Below, one piece after another: positions 1-64,000 of a stretch of 64,000 bases of DNA. The stretch covers positions 434,001 through 498,000 of the forward strand of contig JAIWNI010000006.1 of the NCBI GenBank assembly GCA_025331435.1, written 5' to 3'. Both the position numbers and the translations under genes were made by a program. Every line of letters begins with the position of its first letter. The first letter of the stretch is position 1. Below the pieces are notes generated by a model. The model was given only the letters and a program-made list of their open reading frames with translations. It was not told the origin of the DNA and did not search any database. The stretch comes from Choanephora cucurbitarum. Lineage: Eukaryota > Mucoromycota > Mucoromycetes > Mucorales > Choanephoraceae.

Positions 1-1507
1 CTTAGCCAACTTTTCGATACCCATAGAAGTATAGAGCTTCATGAAAGAACGAAGAGTAGGAAGATTGATTTGGTTCTTAATGTCAGACATAAAGACCTTC
101 AATTGGTTTTGGTGAGGATCAGCACCCTTTCCGGTGGGAGAGAGGAATTTAGGACAAGCGAATTGGAATAAGTCCATGTAGATAGGGAGGGATTCTTCGC
201 CCTTTTGCATCTTAAACAGTTGTTCGCCGTACTTTTCACGCAATTGAGAGTGAATGTTTTCATCTAAACGAGTGGGACAAAGAGCAATACAGATAGCCAA
301 AAGAGCATACATTTGGTCACCCTTCTTGGCAATTTGGTCGAATTGGTAAGAACGAGAGTGGTATTGCTTGGTTCTTTGGATGAAAGACAAAACGGTGGAG
401 AAGGCCTTGATGGCATCAGCATAACGACGAAGCATCATGTAGGCAAAACCAACATAGTAGTAGGTAGTGACATGACAGGCAGTTACACGGGCAAACATGG
501 CCTTCTTGTTCAAGACAATGTTGTCCATCATCTTCAGGGCAAGAATGTAATCACCCAAAAGACAGTGAACACGGACAAGGCCAATGATAGAGAAGTAACC
601 CAACATCTTATAGAGAGGACGAGCACCATACTCACCAGCAGCTTCTGCCATATCACCTCCATTCTTGCTGACCAACAATTGCTCATTGATACGAGACTTT
701 TGAATGAAAGAATAGAGTACATTCAAGACACTGTAACAGCTCCAAATTTGAGAGTTTTCTTGGATCAACTTGGCTTCAGCATCAGACTTGTTCTTGGTGC
801 GATCACGGAAGTTACAGAAAGATTGGAATTGGTAGATGAATTCATCCACGATATCCCAAAGCCATTGATTGGGCAATTCTAATGTGACAGGAGCATCTGA
901 GTCTAAACAACAGGATGTTAGTAACGCTTTCTATATACATGTATAAATCACACTTTACTCAAGATGTAATTGAAAAGATCACAGTAGTTTTCATAAGATT
1001 GGAAACGTTGTTCCAAAGTAGGGGTCAAGCGAGCATAAATGTGACGGTAGTAAAGCTCACGATACAATGTCAAGAAGACTTGGTCTATGTAAACAGAAGC
1101 ATTAGCTTGTATCGACGTATTAAAGAGTTAACAAAATTACCATCGTTGGCCAAGGAAGCAATGCTTTCAGCTTCAGGCCAAGCTTGCTTTTGATAATACT
1201 TTTCAGTCAACTTGTTGAAGGAACTGTCATAGATGTTGTGAAGTTCATAAACGTTGTTGTCAATCACATTGCGGTAGAAGTGAAGGATGAAGTTTCTAAC
1301 ACCATCAGGAATCTGGGTGGTGTTTGTTTGAGAAGCAGCAACTAGACTATCCGGTCAGTTTTTTTTTCTGTAGGCCAAATGAATAAAAGAGAAACTACCT
1401 TCAGTATCAAACGCGTCATCCACTTCGTTACTTTGAGAATAACGGGCTTGGGCAACGAGTTCGACTTCGGCAATCAAGTCATCTTCTTCAAAAGTATCTT
1501 GATACAT
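1..1507 (-). CDS. eIF3l: Eukaryotic translation initiation factor 3 subunit L (partial, C-terminus off the left edge)
   Basis: PCI-domain subunit of eIF3, which acts on the 40S ribosome in the cytosol during translation initiation. Exons on the minus strand: 1507-1399, 1341-959, 902-1 (continues past the edge); introns are GT-AG and phases agree. An acidic N-terminus ([10 protein letters not shown]) is followed by family-typical stretches, including [19 protein letters not shown] (about residue 60), [20 protein letters not shown] and a TPR/PCI-like helical region. About 464 codons are present; the family is usually about 540-560 residues, so roughly the last 90 are missing. It is divergent with the GCN20 gene. 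Start chosen as the first ATG in frame, at the head of the conserved acidic N-terminus. The family call is based on recognised motifs, not on a search. Confidence 0.93.
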
Positions 1508-2320
1508 TTTTTTAGTATATTATGTATTGAAGAAAGAGAGGGAAAAAAAAAAGGCAATCTCGGTTTGCACTGACCCGCAAACTTAGAGAATTCACCCACC
1601 TTCTGTGCGGACTCATATAAAAATTCTATAGGTTAATCAGAAGGATCACAAGTCACGCTCTGGTGTAGATGCTTACTCAAGCCACCTTAAGGTCAGTTCA
1701 GCTGCATTTCAATTGTGTACCTGAACAATATAGTAGCATAGGAACATAACTTTCTCGGCAATGGATGCCTCTATTGCTCTTATAGTTATAGCTGTTGCTT
1801 AACGATACTGCAAGAGAAAGACAAGATACTTATGTAATAAGCTTGAGTCCTTTTAATCTACTGCCTTTTCTTTCTTGACGATTTGCGTTCAATATCATTT
1901 TGAGTTTTTATGCCCCACAACACTACTCTTGAAATTCAAAATTACTTGCTGCGGAACTCACGTACCAAGAATGGTTATCATTGCATCTATTTGACAGTAA
2001 TTTATGTCAAGTAGACCCATTAAGTCATAGGCCATAGCCGAATAAGTATACTGATTCGATCTAATACTAGCATGAATTCCCAGAAAAAAAAAATAGACAG
2101 TTGCACATCAAATCTATAGGGAACTGCTCCGGCCTTCAAGAACTCAAGTAAGTAGTTAAGTATACCAGATATGGGTTAATCTAACAAATGCCATGATTTC
2201 AAAATGCAACTCTTATTTACCTATCAAATTGACTGCTTGAAAACAAATTTGCCCTCAGTCGATATTTTTAAGAGAAAAAAAATAGTTCACTTCTCTTTCC
2301 TTTTCTTCTCTTTGTACACC
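1508..2320. promoter_or_regulatory. Divergent intergenic region between eIF3l and GCN20
   Basis: About 0.8 kb separates two head-to-head translation-related genes. The DNA just before both start codons is rich in pyrimidines on the sense strand (for example 2283-2315 before the GCN20 ATG). No TATA box is obvious for either gene, which fits housekeeping promoters. No other gene is visible here. Shared regulation is an inference from the layout. Confidence 0.4.
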
Positions 2321-4632
2321 ATGTCTGTTCAACTTATCAGAAAAGCAGTTCCAGGCGTAGACGAAGCCATTGTGGAGTATATTGATGGTTATCTAAGAGA
2401 GAACGACTTTGAAGACGATGAAGATGCCATCGCTGACTTTGTCAAGCCTATCCTGCTTGATGCAGGTGGTGAAGAAAATAAGATCAACGAACTATGCGAG
2501 CACTTGTCCGAAGTAATCCTGTCCAACAAAAAGTCCTCAGCACCTGCCAAACTATCCAAGTTGGAACACTCAGTGACGATCGGCAACCAAAGTGGCCTTT
2601 CAGCTACTGCCACCTTGGGTCGAGGCACTGTCGATCTTGAACACTCTACAGGTCGTCGTGTTCAAAGTCAGGTTAACCAAGAAAAGTTGCGTAAGGCAGA
2701 AGCCAAGATTGCTGCCAAGATGGCTAAGCGTAACGAAAAGAACAACACTCGTGTTGAATACGAAGCTTCTCGTTTATTGAGCGAACAAAAGGCTTTGCAA
2801 GACGAATACAAACTTTACAACCCTATTTTGGATTATACTACCACCAAGGGAAAGAACAAGGATATCAAGATCGAAAACTTCGATATTTCTTTTGCTGGTC
2901 GTCGTATCTTGACAGATGCAAACTTGACACTCGCTTTTGGAAGACGTTATGGTGTGGTTGGTAAGAACGGTATTGGTAAATCCACCTTGTTGAGAGCTAT
3001 GTCTCGTCGTGAAATTGCTGTGCCTCAACACATCTCTATCCTTTATGTCGAGCAAGAAGTAAGTTGTGATTTGTGGGACTGTTTGACCTTCATACTAAAA
3101 TGCAAATAGGTGCATGGCGATGATACACCTGCTATTGAAATGGTTCTTCGTGCCGATGTCTGGCGTGAACATTTGCTTGAGAAAGAGCGTAACTTGTCTA
3201 GCAGAATCAACACAATTGAATCTGCCCAAGCAGAAGATGAATTGACTGAGGAAGAAAAGAAGCAATTGGAGGCTGAAAAGGATCAATTGAATACTGAACT
3301 TAAGGAAGTCTTCTCCAAGTTGTCTGATATTGAAAGTGATAAGGCTGAAAGTAAGGCTTCTGCTATCTTGGCTGGTCTTGGTTTCGATAACTCTCAGCAA
3401 AAGAGACCCACAAGAGAATTCTCTGGTGGTTGGAGAATGAGAATTTCTCTCGCCCGTGCTTTGTTTTGTCAACCTGATGTACTTATGCTTGATGAACCTG
3501 ATAACATGTTGGATGTACGTAATATATGAGAAAAAAAAGAACAAGGACTATAAGGAAACTAACTTTGATTCTCTTTTTTTTTTAAAAAAAAAAGATCCCT
3601 GCTATTGTATGGTTGGAAAACTACCTTCAAACATGGCCAAATACATTGTTGGTTGTTTCTCACGATAGAGAGTTTTTGGATGAAGTGGCTACTGATATTC
3701 TGTATATGCACTCTGAAAAATTGGAATACTATAAGGGTAACTTCTCTAACTTCAACGGTACCAAAGATGAACGTCGTAAGGCCCAACTTAGAGAATACGA
3801 ATCTCAACTTCAATACCGTAAGCATCTTCAAGACTTCATTGACCGTTGGAGATACAATGCCAAGCGTGCTCCTCAAGCCCAATCCAAAATTAAGATTCTT
3901 GAAAAGTTACCTGCCCTGGAACCCCCAGAAGAAGAGAAATTGGTTACCTTCCAATTCCCTGACCCTGAAGCCCTTTCACCTCCTATCCTTCAAATGTCTG
4001 AAGTCACTTTTGGCTACAGTCCTGATAAGACAATTATCCGTAACATCAACATTGATCTCAGAATGGACTCCCGTATCGCTATTGTGGGTCCTAACGGTGC
4101 CGGTAAATCTACTATGTTGAAGTTGTTGACAGAAGAAAACAAACCTTCTTCAGGTCTTGTTCATAGAAACGGCCGTCTTCGTATTGCTTACTTTACACAA
4201 CACCATATTGATCAGCTGGATCTTACAAAGAATGCCGTGGGTTTCATGGCAGATAGATTCCCTGGTAAGACGGAAGAAGAATACCGTCGTCATTTGGGTT
4301 CATTTGGTATTACCGGTATGGTTGGTCTTCAGGTGATGAAGACCTTGTCTGGTGGTCAAAAATCGCGTGTCTCTTTTGCTTGTCTTAGCATGCAAAACCC
4401 TCATGTCTTGGTTCTTGATGAACCTACTAATCACTTGGATATGGAATCCATGGATGCTTTACAGGACGCATTGGGCCGTTACAAGGGTGGTGTCATTATT
4501 GTTTCTCACGATGAACGCTTTATTAACACCGTCTGCAATGAAATCTGGATTTGTGAAGGTGGTGTGCTCAAGAAGTTCTCCGGTACAATCAAAGATTATA
4601 AGGCTATTATCTGCCCTAAAGATGCCCCATAA
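2321..4632 (+). CDS. GCN20: ABCF ATPase of the Gcn20/ABCF3 type
   Basis: Soluble twin-cassette ATPase. Yeast Gcn20 works with Gcn1 on ribosomes to activate the eIF2-alpha kinase Gcn2 during amino-acid shortage. Exons 2321-3058, 3110-3514, 3595-4632 give 726 residues (yeast Gcn20 is 752). An N-terminal helical region of about 190 residues (MSVQLIRKAVPGVDEAIVEY) precedes ABC1, with Walker A GKNGIGKST near residue 213 and signature FSGGW near 350, and ABC2, with Walker A GPNGAGKST near 545, signature LSGGQ near 632 and DEPTNHLD. There is no membrane domain. The ABC1 Walker B region reads DEPDNMLD where DEPTNMLD is usual. The ATG at 2321 is used because the in-frame upstream codons back to 2204 do not resemble the family and lie in a pyrimidine-rich leader. 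Confidence 0.95.
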
Positions 4633-4985
4633 TAAAACTATTGTCGTTGTTCTTATCTTTTTCATACAATCTTTTTGTTGCCGTAATATTCACAAGGAGA
4701 AGAGGAATGTTTACCTAGAATGAAGTGTACAGTAACAAATTATAAATTAACCAAACAGTAAGCATTTAAGTATTAGACTCTATTCTTCTTGTAAGTATTA
4801 TTCTCTTATTTTGCTAGTGGTTATTTTGTTGATTCTCAGCAGAACACTTTAAAAAATACAAGATTTTTTTAATTAACAAGAGGATAAGCTTTATTGTCAA
4901 ATATAGTTCATCATATCAGATAAGAAAAGCACTTGGCAGCCTTTTTCATTGAAAACTAAAGACGGAAAGCGGTGAGTTCTTTGGC
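4633..4985. other. Convergent 3' intergenic spacer
   Basis: AT-rich spacer of about 350 bp between the ends of GCN20 (plus) and the secreted peptide gene (minus). It holds AATAAA-like motifs that could serve as polyadenylation signals for both. I see no gene or RNA. Confidence 0.5.
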
Positions 4986-5216
4986 CTAACAGTTACAACG
5001 ACCATCTCTCCAGATACAGCCATTGACACTACAGCAGGAAGCAGGACCGGAGCAGCATGTATCTGTGCAGCCACGAGGTTGAATTTCAAAGTTAGACTCG
5101 ACCATCTTGTTGTAGTGGTTCATCTTTTGAAGTGATTGGACTTCAGGAGAAGGAACAGCATTGACAGCTGCGATCAAAGCAAGACCAGAGAAAAGCAAAC
5201 CCGAGACAGAAACCAT
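4986..5216 (-). CDS. Small secreted 8-cysteine prepropeptide (unknown function)
   Basis: Single exon, 76 residues. A clear signal peptide (MVSVSGLLFSGLALIAAVNA) is followed by a cysteine-free propeptide of about 28 residues ending in QPR. The last 28 residues then hold all eight cysteines, spaced C-x3-CC-x5-CC-x4-C-x6-C-x-C. This signal / pro / basic cleavage site / cysteine-rich layout is that of secreted disulfide-knotted peptides processed after a basic residue. A TATA box lies about 60 nt upstream, unlike the housekeeping genes nearby, so strong or regulated expression is likely. I do not recognise the family. It could be an antimicrobial peptide, a signal, or a small effector; none of these can be chosen from sequence alone. 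Confidence 0.75.
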   Translation of the reverse strand: MVSVSGLLFSGLALIAAVNAVPSPEVQSLQKMNHYNKMVESNFEIQPRGCTDTCCSGPASCCSVNGCIWRDGRCNC

Positions 5217-5273
5217 TTTAAAAGTAAGATGAGAGATAAAGAGAAAAGGTATTTACATCAAATGAAATCAAAG

Positions 5274-5282
5274 CTTTTTATA
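5274..5282 (-). promoter_or_regulatory. TATA box of the 8-cysteine peptide gene
   Basis: TATAAAAAG on the minus strand, about 60 nt upstream of the start codon at 5216. The same motif sits 50-80 nt before several other short or surface-protein genes in this window. Confidence 0.6.
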
Positions 5283-7192
5283 TTCATGCAATTCCTTACC
5301 TTTTTCAGCCTCTTCTCTCCTCCTCCTCCCCCCCCCTTCCCACTCATCTAAATGGATTTGGTTGTTAAGTAATTTTTTTCTCAAGCTTTAACTGTGGTAC
5401 ATAGTAACCAATGAATCGAAAGAAAAAGAAGGTAAACTTATGACTATTTTCTTAGTAAACTCTGACTGTTGTCTGCCTTTCTTTTCATAATAAGCATTTT
5501 GTTCCTAAAACAGCATAGTGTTTTCTAGCAAAAAATATCATTCCCGTCTTACCAGCCAAACATCATAACTTTTTGGGGTTATATAGTTTCCTTTCGAAAC
5601 GAAGGATATCGTATGACAGCAAGGTCTCGGTTTTCCTAATGATAAAGGAAAGTGTCTCACCTATGACCCTCGAATTCAGATAAATACATACACCATTCCG
5701 TTTAGTTTTTATTAATAGAAATGCATCTTGTCAATAACTGTATCCATCCGAATTCGTACTACTTTAGTCCAAACAACTGGTAATTTTGTTACTCAATCAG
5801 TCAAACAAACACACGATCAAACATACAAATTCAACTTAATTAAAGGTATCTCACCAAGTCATGCTGTTTGGCTAGCTGTTGTCTAATTGTGCTGGAAGAG
5901 AAAACTTTGGTTGCGTTTGACTGCAAATCTGATAAGTAAGAGTTCTGATACATTCAAACCCCTCTTTCTGAGTAAGCAATCCTTTAGGATGACAATTTTG
6001 CTTACGAGATTGTTTGTGTTCCTTTAATAGCCCCAATAGATAGCAAAGACCATTTTGTCTTTGTTTAGCATTGCAACATCTTATTCTCTTATGTTCCTAA
6101 ACAATAAGCGAAACTGCAAGAAACTCAAGCAAAAAGATAACCTACTACGATTATGTTAGCAAAGCATTAGACGTCAAAGGCAGTACTCTAATCACAGATA
6201 GACTATGGATGGGCCAGATTCAATTTCTTATCCTATTGAAAGGTAAGAAATATCGAGCGATAAGAAGATAGAAGACACACATGTAAATTTACAGCAGATA
6301 TCAAGCAAAACTTCCAATATCTCTATAAAAATGAGATGGGATGGTTAAAAGACACTCTACAAAGCCATTTTGTTCCTTTAAACTAACAACCAACAACCAG
6401 CAACCAAAAAAAGAGAGAGTGAGTAAAGCCCAAAAAGAAAAGAAGACTCTCATTCAAAAGAAGATTCGTACATCTTTGTAGGTTCTCAATGACGATTTGA
6501 TATTATGCTATGAAAGGCAGTTGAGTAGATATCGAAGAAAATACAAAGAACTGCTTGCTTTTTTTTTTTACTGAATGTACATAGTATTCTGTAACAAGAA
6601 AAAATCAAGACAAGAGAGTAGCTCTTGCTTATCATTCAAGAGTTAAAAAGATGATTTTCAGTATAGAAAAAACACACTTTTGATGCCGCAACTCGAACTT
6701 TACTTGAGAACAAAGACCTCACTGTAATACTTTCGAAATAACAAAATAATCCTCGAAGATAAAGCAGGGCTTTGTATTCTTCTCACTAAATTTGTCATAT
6801 TACAAACAAAAAGTAATTTAGAGACCCACAAAAGGCATGTCCTGTTGTAAAAAAGCTCTTACCAGAAGAAGAGATGTTGGGGAATTTTTGGAGATCCAAA
6901 AATCCCTTCAACAGTACATGAATCATTAACTCAAGCAAGCTCTACAACCATTCAGTAGTTAAGATTTTCAAAGAAAAGGCCGGCTCAGCCAAGAAATGGC
7001 TTGATAGGTTTCCAATTCTTGTATCTCTTTTTCATATACTCAGTGCAAACTACATGAGTAAAACAAATGTACACCGTATAAGACGAATTAATTAACTTTG
7101 CTCAACATGAATGGCATCAATTTTGGTAGATTTTAAATACCACAAATAGAGCTATTCTAACCGAAATTTACATTTAATTTTCAAAAATAATA

Positions 7193-7248
7193 GGGGGGTT
7201 CAGTGATGTACAAATCCGAGATACAATTTCTCATTTCAATTTGAGTTT
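7193..7248 (+). repeat. Left terminal inverted repeat of the MITE
   Basis: 56 bp, inverted copy of 7484-7539 with one mismatch near its position 34 (an A in one arm where the other has T). Confidence 0.88.
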
Positions 7249-7483
7249 GAAAAATAAAGCCAATCAAATCAAATGTATCTCTTGAAGAATGAGTGCCCCT
7301 AAAACTTTTCATGTACAAACTCTTGTCACAACAATATAGCAGGCTACTCAAACGAATTTCAAGCCAATAAAAATTGTTAAAAGTTTATACTCCGAATTTG
7401 AAATGAGGATTGATTTTTTGAAATGGAAAAAAGTGCTACAAATATAGGGTTTATAGTACAATATCATTTATTGGCCAAAATTA

Positions 7484-7539
7484 AAACTCAAATTGAAATG
7501 AGAAAATGTATCTCGGATTTGTACATCACTGAACCCCCC
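7484..7539 (-). repeat. Right terminal inverted repeat of the MITE
   Basis: 56 bp, inverted copy of 7193-7248, followed directly by the TA target-site copy. Confidence 0.88.
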
Positions 7540-9751
7540 TAATGTTTGCTCGATTTGAGGGCGTTGATGTTTCTGCATTTCTTGTTGAATTTTGTTTTGA
7601 ACCGAATAGTGTGTTAATGCTTGAGATGATAGTCATTCTAGAACATTCCGCCTCAAGACTGAATATATTCCATCATTGTAACTGACTTTATTAGCATTGC
7701 CTCTCAACCACAAGAGAAACGACAATGTTACAACATTAGGTCTTCATACTGCTTCATTTAAAATCTTACATGACAATTGGATATTATACAAAACCAACTA
7801 TACAAAGCAGCCTATTACGAGATGTTCATTTCTTACATAAAGGATCATTGTTGGATATAGTTTTGGGTTGTCCTTACAGCAGATCGAAGTATGGCGTCGT
7901 CGATCTTTATTCGAATAGAAGCGAGATTGCTTCCAAACTCGAAGTACAAAAATGGTAATAAGCAAACTGATTTATTGAAAGCTAAAAGTTTCTTCTATCA
8001 GCTTTCTTGAAGCTTAGTGAAAGATAACAACAGCAACTGCGAGGCGATATTTGACTGTAATGGGTTTATTATAAATATGAATGGCATTTAGAACGCTTTT
8101 AGCTAGATACAATCCAACAAGTAATTTATGGAGAATTGCTCAATCTTAAAAACGATTTTCATAAGTTCTTGAAAGGGAATAGCCAATAGATAATGCATTC
8201 AATCTAAAGCTATCATACCATTAGAAAATAATTCAAATAGTAAATTGCTCATTTGTCCTTGATTCGGTGAATTCATGATGTTTATTGCTCATTCTCTAAT
8301 ATAAAACCCCCCATCTTATCTTTCAAACATACTTTCTTGTCTGCAAATAGCAAAAAGAAGAACCCCTTTAATGAAGCAGGAAAAAATATAGGACACTTTT
8401 TTTATAATATGTGAAGGGATGTTTTTGTCTACTGCACTTTAGCAATCTTATACATAATATCTCAAAAAATAATACTTTCCTTCAACAGAAATGACCTTTA
8501 GTTGGCCAGGTATTGAAGTAATAGATACGCGTAACATTTTGTTTATTAATTGTTCATAATGGTTTACTCTTTGACTAGTATATAATCTTCTACAGATTGA
8601 TAAAAAATAATCTGGCTGATTCTAAAACTAGATAGATATTAAAACCCTTAAATAACAATGACAGAATGTTTTTTCTCAGGCTGTTGCAATTAAGTCATGC
8701 ATTTAAAAGTCATATGGCTTTTTTTTCAATCACCCACTCAAATTCATATGAAAATAGTGTTTTCCTGCATTGTTTGCTTGCTCATTCACATGGTTGACTT
8801 ATGAAGCAAATAGTTCTCATGCCGATTCAAACTCACCTAGATGAAAAACATCAACCATGTTCAGATCCAACATTGTTAGTTCCAGTATTATAAAGGCTTA
8901 GACTTCTTAATATGATTCTTTTATGATGATTAGCTTTCTCTCCCATTGAAGCAGAATCTTCCTAATGGAAATCATTGCCTTGGTAGGTAGCGCGTTTGTC
9001 TTGTGGTCTAATGAATTTGTGTCGTTGTTTTTCTGAGCATGAGCGTATAAAAGATGCATCTGTTTTCAGCATAACATATGTAGATTATTGATTTAGAGTA
9101 TGAAATAAGATTGATTAAGCCGAAGTTTTTAAAGTTATAATGAAAGAAGTGCATATCGCCCAGGTTCTGTTGTCGTTTTGGCTAAGAAGAGGAGAGGGGT
9201 CCAAACAAAGACAATTTCTCGGCTTTGTCATAGAGGCAATAGTCAAAATGCTAACAATGTAACCAACATTCATTTTTAGCTAATCTATTTGCTACTTATT
9301 TGAATGACTTCATAAAATGTAACCATTAGTGTTGTCCTTTTTTATAGTGCAAATGGCTCGATGATGTTAAGTAAATTAGTTCAATAATAAAAAAGCTTAT
9401 TTCTGGCAACATTCTTTTAATACTTTTTAGAGTATAAACATTAGCAGCTAATGCTTGATTTATGTAATCTTACTCCAAGTTTTTAAGCTTTACCTTTCGG
9501 TAAACATAAGGGCTTCTTATTCTGTGAGTTGCTCAGTTATATTGTTATGATTGATTATAAACACCTTTAGCGGTCCGAATTATGGGCCGCAACAAGAAAA
9601 TAAAGTGTAGGATCTGTTATTCGGTTTGTAACCGTGCAGTATCATATAGAATGTAAAAGCAGTTTACCCTTTCTTTGTATATATATATATATATAAAACT
9701 ATATTTTGTGATTATCTTACAATTGATAGTCTATTCTTCTTTGTCTTAGCA

Positions 9752-10958
9752 ATGATTCAGTTACTTTTATCAGCCATATTAGCATTGACTTTATATGGTG
9801 TAGAGGCAAAATGGATGTCCGAAATACCTAATGCACCTCCAAGAGCTTATAGCAAACTGTTCAACATTCCTACTTGGATAACGCATATTGAAGGTGACTG
9901 AAAAGAAAGAGTCATACTAATATGACAAGTATGACTTAATTTTGTTTCCCATAAAATTCAGACTATGACGATGATGCCTTTAATGCCACTACCATTTTCT
10001 CTGTGGTTACTGTGGCTGTTTCAACACTCTACACTTTGTATCACATCATTTACATCTATAGACCTAGGCAGCCTGCTAATCTTAAGAGTATTGGGCCTTT
10101 TAATACACTTATCATGCTATACCTGATTGCTACCTTTTTCGCTACATTTACATTTTCACTTATGAATGCAGGTCGCATTTGGGCATCGTTTGGTGTTTAT
10201 CACAACTTGTTCGAGATTGCTCTCATGTCTCATATCTTTTTGCGTCAAAAATCTCTCTTGTGAGGTTTATATGCTAACTATAAACGAGGCAATTAACTTA
10301 TTTTTTTTTGGATAGAGAGCGCAAGTTTGTGTTTATCTGCTTTTTCTATTTACTGATCACAATGATGACAGTAATTGTTGCACCTTGGCCACTTGATGCT
10401 CTATTTTTCAAATTCCAGGGACTAGCCACAGACTTTGCCTTGGCCATCGATCTAGGTAGACTGTACTACCATAACAAAGCTAATTATATGATGGCAAGTA
10501 TAGGTACTCCGCAAGGACAGGAAGAGATAAATTACAGCAGATCAAGTCAGTTACAACTTGGTCAAGTGAAAGATGACGATAATAAAAAAGTCATGCGTGA
10601 GCTCATGCCTGCTCCTCATCTCAATATAAAGGTGCTTTACATTGCTGCTACCTTACATGCCGTTGGAAATGCGCTTGTCACTTTTGGAAACCATTTCTTT
10701 CTGTAAGTAATAGGTTAGGACCTAGAACAGAAAGATGTTAAGCACTAAACTTTTTTTTCTAGCTGGGTCATTTTCCAATTTATCTATGCTATCGCTTTCC
10801 CCATGTACGCATACTACTGTGTTGCTGAACCTAATGCCAGCCGTGTTAGTTGGTACAAGGTAGATTATGCTAAAGAAGTACTAGTGTTGGTTACTGGTGG
10901 TACATTAGCTGGTCTCTGCATTGCCGTCGGTGTGTACAATGCAGGTATACCTCAATAG
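9752..10958 (+). CDS. Multi-span membrane protein of unknown function
   Basis: Exons 9752-9893, 9962-10259, 10316-10702, 10763-10958; all GT-AG, phases agree, 340 residues. A signal peptide (MIQLLLSAILALTLYGVEA) leads into a short extracellular or lumenal stretch (acidic DYDDDAF) and then about seven hydrophobic segments, for example TIFSVVTVAVSTLYTLY, LIMLYLIATFFATFTFSL, FVFICFFYLLITMMTVIV and VLVLVTGGTLAGLCIAVGV. A polar loop of about 55 residues lies between spans 5 and 6. The layout (cleaved signal plus about 7 spans) resembles receptor-like proteins, but no family motif is recognised. The second exon would run into a stop if intron 2 were not removed, which supports the splice site. Confidence 0.75.
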
Positions 10959-11306
10959 ATCTAAATTAGTATTAGTAGCTAGCAATAAAAAGAGCGATAA
11001 GATCGACCCAGCCAGTCAAACTAATGTGTGAATATCTTATCTGACATGTATACAATAAGCATTGATTTCATGTAAAACCAATCATGACTTCAATTGCTGA
11101 GACAAGTTACGTTATTGGCTGTTTTTCTTATCATTTAGATAATAAATTCGCTATCAGCTTTGTTTCCGGAGTTGGCCTAAATTTTGGCCCTCAGATAAAA
11201 AAAAAGCCCTCATCTATAAATTAAGATTTGCATTTCAATATTCCTTTCTTTCTTTCTACTATATCTTATAAGCACTCTATTAATATCATTATTGCTGTTA
11301 TCTACA
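10959..11306. other. Tandem intergenic spacer
   Basis: About 350 bp between two genes on the plus strand. It should hold the terminator of the first and the promoter of the second (pyrimidine-rich from about 11240). No further gene is seen. Confidence 0.5.
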
Positions 11307-12960
11307 ATGGAAGCCTCAACCTCTTCTTTTGTCATATTCTCAGGTGGATCAGCCTGTAATCATATTTTAGATAGTTTTCAAAAGACAGGTGCCAACGAAG
11401 TTAGTTACATTCTAGGAATTTCTGACAATGGTGGATCCACCGTAAGATCATCTTTATACTCTAATTCACTATCCCTTAATAAAGTCAAAATAATAACAAC
11501 AACACTATGTATAGAGTGAACTTTTACGAGTATTGGGTGGTCCCAGTGTAGGTGATCTTCGATCTCGACTGATTCGTCTAATGGATATCTTGACCGAAAA
11601 TACCTCAAAAGAAATGAAAGCCATCAAAACCTTGTTGAGCTACCGCTTGCCTGTGGATAAGCGCAACCATCAAAGAGTGCGCGATGAATGGGCTTTGATT
11701 GTTGAAGGCCGTCATAGGTAGTAAACAAACAATAAGGAGAATCAATAGATTACTTATGTTTATTTTAGTCTTTGGAATGATATATCTGTCGAAAAAAGAG
11801 AAGCCATTCGTGGATTTTTGACTTTGTTTGATTTCGAGATCCTAAAGAGAGCACACAAGCGATTCAATTTTTGCAACGGAAGTATAGGCAACTTCTTTCT
11901 TACAGGAGCTCGTCTGTTTACTGGTTCACTTGAGGCAGCCATTTTTTTGTTTGCTTCTATCATCGGTATCTCATGTGTCCCAACATCTGTTGTACCAGTC
12001 ATCAACACAAATCAAACTGCCACTATTGCTGCTTGCCTGATGAATGGAGAGACATTGGTGGGTCAGTGCGAAATATCACACCCCTCACCCTGTCAGCAGA
12101 AGAACAATAGAAAGCAAGGCATTTTGACACCAGCCCGAAAAAGAATCAACCCTATTGACGCATTTTGCTATTTTGAAGACCCAATCAACCTAAAAGCAAC
12201 CGAAGAAGAAGATGAAAACATCAACCTCTTCTTCTCAAAACAAGTAGATGAAAAACTCAACTCACCCATCGATCGCATCTACTACATCAATGAATTTGGA
12301 CAGGAAATTTATCCCGTGCCTAACCCAAAGGTCATCGGCCACTTGTCCAGCAAAAAAACACTTGTGTACTCCATCGGATCTCTGTATACTTCGCTCATTC
12401 CATGTCTTGTTCTGCGTGGTGTAGGCAATGCAATAGTTCAGTCACATTCACTGAAGCACAAGATCCTGTTGCTAAACGGAACTAACGATCGTGAGACAAG
12501 TGATTATACTGCTCTTGATTTCATTAACGCAATTACCAATGCACTAAATGAGAGTCAAAGAATAGATGCACGCCGCGCATTCTATGAATCATGCGATGAT
12601 GATGACGATCAGGAGGAAATACCTGATTACGTCTCAAGTAGGACCAGCAGTATCTCTAGTACTACACCTCATACCCCACCTTCTTATATGTCTCATCTCT
12701 CAGCTGTAGGGAGTATACCAGCCTCTCCTTCTCAACGCTATCCCCCATTTCCTCATAATGCATTCTATCCGAGTTCCGCTTCCTCATTTATTACACATAT
12801 GATCTATCTTGATAACAGCGCCATCCCTGTAGATGTTGAAGCTATTGAAAGATTAGGTATTCAATGTGTCTGCATTCAAGGTGCTACATCTGCTACAGGA
12901 GAACCTATTTATAGTCAAACCTCGTTTGCTCACGTCATTGAATCTATTGTATATAGCTAA
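11307..12960 (+). CDS. CofD/YvcK-fold protein (UPF0052-like, yeast YNL011C type)
   Basis: Exons 11307-11441, 11515-11717, 11769-12960, 509 residues. The N-terminus has the nucleotide-binding signature of the CofD-like family: FSGGSACNHILDSF then ISDNGGST, and after intron 1 SELLRVLGGPSVGDLRSRL. The last part (NAIVQSHSLKHKILLLNG and DFINAITNAL) is also typical. Bacterial relatives are 2-phospho-L-lactate transferase (CofD) and the cell-wall/metabolism factor YvcK. The biochemical role of the fungal branch is not established, so no reaction is assigned. A serine/threonine/proline-rich low-complexity insert of about 75 residues sits before the C-terminal strand. No signal peptide; cytosolic location is likely. 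Confidence 0.88.
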
Positions 12961-13344
12961 ATATTACCCCTTTTTTTGTATCATAATCTATCATTTTGCA
13001 TCCGACCTTCATTCTCTACCACTAAAGATTCACACAAAATAAAAACCCTTTCCTTTCATCCTTAAGGATTTGATGCCTTATTTATATATCCTTTTCCTTG
13101 TGTTTTGTGGATCGTTTGAAGTCAAGTTTGAAATTGATCTGGACCTTCGTTTGGATCTATGTAACACAGCATTTTAATGTCTATCTATGTGTAACATAAA
13201 TAAGTAAGAACAACGAACAAGAATGTGGCTTGAGCTTAAATTTGACTGCTTATCGCCTGAGTTGTTTGATGATGTTATTGTAACCTTTAGATAACTTTCT
13301 CGTTTTTTTTTTTCTTGTAGCTCAAACACAAACATATTATCCTA
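12961..13344. other. Tandem intergenic spacer before UTP25
   Basis: About 380 bp. It contains pyrimidine-rich DNA (13300-13318) just before the UTP25 start codon and no gene that I can support. Confidence 0.5.
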
Positions 13345-16300
13345 ATGGGCAAAGAACGATCTGCTATCAGCAAGAGCATGCCTAAAAAGAGAGTCTCAGG
13401 CACTCACGTATCTGGCCTCGCTTCTTCTAAATCGTCGAAAAGAAAGGAAGGACCTGTTAAGTATGGACAACTTTCTCGAAAACAAAAACAAGATTTGGAA
13501 GACTATGGCGAGCTTGTCCCTAAAGATTTTGAAGACGACGAAGCAGATACTTTCAAGTAAGTGGCAATGTCATAATCATATACACAAAAGTCAACCGACA
13601 ACATTTTTTTGTAGGCGCCGAAGAGTTGTATCTGAAGCCGACTTGGACAGAGAATTAGAAGAAGAGCAGAAAAGAGCGGAGAGACAATTCGATGACTCAG
13701 AAGAGGATGATGAAGTTTCCGAAGACGATAGTGAAGCAGAAGATTGGAAGAAGCCTTCAGCCTATTCATTGTTAATGAACTCCTTGAAGAAGAACTCAAA
13801 GCAGAAAGACTTTTACAAAAAGATTCAGCGTGAACAAGAAGGAATTGAAGATAAAGTAGAAGAAGAGATAGCATCTGAAGGAGAAGAAGAAGAGGAAGAA
13901 ATAATGCAGGATGATGAGGAAAGTGAGAATGATGCTGAAAGCGAAGAGGATGAGGAGGGAGAGAGTCAAGGCGAAGACGACGACGAACCTGTAGACGGCG
14001 ATGCACTTGAACCTAAAGAGGAAGATGATGAGGAAGAGATTGTCTATTTGGGAAGTGATGTTGAAGAAGAAGAAATTCAAGGTATTGTCAATACAAAGAA
14101 AGCAAAATGGACGTAGCCTTGATTGCTTATGCATCTCTTCTTCTTTGGTACATTAGATGACTTGTTTGAAAATCGATTTGCTGATCAGCAGCCTAGCAGC
14201 TTTGATGAAAGAATTTCAACTATTGAGCAAAAGAAATGGGTCTCTGACATGTTTGACGATGAGGTTTTGAAGAACGTTTCAGCCTTGACCACTTCTGCTG
14301 ATGGCAGTGTTAAGAAAATGCCAGAGATAGCATCATTAGAAGATGTCAAAGTGAAGCAACGTATTGGCAGCTGTTGGTATAAAGCCAACAAGCAGATCAA
14401 TCATAGAAGTATGTAGTTTTTCTTTCTGTACAATAACAAGGTAATGCTAACCTGCTTAACAGAGAACATTGTTTTCACACCTTTACAAAACCGCTTATTC
14501 CATCAAATGAACAATTATCGTGACGTCATGTATTGTAACCGCAACATGAGCAATGCAAAGGAAATTCGAAACGCTTACCTTCTTCATGCTGTCAATCACA
14601 TCACAAAGTAAGTTGGCTGTCATCATATTTAAGACAATAACTCAATAGCCTTTCTATAGAACAAGAGATCGTGTTTTGAAGAATAATGCCAAACTCAGTA
14701 AAGCACAGAAAGAAGGCAAGGATTTAGGGTAAGGGAGTTGGACTAGAAGAAAGAGAATTGTATTAAGTATCTTTTCTCTCAGTGAAATGCGAGACCAAGG
14801 CTTCACTCGTGCCAAAGTACTTCTGCTTTTACCTTTCAGAAATACTGTGGTGGATGTTGTAGACACTCTGATCAAACTATCAGGAACTGAGCAACAGGAA
14901 AACAAGAACCGATTTTATGAGCAGTTCAATTTGCGTGAAGAAGAAGCCATTGATACCAGCAAGCCTGCTGATTTCTTGCAAAACTTCCAGGGCAACATTG
15001 ACGATCATTTCCGTTTGAGCGTCAAGTTTTCTAAAAAGTCGATGAAGTTGTATTGTAACTTTTATGATGCCGATATGATCATTGCCTCTCCCTTAGGTTT
15101 GCGTACATTAATTGGTAGTGAAGGGTAAGTGCGAACACATCAATTGGATCAAAAGAGAGAAAGTGAACTGATCGTTTGTTGTTGCAGAGACAAGAAGCGA
15201 GACTTTGACTTTTTGTCCTCAATTGAATTGGTTATTTTGGATCAAACTAATCACTTCTTAATGCAAAATTGGGAGCATGTTGATCATATCTTTCAGCACA
15301 TGAATCTGATTCCTACTGACAGTCATGGATGTGATATCTCAAGAATCAAAAGCTGGTATTTGGATGGAAAGTAAGTAGCTCAAGACGTTTTTCTTCTATT
15401 TGTTGGCTAAAAAAAAGTAATCTTGTTTAGAGCCAAATACCTTCGACAGACACTCGTCTTTGCTGATTTTATGACACCAGAATTTAACGCTTTGTTTACC
15501 AAACACTTTAAGAATGTGTCTGGTAAATTAAAGATCAAACAAGCTTATGCAGAAGGCAGTATTGTTGATGTCATTCCTCAAGTGCAGCAGGTAATGCTTC
15601 TTTCCCAAATTTTCTTTTTTTTAAGCGCATTTATCTAAAAAAAAGTAGGGCTTTACTCGTATTGATGTACCTTCACTGAAATCTGTCAATGAGGCTAGAT
15701 ACCGATATTTTATTGAAAAGGTAAAAGGTATTTTTAGACTTTTCAGAACCTAACTAATTTTTTATAAATAGACATTGCCAACATTACGTAAATCAGCCAT
15801 TATGCAATCCCATACCCTTGTTTTCATCCCTTCCTATTTTGACTTTGTCAGAGTAAGAAATTATTTTGAAGACAACAAATATTCATACGAAGCTTGTTCA
15901 GAGTAAGTTGGGGTTGTTTCGTCGGACATCATGAACACGCTAGACTCACTTTCTTTTTTCCTCAAGATATGCATCTGGCCCTGCTATCACTAGAGCAAGA
16001 GCACAGTTCTTTCATGGTAGAGCTGATTTCTTGTTATATACAGAAAGACTTCATTTCTTCAGAAGGTAAAAAACAGCTAATTTTTTTTCTCTTCAAGAAT
16101 TAAGGAACAACAACTAATTAACTGTAAATAGGTATAACATCCGTGGTGCTTTCCATATCGTTTTCTATGGTCTTCCTGAAGATCCCTTATATTACACTGA
16201 AGTTGTAAACTTTTTGGGCCTCAAATTCAATGAAGCTAGTGCAGCTGAGGAGGCTACTTTTTCATGTACTGCTTTGTTTACCAAATATGACTTTTTGAAG

Positions 16301-16375
16301 TTAGAGCGTATTGTGGGTACAGAAAGAGCAAAAAAGATGTGTACTGCACAAAAGAATGTCTTCATGTTTTCTTAA
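13345..16375 (+). CDS. UTP25: U3 snoRNA-associated protein 25 (SSU processome, DEF/Utp25)
   Basis: Nucleolar factor for 18S rRNA maturation. It has a DEAD-helicase-like fold but is thought to lack helicase activity. Twelve exons: 13345-13556, 13615-14081, 14157-14408, 14463-14607, 14660-14728, 14783-15124, 15188-15370, 15431-15590, 15649-15720, 15772-15902, 15967-16065, 16132-16375; 791 residues. A basic start ([16 protein letters not shown]) and a long acidic region are followed by the conserved Utp25 block: [56 protein letters not shown] and the C-terminal [24 protein letters not shown] stands where a true DEAD-box helicase has its DEAD motif, as in the family. Intron 2 uses the GTATTG donor at 14082, which restores frame into DDLFENRF. 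Confidence 0.94.
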
Positions 16376-16644
16376 ATAAACATCAACAGGGTCCTTTATT
16401 TCCCTGTTCGGATTAGCAAAGAAAACAGGGTCCAAACTTAATTTTTTTTTTGCCACATCTGATGTCTCACAAGTTTATACTTTTATGTCGCTTTCGAAAT
16501 TCAAATGATTAAATCGTTATATAGAACGCGCTTGTAGAATGTATGATGTGCTTAGACCATACAACGGCAATCATAAAAAAAAAGATACACAAGGCCTGAA
16601 AGAAGATAGATAGTCCGTATTAAATGCTTTTTATTGTTTCATTA

Positions 16645-16932
16645 TTAAATAAGATTGTTTGAATTGATACAGTTATTGGAATCACACAGGTAACCATATC
16701 TAGAGATAAAAGTTCGGCAGTTGTATGTCGCATTGGTGAAGCAATAATCCTTGTCATTCGCTGCCATGTCTTCATGATAACAAACAGTTTGATTATTTCT
16801 TTGACACTGTATACCACCTGAAGCTAAGAATTGACCACAAAAAGACCTTTGTTCGACCGTACAGTTACGCCATTGGGCTTGGATTAGAGCACTGGAAAGC
16901 AAGATGATGATGAAAGCTTGAATAAAATTCAT
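16645..16932 (-). CDS. Small secreted cysteine-rich protein
   Basis: Single exon, 95 residues from the ATG at 16932. An in-frame ATG 54 nt upstream is rejected because it would bury the signal peptide, and the TATA box sits about 60 nt before 16932. The signal peptide (MNFIQAFIIILLSSALIQA) is followed by about 76 residues with eight cysteines at roughly 24, 32, 43, 51, 64, 72, 83 and 88, evenly spaced by 5 to 13 residues. Several N-x-S/T sites could be glycosylated. Even spacing and eight cysteines recall fungal secreted effectors or surface proteins, but no family is recognised. It is not similar to the 8-cysteine peptide at 4986-5216. Confidence 0.72.
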   Translation of the reverse strand: MNFIQAFIIILLSSALIQAQWRNCTVEQRSFCGQFLASGGIQCQRNNQTVCYHEDMAANDKDYCFTNATYNCRTFISRYGYLCDSNNCINSNNLI

Positions 16933-16988
16933 TTGAAAGTGTTGAGAGAGAAAAAAGTAAGGTAATTGAAAAAGAAACGATTGCAATT

Positions 16989-16996
16989 CTTTTATA
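16989..16996 (-). promoter_or_regulatory. TATA box of the secreted cysteine-rich gene
   Basis: TATAAAAG on the minus strand, about 60 nt before the start codon at 16932. The spacing matches the promoter of the other secreted peptide. Confidence 0.6.
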
Positions 16997-18674
16997 GGTT
17001 AGATGAAGTTGTACAGGTGATTACAACTTTCTTCATATTCACTTGACATAAGAAAACAACCATGCAAATCATACTTCTCTGATGCTATTAATACACTTGT
17101 TTGTATATAAAAATAGAAAAAAGTTAACATCTAATTAAAGCAATAAGCATATTTCTATAAAAACGACGTTTTGTCTAGTTTTATGACTTGGAAGCTTTAG
17201 TGTGGATAGAAAGTTGGCTATCAAAAAGGCATGCCAGTATCAGTACCTCATGTTCCCTCGTGTTCCCCGCCGTCGTGAGGTAAAGAATGATTACCCATGC
17301 TTTTCTTCGACTCCAACACGAAAAAAAAAGTCACCTCAGATAATTTGTCAATATGTTCCTTCTCGGAAGACATCAAAGTAAAATTCACTTAGTGAATAGA
17401 AATAAGGGCCATAACATATAATCTCCGTCTTGAGGGCCAACTTTATACTTTTGGTTGACGGAGTAATGCAATAGCTTGATTAAGACGAAGGAGATCTTTC
17501 TTGATTATGTTGCCACCAAGCAATATGCGATATCTTTCTAGTTTCTACGTGTTATGTGTTTGATGGCACGTTCAAATCAAATTTTAGAACGAGCGGTGTA
17601 AGTGTCACATCGATCTAATGTTCTGCTAAAAAGTTAAGATCATCGAATATGAAGCTCCAGTTCAACTGAAAAGCAAATTAATCAAAATAATTTAACATAT
17701 AAGTAGATGTCCAGATAAAAAAAACTTAGTTTGATCAACTTCTAAGTATCATTTTCTTTTTTTTTTTTTTGCTTAACGATTGCTCAGTTCACTTTGTCAT
17801 TTAAGAGCTCTTTGGAATTGTCTAAAGAAAGTTCTATCTGTGATTACTGACACCGGGTATTTCAGTCTTCTTATTGTTGTCATTTTGTATATAAAATAAA
17901 AACGTCGCAGTCTAACAACTTGATGTCTTGAATAACATGTTAGCTGTGCTTTTGTTTGTTTCTCATATTAATCCTATAGAATCTCATAACAACAGCATCC
18001 GATTTGTCAACCATTGACAAAGAATTAATAAGTATTCTCAAGATATTCAAAATCAATCCTAGAGATTTGCATTTTTGAAGTGGTGGTTATGGTTCTCAAC
18101 AGAATCTGCAACATGTGGAAGCAGTTCTCTTTCAGTACTTCTTAAGAATAACTGCGTTAGGCTTGCCGCCAATAGAGTGTATGTGCCTTTTAAAGTAAAA
18201 TGAAAACTATCCGGTTACCAAAAAAAACTATTAATTCTTCCAAGTTTATATCTCCAAATGTGTCAATTACTGTACATATTAGTATTTCATGTTAACAAGA
18301 GTTAAATCCTCAGGACATTAGTACAATAATAGCATACATGGTAATGACATAACCATACTCTTGCGTAGCTGACAAAAGCAAAAAAAAAAACATAAGAAAG
18401 GATACTCTATTCTAAATATTGATCTTATTGCAGAATCGCCTCTCTTCTGTGCTCATATTTTAATCTTTTATTTTTATATTTCTTTCCTTGAACTTATTTT
18501 CTGCATGAATGCTTTTACTTTTATCTTGGTTTCTTAGACTTGTGTCTATAAGAAAACTATCGATACGCGATTGCAGCCATTGAGGATGAAGTGAATAGTT
18601 CCTTTTTCTTACACGCGATTGAATATTGAAAGTTTAATAGAACAAAATGTAGTAAGGCAAATATGTTGAAGAAC

Positions 18675-19887
18675 TCAAAAGTGATAGTGTGGTTGTTTAT
18701 CACAAAAAGATGATATATCAAATTCAAATAAGTAGCTAGTAATTACGCATCGCTTTATTTTCAAGATGAGATGGTACCAGATATAGGTGAGAGAGCAACA
18801 TATGTCAAGCGTTATAAATGTTTGCTTGTCATCGGGTACTAAAGCTAATATCTGCAAAACAATAACAGGTGAGATAGCTCCTTCTGTACCGAAGTTAATA
18901 CCGTTAGCAAGGTTCGTGATGAAACCAATGCAAGAAGAAGCACAAAGAAATTTTCAGAGACTGTTGTCTCATTTACTATGGTATTGTTAAATTCTTAGCA
19001 CTTGAGCGTGTGACCCTAATCATGCAGAACCAGATCAGTTTCGATATATTATAAAAAAATGGTATCTAAAGAAGTATGATACATTGCCTAAATCTCTCAA
19101 CTGACTGCATTTTTTTTTGCACCAGTAAACAGCTCATCTATCAAATATACTATTTTCATCTTGATCACTAGAATCCTTTTATTTGATACACAACAGCAAC
19201 AAACTCGTCATCGACAGGAGCAAATTCATAGATGCCGATTAGCTCATCAACTACCAAAAAGTTATGATTAAGTGCGAAGACATCAATTCAGTTGTAACAA
19301 AAGATGATGGCGAAAACGTTAATGATGCCGCTAATTATAGCATAATCAATAAAAGATAGGTTGATATTTTTTGTATGAGGCTTGCAACGACTACATTTGC
19401 AAAACCAATTGTTGAAGTTGACCGAGGTTGACAGTGTTTCTATCGAATAGTATCTAGTAGTTCCAAATCGTTAGCTCTGTAAATCGTACTTTTGAGATAG
19501 CATAAAATCGCTTTACTGTTGCCAAAGTAATACCTAGTATGTTCTTCTTTTCTCAGTAGTAAGTTATAGCAAGAATATCGTCTTTAAGGTATGACTGATT
19601 GAGATCTTGTTAAAAACTAGGAATACTTTGTTTTTGCTAGAGAAGAATTTCGAAAGTTTTTGAAACAAGACCTTCTCTTTTGTATCCAAATGACAGATAA
19701 TCTGTCACTCAGGTACAAACAACACAGTTGTTACACCAATACTTGAGCCAACTAAGTCTGTAAAATAGGTAACCATACGCTTCGATTGTACCACGTTTTT
19801 TTCATACAATTGCAATCGGCGTAGAAGAACAAGCCAGAAAAAATAGAGTTTTACTAGTTCGACGAAGACATGAATAATTAAAGGCAA
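18675..19887 (-). pseudogene. Possible remains of a membrane-protein gene
   Basis: Three short open stretches on the minus strand read like protein: 19887-19705 (hydrophobic, contains YFFWLVLLRRLQLY), about 19262-19171 (ending EFAPVDDEFVAVVYQIKGF then a stop), and about 18975-18675 (contains NLANGINFGTEGAISPVIV). The DNA between them is full of stops and I could not join them with consistent splice sites. The pieces may be exons of a decayed transporter-like gene or unrelated chance frames. No family is recognised. Confidence 0.25.
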
Positions 19888-19934
19888 TATTGACTATTAA
19901 ATGTGACTGTAGCATGTGGCATGTCGAAAAATAC

Positions 19935-19943
19935 TATAAAAAG
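19935..19943 (+). promoter_or_regulatory. TATA box of the MFS transporter gene
   Basis: TATAAAAAG, 66 nt before the ATG at 20009. It is the same motif and spacing as at the secreted-protein genes. Confidence 0.55.
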
Positions 19944-20008
19944 AACAATTTGAAAAAGGAAAACGCCTTCTTTTTTATTTTGATTCACTTCTACCGTTCT
20001 TTTTTTAG

Positions 20009-22090
20009 ATGAACAAAAATTATAGATTATCCCAGAGTTATTCAGGGAACATTGGTGAAGAAGATCAATCCCCTAATCTACAGCGCTATCATACCAATGG
20101 AAGTCGATATAGCAGCATTCAGGACAATGCATTCAACGCATCTAGAAGAGATTCTTTACGGTCTATGAGCTATCAGTCCACCATCGAAAGTGCTGAATTA
20201 CCTTATGAACCAGAAGCAACACCATTGCCAAAGATGCAAATGTTTGTTGTGTTTTTGATATTGGTCAGTGAGCCATTGACTTCTACTGTTTTGTTTCCTT
20301 TTATTTACTTTATGGTATGTCGATCTCTCAATTCTTGCTTTTACAAGACATTTATTTCTTATTGTATAAGGTCAAAGATTTACTTTCTACTGGAGATGAA
20401 AAAGAAATTGGCACTTATGCAGGCTTGATTAGTAAGTTTATTCTGGTATTTGAAAAAATGAATGACCCTAGTTAACAATAAAATGCAGCTTCCATGTTTT
20501 TCGTAGCTCAATTCTTTACCGCTATTTCTTGGGGAAAGGTATCTGACCGGATAGGAAGAAGGCCTGTATTGCTGATTGGTTTGATCGGTAATACGATTTC
20601 CTCTTGTCTATTTGGTCTTAGTAAGAGTCTATGGTGGGCTATGGCTTCAAGAGCTCTTTGTGGTACTATGAATGGTAATGGAGGGGTTGCTCGTAGCTTA
20701 GTGAGTGAGATAACAGACAGAACAAACAAAGCCAAAGCATTCTCCATCTTTGGATTTTGTTGGGGTGCTGGTCTGATAGGTAGGGTTATTGTATTTTCTC
20801 AATCTGCATATTTTTATTTAAAAACTTACATCTCTGTTTGTTTATTTACCGCATAATAATATAATTGTAATCAGCTGGTAAGTTTACAACACGAATGACC
20901 GCAGATTAATTCTAACAGTTTCAACATTTAGGTCCTGCATTAGGTAAAAAGTTATATAAATACGAAAAAAAAAGAAAAAGACAATTGACATTAGATTAGG
21001 TGGTTATCTTTCTAGACCAGCAGAACAATTTCCAGGAATATTTGGCAATTGTGTATTTTTGAAAGAATACCCTTATTTTTTACCATGTTTCATATCAGCT
21101 TGTGGAAGTTTCGTTGGATTTTTGACTGGTTATTTCTATCTTGAAGAATCTAATCCTCGGGTCCTGGCTGAAAAAAGACAGAGCAGTCAACATGAAGGAG
21201 AAGCTACTAGTCTGCTCAAATCTACTTCCACTCTACAACGAACAAACTCGTTGTTTATGATCACCAAAGTATCTTATATCGTCATCCTTTCTTATGTGTA
21301 AGTCTATGTCCATTCAAACCAAAGTGACTATTAACCGTATACATATATTAGAGTCTTTGGGTTTCATTCGATGGTCTTTGACGAAGTGTTGCCACTCTAT
21401 TTCCTAGCTCCTAGTCATGCAGGTGGCCTTGGCATTCGCAGTGCTGATTTTGCGAAGGCGCTTTCTATATTTGGCATTAACCAGCTGTTTATTCAGTTTG
21501 TGATCTATCCACGATTGTCCACCCGGTTTGACACATTAACTCTTTTACGTGTAGCTTATTTTGCATTTATCCCTGTCTACTTTCTGTTCCCCGAATTGAC
21601 TACTGTGCTGAAGTCTATGGCTCAAGGTAGTCCTTATGGTGAGCATGGATGGGCATTAACTTACGCCTACTACTTTTTGCTCTTTATACGGTTTTTTGGT
21701 AACAGTATAGCATTCACATGTATTGGTGTGTTGGTAAGTTAGGAATCATTCTATTGATTCGCTCTTCATTTATTGATGTGTCATCACTTAGGTAAGTACA
21801 TCTGCAGCACCTGAGATTATAGGTGTAGTCAATGGGTAAGTTTAGTTTATTGATATGCTGTAGGATACTAACTCTTCATTAGTGTATGTGTTTCCTGTCT
21901 GTCGCTTGTGCGTGCTTTGGGACCTGCAGTAGGTGGTACACTATGGTCATTTTCTTTAAGAGACGGTAATCCTTTCCCATTGGATCGTCATATGGTGTAT
22001 TATCTGCTAGGTCTGTTAGCTGTCTTTAGTTTCTTTCAAAGTGGTGCTATCCCAAGAGCTATTGCAGTTGGTGGCCGAAGAAAACATTAA
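20009..22090 (+). CDS. Major facilitator superfamily transporter (ZIFL/YCR023C-like)
   Basis: Twelve-span membrane transporter; substrate unknown. Exons 20009-20314, 20371-20431, 20489-20779, 20875-20877 (3 nt), 20932-20943 (12 nt), 21000-21297, 21352-21733, 21792-21835, 21883-22090; 534 residues. A hydrophilic N-tail of about 75 residues precedes span 1 (MFVVFLILVSEPLTSTVLFP). The MFS motif A is clear (GKVSDRIGRRPVLLIG), as are SRALCGTMNGN in span 4 and the GPALGG motif of span 5 made by the micro-exons. A second half-signature reads RALGPAVGGTLWSFSL. Without the 3-nt exon the frame is kept but one residue before GPALGG is lost. The related ZIFL-type transporters are linked to metal or drug export, which is only a hint here. 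Confidence 0.88.
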
Positions 22091-22173
22091 TCATATACAC
22101 ACTCAAAAATTCCTGTAAAAAATTCTCAACGCGTCCTTTGTTTTTTTCCCTCTCTTTTTCTAAATAAACCATC

Positions 22174-24775
22174 ATGTCAGCAGAAACATCAAGCCCAAAT
22201 AATCGTCATAACACAACTAATAAGAAATACCCCAATACGCCTAAAAGCCCTTTGATGAATAATGCCAATGTAGGAGGTAAATCATTCTATTTCACTCATC
22301 TTATTGTTATCCTAATAAAAAGAACAGGCAATCGTTCACAAACAGCTCGTAATCGTCTGCTGTCAAGCAAGATATCTGCTCCACGCCCTATTAACTTGCC
22401 AAGCCTGAAGAGCGAACATGAAGGCACAGAACACCCCATACCCACTACTTCCTCACCTGCCACTGGTTGGCGGTCCAATACAAACTCACCTTCTCTTAAT
22501 CATAACAATCATTCTCCAGAAGAAAAGCCAGCTGACAATACAACTAGTTTACTTGAAAACACGACCCGTGCATGGGCTATTACAGAACCTTCCAGCAAGG
22601 CAAGCACTGATAAACCAGATCTTAAAGTAGATAAACCAGAATCGGATCCTAAGCAAGATCTCAAAAATCATGATGTCAGTGACAAGAAAAGTAAGTTGTT
22701 TCTATATCTAGCTATTTGCTTCAATGAGATTATATACATAACTTTTCTCCTCTTTTTCTATGCATAGGAAACCCTTCCTTAAGTGTGAGTAGGATGCATG
22801 CAAGCCCAAAAAAGCGATTTATCTGATGTGTTTGTTTTAATAGGATGACAAAGAATACTTAAAGTATGCTTCTTCTGACCCAAACCATACTTCTTGGGAT
22901 GAGGTAAGTTAAACAGAATTCGTAAAGAAAAAAAACTATGGCTCATATTGTAAGTAGATGGTGAGTGAAGACTTGGGAGAATTTTCAGTGGATGTGATTG
23001 AATTTGATGATGGCACAAAAGTACAGATTGAGAACACGGTGGAAGATGCGCCTGTGTCTCCCTCAGATCGATTCCCGGATGACTATGATCGCTCCTATCA
23101 TCGTTCTCATCCACCTGCACATCACAATGATCATTACAAGCCATTCTATCATAATCAACGTCGGTCAGAGGATCATTATCGTTATGATAACAATCGCCGT
23201 TCATCTGCACCATGGCAGCGTAGGGATAGTTTTGAACATCGAGGAAGAAGACCTAGCTATGAAAGCCGTTCACCACCACCACCGCCAATGCAGCGATCAA
23301 GGCGTCTATCTGAACATAGTGCTCGATCGGATCATTCAAAGGAAGAGCATGGAAATCCTCTTCAAATAATTCCTGAGCCTGAGGAAATTACAGTTGCTCA
23401 AAAGAATTTGATGCTGACTGCAGCTGAACGCGCCAAGAAGCGACGTGACGAACAAGAAGCAGAATACGCTGCTGCCGCTGAGCGTGCTCGACAAAAGGCT
23501 GCAGCCTTGGCAGCTTTAGCAGAACAACAATCGCCGAAAAAGGAGGAAGAGCATGAGCCAAAGCAGAAACAAAAGGAAGTACCCATTAAAATTCTTCAAA
23601 AGAAGCAAGAACCTGTGGTGTCAACAGATAAGCCTTGGAGTATGGTTGTTGTAGGCTCATCACCTGCTTCTTCTCCCACCAAGACACCTGCTGAGGCACT
23701 TACTGAGGCAACAGCTACTGAATTAACTTCTACTGATGCAGTTAAGAATAAAGTCAATGATGCAGCTAAAGATACACATGCTAAGGCACCCGTAGAAGCA
23801 CATACAGAAGAACCTTCAGAAGACACTTCTAAATCAACAGTTTCAGAACTATCCAGAGAACATATGGTAACAATAACAACCATAGACATGACTGAACCTG
23901 AAAAACCAAAAGAGCAACCCAAGAAGCCTGCGACTGAGGATGAAGCCAAATGGGCTGCATATGTATCTCGCGTGAGACATGATAACCGTGCATCTTCACC
24001 TGCCTCTACTTCCAACGATTGGAATCTGTATGCCAACCGCCTTACTGCACCAAAATCAACTAGTCCAGAAAAACCAAAGACAAATGAGCAAACAGAGTAT
24101 ATGGATTATCAAGAAGAATGGAATATTACACCCCCTTCTCATCCTCCTCACCGTGCTCCTTGGACTCTAGAGGAAGTATCTCAACCTCGCCGCTCTTCAA
24201 AGACGAACTTCAAGTCAGAGACAAGAAAGCCTATTAATGGAGAGCCCGGTACAGTGTCTATCTTGAAGCCAAATCGATCTGGTAAGACAAAACCTTCTGT
24301 CTTGCTTAAAGAAGCCAATGCACCTCTTTTCCCTGTCTTTATGGAGCACATCGTAGGCAAGAAGCCAGCCAACATGAGTTTTATGGTAGATATGGATGAA
24401 TCTGATAAGGATATTACTATGATGCACTGTGCTATAATGGAAGAGGAGACTACAAAGACTGCTGCTTATAGTCCTTATTATCCCATTTTGGTCTATCACC
24501 ACCCACAACAATCTAGTGAAGGTAAAAAGGAAATAAGGATTAAGTGACCTGTCCCTTATTTTTCTTTCTTTTGTTTAGCTGTCTATTTGATGCCACCTAA
24601 ACAACGTGAGCCTCTATCATCAGGCCAACCTCATTCATGCCGTATACAGCATTCTATGCCAGAACATAGTGATCATTTTCCCTCATTAACCAATTTGAAT
24701 CAATCATTACAGCATCGATCAAGGAATACTAGCTATCGCAAGAAGAGAAGAGAACCTAATAACAAACAGCAATAA
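22174..24775 (+). CDS. Large disordered protein, BAT2/PRRC2-N-like
   Basis: Exons 22174-22276, 22328-22690, 22768-22784 (17 nt), 22844-22903, 22958-24521, 24579-24775; 767 residues, frame closes. The N-terminal part has SAPRPINLPSLKSEHEG followed by a GWR motif, resembling the BAT2/PRRC2 N-terminal domain of RNA-granule proteins. A second short conserved-looking block (SWDEMVSEDLGEFSVDVIEF) is followed by arginine/serine/proline-rich repeats, an alanine-rich coiled coil (AERAKKRRDEQEAEYAAAAE) and an acidic/proline-rich tail ending in a basic RKKRREPNNK. This composition suggests an RNA-associated scaffold. The family link is tentative; the gene itself is well supported by splicing. Confidence 0.7.
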
Positions 24776-24830
24776 ATAAACAAAGAAGAAAGAAAAAGAG
24801 GAAGAAGAGAAGAGAGAGAGAAAAGCTTTA

Positions 24831-27800
24831 TCATTCGTTTGCAGTGGTTTGAATTATAGACATTTTTCTAAACTTTTCCAAAACAGAATACATTGTTTGT
24901 TTTTTCTTCTTACTGCTTGGCTTCTTGATGACTTTTTCTTGCTCTTTTGCTTCAATGGACTGCATCATCTGAGTGTTGGATAGGCGATCCATGGTTGGTC
25001 TCTTAGTAGTTTCAACATGGTCAAAGTCTATTAAAGTCATATAGACTAAATGGCGATGAGCATGAGACTGACGAAGCTTGAGGGATACACGGACATGATG
25101 GAACAAGTTGAATTCGATTGGATGAGGCAAATCAGCCGATGTGACCTTGATATGCGTAGGCATATTGACCTCAATCTGACAGTTTGGTATGGATTCGTCT
25201 AAATAAGTGTGAGCTAACAGTAATTTATCTACATATGACATGATCACTTTACTGCCTGTATCTGTGCCTGAAATCAATGAGAGTGGGATGTGTGGCTTTC
25301 CATCTTTTTCCTTAAGATAGACAGGCCCTTTTAGTCCAAGTCTAAATTGAGTCATGAATTGCTGTTGCTTGTTCTTTGTGTATATATTTCCTATTTACCT
25401 TGGTACAAACACATAGAATCCGTTCGATCTTATTTCAGAAATAATGCCTGTTTCAATTAAAGGATTCTCCTCTGAACTCTACACACAATCACATAAATAC
25501 GCTGTTTTATCGGCCCCAAAACAACTTACATTCTGAAGTACATAAAGACTTTGAAACAACTCTGTAGAATCCTATGTGCAAAAGTATGAGCTCGAGTGTA
25601 TCTAGTTTCTTTTTCCTTTGCCTACCCTTTGAGCGAATTTAGATTCTCTTGATTTCATATTAAGGTTTTCGCAAATGTCAGCAATTGTTCTGGCTTTAGA
25701 CATCATAGATCCTCGTTCTTCAACATCCTTCATGGCTGTTGGGTCACCAACACACATCAATAGTTGTCTGTGGGCCACTACGTCTGCATAACGACGGATA
25801 GGAGACTATAAATTTAGACGATCAATGCCAATGTTCGATTTTGTGTGTTCTGTTTTACCGTAAAATGTGTATAAAATTCGAGTGCAAGACCATAATGATA
25901 ATATTCATTGACAGCATGATGGCCAGAGGAAATGTAACTAGCTTCATTCATAGCAATAGTAGCCATAACTTTGATCAACTTGGCAATTTCAGGGTCATCT
26001 TTGCAACCTTCGGTAATCCTCTTTAATGAGTCGGCAAGCGCTCTGTTGGAAGAGAAATCAACGGAAAATCCCTAAGAGAATAATATGTTAGTTTCTCTCT
26101 TTGATTTATTGACATGATATATAAACATACTTTGCTCTCTGCTGCCTTTACTAGTCGGTCAAATTGTTGGGATGAAGGTGAGGGATGATGTCTAAGGAGA
26201 GCCGAATCTTTGAATCCATCATAGATTCGTCTACCTACAGAAGCGTTGGCTAAAATCATAGCCTCAGCTACTAAACCATGGATTTCCATACTAGCTTTAG
26301 GAAGTAAAAAAGCGAAAAAAGAATATATGGTTAAGGATGGGTTTGTTTTTCAGCCTTTGTAAGCGCAATATATATATGCGTATATCAGAAAAAGGATATT
26401 AATATCAGTGATCTTCTTTTGATCAGTAATTTTGAACTTGATTTCAGATCCTTCTAACTCCAAGGCACCTTTAGCTAAACGTCTGTCCTAGAGGAAGTAG
26501 ATGATTATTGAACTACTACTTAACATGACGAGTAATCCTTTGTCCTTACTCGAATCACTCGAAGTACTTCTGCCAATCGAATAACTTTAGGCTTCAACTT
26601 CTTACATAAAGAAGGTTCTATCGTACAAATATGTTAGTCATCATTCACTTGTCTTTTGCTTTTGACTAAAGACTGTACCTAAGCCTGTGGCAGCAGATTC
26701 CCCGTCTAATAATTGTTGTGCTTGCTCATATTCCATTTCGCAACTGGATTTGATCACTGTTCTACCAAACCAAGTATCGATCACATTGTAGTCTTTATCC
26801 ATAGTCCAAATAACCGAGACGGCATAACGATCTACTTGATGACGAAGTGAACAGACACGTTCACTAAGTACTGAAGGAAGCATATCAAATCTTCTGTCTG
26901 CTAGATAAACTGTGGTACCCCTTAAGATATAAGCCATTTAACAAAAACCGTTTCTTGTTTATCTCTTTGTTTCTAAATGAACTTACCTTGACCTTGCTTC
27001 CAGATCAGTCATATAATTCTCCTTTACGAAATAGCTTACATCAGCAATATGTACACCAAGCTCTAAATTGCCATTCTCCAAATCCTTTATGGAAAGTGCA
27101 TCTACAAATTCAATTAGTATTAGTCAAAGAACAATTGATGAGAAACAAATTATGCATTGTACCATCAATATCCTGACAATTAGGCGGATCAATACTAAAG
27201 ACCGTAAGGTCTCTCAAATCGCGTCTTTGTTTGATTTCGTCCTAGATATATAAAAAAATTCATTTAGTACACATCTTTTCTTAAGTGTCCATGAGGTTTG
27301 AATGACTACCTTTTCGGCGCGCCAAGGCTGTTCAGAACTATCAATTGGCATCTCATTTAAAGAGGCCTGGCTGAACCCCTGAGTTGCTTGCGAGACAGAG
27401 ATGGCATGTTCAACTAGAATAGCAGATATCTCAGTGTCTAACTGATGGATAGGGCCTAATGAGCGTACAAAATGACCATTTGGATATTGCGAAGAGATGG
27501 GCCTATAGAACTCATTACTATTTCATTTTGGGGGTGCATGTCTCTCTCTTTTCTGTTTACCAATTATCTATACGGACAACAATACGTTGGTTCTCAATTA
27601 ACTTAACATCATGGTATCTGATTCTAATCTTCGGAATCACAGGATCCAAAGGGATTGCTAAATGGATAGATCCCCCAGTCTCTAAGCTATCCTCTTGAAG
27701 TGTAGCTACATAAGATCGCCAATTGCGATTCAGAATACCAACCACACGACCTGTAGGTTGATCTGACAGAGTGCTGCTCATAAATCGGTCCTCCTCGAAC

Positions 27801-29130
27801 TCTTTGTGGATACAGAGATATAAGTGGTGCTGATTGGCTAATAGAGAATGATACATACCATCATCTGCATTACTACTGTCAAATGCTATTTCACTGGATA
27901 CCATAGTCCAGTTCTTTTCCGAAAACAATTCTACGACCACACTATCTCCATGAACTGAATTCATTCACTCGAGTCAGATAAAAGATGCTTGAGATGCGAA
28001 AGTTGAGAAAATAATATTTACCTGCTCGGTTTCTATTTTCGTTACCGACCACAAGGATATCTTTGCCCTGATAGCTAATGTAAGCTTGGTCTCGGCTGTC
28101 TTTTCTACAACGCAATGTGCCTGAGAGATAACGGCCTGATTTGATGCCTACTTCTAATTCATCCATCGATTTATACTATCAAACCAGCCATTCCTTTGGT
28201 CAGCCTCAAGATTAGTGTCTCTATTCATCATATCTATTACCTCCTTGTATCCTGCTACAGCTGTACTATTGCCCTTTTCCCCATTTGACTGTTTTGATGC
28301 AATACGAATACGACCATCATCCGTTTCATCCAAGACAACTTCTGCCAAAACTTGCACTAAGTTTTGTAGCAAATGACTCTCTTTCCAATAGGTGTCCAAA
28401 TACTGCTTCATTGTCATTACAGTAACACCCTCCAGGGATGGATCTGTATGTGTCTCAGACAACAAAATTATACGCTTGTTGTGGCCCAAATGTTTGTAAT
28501 ACCAAGAAGCCAATTGACATAGTGCTTCCCATTCGCGTTCAGCACCTGTTTGAAGAGGCGAACGCATAATTTTGGTATGTTGAAAGATTTCATTGTAAAA
28601 CATCACACTCTTTTTTCTAGAATCATTTGTGATCTGGCGCAGTTTTCGATAGGTTTTATGTTTGTCGTGCTGTTGAAGCTATACACACACAAAGTCAATC
28701 GTTGGGAATAACATTTTGGTTGGAATGCGACCTACATGAATGGTCACAGTTTGACTCAAGATAATGCCTGTCATTTCATCTTGTTCTAATATCTCAAGAT
28801 AACGCATGATTACCTATCATATCAAACTCAATTATGATTGCTTCTCACTCAAACTAACTACTATTCATACCGAAATATCTGGAATAATATAATGGTCTAC
28901 AGTAGCACTCAGTAGTGCCTGATGACCCTGATTAGGACATTGCTGACATGCTTCTGACAAACATGGTATGTCTGTACGTAAATATTCTATTCAAAAAATG
29001 TATAAAGTTACGCGTCACTTAAGGACAATGAGAATTCCCTCCTTTTTTTTTTCTTACGCTCTCTCACGAGCTTGATGATAGCATTGCTCTTAGTTTTTTT
29101 ATAGAAGGCTCGATCAGTCCTGGCTGTCAT
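24831..29130 (-). CDS. DIS3L: DIS3-like exonuclease 1 (cytoplasmic exosome 3'-5' RNase)
   Basis: RNase II/R family catalytic subunit of the cytoplasmic exosome. Eighteen exons: 29130-29058, 28986-28871, 28813-28736, 28678-28241, 28175-28022, 27954-27561, 27502-27310, 27241-27163, 27101-26987, 26920-26679, 26617-26550, 26487-26400, 26303-26131, 26071-25859, 25805-25626, 25571-25530, 25478-25399, 25341-24831; 1078 residues (human DIS3L 1054). Order: CR3-like start ([12 protein letters not shown]), PIN-like domain, cold-shock domains, RNB domain with the Asp cluster [13 protein letters not shown] near residue 500 and [12 protein letters not shown]1 domain, C-tail [10 protein letters not shown] typical of DIS3L. 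The PIN domain keeps only one acidic residue (HYIIPDIS), so the DIS3 endonuclease should be absent. Intron 12 is AT-AC. ATG 29130 is preferred over 29226, as homologs begin just before [14 protein letters not shown]. Confidence 0.95.
26304..26399 (-). other. U12-type AT-AC intron in DIS3L
   Basis: A 96-nt minus-strand intron with no GT donor in the needed interval. It begins ATATCCTTT, an exact match to the minor-spliceosome 5' splice site, carries the U12 branch-point-like TCCTTAAC at 26337-26330, and ends TTTTTTAC. Removing it joins KITDI to [10 protein letters not shown] in frame (phase 1) and gives the expected DIS3L sequence. An alternative AG end nine bases later would delete three residues. 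The branch-to-end distance (about 27 nt) is a little long for this class. Confidence 0.88.
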
Positions 29131-30266
29131 TGTGAACAAAGAGAGAAAAAGAACAATTTCTGCTGCAAAAAAGAAATCAGCTCGTCTCCACTCTCGCCCC
29201 GTCGGAGAGCTAACAAGAGCCTTCATAATGGTATAACAAGCAACAACATTTACTTCCCATATTGGCTTAGGAAAGATTATGTCACCTACATACTATTCGA
29301 AGATGAATCTCTCTATTTAGAATGTGTTCTATAAGCAAAAGTGAGTTTCTTGAAGCATAGTGGATCAGGAGAAAGTAGCATGTAATTGACTGCGTGAACA
29401 GAGGAAACCAAGAATGAACTTATATGCTGATTGAAGATTGGCCTTGACGCTTGCTGATAGTTATGTCAAAGCTTAGCTTAAGAAAGTTAATTTCTCAATA
29501 AGATGAAAGTAGGCAGCTTTTTCAGTCAAGACGAATGTGGATTGAGAGACAATTTTTGGTATGCATACTATTCTCCTTAATACCATTAGAATCATATAGA
29601 AGCGTAACATCATTCTCAAAAAACATGAAAATACAAAGTCATAACCATGCAACTTTGCTCTTGGTCTTAAATCACTAAGAGCAATTGATACAAATTGTTG
29701 TATTGGGTTCTTGATTTACCTAACAACTTATGAAACCCTTCATTATATTTTTTTATAGAAGAGGGGGGAGAAGGCTTAATTCTTATTACAATTATACTTC
29801 TATTATTTTTATGAAAGTAAGATGATATTGCTTGTGAGAAGCAAAAACCAAAACATTTACTAAGAATACTAGGTTTCGCAAAAGATTCAATTCATTTATG
29901 TACCTGAGAGAACTATCAGATTGGAATTTTTGGTCCAGAAAGGTGTACTAACATCATCATAAAATACAATAGTCACTTTTTATTCTGTGGAAACAAAAGA
30001 ACCTCTCCATTTCTCAAGATTACAATAGATGTTACAAGAGAAAAGGGCTTCCCCAGGAGAGCTAAGAGGAGACATCCTATTCATGCAGCAATGAAAATCT
30101 ACGACTTTTCTAGTTCCAATTAAGTAGCATACTGTTCGGTCCGGACAGTCAGAGCTGCATCAACGTCATTTTTGGGGGGTCAGTAAGAAGCATAAGCGCG
30201 TTAACAAAATTAATTTTTTTCTTTTTCTGAACTTCTTCTAATATTTTATTTGTGAGAGAGATCACA
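29131..30266. promoter_or_regulatory. Divergent region between DIS3L and PRP19
   Basis: About 1.1 kb between two head-to-head RNA-processing genes. No gene is visible. Features are poly-purine/pyrimidine runs (29760-29771, 30169-30178) and a pyrimidine-rich stretch before PRP19 (30211-30240). Shared regulation is only an inference. Confidence 0.4.
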
Positions 30267-31993
30267 ATGTTCTGTGCTAGTAAAGTGAAATCAACCAAAA
30301 GATCCAACCTTTTCTAACCCACTTCATCTAGTTTCTGGAGAAGCGCCTAAGCAGCCTGTTGTTTCCCTCAAATCAGGAAACGTCTTTGAAAAGAATCTAC
30401 TCGAAAAGTTTGTGTCAGAGCATGGTCGAGATCCCATCAACAATGAGGAAATGACAGTGGAAGACATTCTTGAGCTCAAGACAAGTAACGTTCATTACCG
30501 CTTTCACTATTCTTAAACTTAACTTATTCTTTAGCACCCGAAACTGTCAAGCCTCGTCCTCCCAAGCTGTCATCTGTGCCTTCTATTCTATCTACCCTTC
30601 AAGATGAGTGGGACAGTGTCATGCTTGAGTCATTCACTCTGAAGCAACAATACCAACAAGTGCGTCAGGAATTATCCCATGCCCTTTACCAAAACGATGC
30701 TGCTACTCGTGTTATTGCTCGCTTAAAGAAAGAGCGTGACGCTGCCCGAGAGTATGTTGTAGAAATTTGATTTGACTTGATTCTCGTTTTAACGCGTTTC
30801 TATTTCAATTAGAGCTCTTGCCAATGTACAAGCTCACTTAGGTGTTTCTGCTACTGCCCCTACTACTACTGCTGCTCCTGTTGAAGAATCAATGGAAGTA
30901 GATGGTGGTTTACCTGAAGAAGTAGCTGAGAAGATAACCAAGACAAGTGAAGAGTAAATGATATAAGGAACATAAACAATACAAATGTTGAACTTACAAT
31001 TTGCTTTATGATAGGTTATCTTCTGCACGTCGTCAAAAGAAGAAGCCACCAGTAGAATACGCCACTGTTGATTCTATTAAGGCATATCAACAAACCAACA
31101 CAATTCCTTCACTTCACTCTGCACGTTCAGCAGGCATTACTGCCTTAGATGTCAGCGGTCAATTGGTTTTGACAGGTGGTAACGATAAGCATGTCCAAGT
31201 TTACGACAAGTCTGAGGATAAAGTCATTGCCAATTTAGGCGGACACACCAAGAAAATCACATCAGTTCAGTTTAGAGATGAGAGCCACGATGTATTCATC
31301 AGTGGTAGTCAAGATAAACATGTGCGTGTTTGGGTCACTAGCGAGAAGACAGGCTATGCTCTTGGCCACAATATCAATGCTCACAAGGGTGAAGTAACCC
31401 AAGTGCATGTTCATCCCTCCAAAGATTATTTCGTTAGTGCTGGTCTGGATGCCAAATGGTCTCTGTATGACTTTGAATCTGCTAAGCCTATTGTTGAGAC
31501 ATTTAACAAGGATGACGCTGGTTATTCTTCCATTCAATTCCACCCTGATGGTTTAATTCTCGGTGCAGGTACTACAGATGGTGTTGTTCAAATTTGGGAT
31601 GTCAAGTCGCAAAAGGTAGCTGCTCGATTTGAGGGTCATGCAGGTCATGTGAAGGCAATGGCCTTTTCTGAAAATGGTTACATTTTGGCTACTGCCTCAG
31701 AAGATAACTTGATCAAAATCTGGGATCTTCGTAAGTTAGCTAACACAAAGACATTCACTTTGGATGATAACTATAAGGTCAACACACTTTCTTTTGATCC
31801 TTATGGTCAATTCCTTGCTGTGGGTGGTACCGATGTACGAGTCTTGAAGGCCAAGGACGGTTCTCACATCGCTGCCTTTAACGAGAATAACGGTACTGAT
31901 ATCACTGGTCTGCATTGGTCTCCTCTTGCTGAGGAACTTGTCAGTTCTGGTTTGGACCGTGCTATTCGTTTCTATGGTACTGCTAGCCAATAA
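30267..31993 (+). CDS. PRP19: Pre-mRNA-processing factor 19 (U-box E3 ubiquitin ligase)
   Basis: Core of the NineTeen complex that activates the spliceosome; it also acts in DNA repair. Exons 30267-30279 (13 nt), 30332-30484, 30535-30751, 30813-30953, 31015-31993; 500 residues, the usual length (yeast 503). The U-box starts at residue 1 ([20 protein letters not shown]) and is completed by [14 protein letters not shown]. The tetramerising coiled coil follows ([20 protein letters not shown]). The C-terminal half is a seven-blade WD40 propeller (for example [13 protein letters not shown] and [18 protein letters not shown]). The tiny first exon encodes only MFCA plus one base, but the U-box requires it. 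Confidence 0.95.
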
Positions 31994-32319
31994 TTATGAT
32001 AACAATAATAATAAAAAAAGAAGAAATGATTTATGTTTTTGTACATAGTTCGCCTTGACATTTTCTTTTCGATTAAATATCACATATTAGACCCTTAATA
32101 TGTTAAGACACTGAAGATTGACTTTTGCTTCCTATTAGCGCACAAAGAAACTAGTACCAAGACTGAAAGGAGAAAGCTGTTACTTGTAAAGAAATAATAT
32201 AAACCACTATCACAACAAGATTATTGAGTGAGAAGTCTTATTATGGTATTTATTGAAACAAGGTAGTAGCTGCATAAATCAACAAGTTTTATTCCTTCAT
32301 TATGAATAAAAATAGCTCT
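31994..32319. other. Convergent spacer between PRP19 and SAC1
   Basis: About 330 bp of AT-rich 3' flanking DNA serving two converging genes. No gene or RNA is seen. Confidence 0.5.
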
Positions 32320-34792
32320 TTATATAATTTCATCCTTGGTAATTTCGGGAGGAGCCATGCTACCTTTCTTGGTAAAACCAACTTCAAAGACATCATCGTA
32401 AGAAGGAAGCTTGACTAAATCAGGCCATTGCACAAAATCATCACCATGCTTAAGAGCAAAGCGAACACCTGAGATCAAAACAGAAACCCAGAACAAGAGC
32501 AAAAGGAAATAAGCAGTGTAAGATTGGAAGCCGGAGTAACTTGGGCGTACTAAATTGACCAGGAGCATAAAGAGAGCAAAAGCCAGGATATAAGGTACCT
32601 TAAAATAACAGCATGAGCTATATGTTTTTTCTTTTCATTTACTTATACACTTACAACACGGACACGAAGAGGCTGTTCAGCATAGTTAGATCTCTGAGCG
32701 CTAGCAGGCTGATCGCGATGAACATCAAAATTGCCGAGAACAAGGTCAAAGGCGTCTTGGCGATTGCCATCCAAAAAGTTGTTTTTGACATAACGTGTGA
32801 TAGAGTTGTGAAGATCTTTCAGGGCACCTTGTTTTGTACGTTGACCTGTACGAGTGAAATCAGTCTTAAGAGCACCAGTACCTGAATAGACACAGCTTAC
32901 ACCATCTGCGTTATCGGCCCAAACTAAACAAAAGTTAAATAAGAGTTCAATTTAATTTAACTACACACTTTTCTTTCTTACCATTTCGATAACTATGCAT
33001 GAATTTCTCTTGGTCTTCAAGACTTTGGTTTGATTCTAAGATACCAAGCTCGCGTAATTGATTGGTAAGAACATATCTAGCAAGTGTGCTTTGAACAACG
33101 TTGGTACGATCTAAACAATCCATACAGTTTGAACGGACAACAGATGCCTGCGTCTTCTTTAATGATTTATCAGCTATGTTGTAGTATGTGTAACTATCAA
33201 ACAGTCATGCATCAGCAAATCCATACTTATTTACAATCTTTCGTTAATTTTTTTTGTACCTTTGCTCTGCTAATTTGTCTTTCAATTGATCTACCAACAA
33301 TTGAATACGATGCCATCTCATTTTAGAACATTCAGAATGGAAATCAAAGTGTGTGTAGTAAATGCGAGGATCGTTCAACTGTTCGACAGTACGAGCATAG
33401 GCTTGTCCCATAGGCAATTCGTACCCCTTTTTGTTGATCAGATTGACTAAGATTTGTGGACCATAGAGGCGAATCTGCTCATCAAAATGGGCTCTAGCGG
33501 CAGCTAACTGTACAAGTATATACAAAACAAAAAGAATTCAATAGCAAGTCGATTTGAATACATATTGGATTTCTTACGTTCTTCTTACTTTCACCAATCC
33601 AAAGACGAGGTGTGTATTTGAGATTGATGACTTGAGCCCAATAGACTGGAATGGAACCTCTTGTTTGAACATAGGACAATATAGCATCAGAATAAAGTAC
33701 TAGTTGTTCTGTTTCAACAAAGTTAGAGACATGGCCTTGGTCATCAATACCACGCGAAAAGTAACGTGTGCCTGAACGGTGTCTACTTCTACGGGTAATC
33801 AAGCCCCACTCAAACTTCTTGTTGTTGACCTCGACTGACTCTAATTCAACAACTTCAAACAAAAAAAAAATCAATCTATTTGTTATAGACAAAATGTTAA
33901 AGGGACTTACAGCCTTGAAGAACAGGCAAAACAAAAGAAGAAAGATCAACGGAAGCATCAATTAGCTTGGAAGAAATAAACCGATTCCAAAAGAAGCGTT
34001 CATCAGCCTAAAAAGAAAGAAAGAAATGCTTGTTCTAGTAAATGATAACAGTATGTCTTTGACAAGAAGCATCTTACTCGTTTGTATAAAGGCTCGTTAG
34101 GGTTCACTAATTGAGCTTGTCTTTGAACAGACTGAGTCAAGTCATAGTCATATGAAAAGTAGAATGTGTTGTTCTTCAAATGTTGCTCTAACAAACTGAC
34201 GTATTTCTGCTCTTGGGCTCTCTGTCATGTACACTGTAAATAATGCTTGTCAATCCAAGCGTTCTTCTAATCTTATTTACCTTTTCTTCATTCAGTTTGT
34301 TCATATTGTGAGGCAAAGGCAAAATTTGAAATGCACCAACACGGTAGATCACCTTATCTTGAATCGATCCTACCTTTTCACGCTTTGTTATAGTCAACAG
34401 GTATTCGCCTTAAGAACATCCTTTCAAGGTTAATTCATGCTGATGTACTTTTCCTCCTTGTATTGGGATTAGCTATTTTTCCTTTTTACCTGCTAAGAGC
34501 TTAATAAAGCCTAGAATACCATATACATCTAAGGCAATTTCTTGTTCACTAGCAGAAGGAACAATATCTATATGAAAAGAGGAAAATTATAGTCAAAAAG
34601 CAAGCTCATGTCTTTCTTCGTCATTACTTGCCTGATAACTCAACTTGGCCAGTTTCACGCTGAATAACCAAACTAGCACCTGTCGTAGGTGAAAGAACAT
34701 ATGATTGATTTGTTATGTAACTATCAGATATGTATCAGTGCCCTGAATGTATAAATTAACACTAGAATTTACAGCTTCAAATCTTTGTACAT
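32320..34792 (-). CDS. SAC1: Sac1 phosphoinositide phosphatase
   Basis: ER/Golgi membrane enzyme that removes phosphate from PI4P and related lipids. Exons 34792-34773, 34720-34632, 34567-34490, 34408-34281, 34221-34078, 34007-33911, 33852-33578, 33507-33260, 33193-32982, 32923-32655, 32598-32320; 612 residues (yeast 623). SAC-domain motifs include [40 protein letters not shown] and GSIPVYWAQ. The catalytic CX5R loop is CMDCLDRTN near residue 384. The C-terminus has two membrane spans ([34 protein letters not shown]) and ends KDEII. Intron 2 has a GC donor (GCAAGT at 34631); the nearby GTAATG would break the frame. Catalytic residues are intact. Confidence 0.95.
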
Positions 34793-37203
34793 GACTGAGC
34801 GAGCGTGATGACTTTATACACAAAGAGAAGAAGAAGAAGAAAAAAGGTTTTTTTTGCTTTCTTAAACACCGCTTTTATGCTTTTGAAAAACGAGTGAATT
34901 GTTTCACAAGGAATACACTTATGGAAATTGCTACCAACAAACAAAACTTCTGACTCACGCATTTGTTTTTGAACGCAAGGATAACACACTGTTTGAAAAC
35001 AATGTACAGTAATTGAAGAGCAGAGTATATACTACTATCATTAAAACCAAACTTATTCTGAGTTTAGTAGTAATACTCCAATAAGTGTAACGTAGTAAGG
35101 TTGACAGAAGCATTGCAGTAGGAATATGTAGTACATAGTAGAACCCTTCTTTCTTTTTCATATGATTATTGAACAAAACATATCGTACAAGGACATCTGG
35201 AAACAAGAACGCAAACTTCATTGTTCATACCTACCACATTCTATGCTTATCAAAACCATTTCATCAGACAAACTAAGAGCTTTAATGACTGATATTGATG
35301 AATGCTTTTTTTTTGTTCTTAGTTAAATCTCAAGAAAGCCTTGACAGAAACTGACTTTTTACTTCTGATTGCTCAGTTATTTATTGTAAGCAAAGCGCTT
35401 TCATCGATAAGTAAAACTCCAAGTATTCATCTCAGTACTAATTACAGAAAACCAGTAACAACCGTCTACACTTGTAGAAAAGAAATTGACTTTACCGATA
35501 CTAAACCCCTTTACAAAGACTTAAACTTTCTGTCGGATGAATTTTATTCGACACAGATAGAAATTGATAGCGTTTAAATAAAGCATTCTTTTTATGGTGA
35601 GCATGATCAAGCTCTTTATCTCTTTCAAAAATATAACATCAATCTCTAAATGCCCAATGTTGATTATAAAGGCATACTTGGACCTTATAAATAATGTGAA
35701 GAGAGACAACACTTGAAATTATTGGTTGCATTATGCTAGAAGCACACCAACTGCGGTTATGGATGAGACTATGAGGTGAATTAAAGAAAGAGATACACTT
35801 CTATAAAGCGTCCCCAATAATACATCATCTAAACGCAATAGTAAAGAAAAAAGTTATCTCAGATAAATTTTACCAGATGATCCTTTTGTCAGCATCAAAC
35901 AAATAAAACCCAAATTGGTTAGTATAGGCATTCGTGTCTATCAGGACACAACTATCCACTATGCTTTCGTTTAAGGCTTTTGTTTTTATTATGTACTTGG
36001 TATGTCTATTTCTTGAAGAGATTTATGAAAGGATTGCTTGAAATGGGTAAAAGGAGATATGTTGGGTGGGCGAAAGAACAGTAGGCACATGTCATTCGGT
36101 AACCTAAATCGAATGGTAAAGCTTTAAGAACATTTATAGAAAAAAATCACAAACAGAGAAATGGTTTGATGCAATGATAGTCAGAAAACAAAATCATCGA
36201 ACCTTGTTCTATCTTGAAAGGTATGGACATTTATGAACAACACAAATATGTAGCAGCTCAATACACTTTGCATTCAGTTCTGCTAGAAATGTATCCTATA
36301 ACTTGATATGATTACTTCTGATACAACAGTCGCTTTATTTAGGAGTGTACATATTCTTCAGAAATACACTCTTATATTGAGCATACTCTTAAATCGAATG
36401 GTGTTTTAGCGCTTGAAGCGATTCTCAAGTTGAATGGTTGCACACTCAAATTAAGCATACTCTGAAATCAAACACTCTTAAGTTGAGCGACTACTGTATA
36501 TAGTTCTATAGACAGTTATTTAGGCAAGACATATTCGTTGCAATGCATGAAGCGAATTGTCTTGGATTGGATGATGACTAAGGCCTACAGACGGGATTCT
36601 TAAACATCAAGTCTTCCGACAAGCTGACAGCATTGCTAAACAGTTTGTTTTCCCCCACTCTACCTTGACTCAGGACACTAATTTTCATAGGCAGATCACA
36701 TGTTTCATTCCAGTTAATTTATAAAAACTGTTGATAGTAACCTTCCTAATTCGTTTCTTCAGGTCAAAGGATCAAACATATAACTCTTTTCAAAGTGCGA
36801 CATCATTTTGCCTAAAGACGTATATGGCATGAATAAAGGCGGTGGTGTACAATTGATCTGCGTTCTCTGTAGCTATCAGTTTTGGAAAGAGGGAATGCTT
36901 TATTTTATTCTCTTCTTTTTAACGATAGACACTATCGATATTACCATATAGCTAAACCTTTCTTTTTTCTTTTTGGAAAAAAAATCTACAAGTCTTCTTG
37001 ACCTACAAAAAAAAAAGATACAGTCAACAAGTTCAATAAAAACACAAAGGGATACTTCAGTTTGCTCTTCATTTTCTTGCAAAAACAAAAAAATCCAAAG
37101 GCAAGTCACATACCACCATGAAACAAAGCGTATATTTCTCTCAGTCTGCACTCTATTTCTAGAAATGGTGTACCTTTCTTTCTGTCTTTTCTTTGCTTAG
37201 ACT
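34793..37203. promoter_or_regulatory. 2.4 kb divergent region between SAC1 and DDB1
   Basis: AT-rich DNA without a supportable gene. It holds the promoters of SAC1 (left) and DDB1 (right) and, at about 36335-36495, a run of imperfect AAGAGTG-type repeats described separately. A hydrophobic 88-codon minus-strand frame at 34955-35221 has no motif, promoter or splice support and is not called. Confidence 0.45.
36335..36495. repeat. Imperfect repeated motif, possibly a solo transposon end
   Basis: Several degenerate copies, in both orientations, of a motif like CACTCTTAA(A/G)TTGAGC occur in about 160 bp, and the block ends in GACTACTGTATA. Ends in TACAGT followed by repeated short motifs are common in Tc1/pogo-type elements. 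Related words (TTTAAGAGTACGC, TTAAGAGTGTACTT) appear at 61714-61795. No partner terminus was found, so this is tentative. Confidence 0.35.
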
Positions 37204-40200
37204 ATGACTTATCATAAATATGTGGTGACGGCGCAAAAACCAACTGCAACCCAGCTCTCAATCAAAGGCTCCTTTATATCACCTCATGAGACAAACCTTA
37301 TATTAGGGTGAATTTTATTTTCTCTTATTTTATGGCTCAGTAGATCCAGTTGGCTGATCAACTTTTCTTATGCTCACTTAGGAAAGGAACGCGTATTGAA
37401 GTATACACTTTGACGCCTGACGGCCTGAAACCCACAATAGAGTTCAGCGTGCATGGAACTATAATTGCCCTGAGGTTATATATACCTAAAGTAGAGAAAA
37501 CAAGAAGAAAAACAACATAATTCTAGTCTAACAAACTTTTTTTTTTTAGGACAAAGATAAAGCTTCTTTATTTCTACTGACCTCCAGACACAAATACTGT
37601 ACTCTCTCCTATGATATTTTACAACAGCAAATAATCACAGAATCATCAGGCGAAATTGGATTTCCTGGTCAACCGCGTAAAGAGACGATTGATTCAACAC
37701 TTGTTGTAGATGCTTCTTGTAGATACTTTGCGACGTCCCTTTACGATTCTACAGTCACCATCATCATTCCAGATATATTCAAATCAAAAGACTATGTCCC
37801 CACATCTCAGCCTTTGCGCAAAATATCATTAAGAGCAAAAGATGGTAAACGGCGTCAACAACAGGATCATATCATACAAAATCCACCCGATTATATAAAC
37901 ATTAGGTATCATTCAAGAAGCCAACATATTTCCTGTTGGTTGACCATTCTAACATAATTTTTTGCTATTTAAGCCTTCATGACAAACATATTGTATCACT
38001 AGCCTTTCTGAATGGTGATTCACCTACACCTACCTTGTTGATATTGTACGATGATCCATTAGGACGACGCTATCTTCAACAGTTTACACTAGATACCAAA
38101 AATAGACAATTAGTTCCTGGAGATGTTTTGATGGATCACTTTGAATCTGATGCTAATCTGCTTATATCAATGCCTGCTCTACTCGGAGGTGTCGTATTAA
38201 TTGCTGGGAAATTCATTCGATACCTCAAACCAAATCAACCACCTATTGCTATTGGCATTCGACCTTCTACTATTACTAGGTAGTTCAATCATAACTAAGC
38301 CTTGATTATTTTCACTTTTGGCTGACATCTTTCTGAAAATAGCTTCTCTATCATGAATGAACAAGGAACACGTATTTTGTTAGGAGATGCAGAAGGCTTG
38401 TTGTATTTGCTCAATTTGCATATATTCGAAAACAAAGTGAACTCCTTATCGTTTATACCACTTGGATCGGTAACGTATATAGCATGATATTTTGTACTAG
38501 ACTTAGGTCTGACTTACAAAGGGATAATTGCATCAGATTTCTGCACCTTCATGCTTGACTTATTTGGGCAACGATGTTGTCTTTGTTGGATCAACAGTAG
38601 CAGATTCACAGATCATTCATATCAGACGTACAAGTGTATCCGAGACAGGCGAAACATTAAGTGTGATTGATGAGCTACCTAATCTGGGGCCCATCACTGA
38701 TTTTTGCGTAGCTGATCTGGATAAGCAAGGACAGACACAACTCATCACTTGCTCTGGTGTTGGTAAAGATAGTTCACTCAGAATTATTCGAAATGGTGTT
38801 GGATTGAATGAACTGGCAGCAATTCAGATCAGCGGAGTGAAAGGCGTTTGGGCTTTACGCCCTTCTTTTGAAGAAACATTTGACGACATGCTTGTCTTAT
38901 CTTTTGTCAACCAGACACGCTTATTGGCATTAAGAGGCAATGGAATGACGCAGCTAGAGTCTCATTCAGCACTTGATCTTCATGCTAGGACTTTGATTGT
39001 CAGTAACGTGAAAAATGATATGTTGATTCAAGTAACAGACAAAAGCATACGATTGATGTCTTCTCATAACCATGGACAACTGATTGACCAATGGACTCCT
39101 GATCAGCCTAACACACATATCACTGTAGCCAGTGTTAATCCTACTCAGTGTGTGATTTCAACTGGATTTGGCAAATTGTTAGCATTTGAACTTAGCCAAC
39201 AAGGACTACGTTCGATTGGGTAAGCGATTTCTCTTTCTTCGAAGTCGGGAATTGACTCTCTCTCTCTTGTTGCTTTTACAGATCAGCTCAACTGGATAAT
39301 GAAGTATCATGCATTGACATTAGTCCTATTGATACTGAGCATCCTTACCAGTCTAATGTTGTTGCTGTTGGTACATGGAGTAATGTGGGCGTTTGTCTGT
39401 TAACCTTACCTGACCTTAGATTCATTACTGAAGAAAAGCTGGCAGGAACAATCATGCCTCGCTCTTTGCTAATGGCCCAATTTGAAAACATCTGTTACCT
39501 GTTGGTTGCCTTAGGTGATGGTCAATTCTATAATTTCAAGTTGGATGTACGAGAAGGAAAATTGTTTGATAAGAAGCGCTCCTTCTTGGGCAAACTTCCT
39601 ATTCAACTTGCTCGGTTTACCTCAAATGGTACAACACACGTCTTTGCCGCTTCAGACAAACCTAGTGTGATCCATAGCAGAAACAAAAAGCTGATCTACT
39701 CAAGTGTCAATCTAAAAGAAGTACGCCATGTTTCCTCCTTCAATAGCCTTTCGTTCCCTGATGCAGTAGCGTTAGCTACTAAAGATGGATTGATAATTGG
39801 ACAGATGGAAGAGATCCAAAAGCTGCACATCACCAAGATTCCTACAAACGACACACCAAGACGAATTGCTTATCAAGAAGCCTCCCGTACCTTTGGTCTA
39901 GTGACAGAAAGAGTTGTTTCCGAATCTTATACTCGCAGCACCACAACTGGTGGATTTGAGATTCTAGATGATCAATCCTTTAACGGTAAACATATTGGCT
40001 TATTGTCGATAATCGAGCTAACTAGCAAGGCATGTTCTTTATAGTACTTGATCGAGTTTATTTTCAACAGTTTGAAAGACCCACAGCTGCTATTTCGATT
40101 ACATTTGAAAACGATCATAACGAATACTACGTGTTGGCCACTGGTAAAGAAACAGACGAATATGAAAACAACAGCATTGGCCGAATCTGTATTTTTCAAG

Positions 40201-41274
40201 TCACTTTTGAGCGCAAGTTAAAGCTGGTTCATCAATTCCAGACAGAAGGTATGGTAGACTCTGTACGTTCATTTAATGGAAAATTGATTGCAAGCATTCA
40301 TGGCATGGTAAGACATGTTTTTTAAAAAGAATTATTTTGGCATATATCTCTAACAAAAGAGATAACATTTCTTCTATTTTAAAATGGATTTTTTTTAGTT
40401 ACATGTATTTAAATGGGAGTCAACATTTGGCAAGAACAGTCTAACATCTAGTTGCTCGAAAAGATTACCTTCAATTGCTGAGTCCATTACAACTTACAAC
40501 GAGCTCATCATCATAGGCGATTTGGCTTATTCAGTCGTTGTCTTGAGTTATGATCCAAAGACGGACACTTTAACTGAGGTAGCAGCTCATGAAAAACTAA
40601 AGGAAGTTGTTGCCATTGAAGCCTCGGACGATAACCTCTATGTTGCCGCGGAAAGAGAAGGTCATTTGTTTGTTGTTGAGCGATGTCAAGATGAAAGTGA
40701 CGAGCCCGTTTTAGAGACAGTGAGTGTTTGGCACTTAGGTGACTTTGTACGACGATTCAGATATGGTAATTCATTTGTTTGGAGACAAAATGGTTTGTTG
40801 AGTTTGCTAAGAAAGACTGCATTTGTTTAGGTTCTCTAAGTATGAATCATGGCGATCCCGATAAGAACCCTGAAGCACCAACTTTGATTTTTGCTACTGC
40901 TAATGGCTCTATTGGACTCATTGCTGATCTCTCCGCCGAAAGATTCAAGCTTTTGGATCAGATGCAATACAACATGAGCCGTACTATCAAAAGCATTGGC
41001 AACCTTAGCCATATCGAGTAAGTTTAGAGTCAGGCTTATAGGCTAAAAGAGATAATGACAGTTTTCTTTCTTTAGTTGGAGAAGTGTATCGATTATGAAT
41101 AGAAAAGATGATGCGGTTAATTTCATTGATGGCGATCTAATTGAGAGCTTTTTAGACTTGACACCGCAGCAAATGCAAAATGTTGTTGATGGTGTTGGTG
41201 GGGGCCGAAAGTTGGATAAATCAGTAGAAGACATATGTAAAGTTGTAGAGGAACTGATGAGCCTTCATCCTTAA
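37204..41274 (+). CDS. DDB1: DNA damage-binding protein 1 (CUL4 adaptor)
   Basis: Triple beta-propeller adaptor of CUL4 ubiquitin ligases, nuclear and cytosolic. Exons 37204-37307, 37382-37490, 37550-37905, 37974-38279, 38343-38469, 38537-39219, 39282-39985, 40045-40307, 40399-40765, 40831-41017, 41076-41274; 1134 residues (human 1140). It starts MTYHKYVVTAQKPTAT; the MMS1_N/CPSF_A architecture is visible throughout, with FTTP-like and propeller motifs such as GRICIFQVTFERKLKLVHQF, SFNGKLIASIHGM and the C-terminal FLDLTPQQMQNVV and DICKVVEELM. Intron 7 is taken as 39986-40044, which keeps LDRVYFQQFERPTA; a GC-donor alternative nearby would drop it. No oddity in the conserved core. Confidence 0.95.
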
Positions 41275-43246
41275 AAAAAAAAGGCATATACATACACAGG
41301 AAATAGAAGCTTAAGCGTGCACAAACATTCACACATACACTCACCACATATAATTTGTAAATAACCTTTCATTTACCATTACTTAATCACTTTCTTTTCT
41401 TTTTCATCTTGCTAAATCAATAAACTCCTCTTTTTTATTACATAACTTGAAAATTGCATCACAATAATAGGAATAAACAGAATGCACAATCTCAGACAAG
41501 CAAAAGTTGTGTCAGTTTCGATCTAAATACATCGTTTCTCAGTATAGATTACATACTAGAGAGAATTGCTTCGCTCTTACCTTGAAGCTTTAACAGTCTT
41601 TCTTCAAATTAGAGAATTGTTTATGCAACAATGTAAAACTCAAGGATATTGGCACTATTAAACAAAGTGACTAACATATCGATAGGAAGTCAATCGATTC
41701 ATTTACACAGTTGATGTTTGATTTCAATCAAAATGTTTTGAAAAATGAGCTTTTTCGAATACCTTTTTTAGCTCTAAACTGAAAAGATCTCAATCATAGA
41801 GTGTACATTCTATGTGCATTTTTTTTCTGGAATAATATAAACGTTTTTGGAGAAAGACTTATTCCATGAAAGAGAAACGGAGGAAAAGCTTGCCTGTTTT
41901 CCGAAATCAGTTTTTGTTTCTTTTAGACAGCTTCCAAGCAATTTACTCAAATATGTAACAATGAGTTCGAACAACACTTTTACAGAGAAGCTGGGCCGAA
42001 ACTGAAAGAGATGAGTACACTTGCAATGGACTGTTTTTGAAAACAATTCTTCAAATGCTTTTAAATTTCATCATCATAGCTATGTATTGATTCCCGTCAA
42101 ATCAACAGACAAGTCTTCCCTGTCTGTTTGTTAAAATTTTTGTTTGTTTGTTTTTGATCTTCAGTTTCATAATGTATCCTGCAAAGAGCTATCGAAACTA
42201 TAGGTTCTCTTGATTGGCATAATAAGGTTTCTAAAAAAACGATCGCCGTAGGAGGTTTGTTGTTGCAATCATGCTATCCTTCATCTTTTTTCTGAGTGTT
42301 GAATGGAGTAAATCAGCACTTTGTTTTTTCTTGGTACTAAGCGCAATTGTGCCATATCTTAGGAAAAAACCAAAACTGTCTCTTCTGTGCTTTCTTGTAC
42401 ATCTCCTGCTGGTATTTTTGTATCTTGCATCAACGTTTGTTGTATTGCAATACGAATCCCGTATGGAAGGAACACCGCCAAGATATTGAATAAAAAGGCT
42501 CTCATATCGCTGTTGTTTTCTGGCATCAAAAAATCTTATTCAAAAACGTCTCGAAAATACAACATTCGGATTTGTAACGCTTTGAACTCTTTCAGAACTA
42601 GAATTCTAACCATGTTTGAATATGCATTTAGAAATAAAAGTTGTTATTCTTTTACTTGAATATTCCAGAAAAGAAAAAAGGATGGACATGAAGCTTTTTG
42701 GGTATGATATCAATCCAAAATATGAACAAACAAAAATGGATATTAAAATGATTTGCCCTAAAGCTCTAAAATATTTATTGTAACATAAGTGGAACAATCA
42801 AAAACAAAAAAAAAAGAAAGCTCGGACCATTCCTGCTTTGCTGCAGTTTCAGAGAAATTTACCTTGTGCATGTTAGCACAATCATCAAGATTGAACAGAT
42901 AAAACCATAGAATAAATCAAGTTGAAGGACAACATATAGGTGGCTAATTGTAGCATCTTGACACTATATTCTTCAGTACAATCTAGTTTAAACAGAAGAT
43001 GTTTTGCTTTGGATTCTCTCAACCCCCTTTTTTTATTCACATGGCAAGTAAATAAAGCAATTTTTTATACCTATGAAAGTCAAATAAACATTGCAAAATC
43101 ACCTAAGGTCTTTTTTTATTAGCTAGCCACTTTGTTTTGCCTTCAAAAAATCATCGTTCTCAAAATTTACTATAAAAAGAACTTTGTTAGGTTGTTAATA
43201 GTTCAACAATCTCCTTTTCTTCTTCTTTTATCTGTTTCTTTCCTAT
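41275..43246. other. 2 kb tandem intergenic region
   Basis: AT-rich DNA between DDB1 and the Ecm33-like gene. Short hydrophobic frames around 42271-42797 lie on both strands over the same DNA, a sign of AT-rich chance frames, and no gene is called. The right end carries the TATA box and CT-rich leader of the next gene. Confidence 0.5.
43171..43179 (+). promoter_or_regulatory. TATA box of the Ecm33-like gene
   Basis: TATAAAAAG, 76 nt before the ATG at 43247, followed by a CT-rich leader (43210-43240). Confidence 0.6.
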
Positions 43247-44567
43247 ATGACTAAGTTACTTTCTTTGTCTGCTGTTCTTCTTTTGGCATCTGCTTCCTTT
43301 ACTTCTGCACAGGGTAAGTGTTTGATCCTGTTGTTAGTTTTACCGAAGATTCATTTTCTCTTTTTATTCTGTAGCTGGTAACTGTGAAAGAAATGTCAAG
43401 GTTGTTGCTCAAGCACACTTAGACGAAATCAAATCTTGTAAAAACTTCAAGGGAACAATTGAAATCAGTCAAATGCCTGAAGTGAACCTCAGAATGACCG
43501 GTGTTGAGGAAATTACAGGTGAATTGATTGTCAGTGGTAATTCTGCCCTTCAATCTTTCAGCGCACCAGAACTCAAGAAGGTAGATGGCTCTCTCCGTAT
43601 CGAAAACCACACACTTCTCAACAGGTTGGAACTGCCTCAATTGACTGAAGTCAAGACTCTTTGGATGTCTGTTTTGCCTGCTCTTCAATCCATTCAGTTC
43701 CCTGCTGGTCTTTCAAAAGCCAATATTGTTCGTTTTGAAGATACTCGCGCCCCCAAAATCGATGGTTTCAAGCCAGAGAAACTTGAATCTTTCACCTTGA
43801 CTAGCAACAAATTAATCAAAACTTTTGACTTCAGCTCAGTAAAGGAAGTCAGTGGCGATATGCTCATTCTCGGTAACAGTCCTGAATTGGACTTCCAAGC
43901 AACCCAATTAACTATTCTCAACAAGGCTTCTTTCTCCAACATGGAAAAACTCAGTCTACCTGCTTTAAATCTAGTACGATCCGATCTTTCTATTCAAGAA
44001 AACTACTTCACTTCTCTCAGCATGGATAGTGTCGAGCGCATTGGTGGCACCATCGCTATCGCAAATAACGACAAATTGACCGAAACCTCCTTCAAGAGTT
44101 TAGGACAGGTCACTGGTGCCCTCTCAATCGGTAACAACACACAACTAACTGCTATTGATGGTTTCCCCAAATTATCAGAAGTACATGGTACTATTGATTT
44201 AGCTGGTGGCTTCAACATATACTCTTTGCCTGCTCTTCAAGATGTTCGTGGTGGCATGCGTCTTCAAACTACATCCAATCAACTCGCCTGCTCTGATATT
44301 GAGCGCAAGCTGAAGGGTGAGCATATTGTCAAAGGAAACGCATGGAGTTGCTCAGCTAGTATGCAAGAATCAAATATGGTCCCTACTGTTGGCCAAAACC
44401 CTACAAGCCCAACTACAAGCGGAACTACTGGTAGTCGTAGTAGCAGTGGATCTAGTGCTAGTGTTGGAGGTGCTGATGTCATTACTTCTACATCTTCTTC
44501 TACAAAGCTAATTGCAGGCCAATCCCTATTGATTGCTGTCTTTGGTGCTATCTACGCTACACTTTAA
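43247..44567 (+). CDS. Ecm33/Sps2-like GPI-anchored cell-surface protein
   Basis: Exons 43247-43313 and 43375-44567, 419 residues. The signal peptide (MTKLLSLSAVLLLASASFTSA) is encoded almost entirely by exon 1. The mature part is a receptor-L-domain/leucine-rich-like repeat array of about 24-residue units, for example ITGELIVSGNSALQSFSAPE, VDGSLRIENHTLLNRLELPQ and VHGTIDLAGGFNIYSLPAL, as in yeast Ecm33, needed for cell-wall integrity. A Ser/Thr/Gly-rich stalk follows (SGTTGSRSSSGSSASVGG), then a hydrophobic C-terminus (LIAGQSLLIAVFGAIYATL) typical of a GPI signal. Several N-x-S/T sites occur. The TATA promoter suggests strong expression. Confidence 0.88.
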
Positions 44568-44779
44568 GTTACTGTATTGCAATTTTTTCTCTTAATCTAA
44601 TTGAAATAAACAAGAAACGTATATTTAAGCTGACTTTTATTGAATTTTTTCATATATCTATAATTTGATGTGCTTTCGAGTAAAAGGCATCTAAGTTATC
44701 TGACCTATTGTTTGAGTGCAAAGTTATGCTTAAAATCTTTTTGTACTACCTTTCAATTTCGATTTTTTAATTTTTCATC

Positions 44780-44787
44780 TATAAAAT
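44780..44787 (+). promoter_or_regulatory. TATA box of the oxidoreductase gene
   Basis: TATAAAAT about 64 nt before the ATG at 44844, followed by a pyrimidine-rich leader. Confidence 0.45.
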
Positions 44788-44843
44788 TCTATTTTCTCGT
44801 CTCTTTTCTTTCGTACTTTTTTTTTATTTCAACAAAACAAAAT

Positions 44844-46434
44844 ATGGCAAAAGAATTTGACTTTTGTATCTTTGGTGGAACTGGATTAACTGGAAAACAG
44901 ATCGTTCGTCATGTGTTTGAACTTTCAGTCACTCATCCTGACTTTTTTGCTTCTGGGTTCCAATGGGCTATTGCAGGCAGAAATGCCGAAAAGTTAGAGG
45001 CCGTCATTGATGAATTCGTGCGGAAGTATCCTGAAGCAGCCATTGCCAAGCCGTCTGTATTCGTTGCTAATGTGAATTCAAGAGATCAAATTGATGCTAT
45101 GACGACAAAATCAAAAGTATTAATTAACGCTGTAGGCCCTTTTCGGTTTATGGGTGAATATGTAGTCCGTTCTTGCGTCGAAACTGGTTGTAATTATGTT
45201 GACGTTACAGGTAAAAATTCTACATGAGTTTGTGCATTTGTGGGTCTATACGTATTTCTCTTAATTGAGAAGGATTGAAGGAGTCAAAAGGAAGAAAAAA
45301 TAGGTTAACATACAACTTAGGTGAACCTGAGTTTATTGAGCGTATGCAACGAACCTATCAAGAGAAAGCGAAAGCAAAGAGCGTAACCATTGTTCATGCT
45401 TGTGGTTTTGATAGTGTAAGCAATACAAGTGATCAAAAATGCTTTAGTAGAAAACTAATTTTTCTGTAATTTTTTAAAAAAAAAAGGTACCTACAGACCT
45501 TGGCGTACTTTACACTAAGCAACTATATACTCAACGCAATTGGATTCTAAATCAGATAGAAATGTTTCTCAAGATACATGTAGGCCCTGCAGGCATACGA
45601 GGTGGCTATGCAACTTTTGAGTCAGCAGGTAAGTAAAAGAAATAAGACTTTCATCCTTTCCATCTACTCTGTTCAATGTGTTAATTTCTTTTTCTATCTC
45701 TTTGGGGGAATGTGCTCTTTATCTTAGTTCATGGTTTTGGCTCAGCAGAACTTTTAAAAGAAATCCGTAAGGCCTCTACATTGAAAAAGCTACCTAAACC
45801 TCAAGGACAAAAACTACAGTTCCACAGCCATGTGGCATATGATAATGAATTTGGTTATCATGTCCCATTTGTGTTTGCTGACCCATCTGTTGTTCGTCTT
45901 TCTCAACAAATATTTTTGAGTGGTTTGGCTCAACCATCATCATCAGATGACATTGTGACTCCTCCACCTACTGTCCAATTTGCTGCATACATGTTGATCC
46001 CTTCGCTATGGTATGTCATGTTGTACTTTATGTATGGTATCATCTTTTCGTTTTTGGCAAAGGCACCATGGGGCCGCCAGCTTTTGTTGGATCACCCTGC
46101 CTTGTTTTCAGGTGGCGTTTTCTCAAAAGAACATCCTACACAAGAACAATTAGATCAATGCTCTTTTGAAGTCATCCTTCGTTCCAAGGGATACGACAAT
46201 ACAGTAGAGCTTAAGCATGATGTTCCTCCCAACCAAACTATGAAAGTGGTTGTACGTGGTCCTGAATTGGGGTATGTTGCTACACCTCGTATTGTTGTGC
46301 AATGCGCTATGGCCCTTTTAAATCATCCTAACGAGGTGCCTCATGGCGTCTTGACTCCCTCTACTGCTTTCTGGCGCACAGATATCATTGAAAAACTTCG
46401 ATTTGTTGGTATTACCTGTGATGTTTCTTGTTAG
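44844..46434 (+). CDS. Saccharopine dehydrogenase-like oxidoreductase (SCCPDH family)
   Basis: Exons 44844-45210, 45321-45415, 45487-45628, 45728-46434, 436 residues. The Rossmann start is FDFCIFGGTGLTGKQIVRHV, followed by AIAGRNAEKL and INAVGPFRFMGEYVVRSCVE, then GCNYVDVTGEPEF and HACGFDSVPTDLG, all typical of the SCCPDH-like family (yeast YNR007W-like, bacterial trans-acting enoyl reductases). One membrane-like segment (LIPSLWYVMLYFMYGIIFSFL) lies past the middle, as in human SCCPDH, which is found on lipid droplets. The substrate is unknown; it is not expected to be the lysine-pathway enzyme. Intron 1 (110 nt) is the longest in this gene. Confidence 0.88.
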
Positions 46435-46802
46435 AATAGATGCAATTTCTTTTATGTGAATATATGAGAAGCTACTGTAGCTTTTTAATATTAGTTTAAA
46501 CTTTCATATTCGTCCGTTTCTGTAATCACATTATAGTATGATAATACTGTCAAGAATACCAATACTATAATCGCAGATTTCCTTCTCTCCATCCTCATAT
46601 CATAACCTATACATGAGATGATAATGCAATAACAAGAAGCATCTTCCTTTTTACCCCTCTCTCTTTTCTTGTAAAATTTAGAGTGAAAAATCCCCGCACT
46701 GGTAAACTCGTGCACAAAAAAAAAATCATTTAAACGCGCTTTCAAAATTTTTTCGATAACCTTTCCTTACGTTTATTCCTAATAGTAATAACAGAAAAGA
46801 AG
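46435..46802. other. Tandem spacer before CCT3
   Basis: About 370 bp between two plus-strand genes. A run of nine A (46719-46727) and AT-rich DNA is present, with no gene. Confidence 0.5.
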
Positions 46803-48937
46803 ATGCAAGCACCTGTCCTTGTTATGAGTGAGTTTTGGCAACAAAGACTTAACTGAGTTACTTATACCCGCTTTATTAAGATACCAACATGGAGCGCGAG
46901 TCTGGTCGCAAGGCTCAACTCTCTAATATTACTGCTGCTAAGGTAATTATATATATAACAAAAAAAGGGGGAGGCGAAGGAAATTGGGAAGCGACCTTAT
47001 AACATCAAAGAGGCAGCAAAAAAATACTCAACACATACTCTCCTATGTTAGACAGTAGCTGATGTCATCCGTACCTGTCTTGGTCCCAGATCTATGTTGA
47101 AGATGTTGCTTGATCCTATGGGTGGCATTTTGTTGACTAACGATGGTAATGCCATCCTTCGTGAAATCGAAGTTGATCATCCTGCTGCTAAAAGTATGAT
47201 TGAGCTTTCAAGAACACAAGATGAAGAAGTTGGTGATGGTACAACTAGTGTCATCATCCTTGGTAAGTGCGGTCATCTCGTGGATTAATCAACAAGGTGT
47301 GTTCATCTTTTTTTTTCTGTAGCTGGTGAAGTTCTTGCTGGTGCTTTGCCTCATGTTCAAAACAACATTCACCCCATTGTGATTATCAGCGCTTTCAAAA
47401 AGGCCCTTGAAGATGCTTTGCAGATTGTTGAAGAGATCTCTACTCCTGTTGATGTCCAAAATACTGAAGAAATGTTGACTCTCATCAAGTCTTCTATTGG
47501 CACAAAATTCACCAGCAACTGGAGCGAACTGATGTGTAAACTTGCTTTAGATGCTGTGCGTTGTGTTGCTATTGAAGAAGAAAGCACCGGTAAGACTGAA
47601 GTTGACATTAAGCGTTATGCTCGTGTTGAAAAGGTAATTAGTATATGTGTGTATGTGAGAGTATGTGAAACTATCTCAGTTGCTGACATAACCATTGGTA
47701 GATTCCTGGTGGTGAGATTGAACAATCTCAAGTCTTAGATGGTATCATCTTAAACAAGGATGTCACCCATCCCAAGATGCGTCGTCGTATTGAAAACCCT
47801 CGTGTTATCTTGTTGGACTGTCCTCTTGAATACAAAAAGGGTGAATCTCAGACTAACATTGAAATCTCAAAGGAAGCTGACTGGAACCGTATTCTTCAGA
47901 TTGAAGAAGAACAAGTTAAAGCTATGTGTGACAAGATCATTTCTTTAAAGCCTGATTTGGTCTTTACTGAAAAGGGTGTTTCTGGTAAAAAAAAAAAAGA
48001 AAGAAAGCGAGAGTGTTTTTTAGTCCGAGGATACTTATTATTTTGTCTTTCTCTAGATCTTGCACAACACTATTTTGTTAAAGCCAACATCACAGCTATT
48101 CGTCGTGTTCGTAAGACAGACAACAACCGTATTGCTCGTGCCGTTGGTGCCACTATTGTCAACCGTGTTGATGACCTTCGCGAATCTGATGTTGGTACAA
48201 AGTGTGGTCTTTTCAACATTGACAAGATTGGTGACGAATACTTTACTTTCTTGACTCAATGTCAAGATCCTAAGGCTTGTTCTATCATTTTGCGTGGTCC
48301 TAGTAAAGATATCATTAATGAAGTTGAACGCAACCTTCAAGATGCCATGTGTGTTGCTCGTAACGTCTTCTACAGTGCTAAATTAGCTCCTGGTGGTGGT
48401 GCTACAGAAATGGCTGTGGCTGTCAAATTAGAAGAGAAGGCCAAGTTGATTGAAGGCGTTGAGCAATGGCCTTATAGATCCGTTGCTGAAGCCATGGAAG
48501 TCATTCCTCGTACACTTATTCAAAACTGTGGTGGTAATGCCATCAAGACTCTTACACAACTTAGAGCCAAGCATGCTACTGGTGAGCATTCATTTGGTAT
48601 TGATGGTGAAGCTGGTAAGGTTGTTGACATGAAGGATTATGGTGTTTGGGAACCTACTGCCGTAAAGATCCAAACTATCAAGACTGCTATTGAAGTAAGT
48701 ACAAAACCAAACACAAAGCATGACATGTAACTTATGTTCCCTCATAGTCTGCATGCTTATTGTTACGTGTTGATGATATTGTTTCTGGTCTTTCAAAGAA
48801 TAAGGGCCCTGCTCCCCAGGGTGGTGCTGAACAACAAGAGGTAAATTAACATACAACAATTTCTTTAAAACAGATAAGAAAGCAGCGGGTACTAATTATG
48901 TCTGTTACTCTAGATGATGGAACAACCACAAATGTAA
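46803..48937 (+). CDS. CCT3: T-complex protein 1 subunit gamma (CCT/TRiC chaperonin)
   Basis: Cytosolic group II chaperonin subunit folding actin, tubulin and WD40 proteins. Exons 46803-46827, 46881-46942, 47052-47262, 47323-47633, 47702-47984, 48057-48694, 48748-48840, 48914-48937; 548 residues. It opens [21 protein letters not shown], the gamma-subunit start. ATPase motifs are intact: [43 protein letters not shown] and [13 protein letters not shown]. Gamma-specific [20 protein letters not shown] is present. The first and last exons are very short (25 and 24 nt); the last encodes only MMEQPQM. Confidence 0.96.
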
Positions 48938-49171
48938 AGAACTGATTTTCTAAAAGAGTGAAAAAGCATATAAATAAACTATAATTAAATTGCATCAAGA
49001 ACTTTCTTGTATCAAGCTTAAGTGTATATGTTTGTGTGTACTATGATAAGAAATATGCTTTTTTATTGCCTTCAAAAGAAGTTCTATAAATGGAATGATG
49101 TCTATTGATATTATTGTGATTGATAAATGTGTAAATAGAGAAATGCAAAAAGAAAAAAAAGGTTATTTTGT

Positions 49172-51367
49172 TTAGTGAACATGAGGGGAATGGACCAAAG
49201 GAACATATTCAGGAATAAACATGGAGTTTTCAACTACTTCTTGCAAGGTCTCATCTTCTCTTAATACAGCAGTAGCAACACCCTCTTCATAGGCGACTTC
49301 ACAGACACGAGTACCTACAGCTAAGGCGACATCACGCAATTGTTTTACACCAGGGAAAAGAGTACCTTCCTTCAATTGTTGAGGACTGGCCATATCAGCA
49401 ATAGTCTTGGCCGTTTCCAAGAACATGTTGGGAGTAACACGGCTAGCACGAGAAACGGTGATACCGAGACCAAGACCAGGGAAACTGTAGGAGTTGTTAC
49501 ATTGATTAGTACGTCCCAAGCGACCGTTAGGTAAAGGAACATCAGCAAAGGGACTACCAGAAGCAAAAATAGCACGACCTTCAGTCCACTTGAAGGCCTG
49601 TTCAGCAGTACATTCAGCACGTGTATCGGGATTACTCAAGGGGAAAACAATAGGCTTTTCTTGATGCTTAGCCATACTACGAATAGCCTTTTCGGAGAAC
49701 ACGCCAGGAACACCAGTTAATCCTAGAATGACAGTAGGCTTAACACGCTCAATGACTTCTTCCAAGCTAAGACGATCAGGCAAGTTGGACTTCACATAAC
49801 ATTGTTGACGTTCATCCAGTTTGGTGATTCTAGGTTGGCCCCCAATGATATCTTGGGGATCATGACTTGTCTTGTCAGGATTACCAAGCAAACCATGTTG
49901 ATCCAACATGTAAATACGAGAATATGCTTCTTCACGAGACTTGACCTTGCCTTGAGCTACCATAGCATCAATGATGCCTTCGCAAACTCCTACACCAGCA
50001 GAACCAGCGCCAACACAGACAATACGTTCATCAGCAAGAGCATCAGTGGGAAGGTTACGAGCCTTAAGAGAGGCAAGAATACCAGCCAAAGTAATAGCAG
50101 AGGTAGATTGAATATCATCGTTAAAGCAAGTGATCTTGTCCTTGTCTATATATATATATTGATGTTAGTCTATACGTGCTTCTAGGCCAATTACACATTA
50201 ACTTACACTTATTTAATAAATTGTAAGCATGAGGATACTTGAAATCTTCAAATTGAATGAGAGCATCTAAAATAAAATTAAAAGTCAGTCAGCATAAGCA
50301 GGTGGCACTAAAAATAGAAGAAAAAGACAGAAAACCCAATACTTACTTGGCCATCTACTTTGAACAGCAGTAACCCATTCATCTACAAATGAGTAGTACT
50401 CATCGCCATCTAATCGAGGGTGACCCATGCCGAGGTAGAGGGGATCGTTTAATAGGCTTTCGTTGTTTGTGCCTACATCCAAGACAACAGGTAAAACAGA
50501 ACGAGGACGAATACCACCAGCAGCAACGTACTAATGAAGTAGTCAGAAAAAGGAACTGATTTCTCGGAAGAAAATCAATCTCGGATCACTTACCAAACTG
50601 AGTTTACCAATTGGGATTTGCATACCATTAGCCCCTAAATCACCCAAACCAAGAACACGAGAACCGTCTGTAACAACAATAACATCCACTTCATCATGAG
50701 GCCAGTTATGAACCATGGCAGACATTGCACCTCTATCTTGAGATGAAAAGTACATACCACGAGAACGACGGTAGATTGAATGCGACATTAAGCATGCTTC
50801 ACCCACTTTTTGTTCATCGCGGGAAAATCAGGGTAAACATTGAGTCGCAGTTGGAAATTTTTTTATTCTTTACTTTACCTGTAGGTGTATAAATAATACC
50901 AGCCAATTCATCCAAATAAGTAATTAAAAGCTTATAGAATAATGTTTCATTTCGGTCTTGAAGAGCAGTCAAAAACACAAACTTGGCAAGTGGCGTATCT
51001 AAGGCATCCAGGTTACGCTTAATACGGAGCAACTGTTTGTCCATCTCCTGACAACGAGGAGGCACTAAACCACGAAGCGAGAGGCGTTCTCTTTCTGCAA
51101 GACTGAATGCAGTACCTTATGTATGCATATCAGCTTAGATCAAAATAATCTCTTTTCATGAAAAACAATTTTCTTACCTTTTGAGAGCAAGGGATCATGA
51201 ATGATGTTGACACCTCTCAAAGGAGTTAGTTGAACTGTCTTGTCTCTTCTGGGATCAGAACCAAGGCCAATGGCAGAGGCAGGAAGGCCATAATGACGAC
51301 GGTAAAGATTGCGTCCTTGACTCATGATTTGAGGCAATGACTTGCGCATGGTATTCGAAGATAGCAT
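49172..51367 (-). CDS. Malic enzyme, probably mitochondrial NAD(P)-dependent
   Basis: Oxidative decarboxylation of malate to pyruvate. Exons 51367-51178, 51115-50879, 50805-50594, 50530-50347, 50266-50207, 50145-49172; 618 residues. The N-terminus ([20 protein letters not shown]) is basic, serine-rich and free of acidic residues, fitting a mitochondrial target peptide. Family motifs: [51 protein letters not shown] (usual DDIQGT, here S for G), the nucleotide site [16 protein letters not shown], and [13 protein letters not shown] with [16 protein letters not shown]. The active-site Tyr and Lys regions are kept. Cofactor preference cannot be set from sequence by eye. In oleaginous Mucorales such enzymes are tied to NADPH supply for lipid synthesis, which may or may not apply. 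Confidence 0.93.
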
Positions 51368-51879
51368 GATAGTGTATAGATTTATAGACAGAAGAAAGAA
51401 AAAAAAAGAGAGAGAGAGGAACTAGGAAAGAAAAAGAAAAATTGTTTAAATTTATACTTTAATGATTCATTATGTAAAAGGAAAAGCTGACCCGTGGTCG
51501 TCTTGGATCGGCCATACAAACCATTCCCCGCTGTTAGCGTCAAACAAAGACAGAAAAAAAGAGTGATGTATTAAGCGATCTAAATTGCTTGATTTCAAAT
51601 TTATTGTTGTGCACCCTTATTGTAAGCAACACTTGAGGTTTTTCTTTTTTACATTGATTTCTGCATTTACTCTTTTTGTTAAATCAGACTCTTTTTTCTT
51701 TCTATTTATACGAATAGCTTTGTCAAAATTTTAAACAAAAAATTGATTGGTTGATGAGTCATTTGCTGTCTTTTGTGTAGTTGGACATTAGAACACACAT
51801 ATAAGAAATATGATTGGCTTTATCCTCTTTTTATTTAAATGTCAGTAAAAAGGTAAAAAAATTATTCTATTCTAAAGTT
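51368..51879. other. Spacer between malic enzyme promoter and DIRS remnant
   Basis: About 510 bp. A purine-rich run (51390-51440) just upstream of the malic enzyme ATG, read as a CT-rich leader on its strand, marks its promoter. No gene is seen. Confidence 0.45.
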
Positions 51880-51889
51880 TGACCCCCTC

Positions 51890-52390
51890 AATCTTTGAGC
51901 AGGGTCAGCACGACCAGTGTCATCATTCAAATCAGTATCAAAATTAATATTAAAGCCAGGAATAATCAGTATATTGATAAATTTAATGCGGGAAAGATGG
52001 TCTCTTTGATAATGGCTTTCAAATGTAGTAGGCAAAGATCAATCACCCATGCCGACAATGTCTTCTCTAGGAATGCTAGCCTGCAAAACCAAAGAGTAGA
52101 CAATAAATCGTAAAGTGATGTCTTTTTCGGCGGTAGAGAGCCAAAAGAGACAATGAATTCATCAAGAGATAATAGATACTGCCAGATTCTCAGAAGGTTG
52201 AGTAGAGTCGACGAAGAGCGAATCTATGGCCTCTAAAGATCTAGCGACATGACAGTGCAGAAAGGTAGACACAGGGCACAAAGTTGTGACTGCATGATTC
52301 TTCACGACGAAAGATTTGATAATACGGCGACGATCTATTTCCTCTTTGGGTCCGTGCACTTTGAAAGACAATGAAGTATTATCTGCGGAA
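51890..52390 (-). pseudogene. Tyrosine recombinase fragment of the DIRS-like element
   Basis: Minus-strand reading gives KVHGPKEEIDRRRIIKSFVV, LCPVSTFLHCHVARS and DSLFVDSTQP, then, after a break, WLSTAEKDITLRFIVYSLVL, SIPREDIVGMGD, a stop, and TTFESHYQRDHLS. The last matches the HYxRxHLS end of DIRS recombinases that carries the catalytic Tyr. At least one frameshift (near 52165) and one in-frame stop make it inactive. Confidence 0.8.
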
Positions 52391-52559
52391 AGGATAATAG
52401 ATGAGAAAAGGATCCAATGAAGGTTAGAAGGGCGAATAAATTATACAACACCTAGGATGAATGCAAGCTTAGGTTGCAGAACTGAAAGCTTGAGAGTGCG
52501 TGAATCAATGGAAGTTAGATGATCGAAGGTAGGTCGCAAGTCAATGCTTTTTCTACGAA

Positions 52560-53330
52560 GGCAAACTGGAGTAGACCAGACGAGATGTGCCGGTTGTGGA
52601 TAATTGCCGCACGGCGGGCCATAGGCTGTGAGGTGATGGGAGAAGAATGTGGCTCGAGTCTAGAAGGAGAGGGGGCATTGATAAAGATGCTGTAGTGCCG
52701 GAAACCAAAGGGCTGAAGGCTACCAAGGAGTTATCAAGATTACCTAATAAAGTTTCTCCTTGATATTTTTTAGACATTGGGGAATAAGGTGTCAAGGAGG
52801 ATTTAAGTATGGGTGATTGAACCGATTCCAGAGCAGGGTCAAGGCGTCGGCCCATAGGCCCTTCGGTTGCGGAAACTAAGACACGTATTTTCGCAGTTGG
52901 GCTGTCAGTCTGTCCGCAAACAAATTCACGTCGTTCGAGCTGAATATTCGTTGGATCTGTTGAAAGATCTCTGGTGTCAACATCTAGTTGCTTCTCTGGA
53001 AAGGCCGACAAGACTCATGATCGGCAAGTTTGATTCTGGATTCCTTGGATGTGTGTGAACTGAGTCGTAATGCCCCATAAAAACACCACTTCCATAACGT
53101 GGTCACCAACGTCATTAGAGAAAAAGATTGTGTGCTCCCTTGTTTGTCCATGTATTACAACGAAGTTATGTTATCTGTTTGAGCCAGAACTTACATGTTG
53201 TGTACTTGGGAGAAGGCTTGAAGCGTTAGAAAAGCTGCCTATGGTTCCCGATAATTGATACTCATTTCAGTCTTTTGATGGTCCCAGTGTCCAAAGGTTG
53301 TCTTTGTCTGACCATTCGGCAGATGGAGGC
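52560..53330 (-). pseudogene. RNase H region of the DIRS-like element
   Basis: Frame-hopping minus-strand reading gives EMSINYREP, AAFLTLQAFSQVHN, QTDNITSL then YMDKQGSTQSFSLMTLVTTL (the RNase H TDN..Y..KQGG signature), then VNLFADRLTAQLRKYVS, WADALTLLWN, YLNPP, HLIPQCLKNIKE and LITPW, PSALWFPAL. The conserved order of the DIRS RNase H and connection domain is plain despite stops. Confidence 0.8.
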
Positions 53331-53579
53331 TGCAACCCCAGCTTTTTTCTTGCTCGCCTCCATATGGATAGCCCGTTGTGGAGCGAATAGCTCCTTTGAA
53401 AGATAATGCTGAAATTTCTTGTTGAAGTAATTGATGTTGTTGTTGGCTGCGAGGGTGAATTAACTTTGGTTGTATAGTAAGAGGAGATTTTTATAGAAAG
53501 TATAAATGGAAGTCGCATTAACTTACTTGGAGTAACCAACCGCTGATGAGGAGAAGAGTTCATGCTGAATAAAGCCCTG

Positions 53580-54571
53580 TTGAGGAGATTGTATAATCGT
53601 TGGAACTGCTAGAGTTAGTAGAGTAAAAAGTAGGGCTAATGGTTCAATAATCAAGTTTGATTCCTATTTCATTCATCTGACTAGACAGATTAAGCAAAGG
53701 TTGACGACGGTCGTTCAGCATTTAAAGACAGCGCTGAGTATTATTGTTTTCCACATCCTAACTAATTTGTAGTCGAATTACATCTGATGAACGCAGAGCG
53801 TCAGAGAGAAAATACTAGAAACTTTTGAATGACATATCCTGTTTAGTTTGTGAACGATGCATCTTGCTAAGGGAGGAGTCTTGGGATCGGTACTGAAGTT
53901 CCTCGATACCAGGATGTCTGTCAATGATTTTGCGTCTTTCTTCCTCAGGCAAAAAAAGGCTAATAAAGGAGCCTCAGGCGACAAAGCGTTGCTTTAAGGA
54001 AATGAGGGGGTCCAAATATAGATGGGACGAACATCCCGAGAATGTAGGTGAAGTAATTCAGTGAACTGTAGTTGAGTTGTTTGTGAATCCTTAGTTTTGC
54101 GATACTGACTGAGCGAAGAGAAAAAAAAGAGGATTGAGGGACAGGTCTACCTACTGGTCTATCACTACCAGGAACTCTTTCAATAAAATCTTGAGCCACA
54201 TTATCTTTCTTAACCCAATTTTATGTTGCTTGAACATTGATGTTAAGGTAGTTGCCTGCAGCACGAGCACTCGTTCCATTTTTTTTGACAAGAAAAAAAC
54301 TGCTCCTTCTCAGTACCTTTGTAGTGCTTGCTTGCTTAGTTCTCTTGGCTACATGTGTTGGCTCTGCTGAAGCTTTTGTTCTCTCGTTTGCTGGTTTTTC
54401 TTGGGGTTTCAGACTCGTGTAGCTGTTACTATCTGTTATGTATTTTGCAAGATACATATCTTTATCGGCTTTCATTTTGAGCTTCATGACTTCATTACCT
54501 TGAATTTCATGCTTGTTGCGTAAACCATCTTCAAAGACAATGTTGTTCATTTTGCAGAAGACATTGAACAA
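53580..54571 (-). pseudogene. Gag-like region of the DIRS-like element
   Basis: Starts with an open frame of 116 codons (54571-54221: MFNVFCKMNNIVFEDGLRNK, basic and lysine-rich), then continues with breaks through PEEERRKIIDRHPGIEEL, MHRSQTKQDMSFKSF and MLNDRRQPLLNLSSQMNEIG. The pattern of a basic N-part followed by a helical part is like Mucorales DIRS first ORFs as I know them. Several stops and frame changes occur. The first frame might instead be an independent short gene. Confidence 0.55.
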
Positions 54572-57500
54572 AATACGCTAGCTTATGCGCCAAACTTTTG
54601 TTTTATATTGCATAATCTATTTTTCTGAAAGTGAGCAACTTTTTTTCCTTGAAAATACCCAACATTTTGTTAAAATATAAAACATGAGAATGATGATACA
54701 AGAAAACTGTTTCATAAGGCCAAGAACGACAGATGTTTTCGCTCCAATAAACGTTTCGTTTTTGTATGTGTATCACAAGTTAGCTATTTAAAAGAGATGG
54801 TTTGTCTTGTTAAAGAACTCATTTCTTTTAGACTGCGATACTATAAATTGTATACATAAGTTTTAAACAGAAAACATAACACTAATATCCACTTTAAGTG
54901 CATGAGAATGATTGGAAATAAAGTAAATAAACAATTCACAATAGATAAACATATGTGCATCCACAGCAGTATAGAACAGAAAGAAACTTCTATGATACTA
55001 ATTAAACTGATTGTTTGTTTGCTGTTTGTCTTTCTTCTTTGAAAAAGTCTGAGCTTTTGGTTGGTTGGTTGGCTGTTAAATTATGTTTATTTGACGCTGC
55101 TCATCAGCCAATGCATAGGTGTGTTTGATATAATCAACTTTCGGTCAGAAAAGTGATATAAAGTGAGGTAAGATAGGCGACATTATTAAGGAGGTGCTAA
55201 AAAAAACAAGTGCTTTTCAAAACGTTACTGAGGCCTAGCTACTGAGTTGATCCCTTTTCCTCCTAATTGCTTGGATTAAAATGGAGAGATCGGCAACTAA
55301 TAAGTAACAGTGCAGTTTTTGTTTCTCCCATTTAAACAGTCTCAGTGGGAAATGAGCCCAAGGTTTTATATCCTTATAGTATATCGTTTTCTCAGAAAGA
55401 ATAAACATACGTACCTTCAATCAAAACAATGTCACATTCTAGAGAGCAATACAGGTTATTTCTTCTGTTAAAAAATAAAAGCGACATGGAAACGATTGAT
55501 ATTATCAAGTGTGAGGACAATTTCGAAGGGGATTTGTTTGACTAACCAAACTAGTATTTTTCCTTTTGCGTCCCTTATACATACTCTCACACCTTACTCT
55601 TTCATGTTAATGTGAACATAAATATGAGAAATCAAATATCTGAACAAAATACTTGACGTATAGAATCTGTTTTATATAAAAGATTTAGACATATGACTCA
55701 AGAATTAAAACATATATGGATTTTACCTTTGTAGAAGCTATTTTGCTTTATGCTTATCTTCAATTATACTTTGAATGTTCTCATCAGACTCAGTAATATC
55801 TAGAACATTAACAACTGTGCCAAAAAGTATTCTTGCATACTTATATTTTCTTTCGTATATATCTCAAGGATGCCTTACAGCTAATGATACAAATCGAACA
55901 GTCTTACTGACTCTTGAGTTAAGCTTTTTTTGTCCGTTATAGCAGCAAATCAAATGCTAGCTAAAAAAGAATGTTTAAATTGTACGTCTTGTAAATCAAG
56001 CCCCTTAAGTGATATAAGTAGTAGAAAAGCATATATAGCCTTTAGGTGTGAATTCCGCAGTATTACATGGGGTTGTTAATTGGATGTTGTCGACAGCATC
56101 AATTATGTTTTCACTTACAAACAAATCACAGAAACAAAACATTGTCGAATGTTCAAAAAAATCCATTCGGCATGACTAAGTGACATAACGATGCTTTCTG
56201 TGATTGCGAGTGTATTCCAAGTAAGATACAAACAAAACACACTAACGCTCTTGTTCGTCTAAACACGACGATGCTATATATATAACAGTAATAGTTTTGA
56301 TACAATACCTTTTTCCTGTTGTTGTTACTCAATCTAATAAAATGCAAACATACTAATTATTCTTAGAGCATATGTACTTTTTTCAAATGATATGCGTGTG
56401 CATATCATAGAAATCAGAAAAATATAAGAGCTCTTTTTTTTTGCCAAGAAATTAGCGCATTGCATCACTCATTCCTGTTAGATATCGTTGGTATCAATAA
56501 AGTAAGCTATTAGACATTTAAGGTCCTTTTGTATTTTGCTTGGTTCCTGATGATATGTATTTCCGAGTATTGGTCATTTTTCATTAATTCTGGAGGACTT
56601 CTTTTTTACTTTGTATCAGTGTAAGTGGGCTGATGACATAGGTAGCTGGTTTTAGGACATCATTCCCGTTTTTCGTGTATAACAAAAAGAAAAGATCAAG
56701 TTAAGATTGCGTTTCGATATGTCTATGGTGGGCATAAAATCAAGCCGAAAAATGCTAATTGCTTGAATCATTAACAACATTCCTGTATAGTACTGTAGAA
56801 ACAACGTCTACTTCGACTCAAGTAACACACCTATAGGCAATACGCATATTGTTAACTCAGATCTATCTAAAAAAGTCAAGTCTCTTATTAACTTTCTAAA
56901 GCAACAGAAATGATTTTGGCGTAACATAAAAACGATTGTGGCTCGTATCTATCATAACATTCGTTGTGCAGTACGGAAAGCTCATCCAAAAGAGAGGCTG
57001 AAATTAGCAGATTGAGGAGCTAGACAAACAAGATGTTTAGCAAAAAGATTTGCTCTTTCGGTCTTAATTAAGAAAGCGAAGATGTCTCAACATACAAAAT
57101 GACAAAAGGTTTGGGCTGCTATCATTGCTCGCTTTGTTAATAATACTTAAACGACTGTGTGTATTTTTACGCAAGGGTGCTATTTCACCAAAAAAAAAAG
57201 CTTTTAATAACACTTCAAAAACCAGTAGGTTAAATTTACAAAAAGCTAAATCTTTGCTTTTGGAGATAGCAAACTCCGTTCAAGGACACTGTTACTTTTG
57301 CTGAATAATCTATAGTTCGTCAAGAACTTTCAAGTCACAATTGAATAGAAAGGCCATAAAAAATGGGAAGATTTGATAAGAGAGAAGATAGTTTTTTGAC
57401 TGTATTTAGCATGACAACCGTCTGTGCGCATAGCCAAAGCAAAAAGAAAAAACGGAAACAAACAAAGAAAAAGTATGAGTTAAAAAAGGAAAATGGAGCC

Positions 57501-57643
57501 CAAAACAAGAGAGCAAGTAACATTGCTGTATTTTATATAAACATACATGCATTTATATACATCTATATATCTCATACATATGGAATAATTAGTTCATTTA
57601 TAGAAAATCGATAAATAAAAGGAGGTTGGAAAAAAGGGAGGGT
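54572..57643. other. 3 kb gene-poor region
   Basis: AT-rich, with stops in every frame. The only coding-like signal is a broken reading at about 56697-57122 on the plus strand, listed separately. No RNA gene or complete element was recognised. Confidence 0.45.
56697..57122 (+). pseudogene. Possible decayed ORF of unknown family
   Basis: Plus-strand reading gives IAFRYVYGGHKIKPKNAN, and in another frame from 56875 VKSLINFLKQQK, then WRNIKTIVARIYHNIRCAVR and CLAKRFALSVLIKKAKM. In the second frame the only interruptions over about 80 codons are three TGA stops, which could each come from a CGA or TGG codon by one transition. The composition is basic and helical, as in transposon proteins, but no family is recognised. 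Confidence 0.3.
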
Positions 57644-58195
57644 TTACAAAGACTTTTCTTTGATTTTCTTATTGGTATAATGATGGATTGTTGGATCACG
57701 CCAGACGAAGCACAAGTTGCCAGCCAGTTGTGTTTTGGGTTTCCTGCCTCTTCTCCTTTTTGGTGTACTACTACTACACACATCAGAATTGTTTTTTTCT
57801 TGCCATTGCAACACTACAAAATCTTCAAACGTATGGTCTTCACCAACAGTTGTTTGGGGATGAGTAGCAGCACATATTGTAGGTGTAGTGAATGTAAATT
57901 GTTCTTTCTTCTCTCTCCTGTTGTTTGGAGGGCGGCCTCTTTTTCGTTTGATGGGATTTTCTAGTTCCTCGTTATCAGATAGCAGTAATGGACTTAGCAA
58001 CGGAGATATTAGCGGTGAGGAGGCAGAAGAAGAGTAGGAAGCGAATGACAATGTAGGTGAGAGCATATGAAGTGAAGGTACTAGATGATTGACTTCTTGT
58101 AAAAGTGTGCTGACAGGTGGCAATGTTATATTTAATTGATTGACTGCTTTGGGCGAAGGCGGATGGACTAGAAATTCAATTGTTGGTATTGACAT
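57644..58195 (-). CDS. AT-hook protein (putative DNA-binding)
   Basis: Single exon, 183 residues. Two AT-hook motifs, KRKRGRPPNN (about residue 82) and KRRRGRKPKTQ (about residue 148), indicate minor-groove binding of AT-rich DNA. The first 80 residues are Ser/Pro/Leu-rich and probably disordered. Between the hooks lies an acidic patch (GEDHTFEDFVVLQWQEKN). The C-terminus is basic (TNKKIKEKSL). A TATA box lies 70 nt upstream. No larger domain (HMG, SET, kinase) accompanies the hooks, so its role is open; it may be an architectural chromatin protein. Confidence 0.65.
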   Translation of the reverse strand: MSIPTIEFLVHPPSPKAVNQLNITLPPVSTLLQEVNHLVPSLHMLSPTLSFASYSSSASSPLISPLLSPLLLSDNEELENPIKRKRGRPPNNRREKKEQFTFTTPTICAATHPQTTVGEDHTFEDFVVLQWQEKNNSDVCSSSTPKRRRGRKPKTQLAGNLCFVWRDPTIHHYTNKKIKEKSL

Positions 58196-58264
58196 GCAAA
58201 ATACAAATTAGAGGCGAAAGAGAAAGAAACTTAAACAAGAGATGTTGCTCAAATACAGAAAGCA

Positions 58265-58273
58265 CTTTTTATA
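58265..58273 (-). promoter_or_regulatory. TATA box of the AT-hook gene
   Basis: TATAAAAAG on the minus strand, about 70 nt before the ATG at 58195. Confidence 0.5.
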
Positions 58274-58465
58274 CCCGGTTTGGATAATATCAATCGGATT
58301 TAGAAAATGCATTAACTAAAGATAGGCTGCTGCATGCCATTTTTCAAGTCACACAAGCTTTTCTTTTTCTCTGAAAGAAAAAAATACTAATTTCTTTCTC
58401 TTGAGCAATGTCAATGTGAGTTTCTTTAAAAATATCTATTAAATCATATTTCTTGTTTGATAACC

Positions 58466-59890
58466 ATGAAATCAAGCAAACAAATTCACAAGGAAGAGTT
58501 TGAAAAAACAGTGGAGAATTATCAACTTCGTGAGCTAGAAGAAACCTGCAAAACAATAGCAGGGAGTGAGTCGCTCTTTAATGAGTTGGGCTTAACGTGC
58601 TTGAACTATGTGTTAAACACTAACAGAATGACATGCAAAAAGAAGCTGGAGTGGATAAATACCATCTATCAACCATGTATGACAAACGAGACTACAAAGC
58701 AGCGTGTTTTATCATTTATGCTCTCTCTAAGATATGAGCAACAAGACTTAATGGATGTCGAGCTATATCAACTTTTGATCGCAACATTTCGTAAGATTAC
58801 GCCTCTAACTATAGAACTATGGGAACATGTGCTTGCTCCCTTTATGGAGAAGACAAGATTGCAAGTATTTTAGCTGCATCTGGCCTATAAGTCACCTTAT
58901 AAATTCTCCTTTCATAGGCGCGAAGCATTTAATGATTTAATTGACAACTATGTATATGATCCCAGTGCCTATCCTAGTATAGAAACACATGACGATTTGG
59001 CTATTATTTCAAGGTGAAGGAGAAAGTGTTAGTGTGCATAAACCCTTCTTGAGTTTGTCAATTAACCTAGTTCAATTAGCCTAAAACTGTTTAATATTTT
59101 ATGTGACTCAGAGTTGCGAACATTGACCTGCAAACAGAAACTAGAGTTCGCATTCTCAGACGCTTTTAATGGATATATTGTTTACGTACACAATTCAACT
59201 CACCGAAGAAAATTTGCAGCAGACGTGCTTTTTATCGAGAACCAGTTTGAGGTAATTCAGAGTGCGTGTAATGTTATCCAGCTCACTCAACTTGCTTTTT
59301 TAAACCATAAAGGAGCTTATATGGGATATACCAACACAGACATACCAGCTTATGCCAGACATCCATTTCGATACCTATGAAGCGTTTGACACAGTATTAA
59401 AAGAATGCGTGTATTTGTTGGGAACATGTCATCCTTCGTATATACCAACTATTACATTTGCTCTAATTCAGTTATTTGAATATGCCAAAACTCATTATAG
59501 TACAGAGGTAAAAGTAAAATCAGTTCGAAAAAAGAAAGTGTGAAAGACTCAGCTTTTATATCATTTTAGACTATCCACACTACGAGTGAGTTCTGTCAGA
59601 TGGGTTTCTTTGAGCATTTTAGGCAGCTATTAAGAGAAGGCACCTTTATATTGTATCCAAAAACTACCTATAAGAGACTGTTTAGAATAGCCGCTTCTTA
59701 TATGCTATTTCAACATGTGCTTTCTCCTTGGCCTCACGCAGCACTTCCTCTTTCCATATGGGATCAGTATTCTCAATTTCGAACCATCTTTATTTCTTCT
59801 TTGAATCAACATGACAGTCAAACAGAAAAGAAGATGGGTACACTTGTTGAAAGAGTGATTTTCACTTGTGCTAATTCAAACTGTAACTAA
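58466..59890 (+). CDS. Unknown helical protein (multi-exon; first junction unresolved)
   Basis: Probable exons 58466-58864, then from 58892 (or 58918) to 59013, 59071-59251, 59340-59507, 59570-59890; about 396 residues. Junctions 2-4 are clean GT-AG with agreeing phase; intron 59252-59339 is required to move from ENQFE into TYQLMPDIHFDTYEAFD. The first junction is odd: the acceptor at 58917 breaks the frame, whereas removal of 58865-58891 (27 nt) or of 58829-58891 (63 nt, weak GTGCTT donor) keeps it. The protein is leucine-rich, helical, without signal peptide, spans or a motif I know (for example ELWEHVLAPFMEKTRLQ; TIHTTSEFCQMGFFEHFRQL). The stop codon overlaps that of the converging protease gene by 4 nt. 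Confidence 0.6.
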
Positions 59891-61438
59891 AGCTTGTCTT
59901 CGGGATAATTGCTGTCTCTTATAGTGTTCAAATAAACGCCATCCAACTTTACTTGATACTGTTTTGAAGTTCGATCATATGGGTCCAAGATATTAGAAAG
60001 CCCCAAGTGCCAGGACTCTTTGAATGAGCCATACATATCATACCCGTTCTTGTTCCAACAAGCAGCTTGCCCTCCATGAAGCTGGCCTACAATACGATGG
60101 TGAGGATCAAATAAGGGCGAGCCTGAACTACCTGATTCAGTGGTTCCACGAGTCCATCTTTCAACTTTCCAATGGCTCTTTTTTGGACACTCGTCCCAGC
60201 ATGAAGGTTTAAGCGAGTTGTTGTAGATTGATAGTTTTTTCACATCACCTTGAGGATGATGGATGCCAATCAACGGCCAGTCAGGTTTCTCCTCTGTTGT
60301 CCATCCGGCAAGATATACGTTGCACTCTTCTGGAATGCGCTCCCTCAATTCGAAAATAGCATAATCAGATATACTTGAGCTATCTATAGATGATATGAAA
60401 AGAAAAGTTCAACGGTATTTACTATAGAAGCAAAAATGTAGCTGTATCAGCTCTTACTCAGCAAAACCAGGCTACGAAGCGTTTTCGATCTTCTCTTAAA
60501 TTTACTTGATGATCTACATGATTTTTCCTGATAGTTTAGCAGCACCATATCCGTCATTGAAGCCGTTGTATCAGTAATACAATGCTTTGCCTATCAAAAA
60601 GTATCAACCTGGTCTCTTCTTTTCTTTATTCTTCGTTCAGCTTACTGTTAGGAAAAGTTGTCTTCCATCTTGTTCGATGTTATTAATAAATGCACCTGTA
60701 CAATATCGTTGATTCCCATGCGTTAGTAATATAGCGATAGAGCTAGCTTGCTTTGACCAATGTAAGCCTATAGCATCACATGCATAATCAATGTTACATG
60801 TGCCTGCTTTATTCGATCTCAAAGTCGAAATCACTTTTTGATTGGATTCGTAAAGAGAAAGAGTATTTAAGAAGGGTATAGGCAAGTGCCCATAGACAAC
60901 ATGAGCGATATGTAAATAAGGTGGCAGTTGGTGAGGATAAGACTTATAAACAACATAAAGCGTATCTCCATCCATGGGCTGTGTAGCAAGCCGAGTTAAA
61001 CTTGCATTTGAGAATCGACTCAGAGACTGCCTGAAGTAGTTGTAGTTATATTCCGTGAAATTTTTAAACATACAGAACTAGACTGACCTGTACTTTTTCA
61101 TTTCTGTCCATAATATACACTGTTGCACCTAGCGGTACCTGCCATTTGTCGAAGATAAGACTCAAAGACAGTGCACCCGGACTATGAATTTTAATTTTCC
61201 ATTGCCACGTTGAGTGATCGGCTATTGCACTAGAAGGTAAAGGGCGGACATAAACAGATGTGGGTATAGAAATGCCAAAATCATAAGGTTTGGCGGATGT
61301 TTCATGATAATTCAACAGGCTTGAAGGTCGTGACACGATGTATGTTGATATATTATTGGGTACATGGTTGAAAGCAAACGACTGCTGACTCGCAAGCGTA
61401 GATGTCACGAAAACAAACAAACAGCACAAGTAAATCAT
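59887..61438 (-). CDS. Secreted trypsin-fold serine protease, lysyl-endopeptidase-like
   Basis: Exons 61438-61088, 61026-60646, 60590-60458, 60383-59887, 453 residues. The signal peptide (MIYLCCLFVFVTSTLA) is taken from the ATG at 61438; in-frame upstream codons encode a second hydrophobic run and are not needed. An N-terminal beta-rich region (residues 20-170) is followed by a chymotrypsin-fold domain with CTGAFINN, the His box TAKHC (H about 247), Asp in SISDYAIFEL (about 295) and Ser in ESGSSGSPLFD (about 375). This G-S-S-G-S-P-L-F form is that of bacterial lysyl endopeptidase (S1 family) and related fungal proteins. The triad is intact, so activity is likely. Cysteines suggest disulfides. 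Specificity for lysine is not proven by sequence. Confidence 0.85.
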
Positions 61439-62112
61439 TCTTTGCAATACAAGAGAATTAAAGAAAAAAAAAAAGACAAAACGCTCAAAAAGAACATAAA
61501 AGAAAGAAAAAAAGCAAGTACAAGGTGATACCAAAGACATACAACTCAACATTTTCTAATCTCAGGTTTAGTTAAACTTTATTCCAATCAATAGCTAAAC
61601 CAAGCAGCCTCTCAATATAAATCAATAAGCCAGTTTGATATACTCTAATGTACTTATTCTTCATGAGGCAAATGTACAGATTTTTGCTTTATTTACAACA
61701 CAATAATCGCTTGATTTAAGAGTACGCTTGCCTGAAGAGCGTCAATCCTTTAGAATGAAAGACACATTATGCACTAAAATGTCAATTTATTTAAGAGTGT
61801 ACTTAAAACAACAATAAATATCGATACTCTAAATACAGTCGACAAAAAAAGGGTTAGCCAATGAAAATGGGTCATCAATACAGAAATATAATGAGGATTG
61901 ACCAAATTCTCTCTTCTTTTTCCCTTCTTAAACTTTTTCATATTGCTTAACATGAATGAAGAATACACAATTTGTTGCAAGAGTTTGAGAATATGTCTAT
62001 CAGTGAAGCGAGTAGAAAGGTAGGGCTCTCTCCTAGTCAACAGCTATTCATGAAATTAAGCAATGAAATTAAACGATAAGCGAAATAGCTGAAAAAGGGT
62101 TTCCTGATTCTA
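61439..62112. other. Spacer with short transposon-like words
   Basis: About 670 bp upstream of the protease gene. The stretch 61440-61540 is its CT-rich leader (on the minus strand). Between 61714 and 61795 occur TTTAAGAGTACGC and TTAAGAGTGTACTT, similar to the motif at 36335-36495. At 61994-62040 a plus-strand reading MSISEASRKVGLSPSQQLF looks like a transposase-type helix-turn-helix fragment. No gene is called. Confidence 0.35.
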
Positions 62113-63134
62113 CAGTACTAATCCGCAATAACGAAATCAAAATTGCAAGGTGTTGATACCGTACAAGCCTGAGAATGTACTCAAGTTAGGTATAAAATTT
62201 TTGCATCATATTGTTGATTTAAACATTAATAGGTGATGACGAAATTCTCGCCATAACGGACAACTTTTCGTCCATATGAAATTCCTTTATTGCGGCGTAG
62301 CACTGTATCACGATCAAAGAAGGAAAGGGACGACCCCATACTCAAAGACAAACATACTGTATTCATCTTTGAGCTGCTGGCCAATGAGGCAACATTGACA
62401 GCTGAAGCCGTTACAGACCACCTATCAAAAGAATTTAGAGGTATACAAATCAACCCCAAATTAGTGAAGAAGAAGTGCCACCTAATCTCTAAGCGTATCG
62501 TTCATAAATATTATGGCAAGAACAAGGATAAAAATGTTGCCAAAAGACGAGATGCGGTAGCATACTGGGTTAGCCAGACCATAGACTTTATGAATGAGTG
62601 CGTATTTTTGGATGAAGCTGGCTTTAACAGGAGTATGCTTCACTCGTATGGATGGTCTGAGGCTGGAACACTTTACAAAATTGATGTTCAAATGAAGAGA
62701 GCAAATGTCAGCATCTTAGGTGTTATTTGTAGAAGTGGTTTTATCACATTATTCAGAAAAAGAAGCTGTGCTTAGTGCTTAGAGTAGAAAGCGAACTCAA
62801 ACTAGCGAGAAATTTCAAACCTTCCCAAGAGAAAAGGTAATCGCCAGCAGTAACTTCCTTGAATACGTAATTCAGGTACTCCACGAGACTGGATTTGTAA
62901 CACAAGCTACAAATGTCTCTAGTTCTTGAAGATACATCCATTCAAAAGGCTGCACTTATTGAAGATTAGATTGGTCGATTAGTAAACCCTTTTTCTTTTT
63001 TAATCTGAGTGAAGAGATTTGGTCTAAGCTGAAGGCTACTGTAAGTAACGATTAAAGGTGATACGTCTTCAAGTTGCAACCCATTTTCAAAAACCGGTTC
63101 CCTAAATTTTGTTCCCTAAATCGGATGATGACTG
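62113..63134 (+). mobile_element. Degraded Tc1/mariner-like (IS630-type) transposon
   Basis: About 1.02 kb. The ends are imperfect inverted repeats: CAGTACTAATCCG at 62113 and, on the opposite strand at 63134, CAGTCATCATCCGA. Both are flanked by TA (62111-62112 and 63135-63136), as expected for this superfamily. Inside lies a broken DDE transposase. The arms agree over only about the first 14 bp with gaps, consistent with age. Confidence 0.7.
62290..63045 (+). pseudogene. Broken Tc1/mariner-like DDE transposase
   Basis: The longest open part is 62290-62775. It has helix-turn-helix-like LTAEAVTDHLSKEF, then the first catalytic Asp in CVFLDEAGFNRSMLHSYGWS, followed by RANVSILGVICRSG. After a stop the reading is broken; the C-terminal catalytic Glu region reappears near 62999-63041 as NLSEEIWSKLKATV (expected NPIEE.WSK.K). 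The second Asp is not found. Stops and frameshifts make it inactive. Confidence 0.78.
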
Positions 63135-63138
63135 TACT

Positions 63139-64000
63139 AGTTATGATAAATCCGACTTTGGAGAAGAACGACAGGTGAGAACTTTTTAAATGAGTACACT
63201 TCCTGCTTGTTGATTCATTCGATAGTAGAATATAGATGGAGTGAACATGACAACAGCTTTCAGGGAATTTCGCGAAAATTCTATCAAAGGTGTGCAGTTA
63301 AGAAAATCTTTGTCAAATCAACGCATTTTGTAAGCTATCATGGTGACTGATTTTTTTTATGAATTAGGTCCCTATCTTACATCTTTCTCAGTTCTGATGA
63401 AAAAGCATTGATTTTGAAAGATATGAGACTGGAGAGGAGCTGGAGACCAATCGAAGAAGATGTCACGTTGGCTTGTCACGAAATTCACAAAGTCTTACAA
63501 GAAGATGATGAAATAAGCCAAGATACAACAACTGATATATTGGAGGTATTAGAAAAGGCTGTGATAGTGTTGACGGAAAAGCTGCAACCAGGATCATTTC
63601 TAATTTAATGTACAGATTTACGAACTTGTTGAATATATAAGCATTGGAATTTCAATAAGAATAAAATCATCTTTTTCACCCATCATTCCAAACTGGCGTG
63701 AGGATAAGGCGAGCGAGTCAAGCTTAATCATTGAAGTTATGCGCCCTTTCGTTTTTGAATGCATAATCAAGCCTACTAAAGATATACGTCTTGAGCGGTA
63801 ACTATAAAAAATAGATAGTGTAATTATTAACTAAATTGGAAAATAGGATGACTTATCGAATGCTATCAAGCCAAGACAAATTGTCAGCTAATGATCCCTG
63901 ATTTGGTGGTATATGTTGATACTGTTTCTAATATCAACTTTGAATTGCTAGTTATTGAAGTAAAGAAGCAAGGAAATTGCAGCAATGGAGGTTTGGAGAA
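63139..64000 (+). pseudogene. Broken multi-exon gene with PD-(D/E)XK-like motif (runs off right edge)
   Basis: Joining up to 63174, 63229-63329, 63368-63545, 63616-63797 and 63847 onward at GT-AG sites gives a continuous reading until exon 5: DKSDFGEERQ, NIDGVNMTTAFREF, SLSYIFLSSDEKALILKDMR, IYELVEYISIGISIRIKSSF, ASESSLIIEVMRPFVFECII. In the last exon the joined frame stops at about 63900, but the next frame gives IPDLVVYVDTVSNINFEL and LLVIEVKKQGN, a PD..D..ExK pattern of restriction-enzyme-like nucleases. So either there is one frameshift or my last junction is wrong. It starts right at the end of the Tc1-like element, so the 5' part may be lost. It may be a repeated Mucorales family; unverified. 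Confidence 0.45.

Follow-up and report, generated by a model that had tools for sequence, protein, structure and literature searches.

The DIS3L gene of the mucoralean fungus Choanephora cucurbitarum very probably contains an ordinary, functional U12-type (minor) AT-AC spliceosomal intron, judging from its sequence. The intron lies at 26304..26399 on the minus strand of the window, the 64,000-nt stretch of contig JAIWNI010000006.1 analysed here. The U12-type assignment draws on donor and branch motifs at the sole position that yields the family protein, together with snRNA candidates in the genome that are able to pair with these motifs. The features of the gene are as follows, in window coordinates.

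24831..29130, minus strand: DIS3L gene, 20 exons and 19 introns, CDS of 3126 nt, 1041 aa
26400..26487, minus strand: exon 13, upstream of the AT-AC intron
26304..26399, minus strand: AT-AC intron 13, 96 nt, phase 1, codon 661
26389..26399, minus strand: 5' splice site ATATCCTTTTT, able to form 8 contiguous pairs, one of them G-U, with the 5' end of the U11 candidate and likewise with U6atac
26330..26337, minus strand: branch-site motif TCCTTAAC, able to pair with GUAAGGA in the U12 candidate
26304..26305, minus strand: AC 3' end, the first AC past the branch motif, with no AG between
26131..26303, minus strand: exon 14, downstream of the AT-AC intron
27802..27858, minus strand: stop-free 57-nt GT-AG intron, absent from the 18-exon model
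25199..25252, minus strand: stop-free 54-nt GT-AG intron, absent from the 18-exon model

The intron coordinates, donor, branch motif and AC end given by an earlier sequence-only reading all proved exact. The donor expected of U12-type AT-AC introns, /ATATCCTT, is present as ATATCCTTTTT at 26399..26389, and a branch motif near UCCUUAAC is present as TCCTTAAC at 26337..26330. By inspection of the sequence, no GT occurs within 26399..26304 and the sole AG of the intron precedes the branch motif. The distance from the last A of the branch motif to the intron end is 27 nt, which is long for a U12 intron, the usual branch-to-acceptor distance being about 10-20 nt. Across the window, the donor 9-mer was seen three times (1.44 expected) and the branch pattern nine times (11.7 expected); neither is rare alone, and the strength lies in donor, branch and exact position taken together.

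Removal of the intron fuses GATATTA to TTCCTAAA, and the resulting 14 residues align gap-free over the junction with PDB 9g8n (DIS3-like exonuclease 1). When we enumerated splice pairs with any dinucleotides and introns of at least 20 nt within the 357 nt that run from exon 13 through the intron to the end of exon 14, 26399/26304 was the only pair that yielded the 87-aa stretch of the annotated C. cucurbitarum protein. Frame restoration was rejected as proof, since 88 stop-free GT-AG, GC-AG or AT-AC pairs restore the frame in this 357-nt stretch, 54 of them AT-AC. The earlier claim that intron removal restores phase and family sequence is thus upheld by gap-free agreement with both 9g8n and C. 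cucurbitarum, the frame alone being weak evidence. If the intron is retained, a stop follows 45 codons downstream of the exon 13 start; this stop falls within the RNB domain, and unspliced transcripts therefore cannot encode the full nuclease.

The identification of the gene as a fungal DIS3L was borne out by database comparisons. In the PDB, the protein matched DIS3-like exonuclease 1 best (677 bits; 9g8n, E 3.6e-202), followed by exonuclease RRP44 (538 bits), both chains being presumably human, and by DIS3-like exonuclease 2 (306 bits or less). Pfam detected an RNB domain (E 5.5e-97) plus Dis3-type cold-shock domains. Among the best 120 of 7924 protein-database matches, C. cucurbitarum came first (98% over the searched part) and Blakeslea trispora second (90%), and the nearest relatives were mucoralean DIS3L proteins. 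From its family, the product is predicted to act as a cytoplasmic exosome-bound 3'-5' exonuclease.

The sequence-only reading had counted 18 exons with a total divisible by three. The divisibility stands (3237 nt, 1078 aa, no inner stop), but alignment with the C. cucurbitarum protein revealed two extra GT-AG introns and hence 20 exons. These had been overlooked because their lengths are divisible by three and the frame runs open through both; likewise, the 18-exon total is a multiple of three only since the missed introns (57 and 54 nt) lack in-frame stops. The corrected 1041-aa model is 98.4% identical, with zero gaps, over all 865 aa of the C. cucurbitarum record. Of its 19 introns, 18 are GT-AG, 51-71 nt long and with a GTA donor in every case, and one is AT-AC and 96 nt long. 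The Pfam, PDB and protein-database searches and the homolog alignment used the 18-exon protein, in which the AT-AC intron is number 12 instead of 13.

For the comparison of the junction among relatives, we aligned 120 listed homologs, 38 of them grouped by name as Mucorales/Umbelopsidales, and scored a junction as disrupted when at least 6 residues were lost or gained no more than 12 residues from it. The AT-AC junction was disrupted in 9 of the 38 models, whereas 531 tests at 15 other junctions gave 10 disruptions (Fisher p = 6e-7), or 14 in 569 tests once the neighbouring junction was included (p = 2e-6); both p values are rough because related species were treated as independent. The 4 lesions at that neighbouring junction fall in 4 of the same 9 proteins. 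The other 29 models pass the threshold and are uninformative on the intron type at this junction.

Four models from three genera, those of Benjaminiella poitrasii (P0012), Apophysomyces sp. BC1015 (P0024), Circinella minor (P0028) and Apophysomyces ossiformis (P0030), read TDINIL at the junction, exactly the reading that A/ATATCCTT, the unspliced donor of the window, would give. P0024 is a tenth Mucorales model, under the threshold yet with the same sign. In P0008, P0010, P0011, P0022, P0029 and P0032, most of the exon is lost or a GT-AG-like shortcut is taken. Among the other 82 homologs, only that of Basidiobolus meristosporus (P0091) is disrupted at the junction, and the B. ranarum homolog (P0074), from the same genus, is intact; 249 minor introns are given for B. 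meristosporus in extracts of PMC10639083. Since public DIS3L models often break at the same residue, which we read as gene finders being unable to model AT-AC, the intron is probably widely shared in Mucorales. It is perhaps older than the order. Errors at the junction are probable in the models of Rhizopus arrhizus (P0022), Mucor lusitanicus (P0011), Phycomyces blakesleeanus (P0029) and in some other models. Against such wide sharing, U4atac and U12 are reported in extracts of PMC5604411 as not present in Apophysomyces variabilis assemblies, which does not favour active minor splicing in Apophysomyces, the source of two of the TDINIL models.

We then turn to the minor spliceosome itself, whose snRNAs were sought with Rfam models across the genome (33.4 Mb, 357 contigs). 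One candidate was found for each of the four: U6atac (69 bits) and U11 (67.5 bits) above the Rfam cut-off, and U4atac (39.3 bits, E 6e-4) and U12 (37.9 bits, E 1e-4) below their cut-offs of 53. The window alone gave no Rfam match above cut-off. The 5' AAAAAGGG of the U11 candidate can pair with the donor stretch UCCUUUUU over 8 contiguous positions with one G-U, and AGAAAGGA of the U6atac candidate can pair with the same stretch over 8, also with one G-U. UAAGGAU of the U12 candidate can pair with the branch AUCCUUA over 7 contiguous positions, and the U4atac and U6atac candidates can form 14 contiguous pairs, three of them G-U; all four figures are plain counts of base complementarity, and these possible pairings support the candidates. 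The U11 candidate measures 194 nt against a 134-position model, with the surplus mostly in the first stem. An SmY match at the U4atac locus (26.4 bits, cut-off 39) was set aside because it overlaps the U4atac 3' end.

Among proteins, the genome encodes a 65K-like protein, whose best PDB match was RNA-binding protein 40 (3egn, E 1e-19; which we take to be RNPC3), with RBM41 near at 5e-18. It also encodes a 59K-like protein with a PDCD7 (U11-59K) match above cut-off, for which a PDB search returned no match. U11-48K (PF05253), whose sole control match was archaeal, and CENATAC (PF14968), which had no positive control, were not found in the genome, and neither absence is taken as proven. The check proposed earlier, a search for the four minor snRNAs and the U11/U12-specific proteins, thus produced candidates for all the RNAs and, of the proteins, a 65K-like and a 59K-like one but no 48K. 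The claim that this genome keeps a minor spliceosome gains support from the four snRNA candidates and their predicted pairings.

In minor splicing, U11 and U12 bind donor and branch jointly; once U4atac/U6atac/U5 have joined, U11 gives way to U6atac, and the intron is released as a lariat. At DIS3L, the 5' splice site would base-pair with U11 and the branch site with U12; U6atac, brought with U4atac, would take over from U11 at the donor, and the intron would be excised at the first AC past the branch.

A U2-type GT-AG splice of 26437..26291, whether as the real product or as a substantial alternative, would make the protein 17 residues shorter. This pair does restore the frame, and exactly such a shortcut, reading EINMEIHG, occurs in two annotated proteins, those of Helicostylum pulchrum (P0008) and Mucor saturninus (P0010). 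The donor of the pair, GTTCAA, is however poor, all 18 GT donors of DIS3L start with GTA, and the 17 residues that the splice drops are present in PDB DIS3-like exonuclease 1 as well as in the proteins of C. cucurbitarum and Blakeslea. Gene finders restricted to GT-AG would be forced into a splice of this kind, and we consider its use in the cell highly improbable.

Removal of the AT-AC intron by the major (U2) spliceosome has a precedent in the 85 "major AT-AC introns or related subtypes" of human data (extracts of PMC8280824), but ATATCCTTTTT and TCCTTAAC match the U12 donor and branch consensus in the consulted part of PMC2846911, and snRNA candidates able to pair with both are present in the genome, which leaves this route a negligible chance. 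Hardly any probability attaches to a pseudogene or an assembly error either: we found no point in favour of one at the DIS3L stretch, and the 1041-aa frame is open, its 98.4% gapless identity is to a separate C. cucurbitarum record, and four further species from three genera have proteins that imply the same donor. The U12-type AT-AC identity put forward earlier for this intron is thus supported by donor, branch, exact position and snRNA candidates alike.

Searching the genome for the donor and branch patterns as a pair gave 19 matches at a gap of 25-55 (the backwards pattern gave 3, a decoy with the branch reversed 2) and 10 at a gap of 56-86 (5 backwards). Twenty-two of these 29 matches were inspected for open flanks joining in one phase and for the appearance of the signals; 11 were accepted and 9 rejected by eye, with L033 and L037 neither accepted nor rejected. 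Left uninspected were L017, L018, L026, L028, L030, L040 and L041, whose matched stretches are the same or nearly the same as inspected ones. The accepted introns are L015, L021, L023, L024, L025, L027, L031 (the DIS3L intron), L032, L038, L042 and L043. Ten are AT-AC and one is GT-AG, a ratio that the strict search pattern may bias; among human minor introns roughly a quarter are AT-AC, and the share here is far higher. If kept, 9 of the 11 would bring an in-frame stop, the exceptions being L015 and L032. The branch-to-acceptor distance is 11-19 nt in nine of the ten other accepted introns and 29 nt or more in one, L032 (LSM12), where the acceptor is ambiguous and in-frame read-through is possible. 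A long distance is thus common to two AT-AC introns, those of LSM12 and DIS3L (27 nt).

The joined flanks of nine of the ten other accepted introns, all but L042, were scanned against Pfam. In four, a match above cut-off spanned the joined site (DCP2, prefoldin, LSM12 and VPS11), and L027 gave alpha/beta hydrolase families. L015 and L021 had only below-cut-off matches, and L023 and L038 had none; a TBC and a cullin match were seen below the cut-off. PDB matches were obtained for DCP2, prefoldin subunit 5 (PFDN5) and protein phosphatase methylesterase 1; the DCP2 and PFDN5 joins are gap-free against their PDB chains, and the PDB methylesterase has two extra residues beside the join. The DCP2 case is L025 (G000:C201:70266-70326, minus strand), an AT-AC minor intron whose join is gap-free with mRNA decapping complex subunit 2 (5j3t). 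The L038 and L042 genes contain a similar stretch (DWVPPER / EWVPPDR) with an AT-AC intron a few residues past it in each, and this shared place suggests that the intron may predate a duplication.

A census by donor alone was rejected: RTATCCTTTTT had 220 matches against 81 backwards, and we put this excess down mostly to base composition, since in the 30 loci fetched of the 220 the best branch score was hardly above that of a control stretch. CCTTAAC lay downstream in three of those 30, L056 (the L015 site), L057 and L078. In L057 and L078, the donor ATATCCTTTTT has CCTTAAC 60-66 nt downstream, which makes the 11 accepted introns a lower count; our estimate for the whole genome ranges from roughly ten minor introns to a few tens.

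DIS3L (the exosome nuclease) and DCP2 (the decapping enzyme) each carry an AT-AC intron among the 11 accepted, and each of these introns, if kept, brings an in-frame stop. It is conceivable, although we think it unlikely, that the minor spliceosome of Mucorales may act as a gate on the two arms of cytoplasmic mRNA decay, with the twist that splicing would proceed without a recognisable CENATAC. Most human A-type minor introns depend on CENATAC (extracts of PMC8280824), and the minor set here is almost all AT-AC. If the idea is true, slower minor splicing would reduce decapping and 3'-5' decay at the same time and prolong the life of mRNAs.

The DIS3L AT-AC intron is real and well supported, and minor splicing in Mucorales is already published. 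Rhizopus oryzae and Phycomyces blakesleeanus belong to the same fungal order as Choanephora. Minor introns of both are described in PMC2846911, and in the consulted part of that paper they resemble those found here in donor and branch consensus, in comprising AT-AC and GT-AG subtypes and in the presence of minor snRNAs; DIS3L is not named there. About half of the Phycomyces introns are AT-AC (8-9 AT-AC, 8-12 GT-AG, same extracts) against 10 of 11 here, where the strict pattern may introduce a bias. Extracts of PMC10639083 give 205 minor introns and all four minor snRNAs for Rhizophagus irregularis; Rhizophagus and Basidiobolus share with Choanephora the possession of minor introns, but are reported to have far more of them and lie outside Mucorales, in Glomeromycota and Zoopagomycota. 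PMC4133162 describes minor snRNAs for Lichtheimia corymbifera and further basal fungi; in its extracts, the third stem of U12 is withered and its last stem short in all basal fungi studied, features that fit and may explain the low U12 score here. In the same extracts, U4atac was not found in Lichtheimia, whereas this genome has a candidate able to form 14 contiguous pairs with U6atac, and Lichtheimia U11 has an extended last stem, whereas the extra length of our U11 candidate is mostly in the first. The earlier statement that minor introns are lost in most fungi and known mainly from early branches somewhat overstates their rarity, given the reports in these extracts of minor introns in Rhizopus, Phycomyces, Rhizophagus and Basidiobolus and of minor snRNAs in Lichtheimia and further basal fungi.

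We found no publication on a minor intron in DIS3L, which the supplementary tables of large surveys, outside our search, may list, nor any on splicing in Choanephora. In the parts seen of the literature pairing DIS3L with U12-type or minor introns, only DIS3L2/Dis3l2 appeared, either among the references or named as a sex-biased gene. The DIS3L intron is a clean, checkable fungal AT-AC minor intron, and the small minor-intron set of one genome is suited to asking why a whole spliceosome is retained.

Elsewhere in the window, DIS3L is adjoined divergently by PRP19, presumably a spliceosome-associated ubiquitin ligase (30992-31990, plus strand; Prp19 WD40 domain, E 6.4e-104), whose start by eye seems to lie near 30300. 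Pfam also identified an ABC ATPase (3586-4629, plus), a CofD-like protein (11749-12957, plus), an MFS transporter (20482-20853, plus), an RSE1/DDB1/CPSF1-type propeller (38528-39220, plus), a TCP-1/cpn60 chaperonin (47702-48727, plus) and a malic enzyme (49175-50164, minus).
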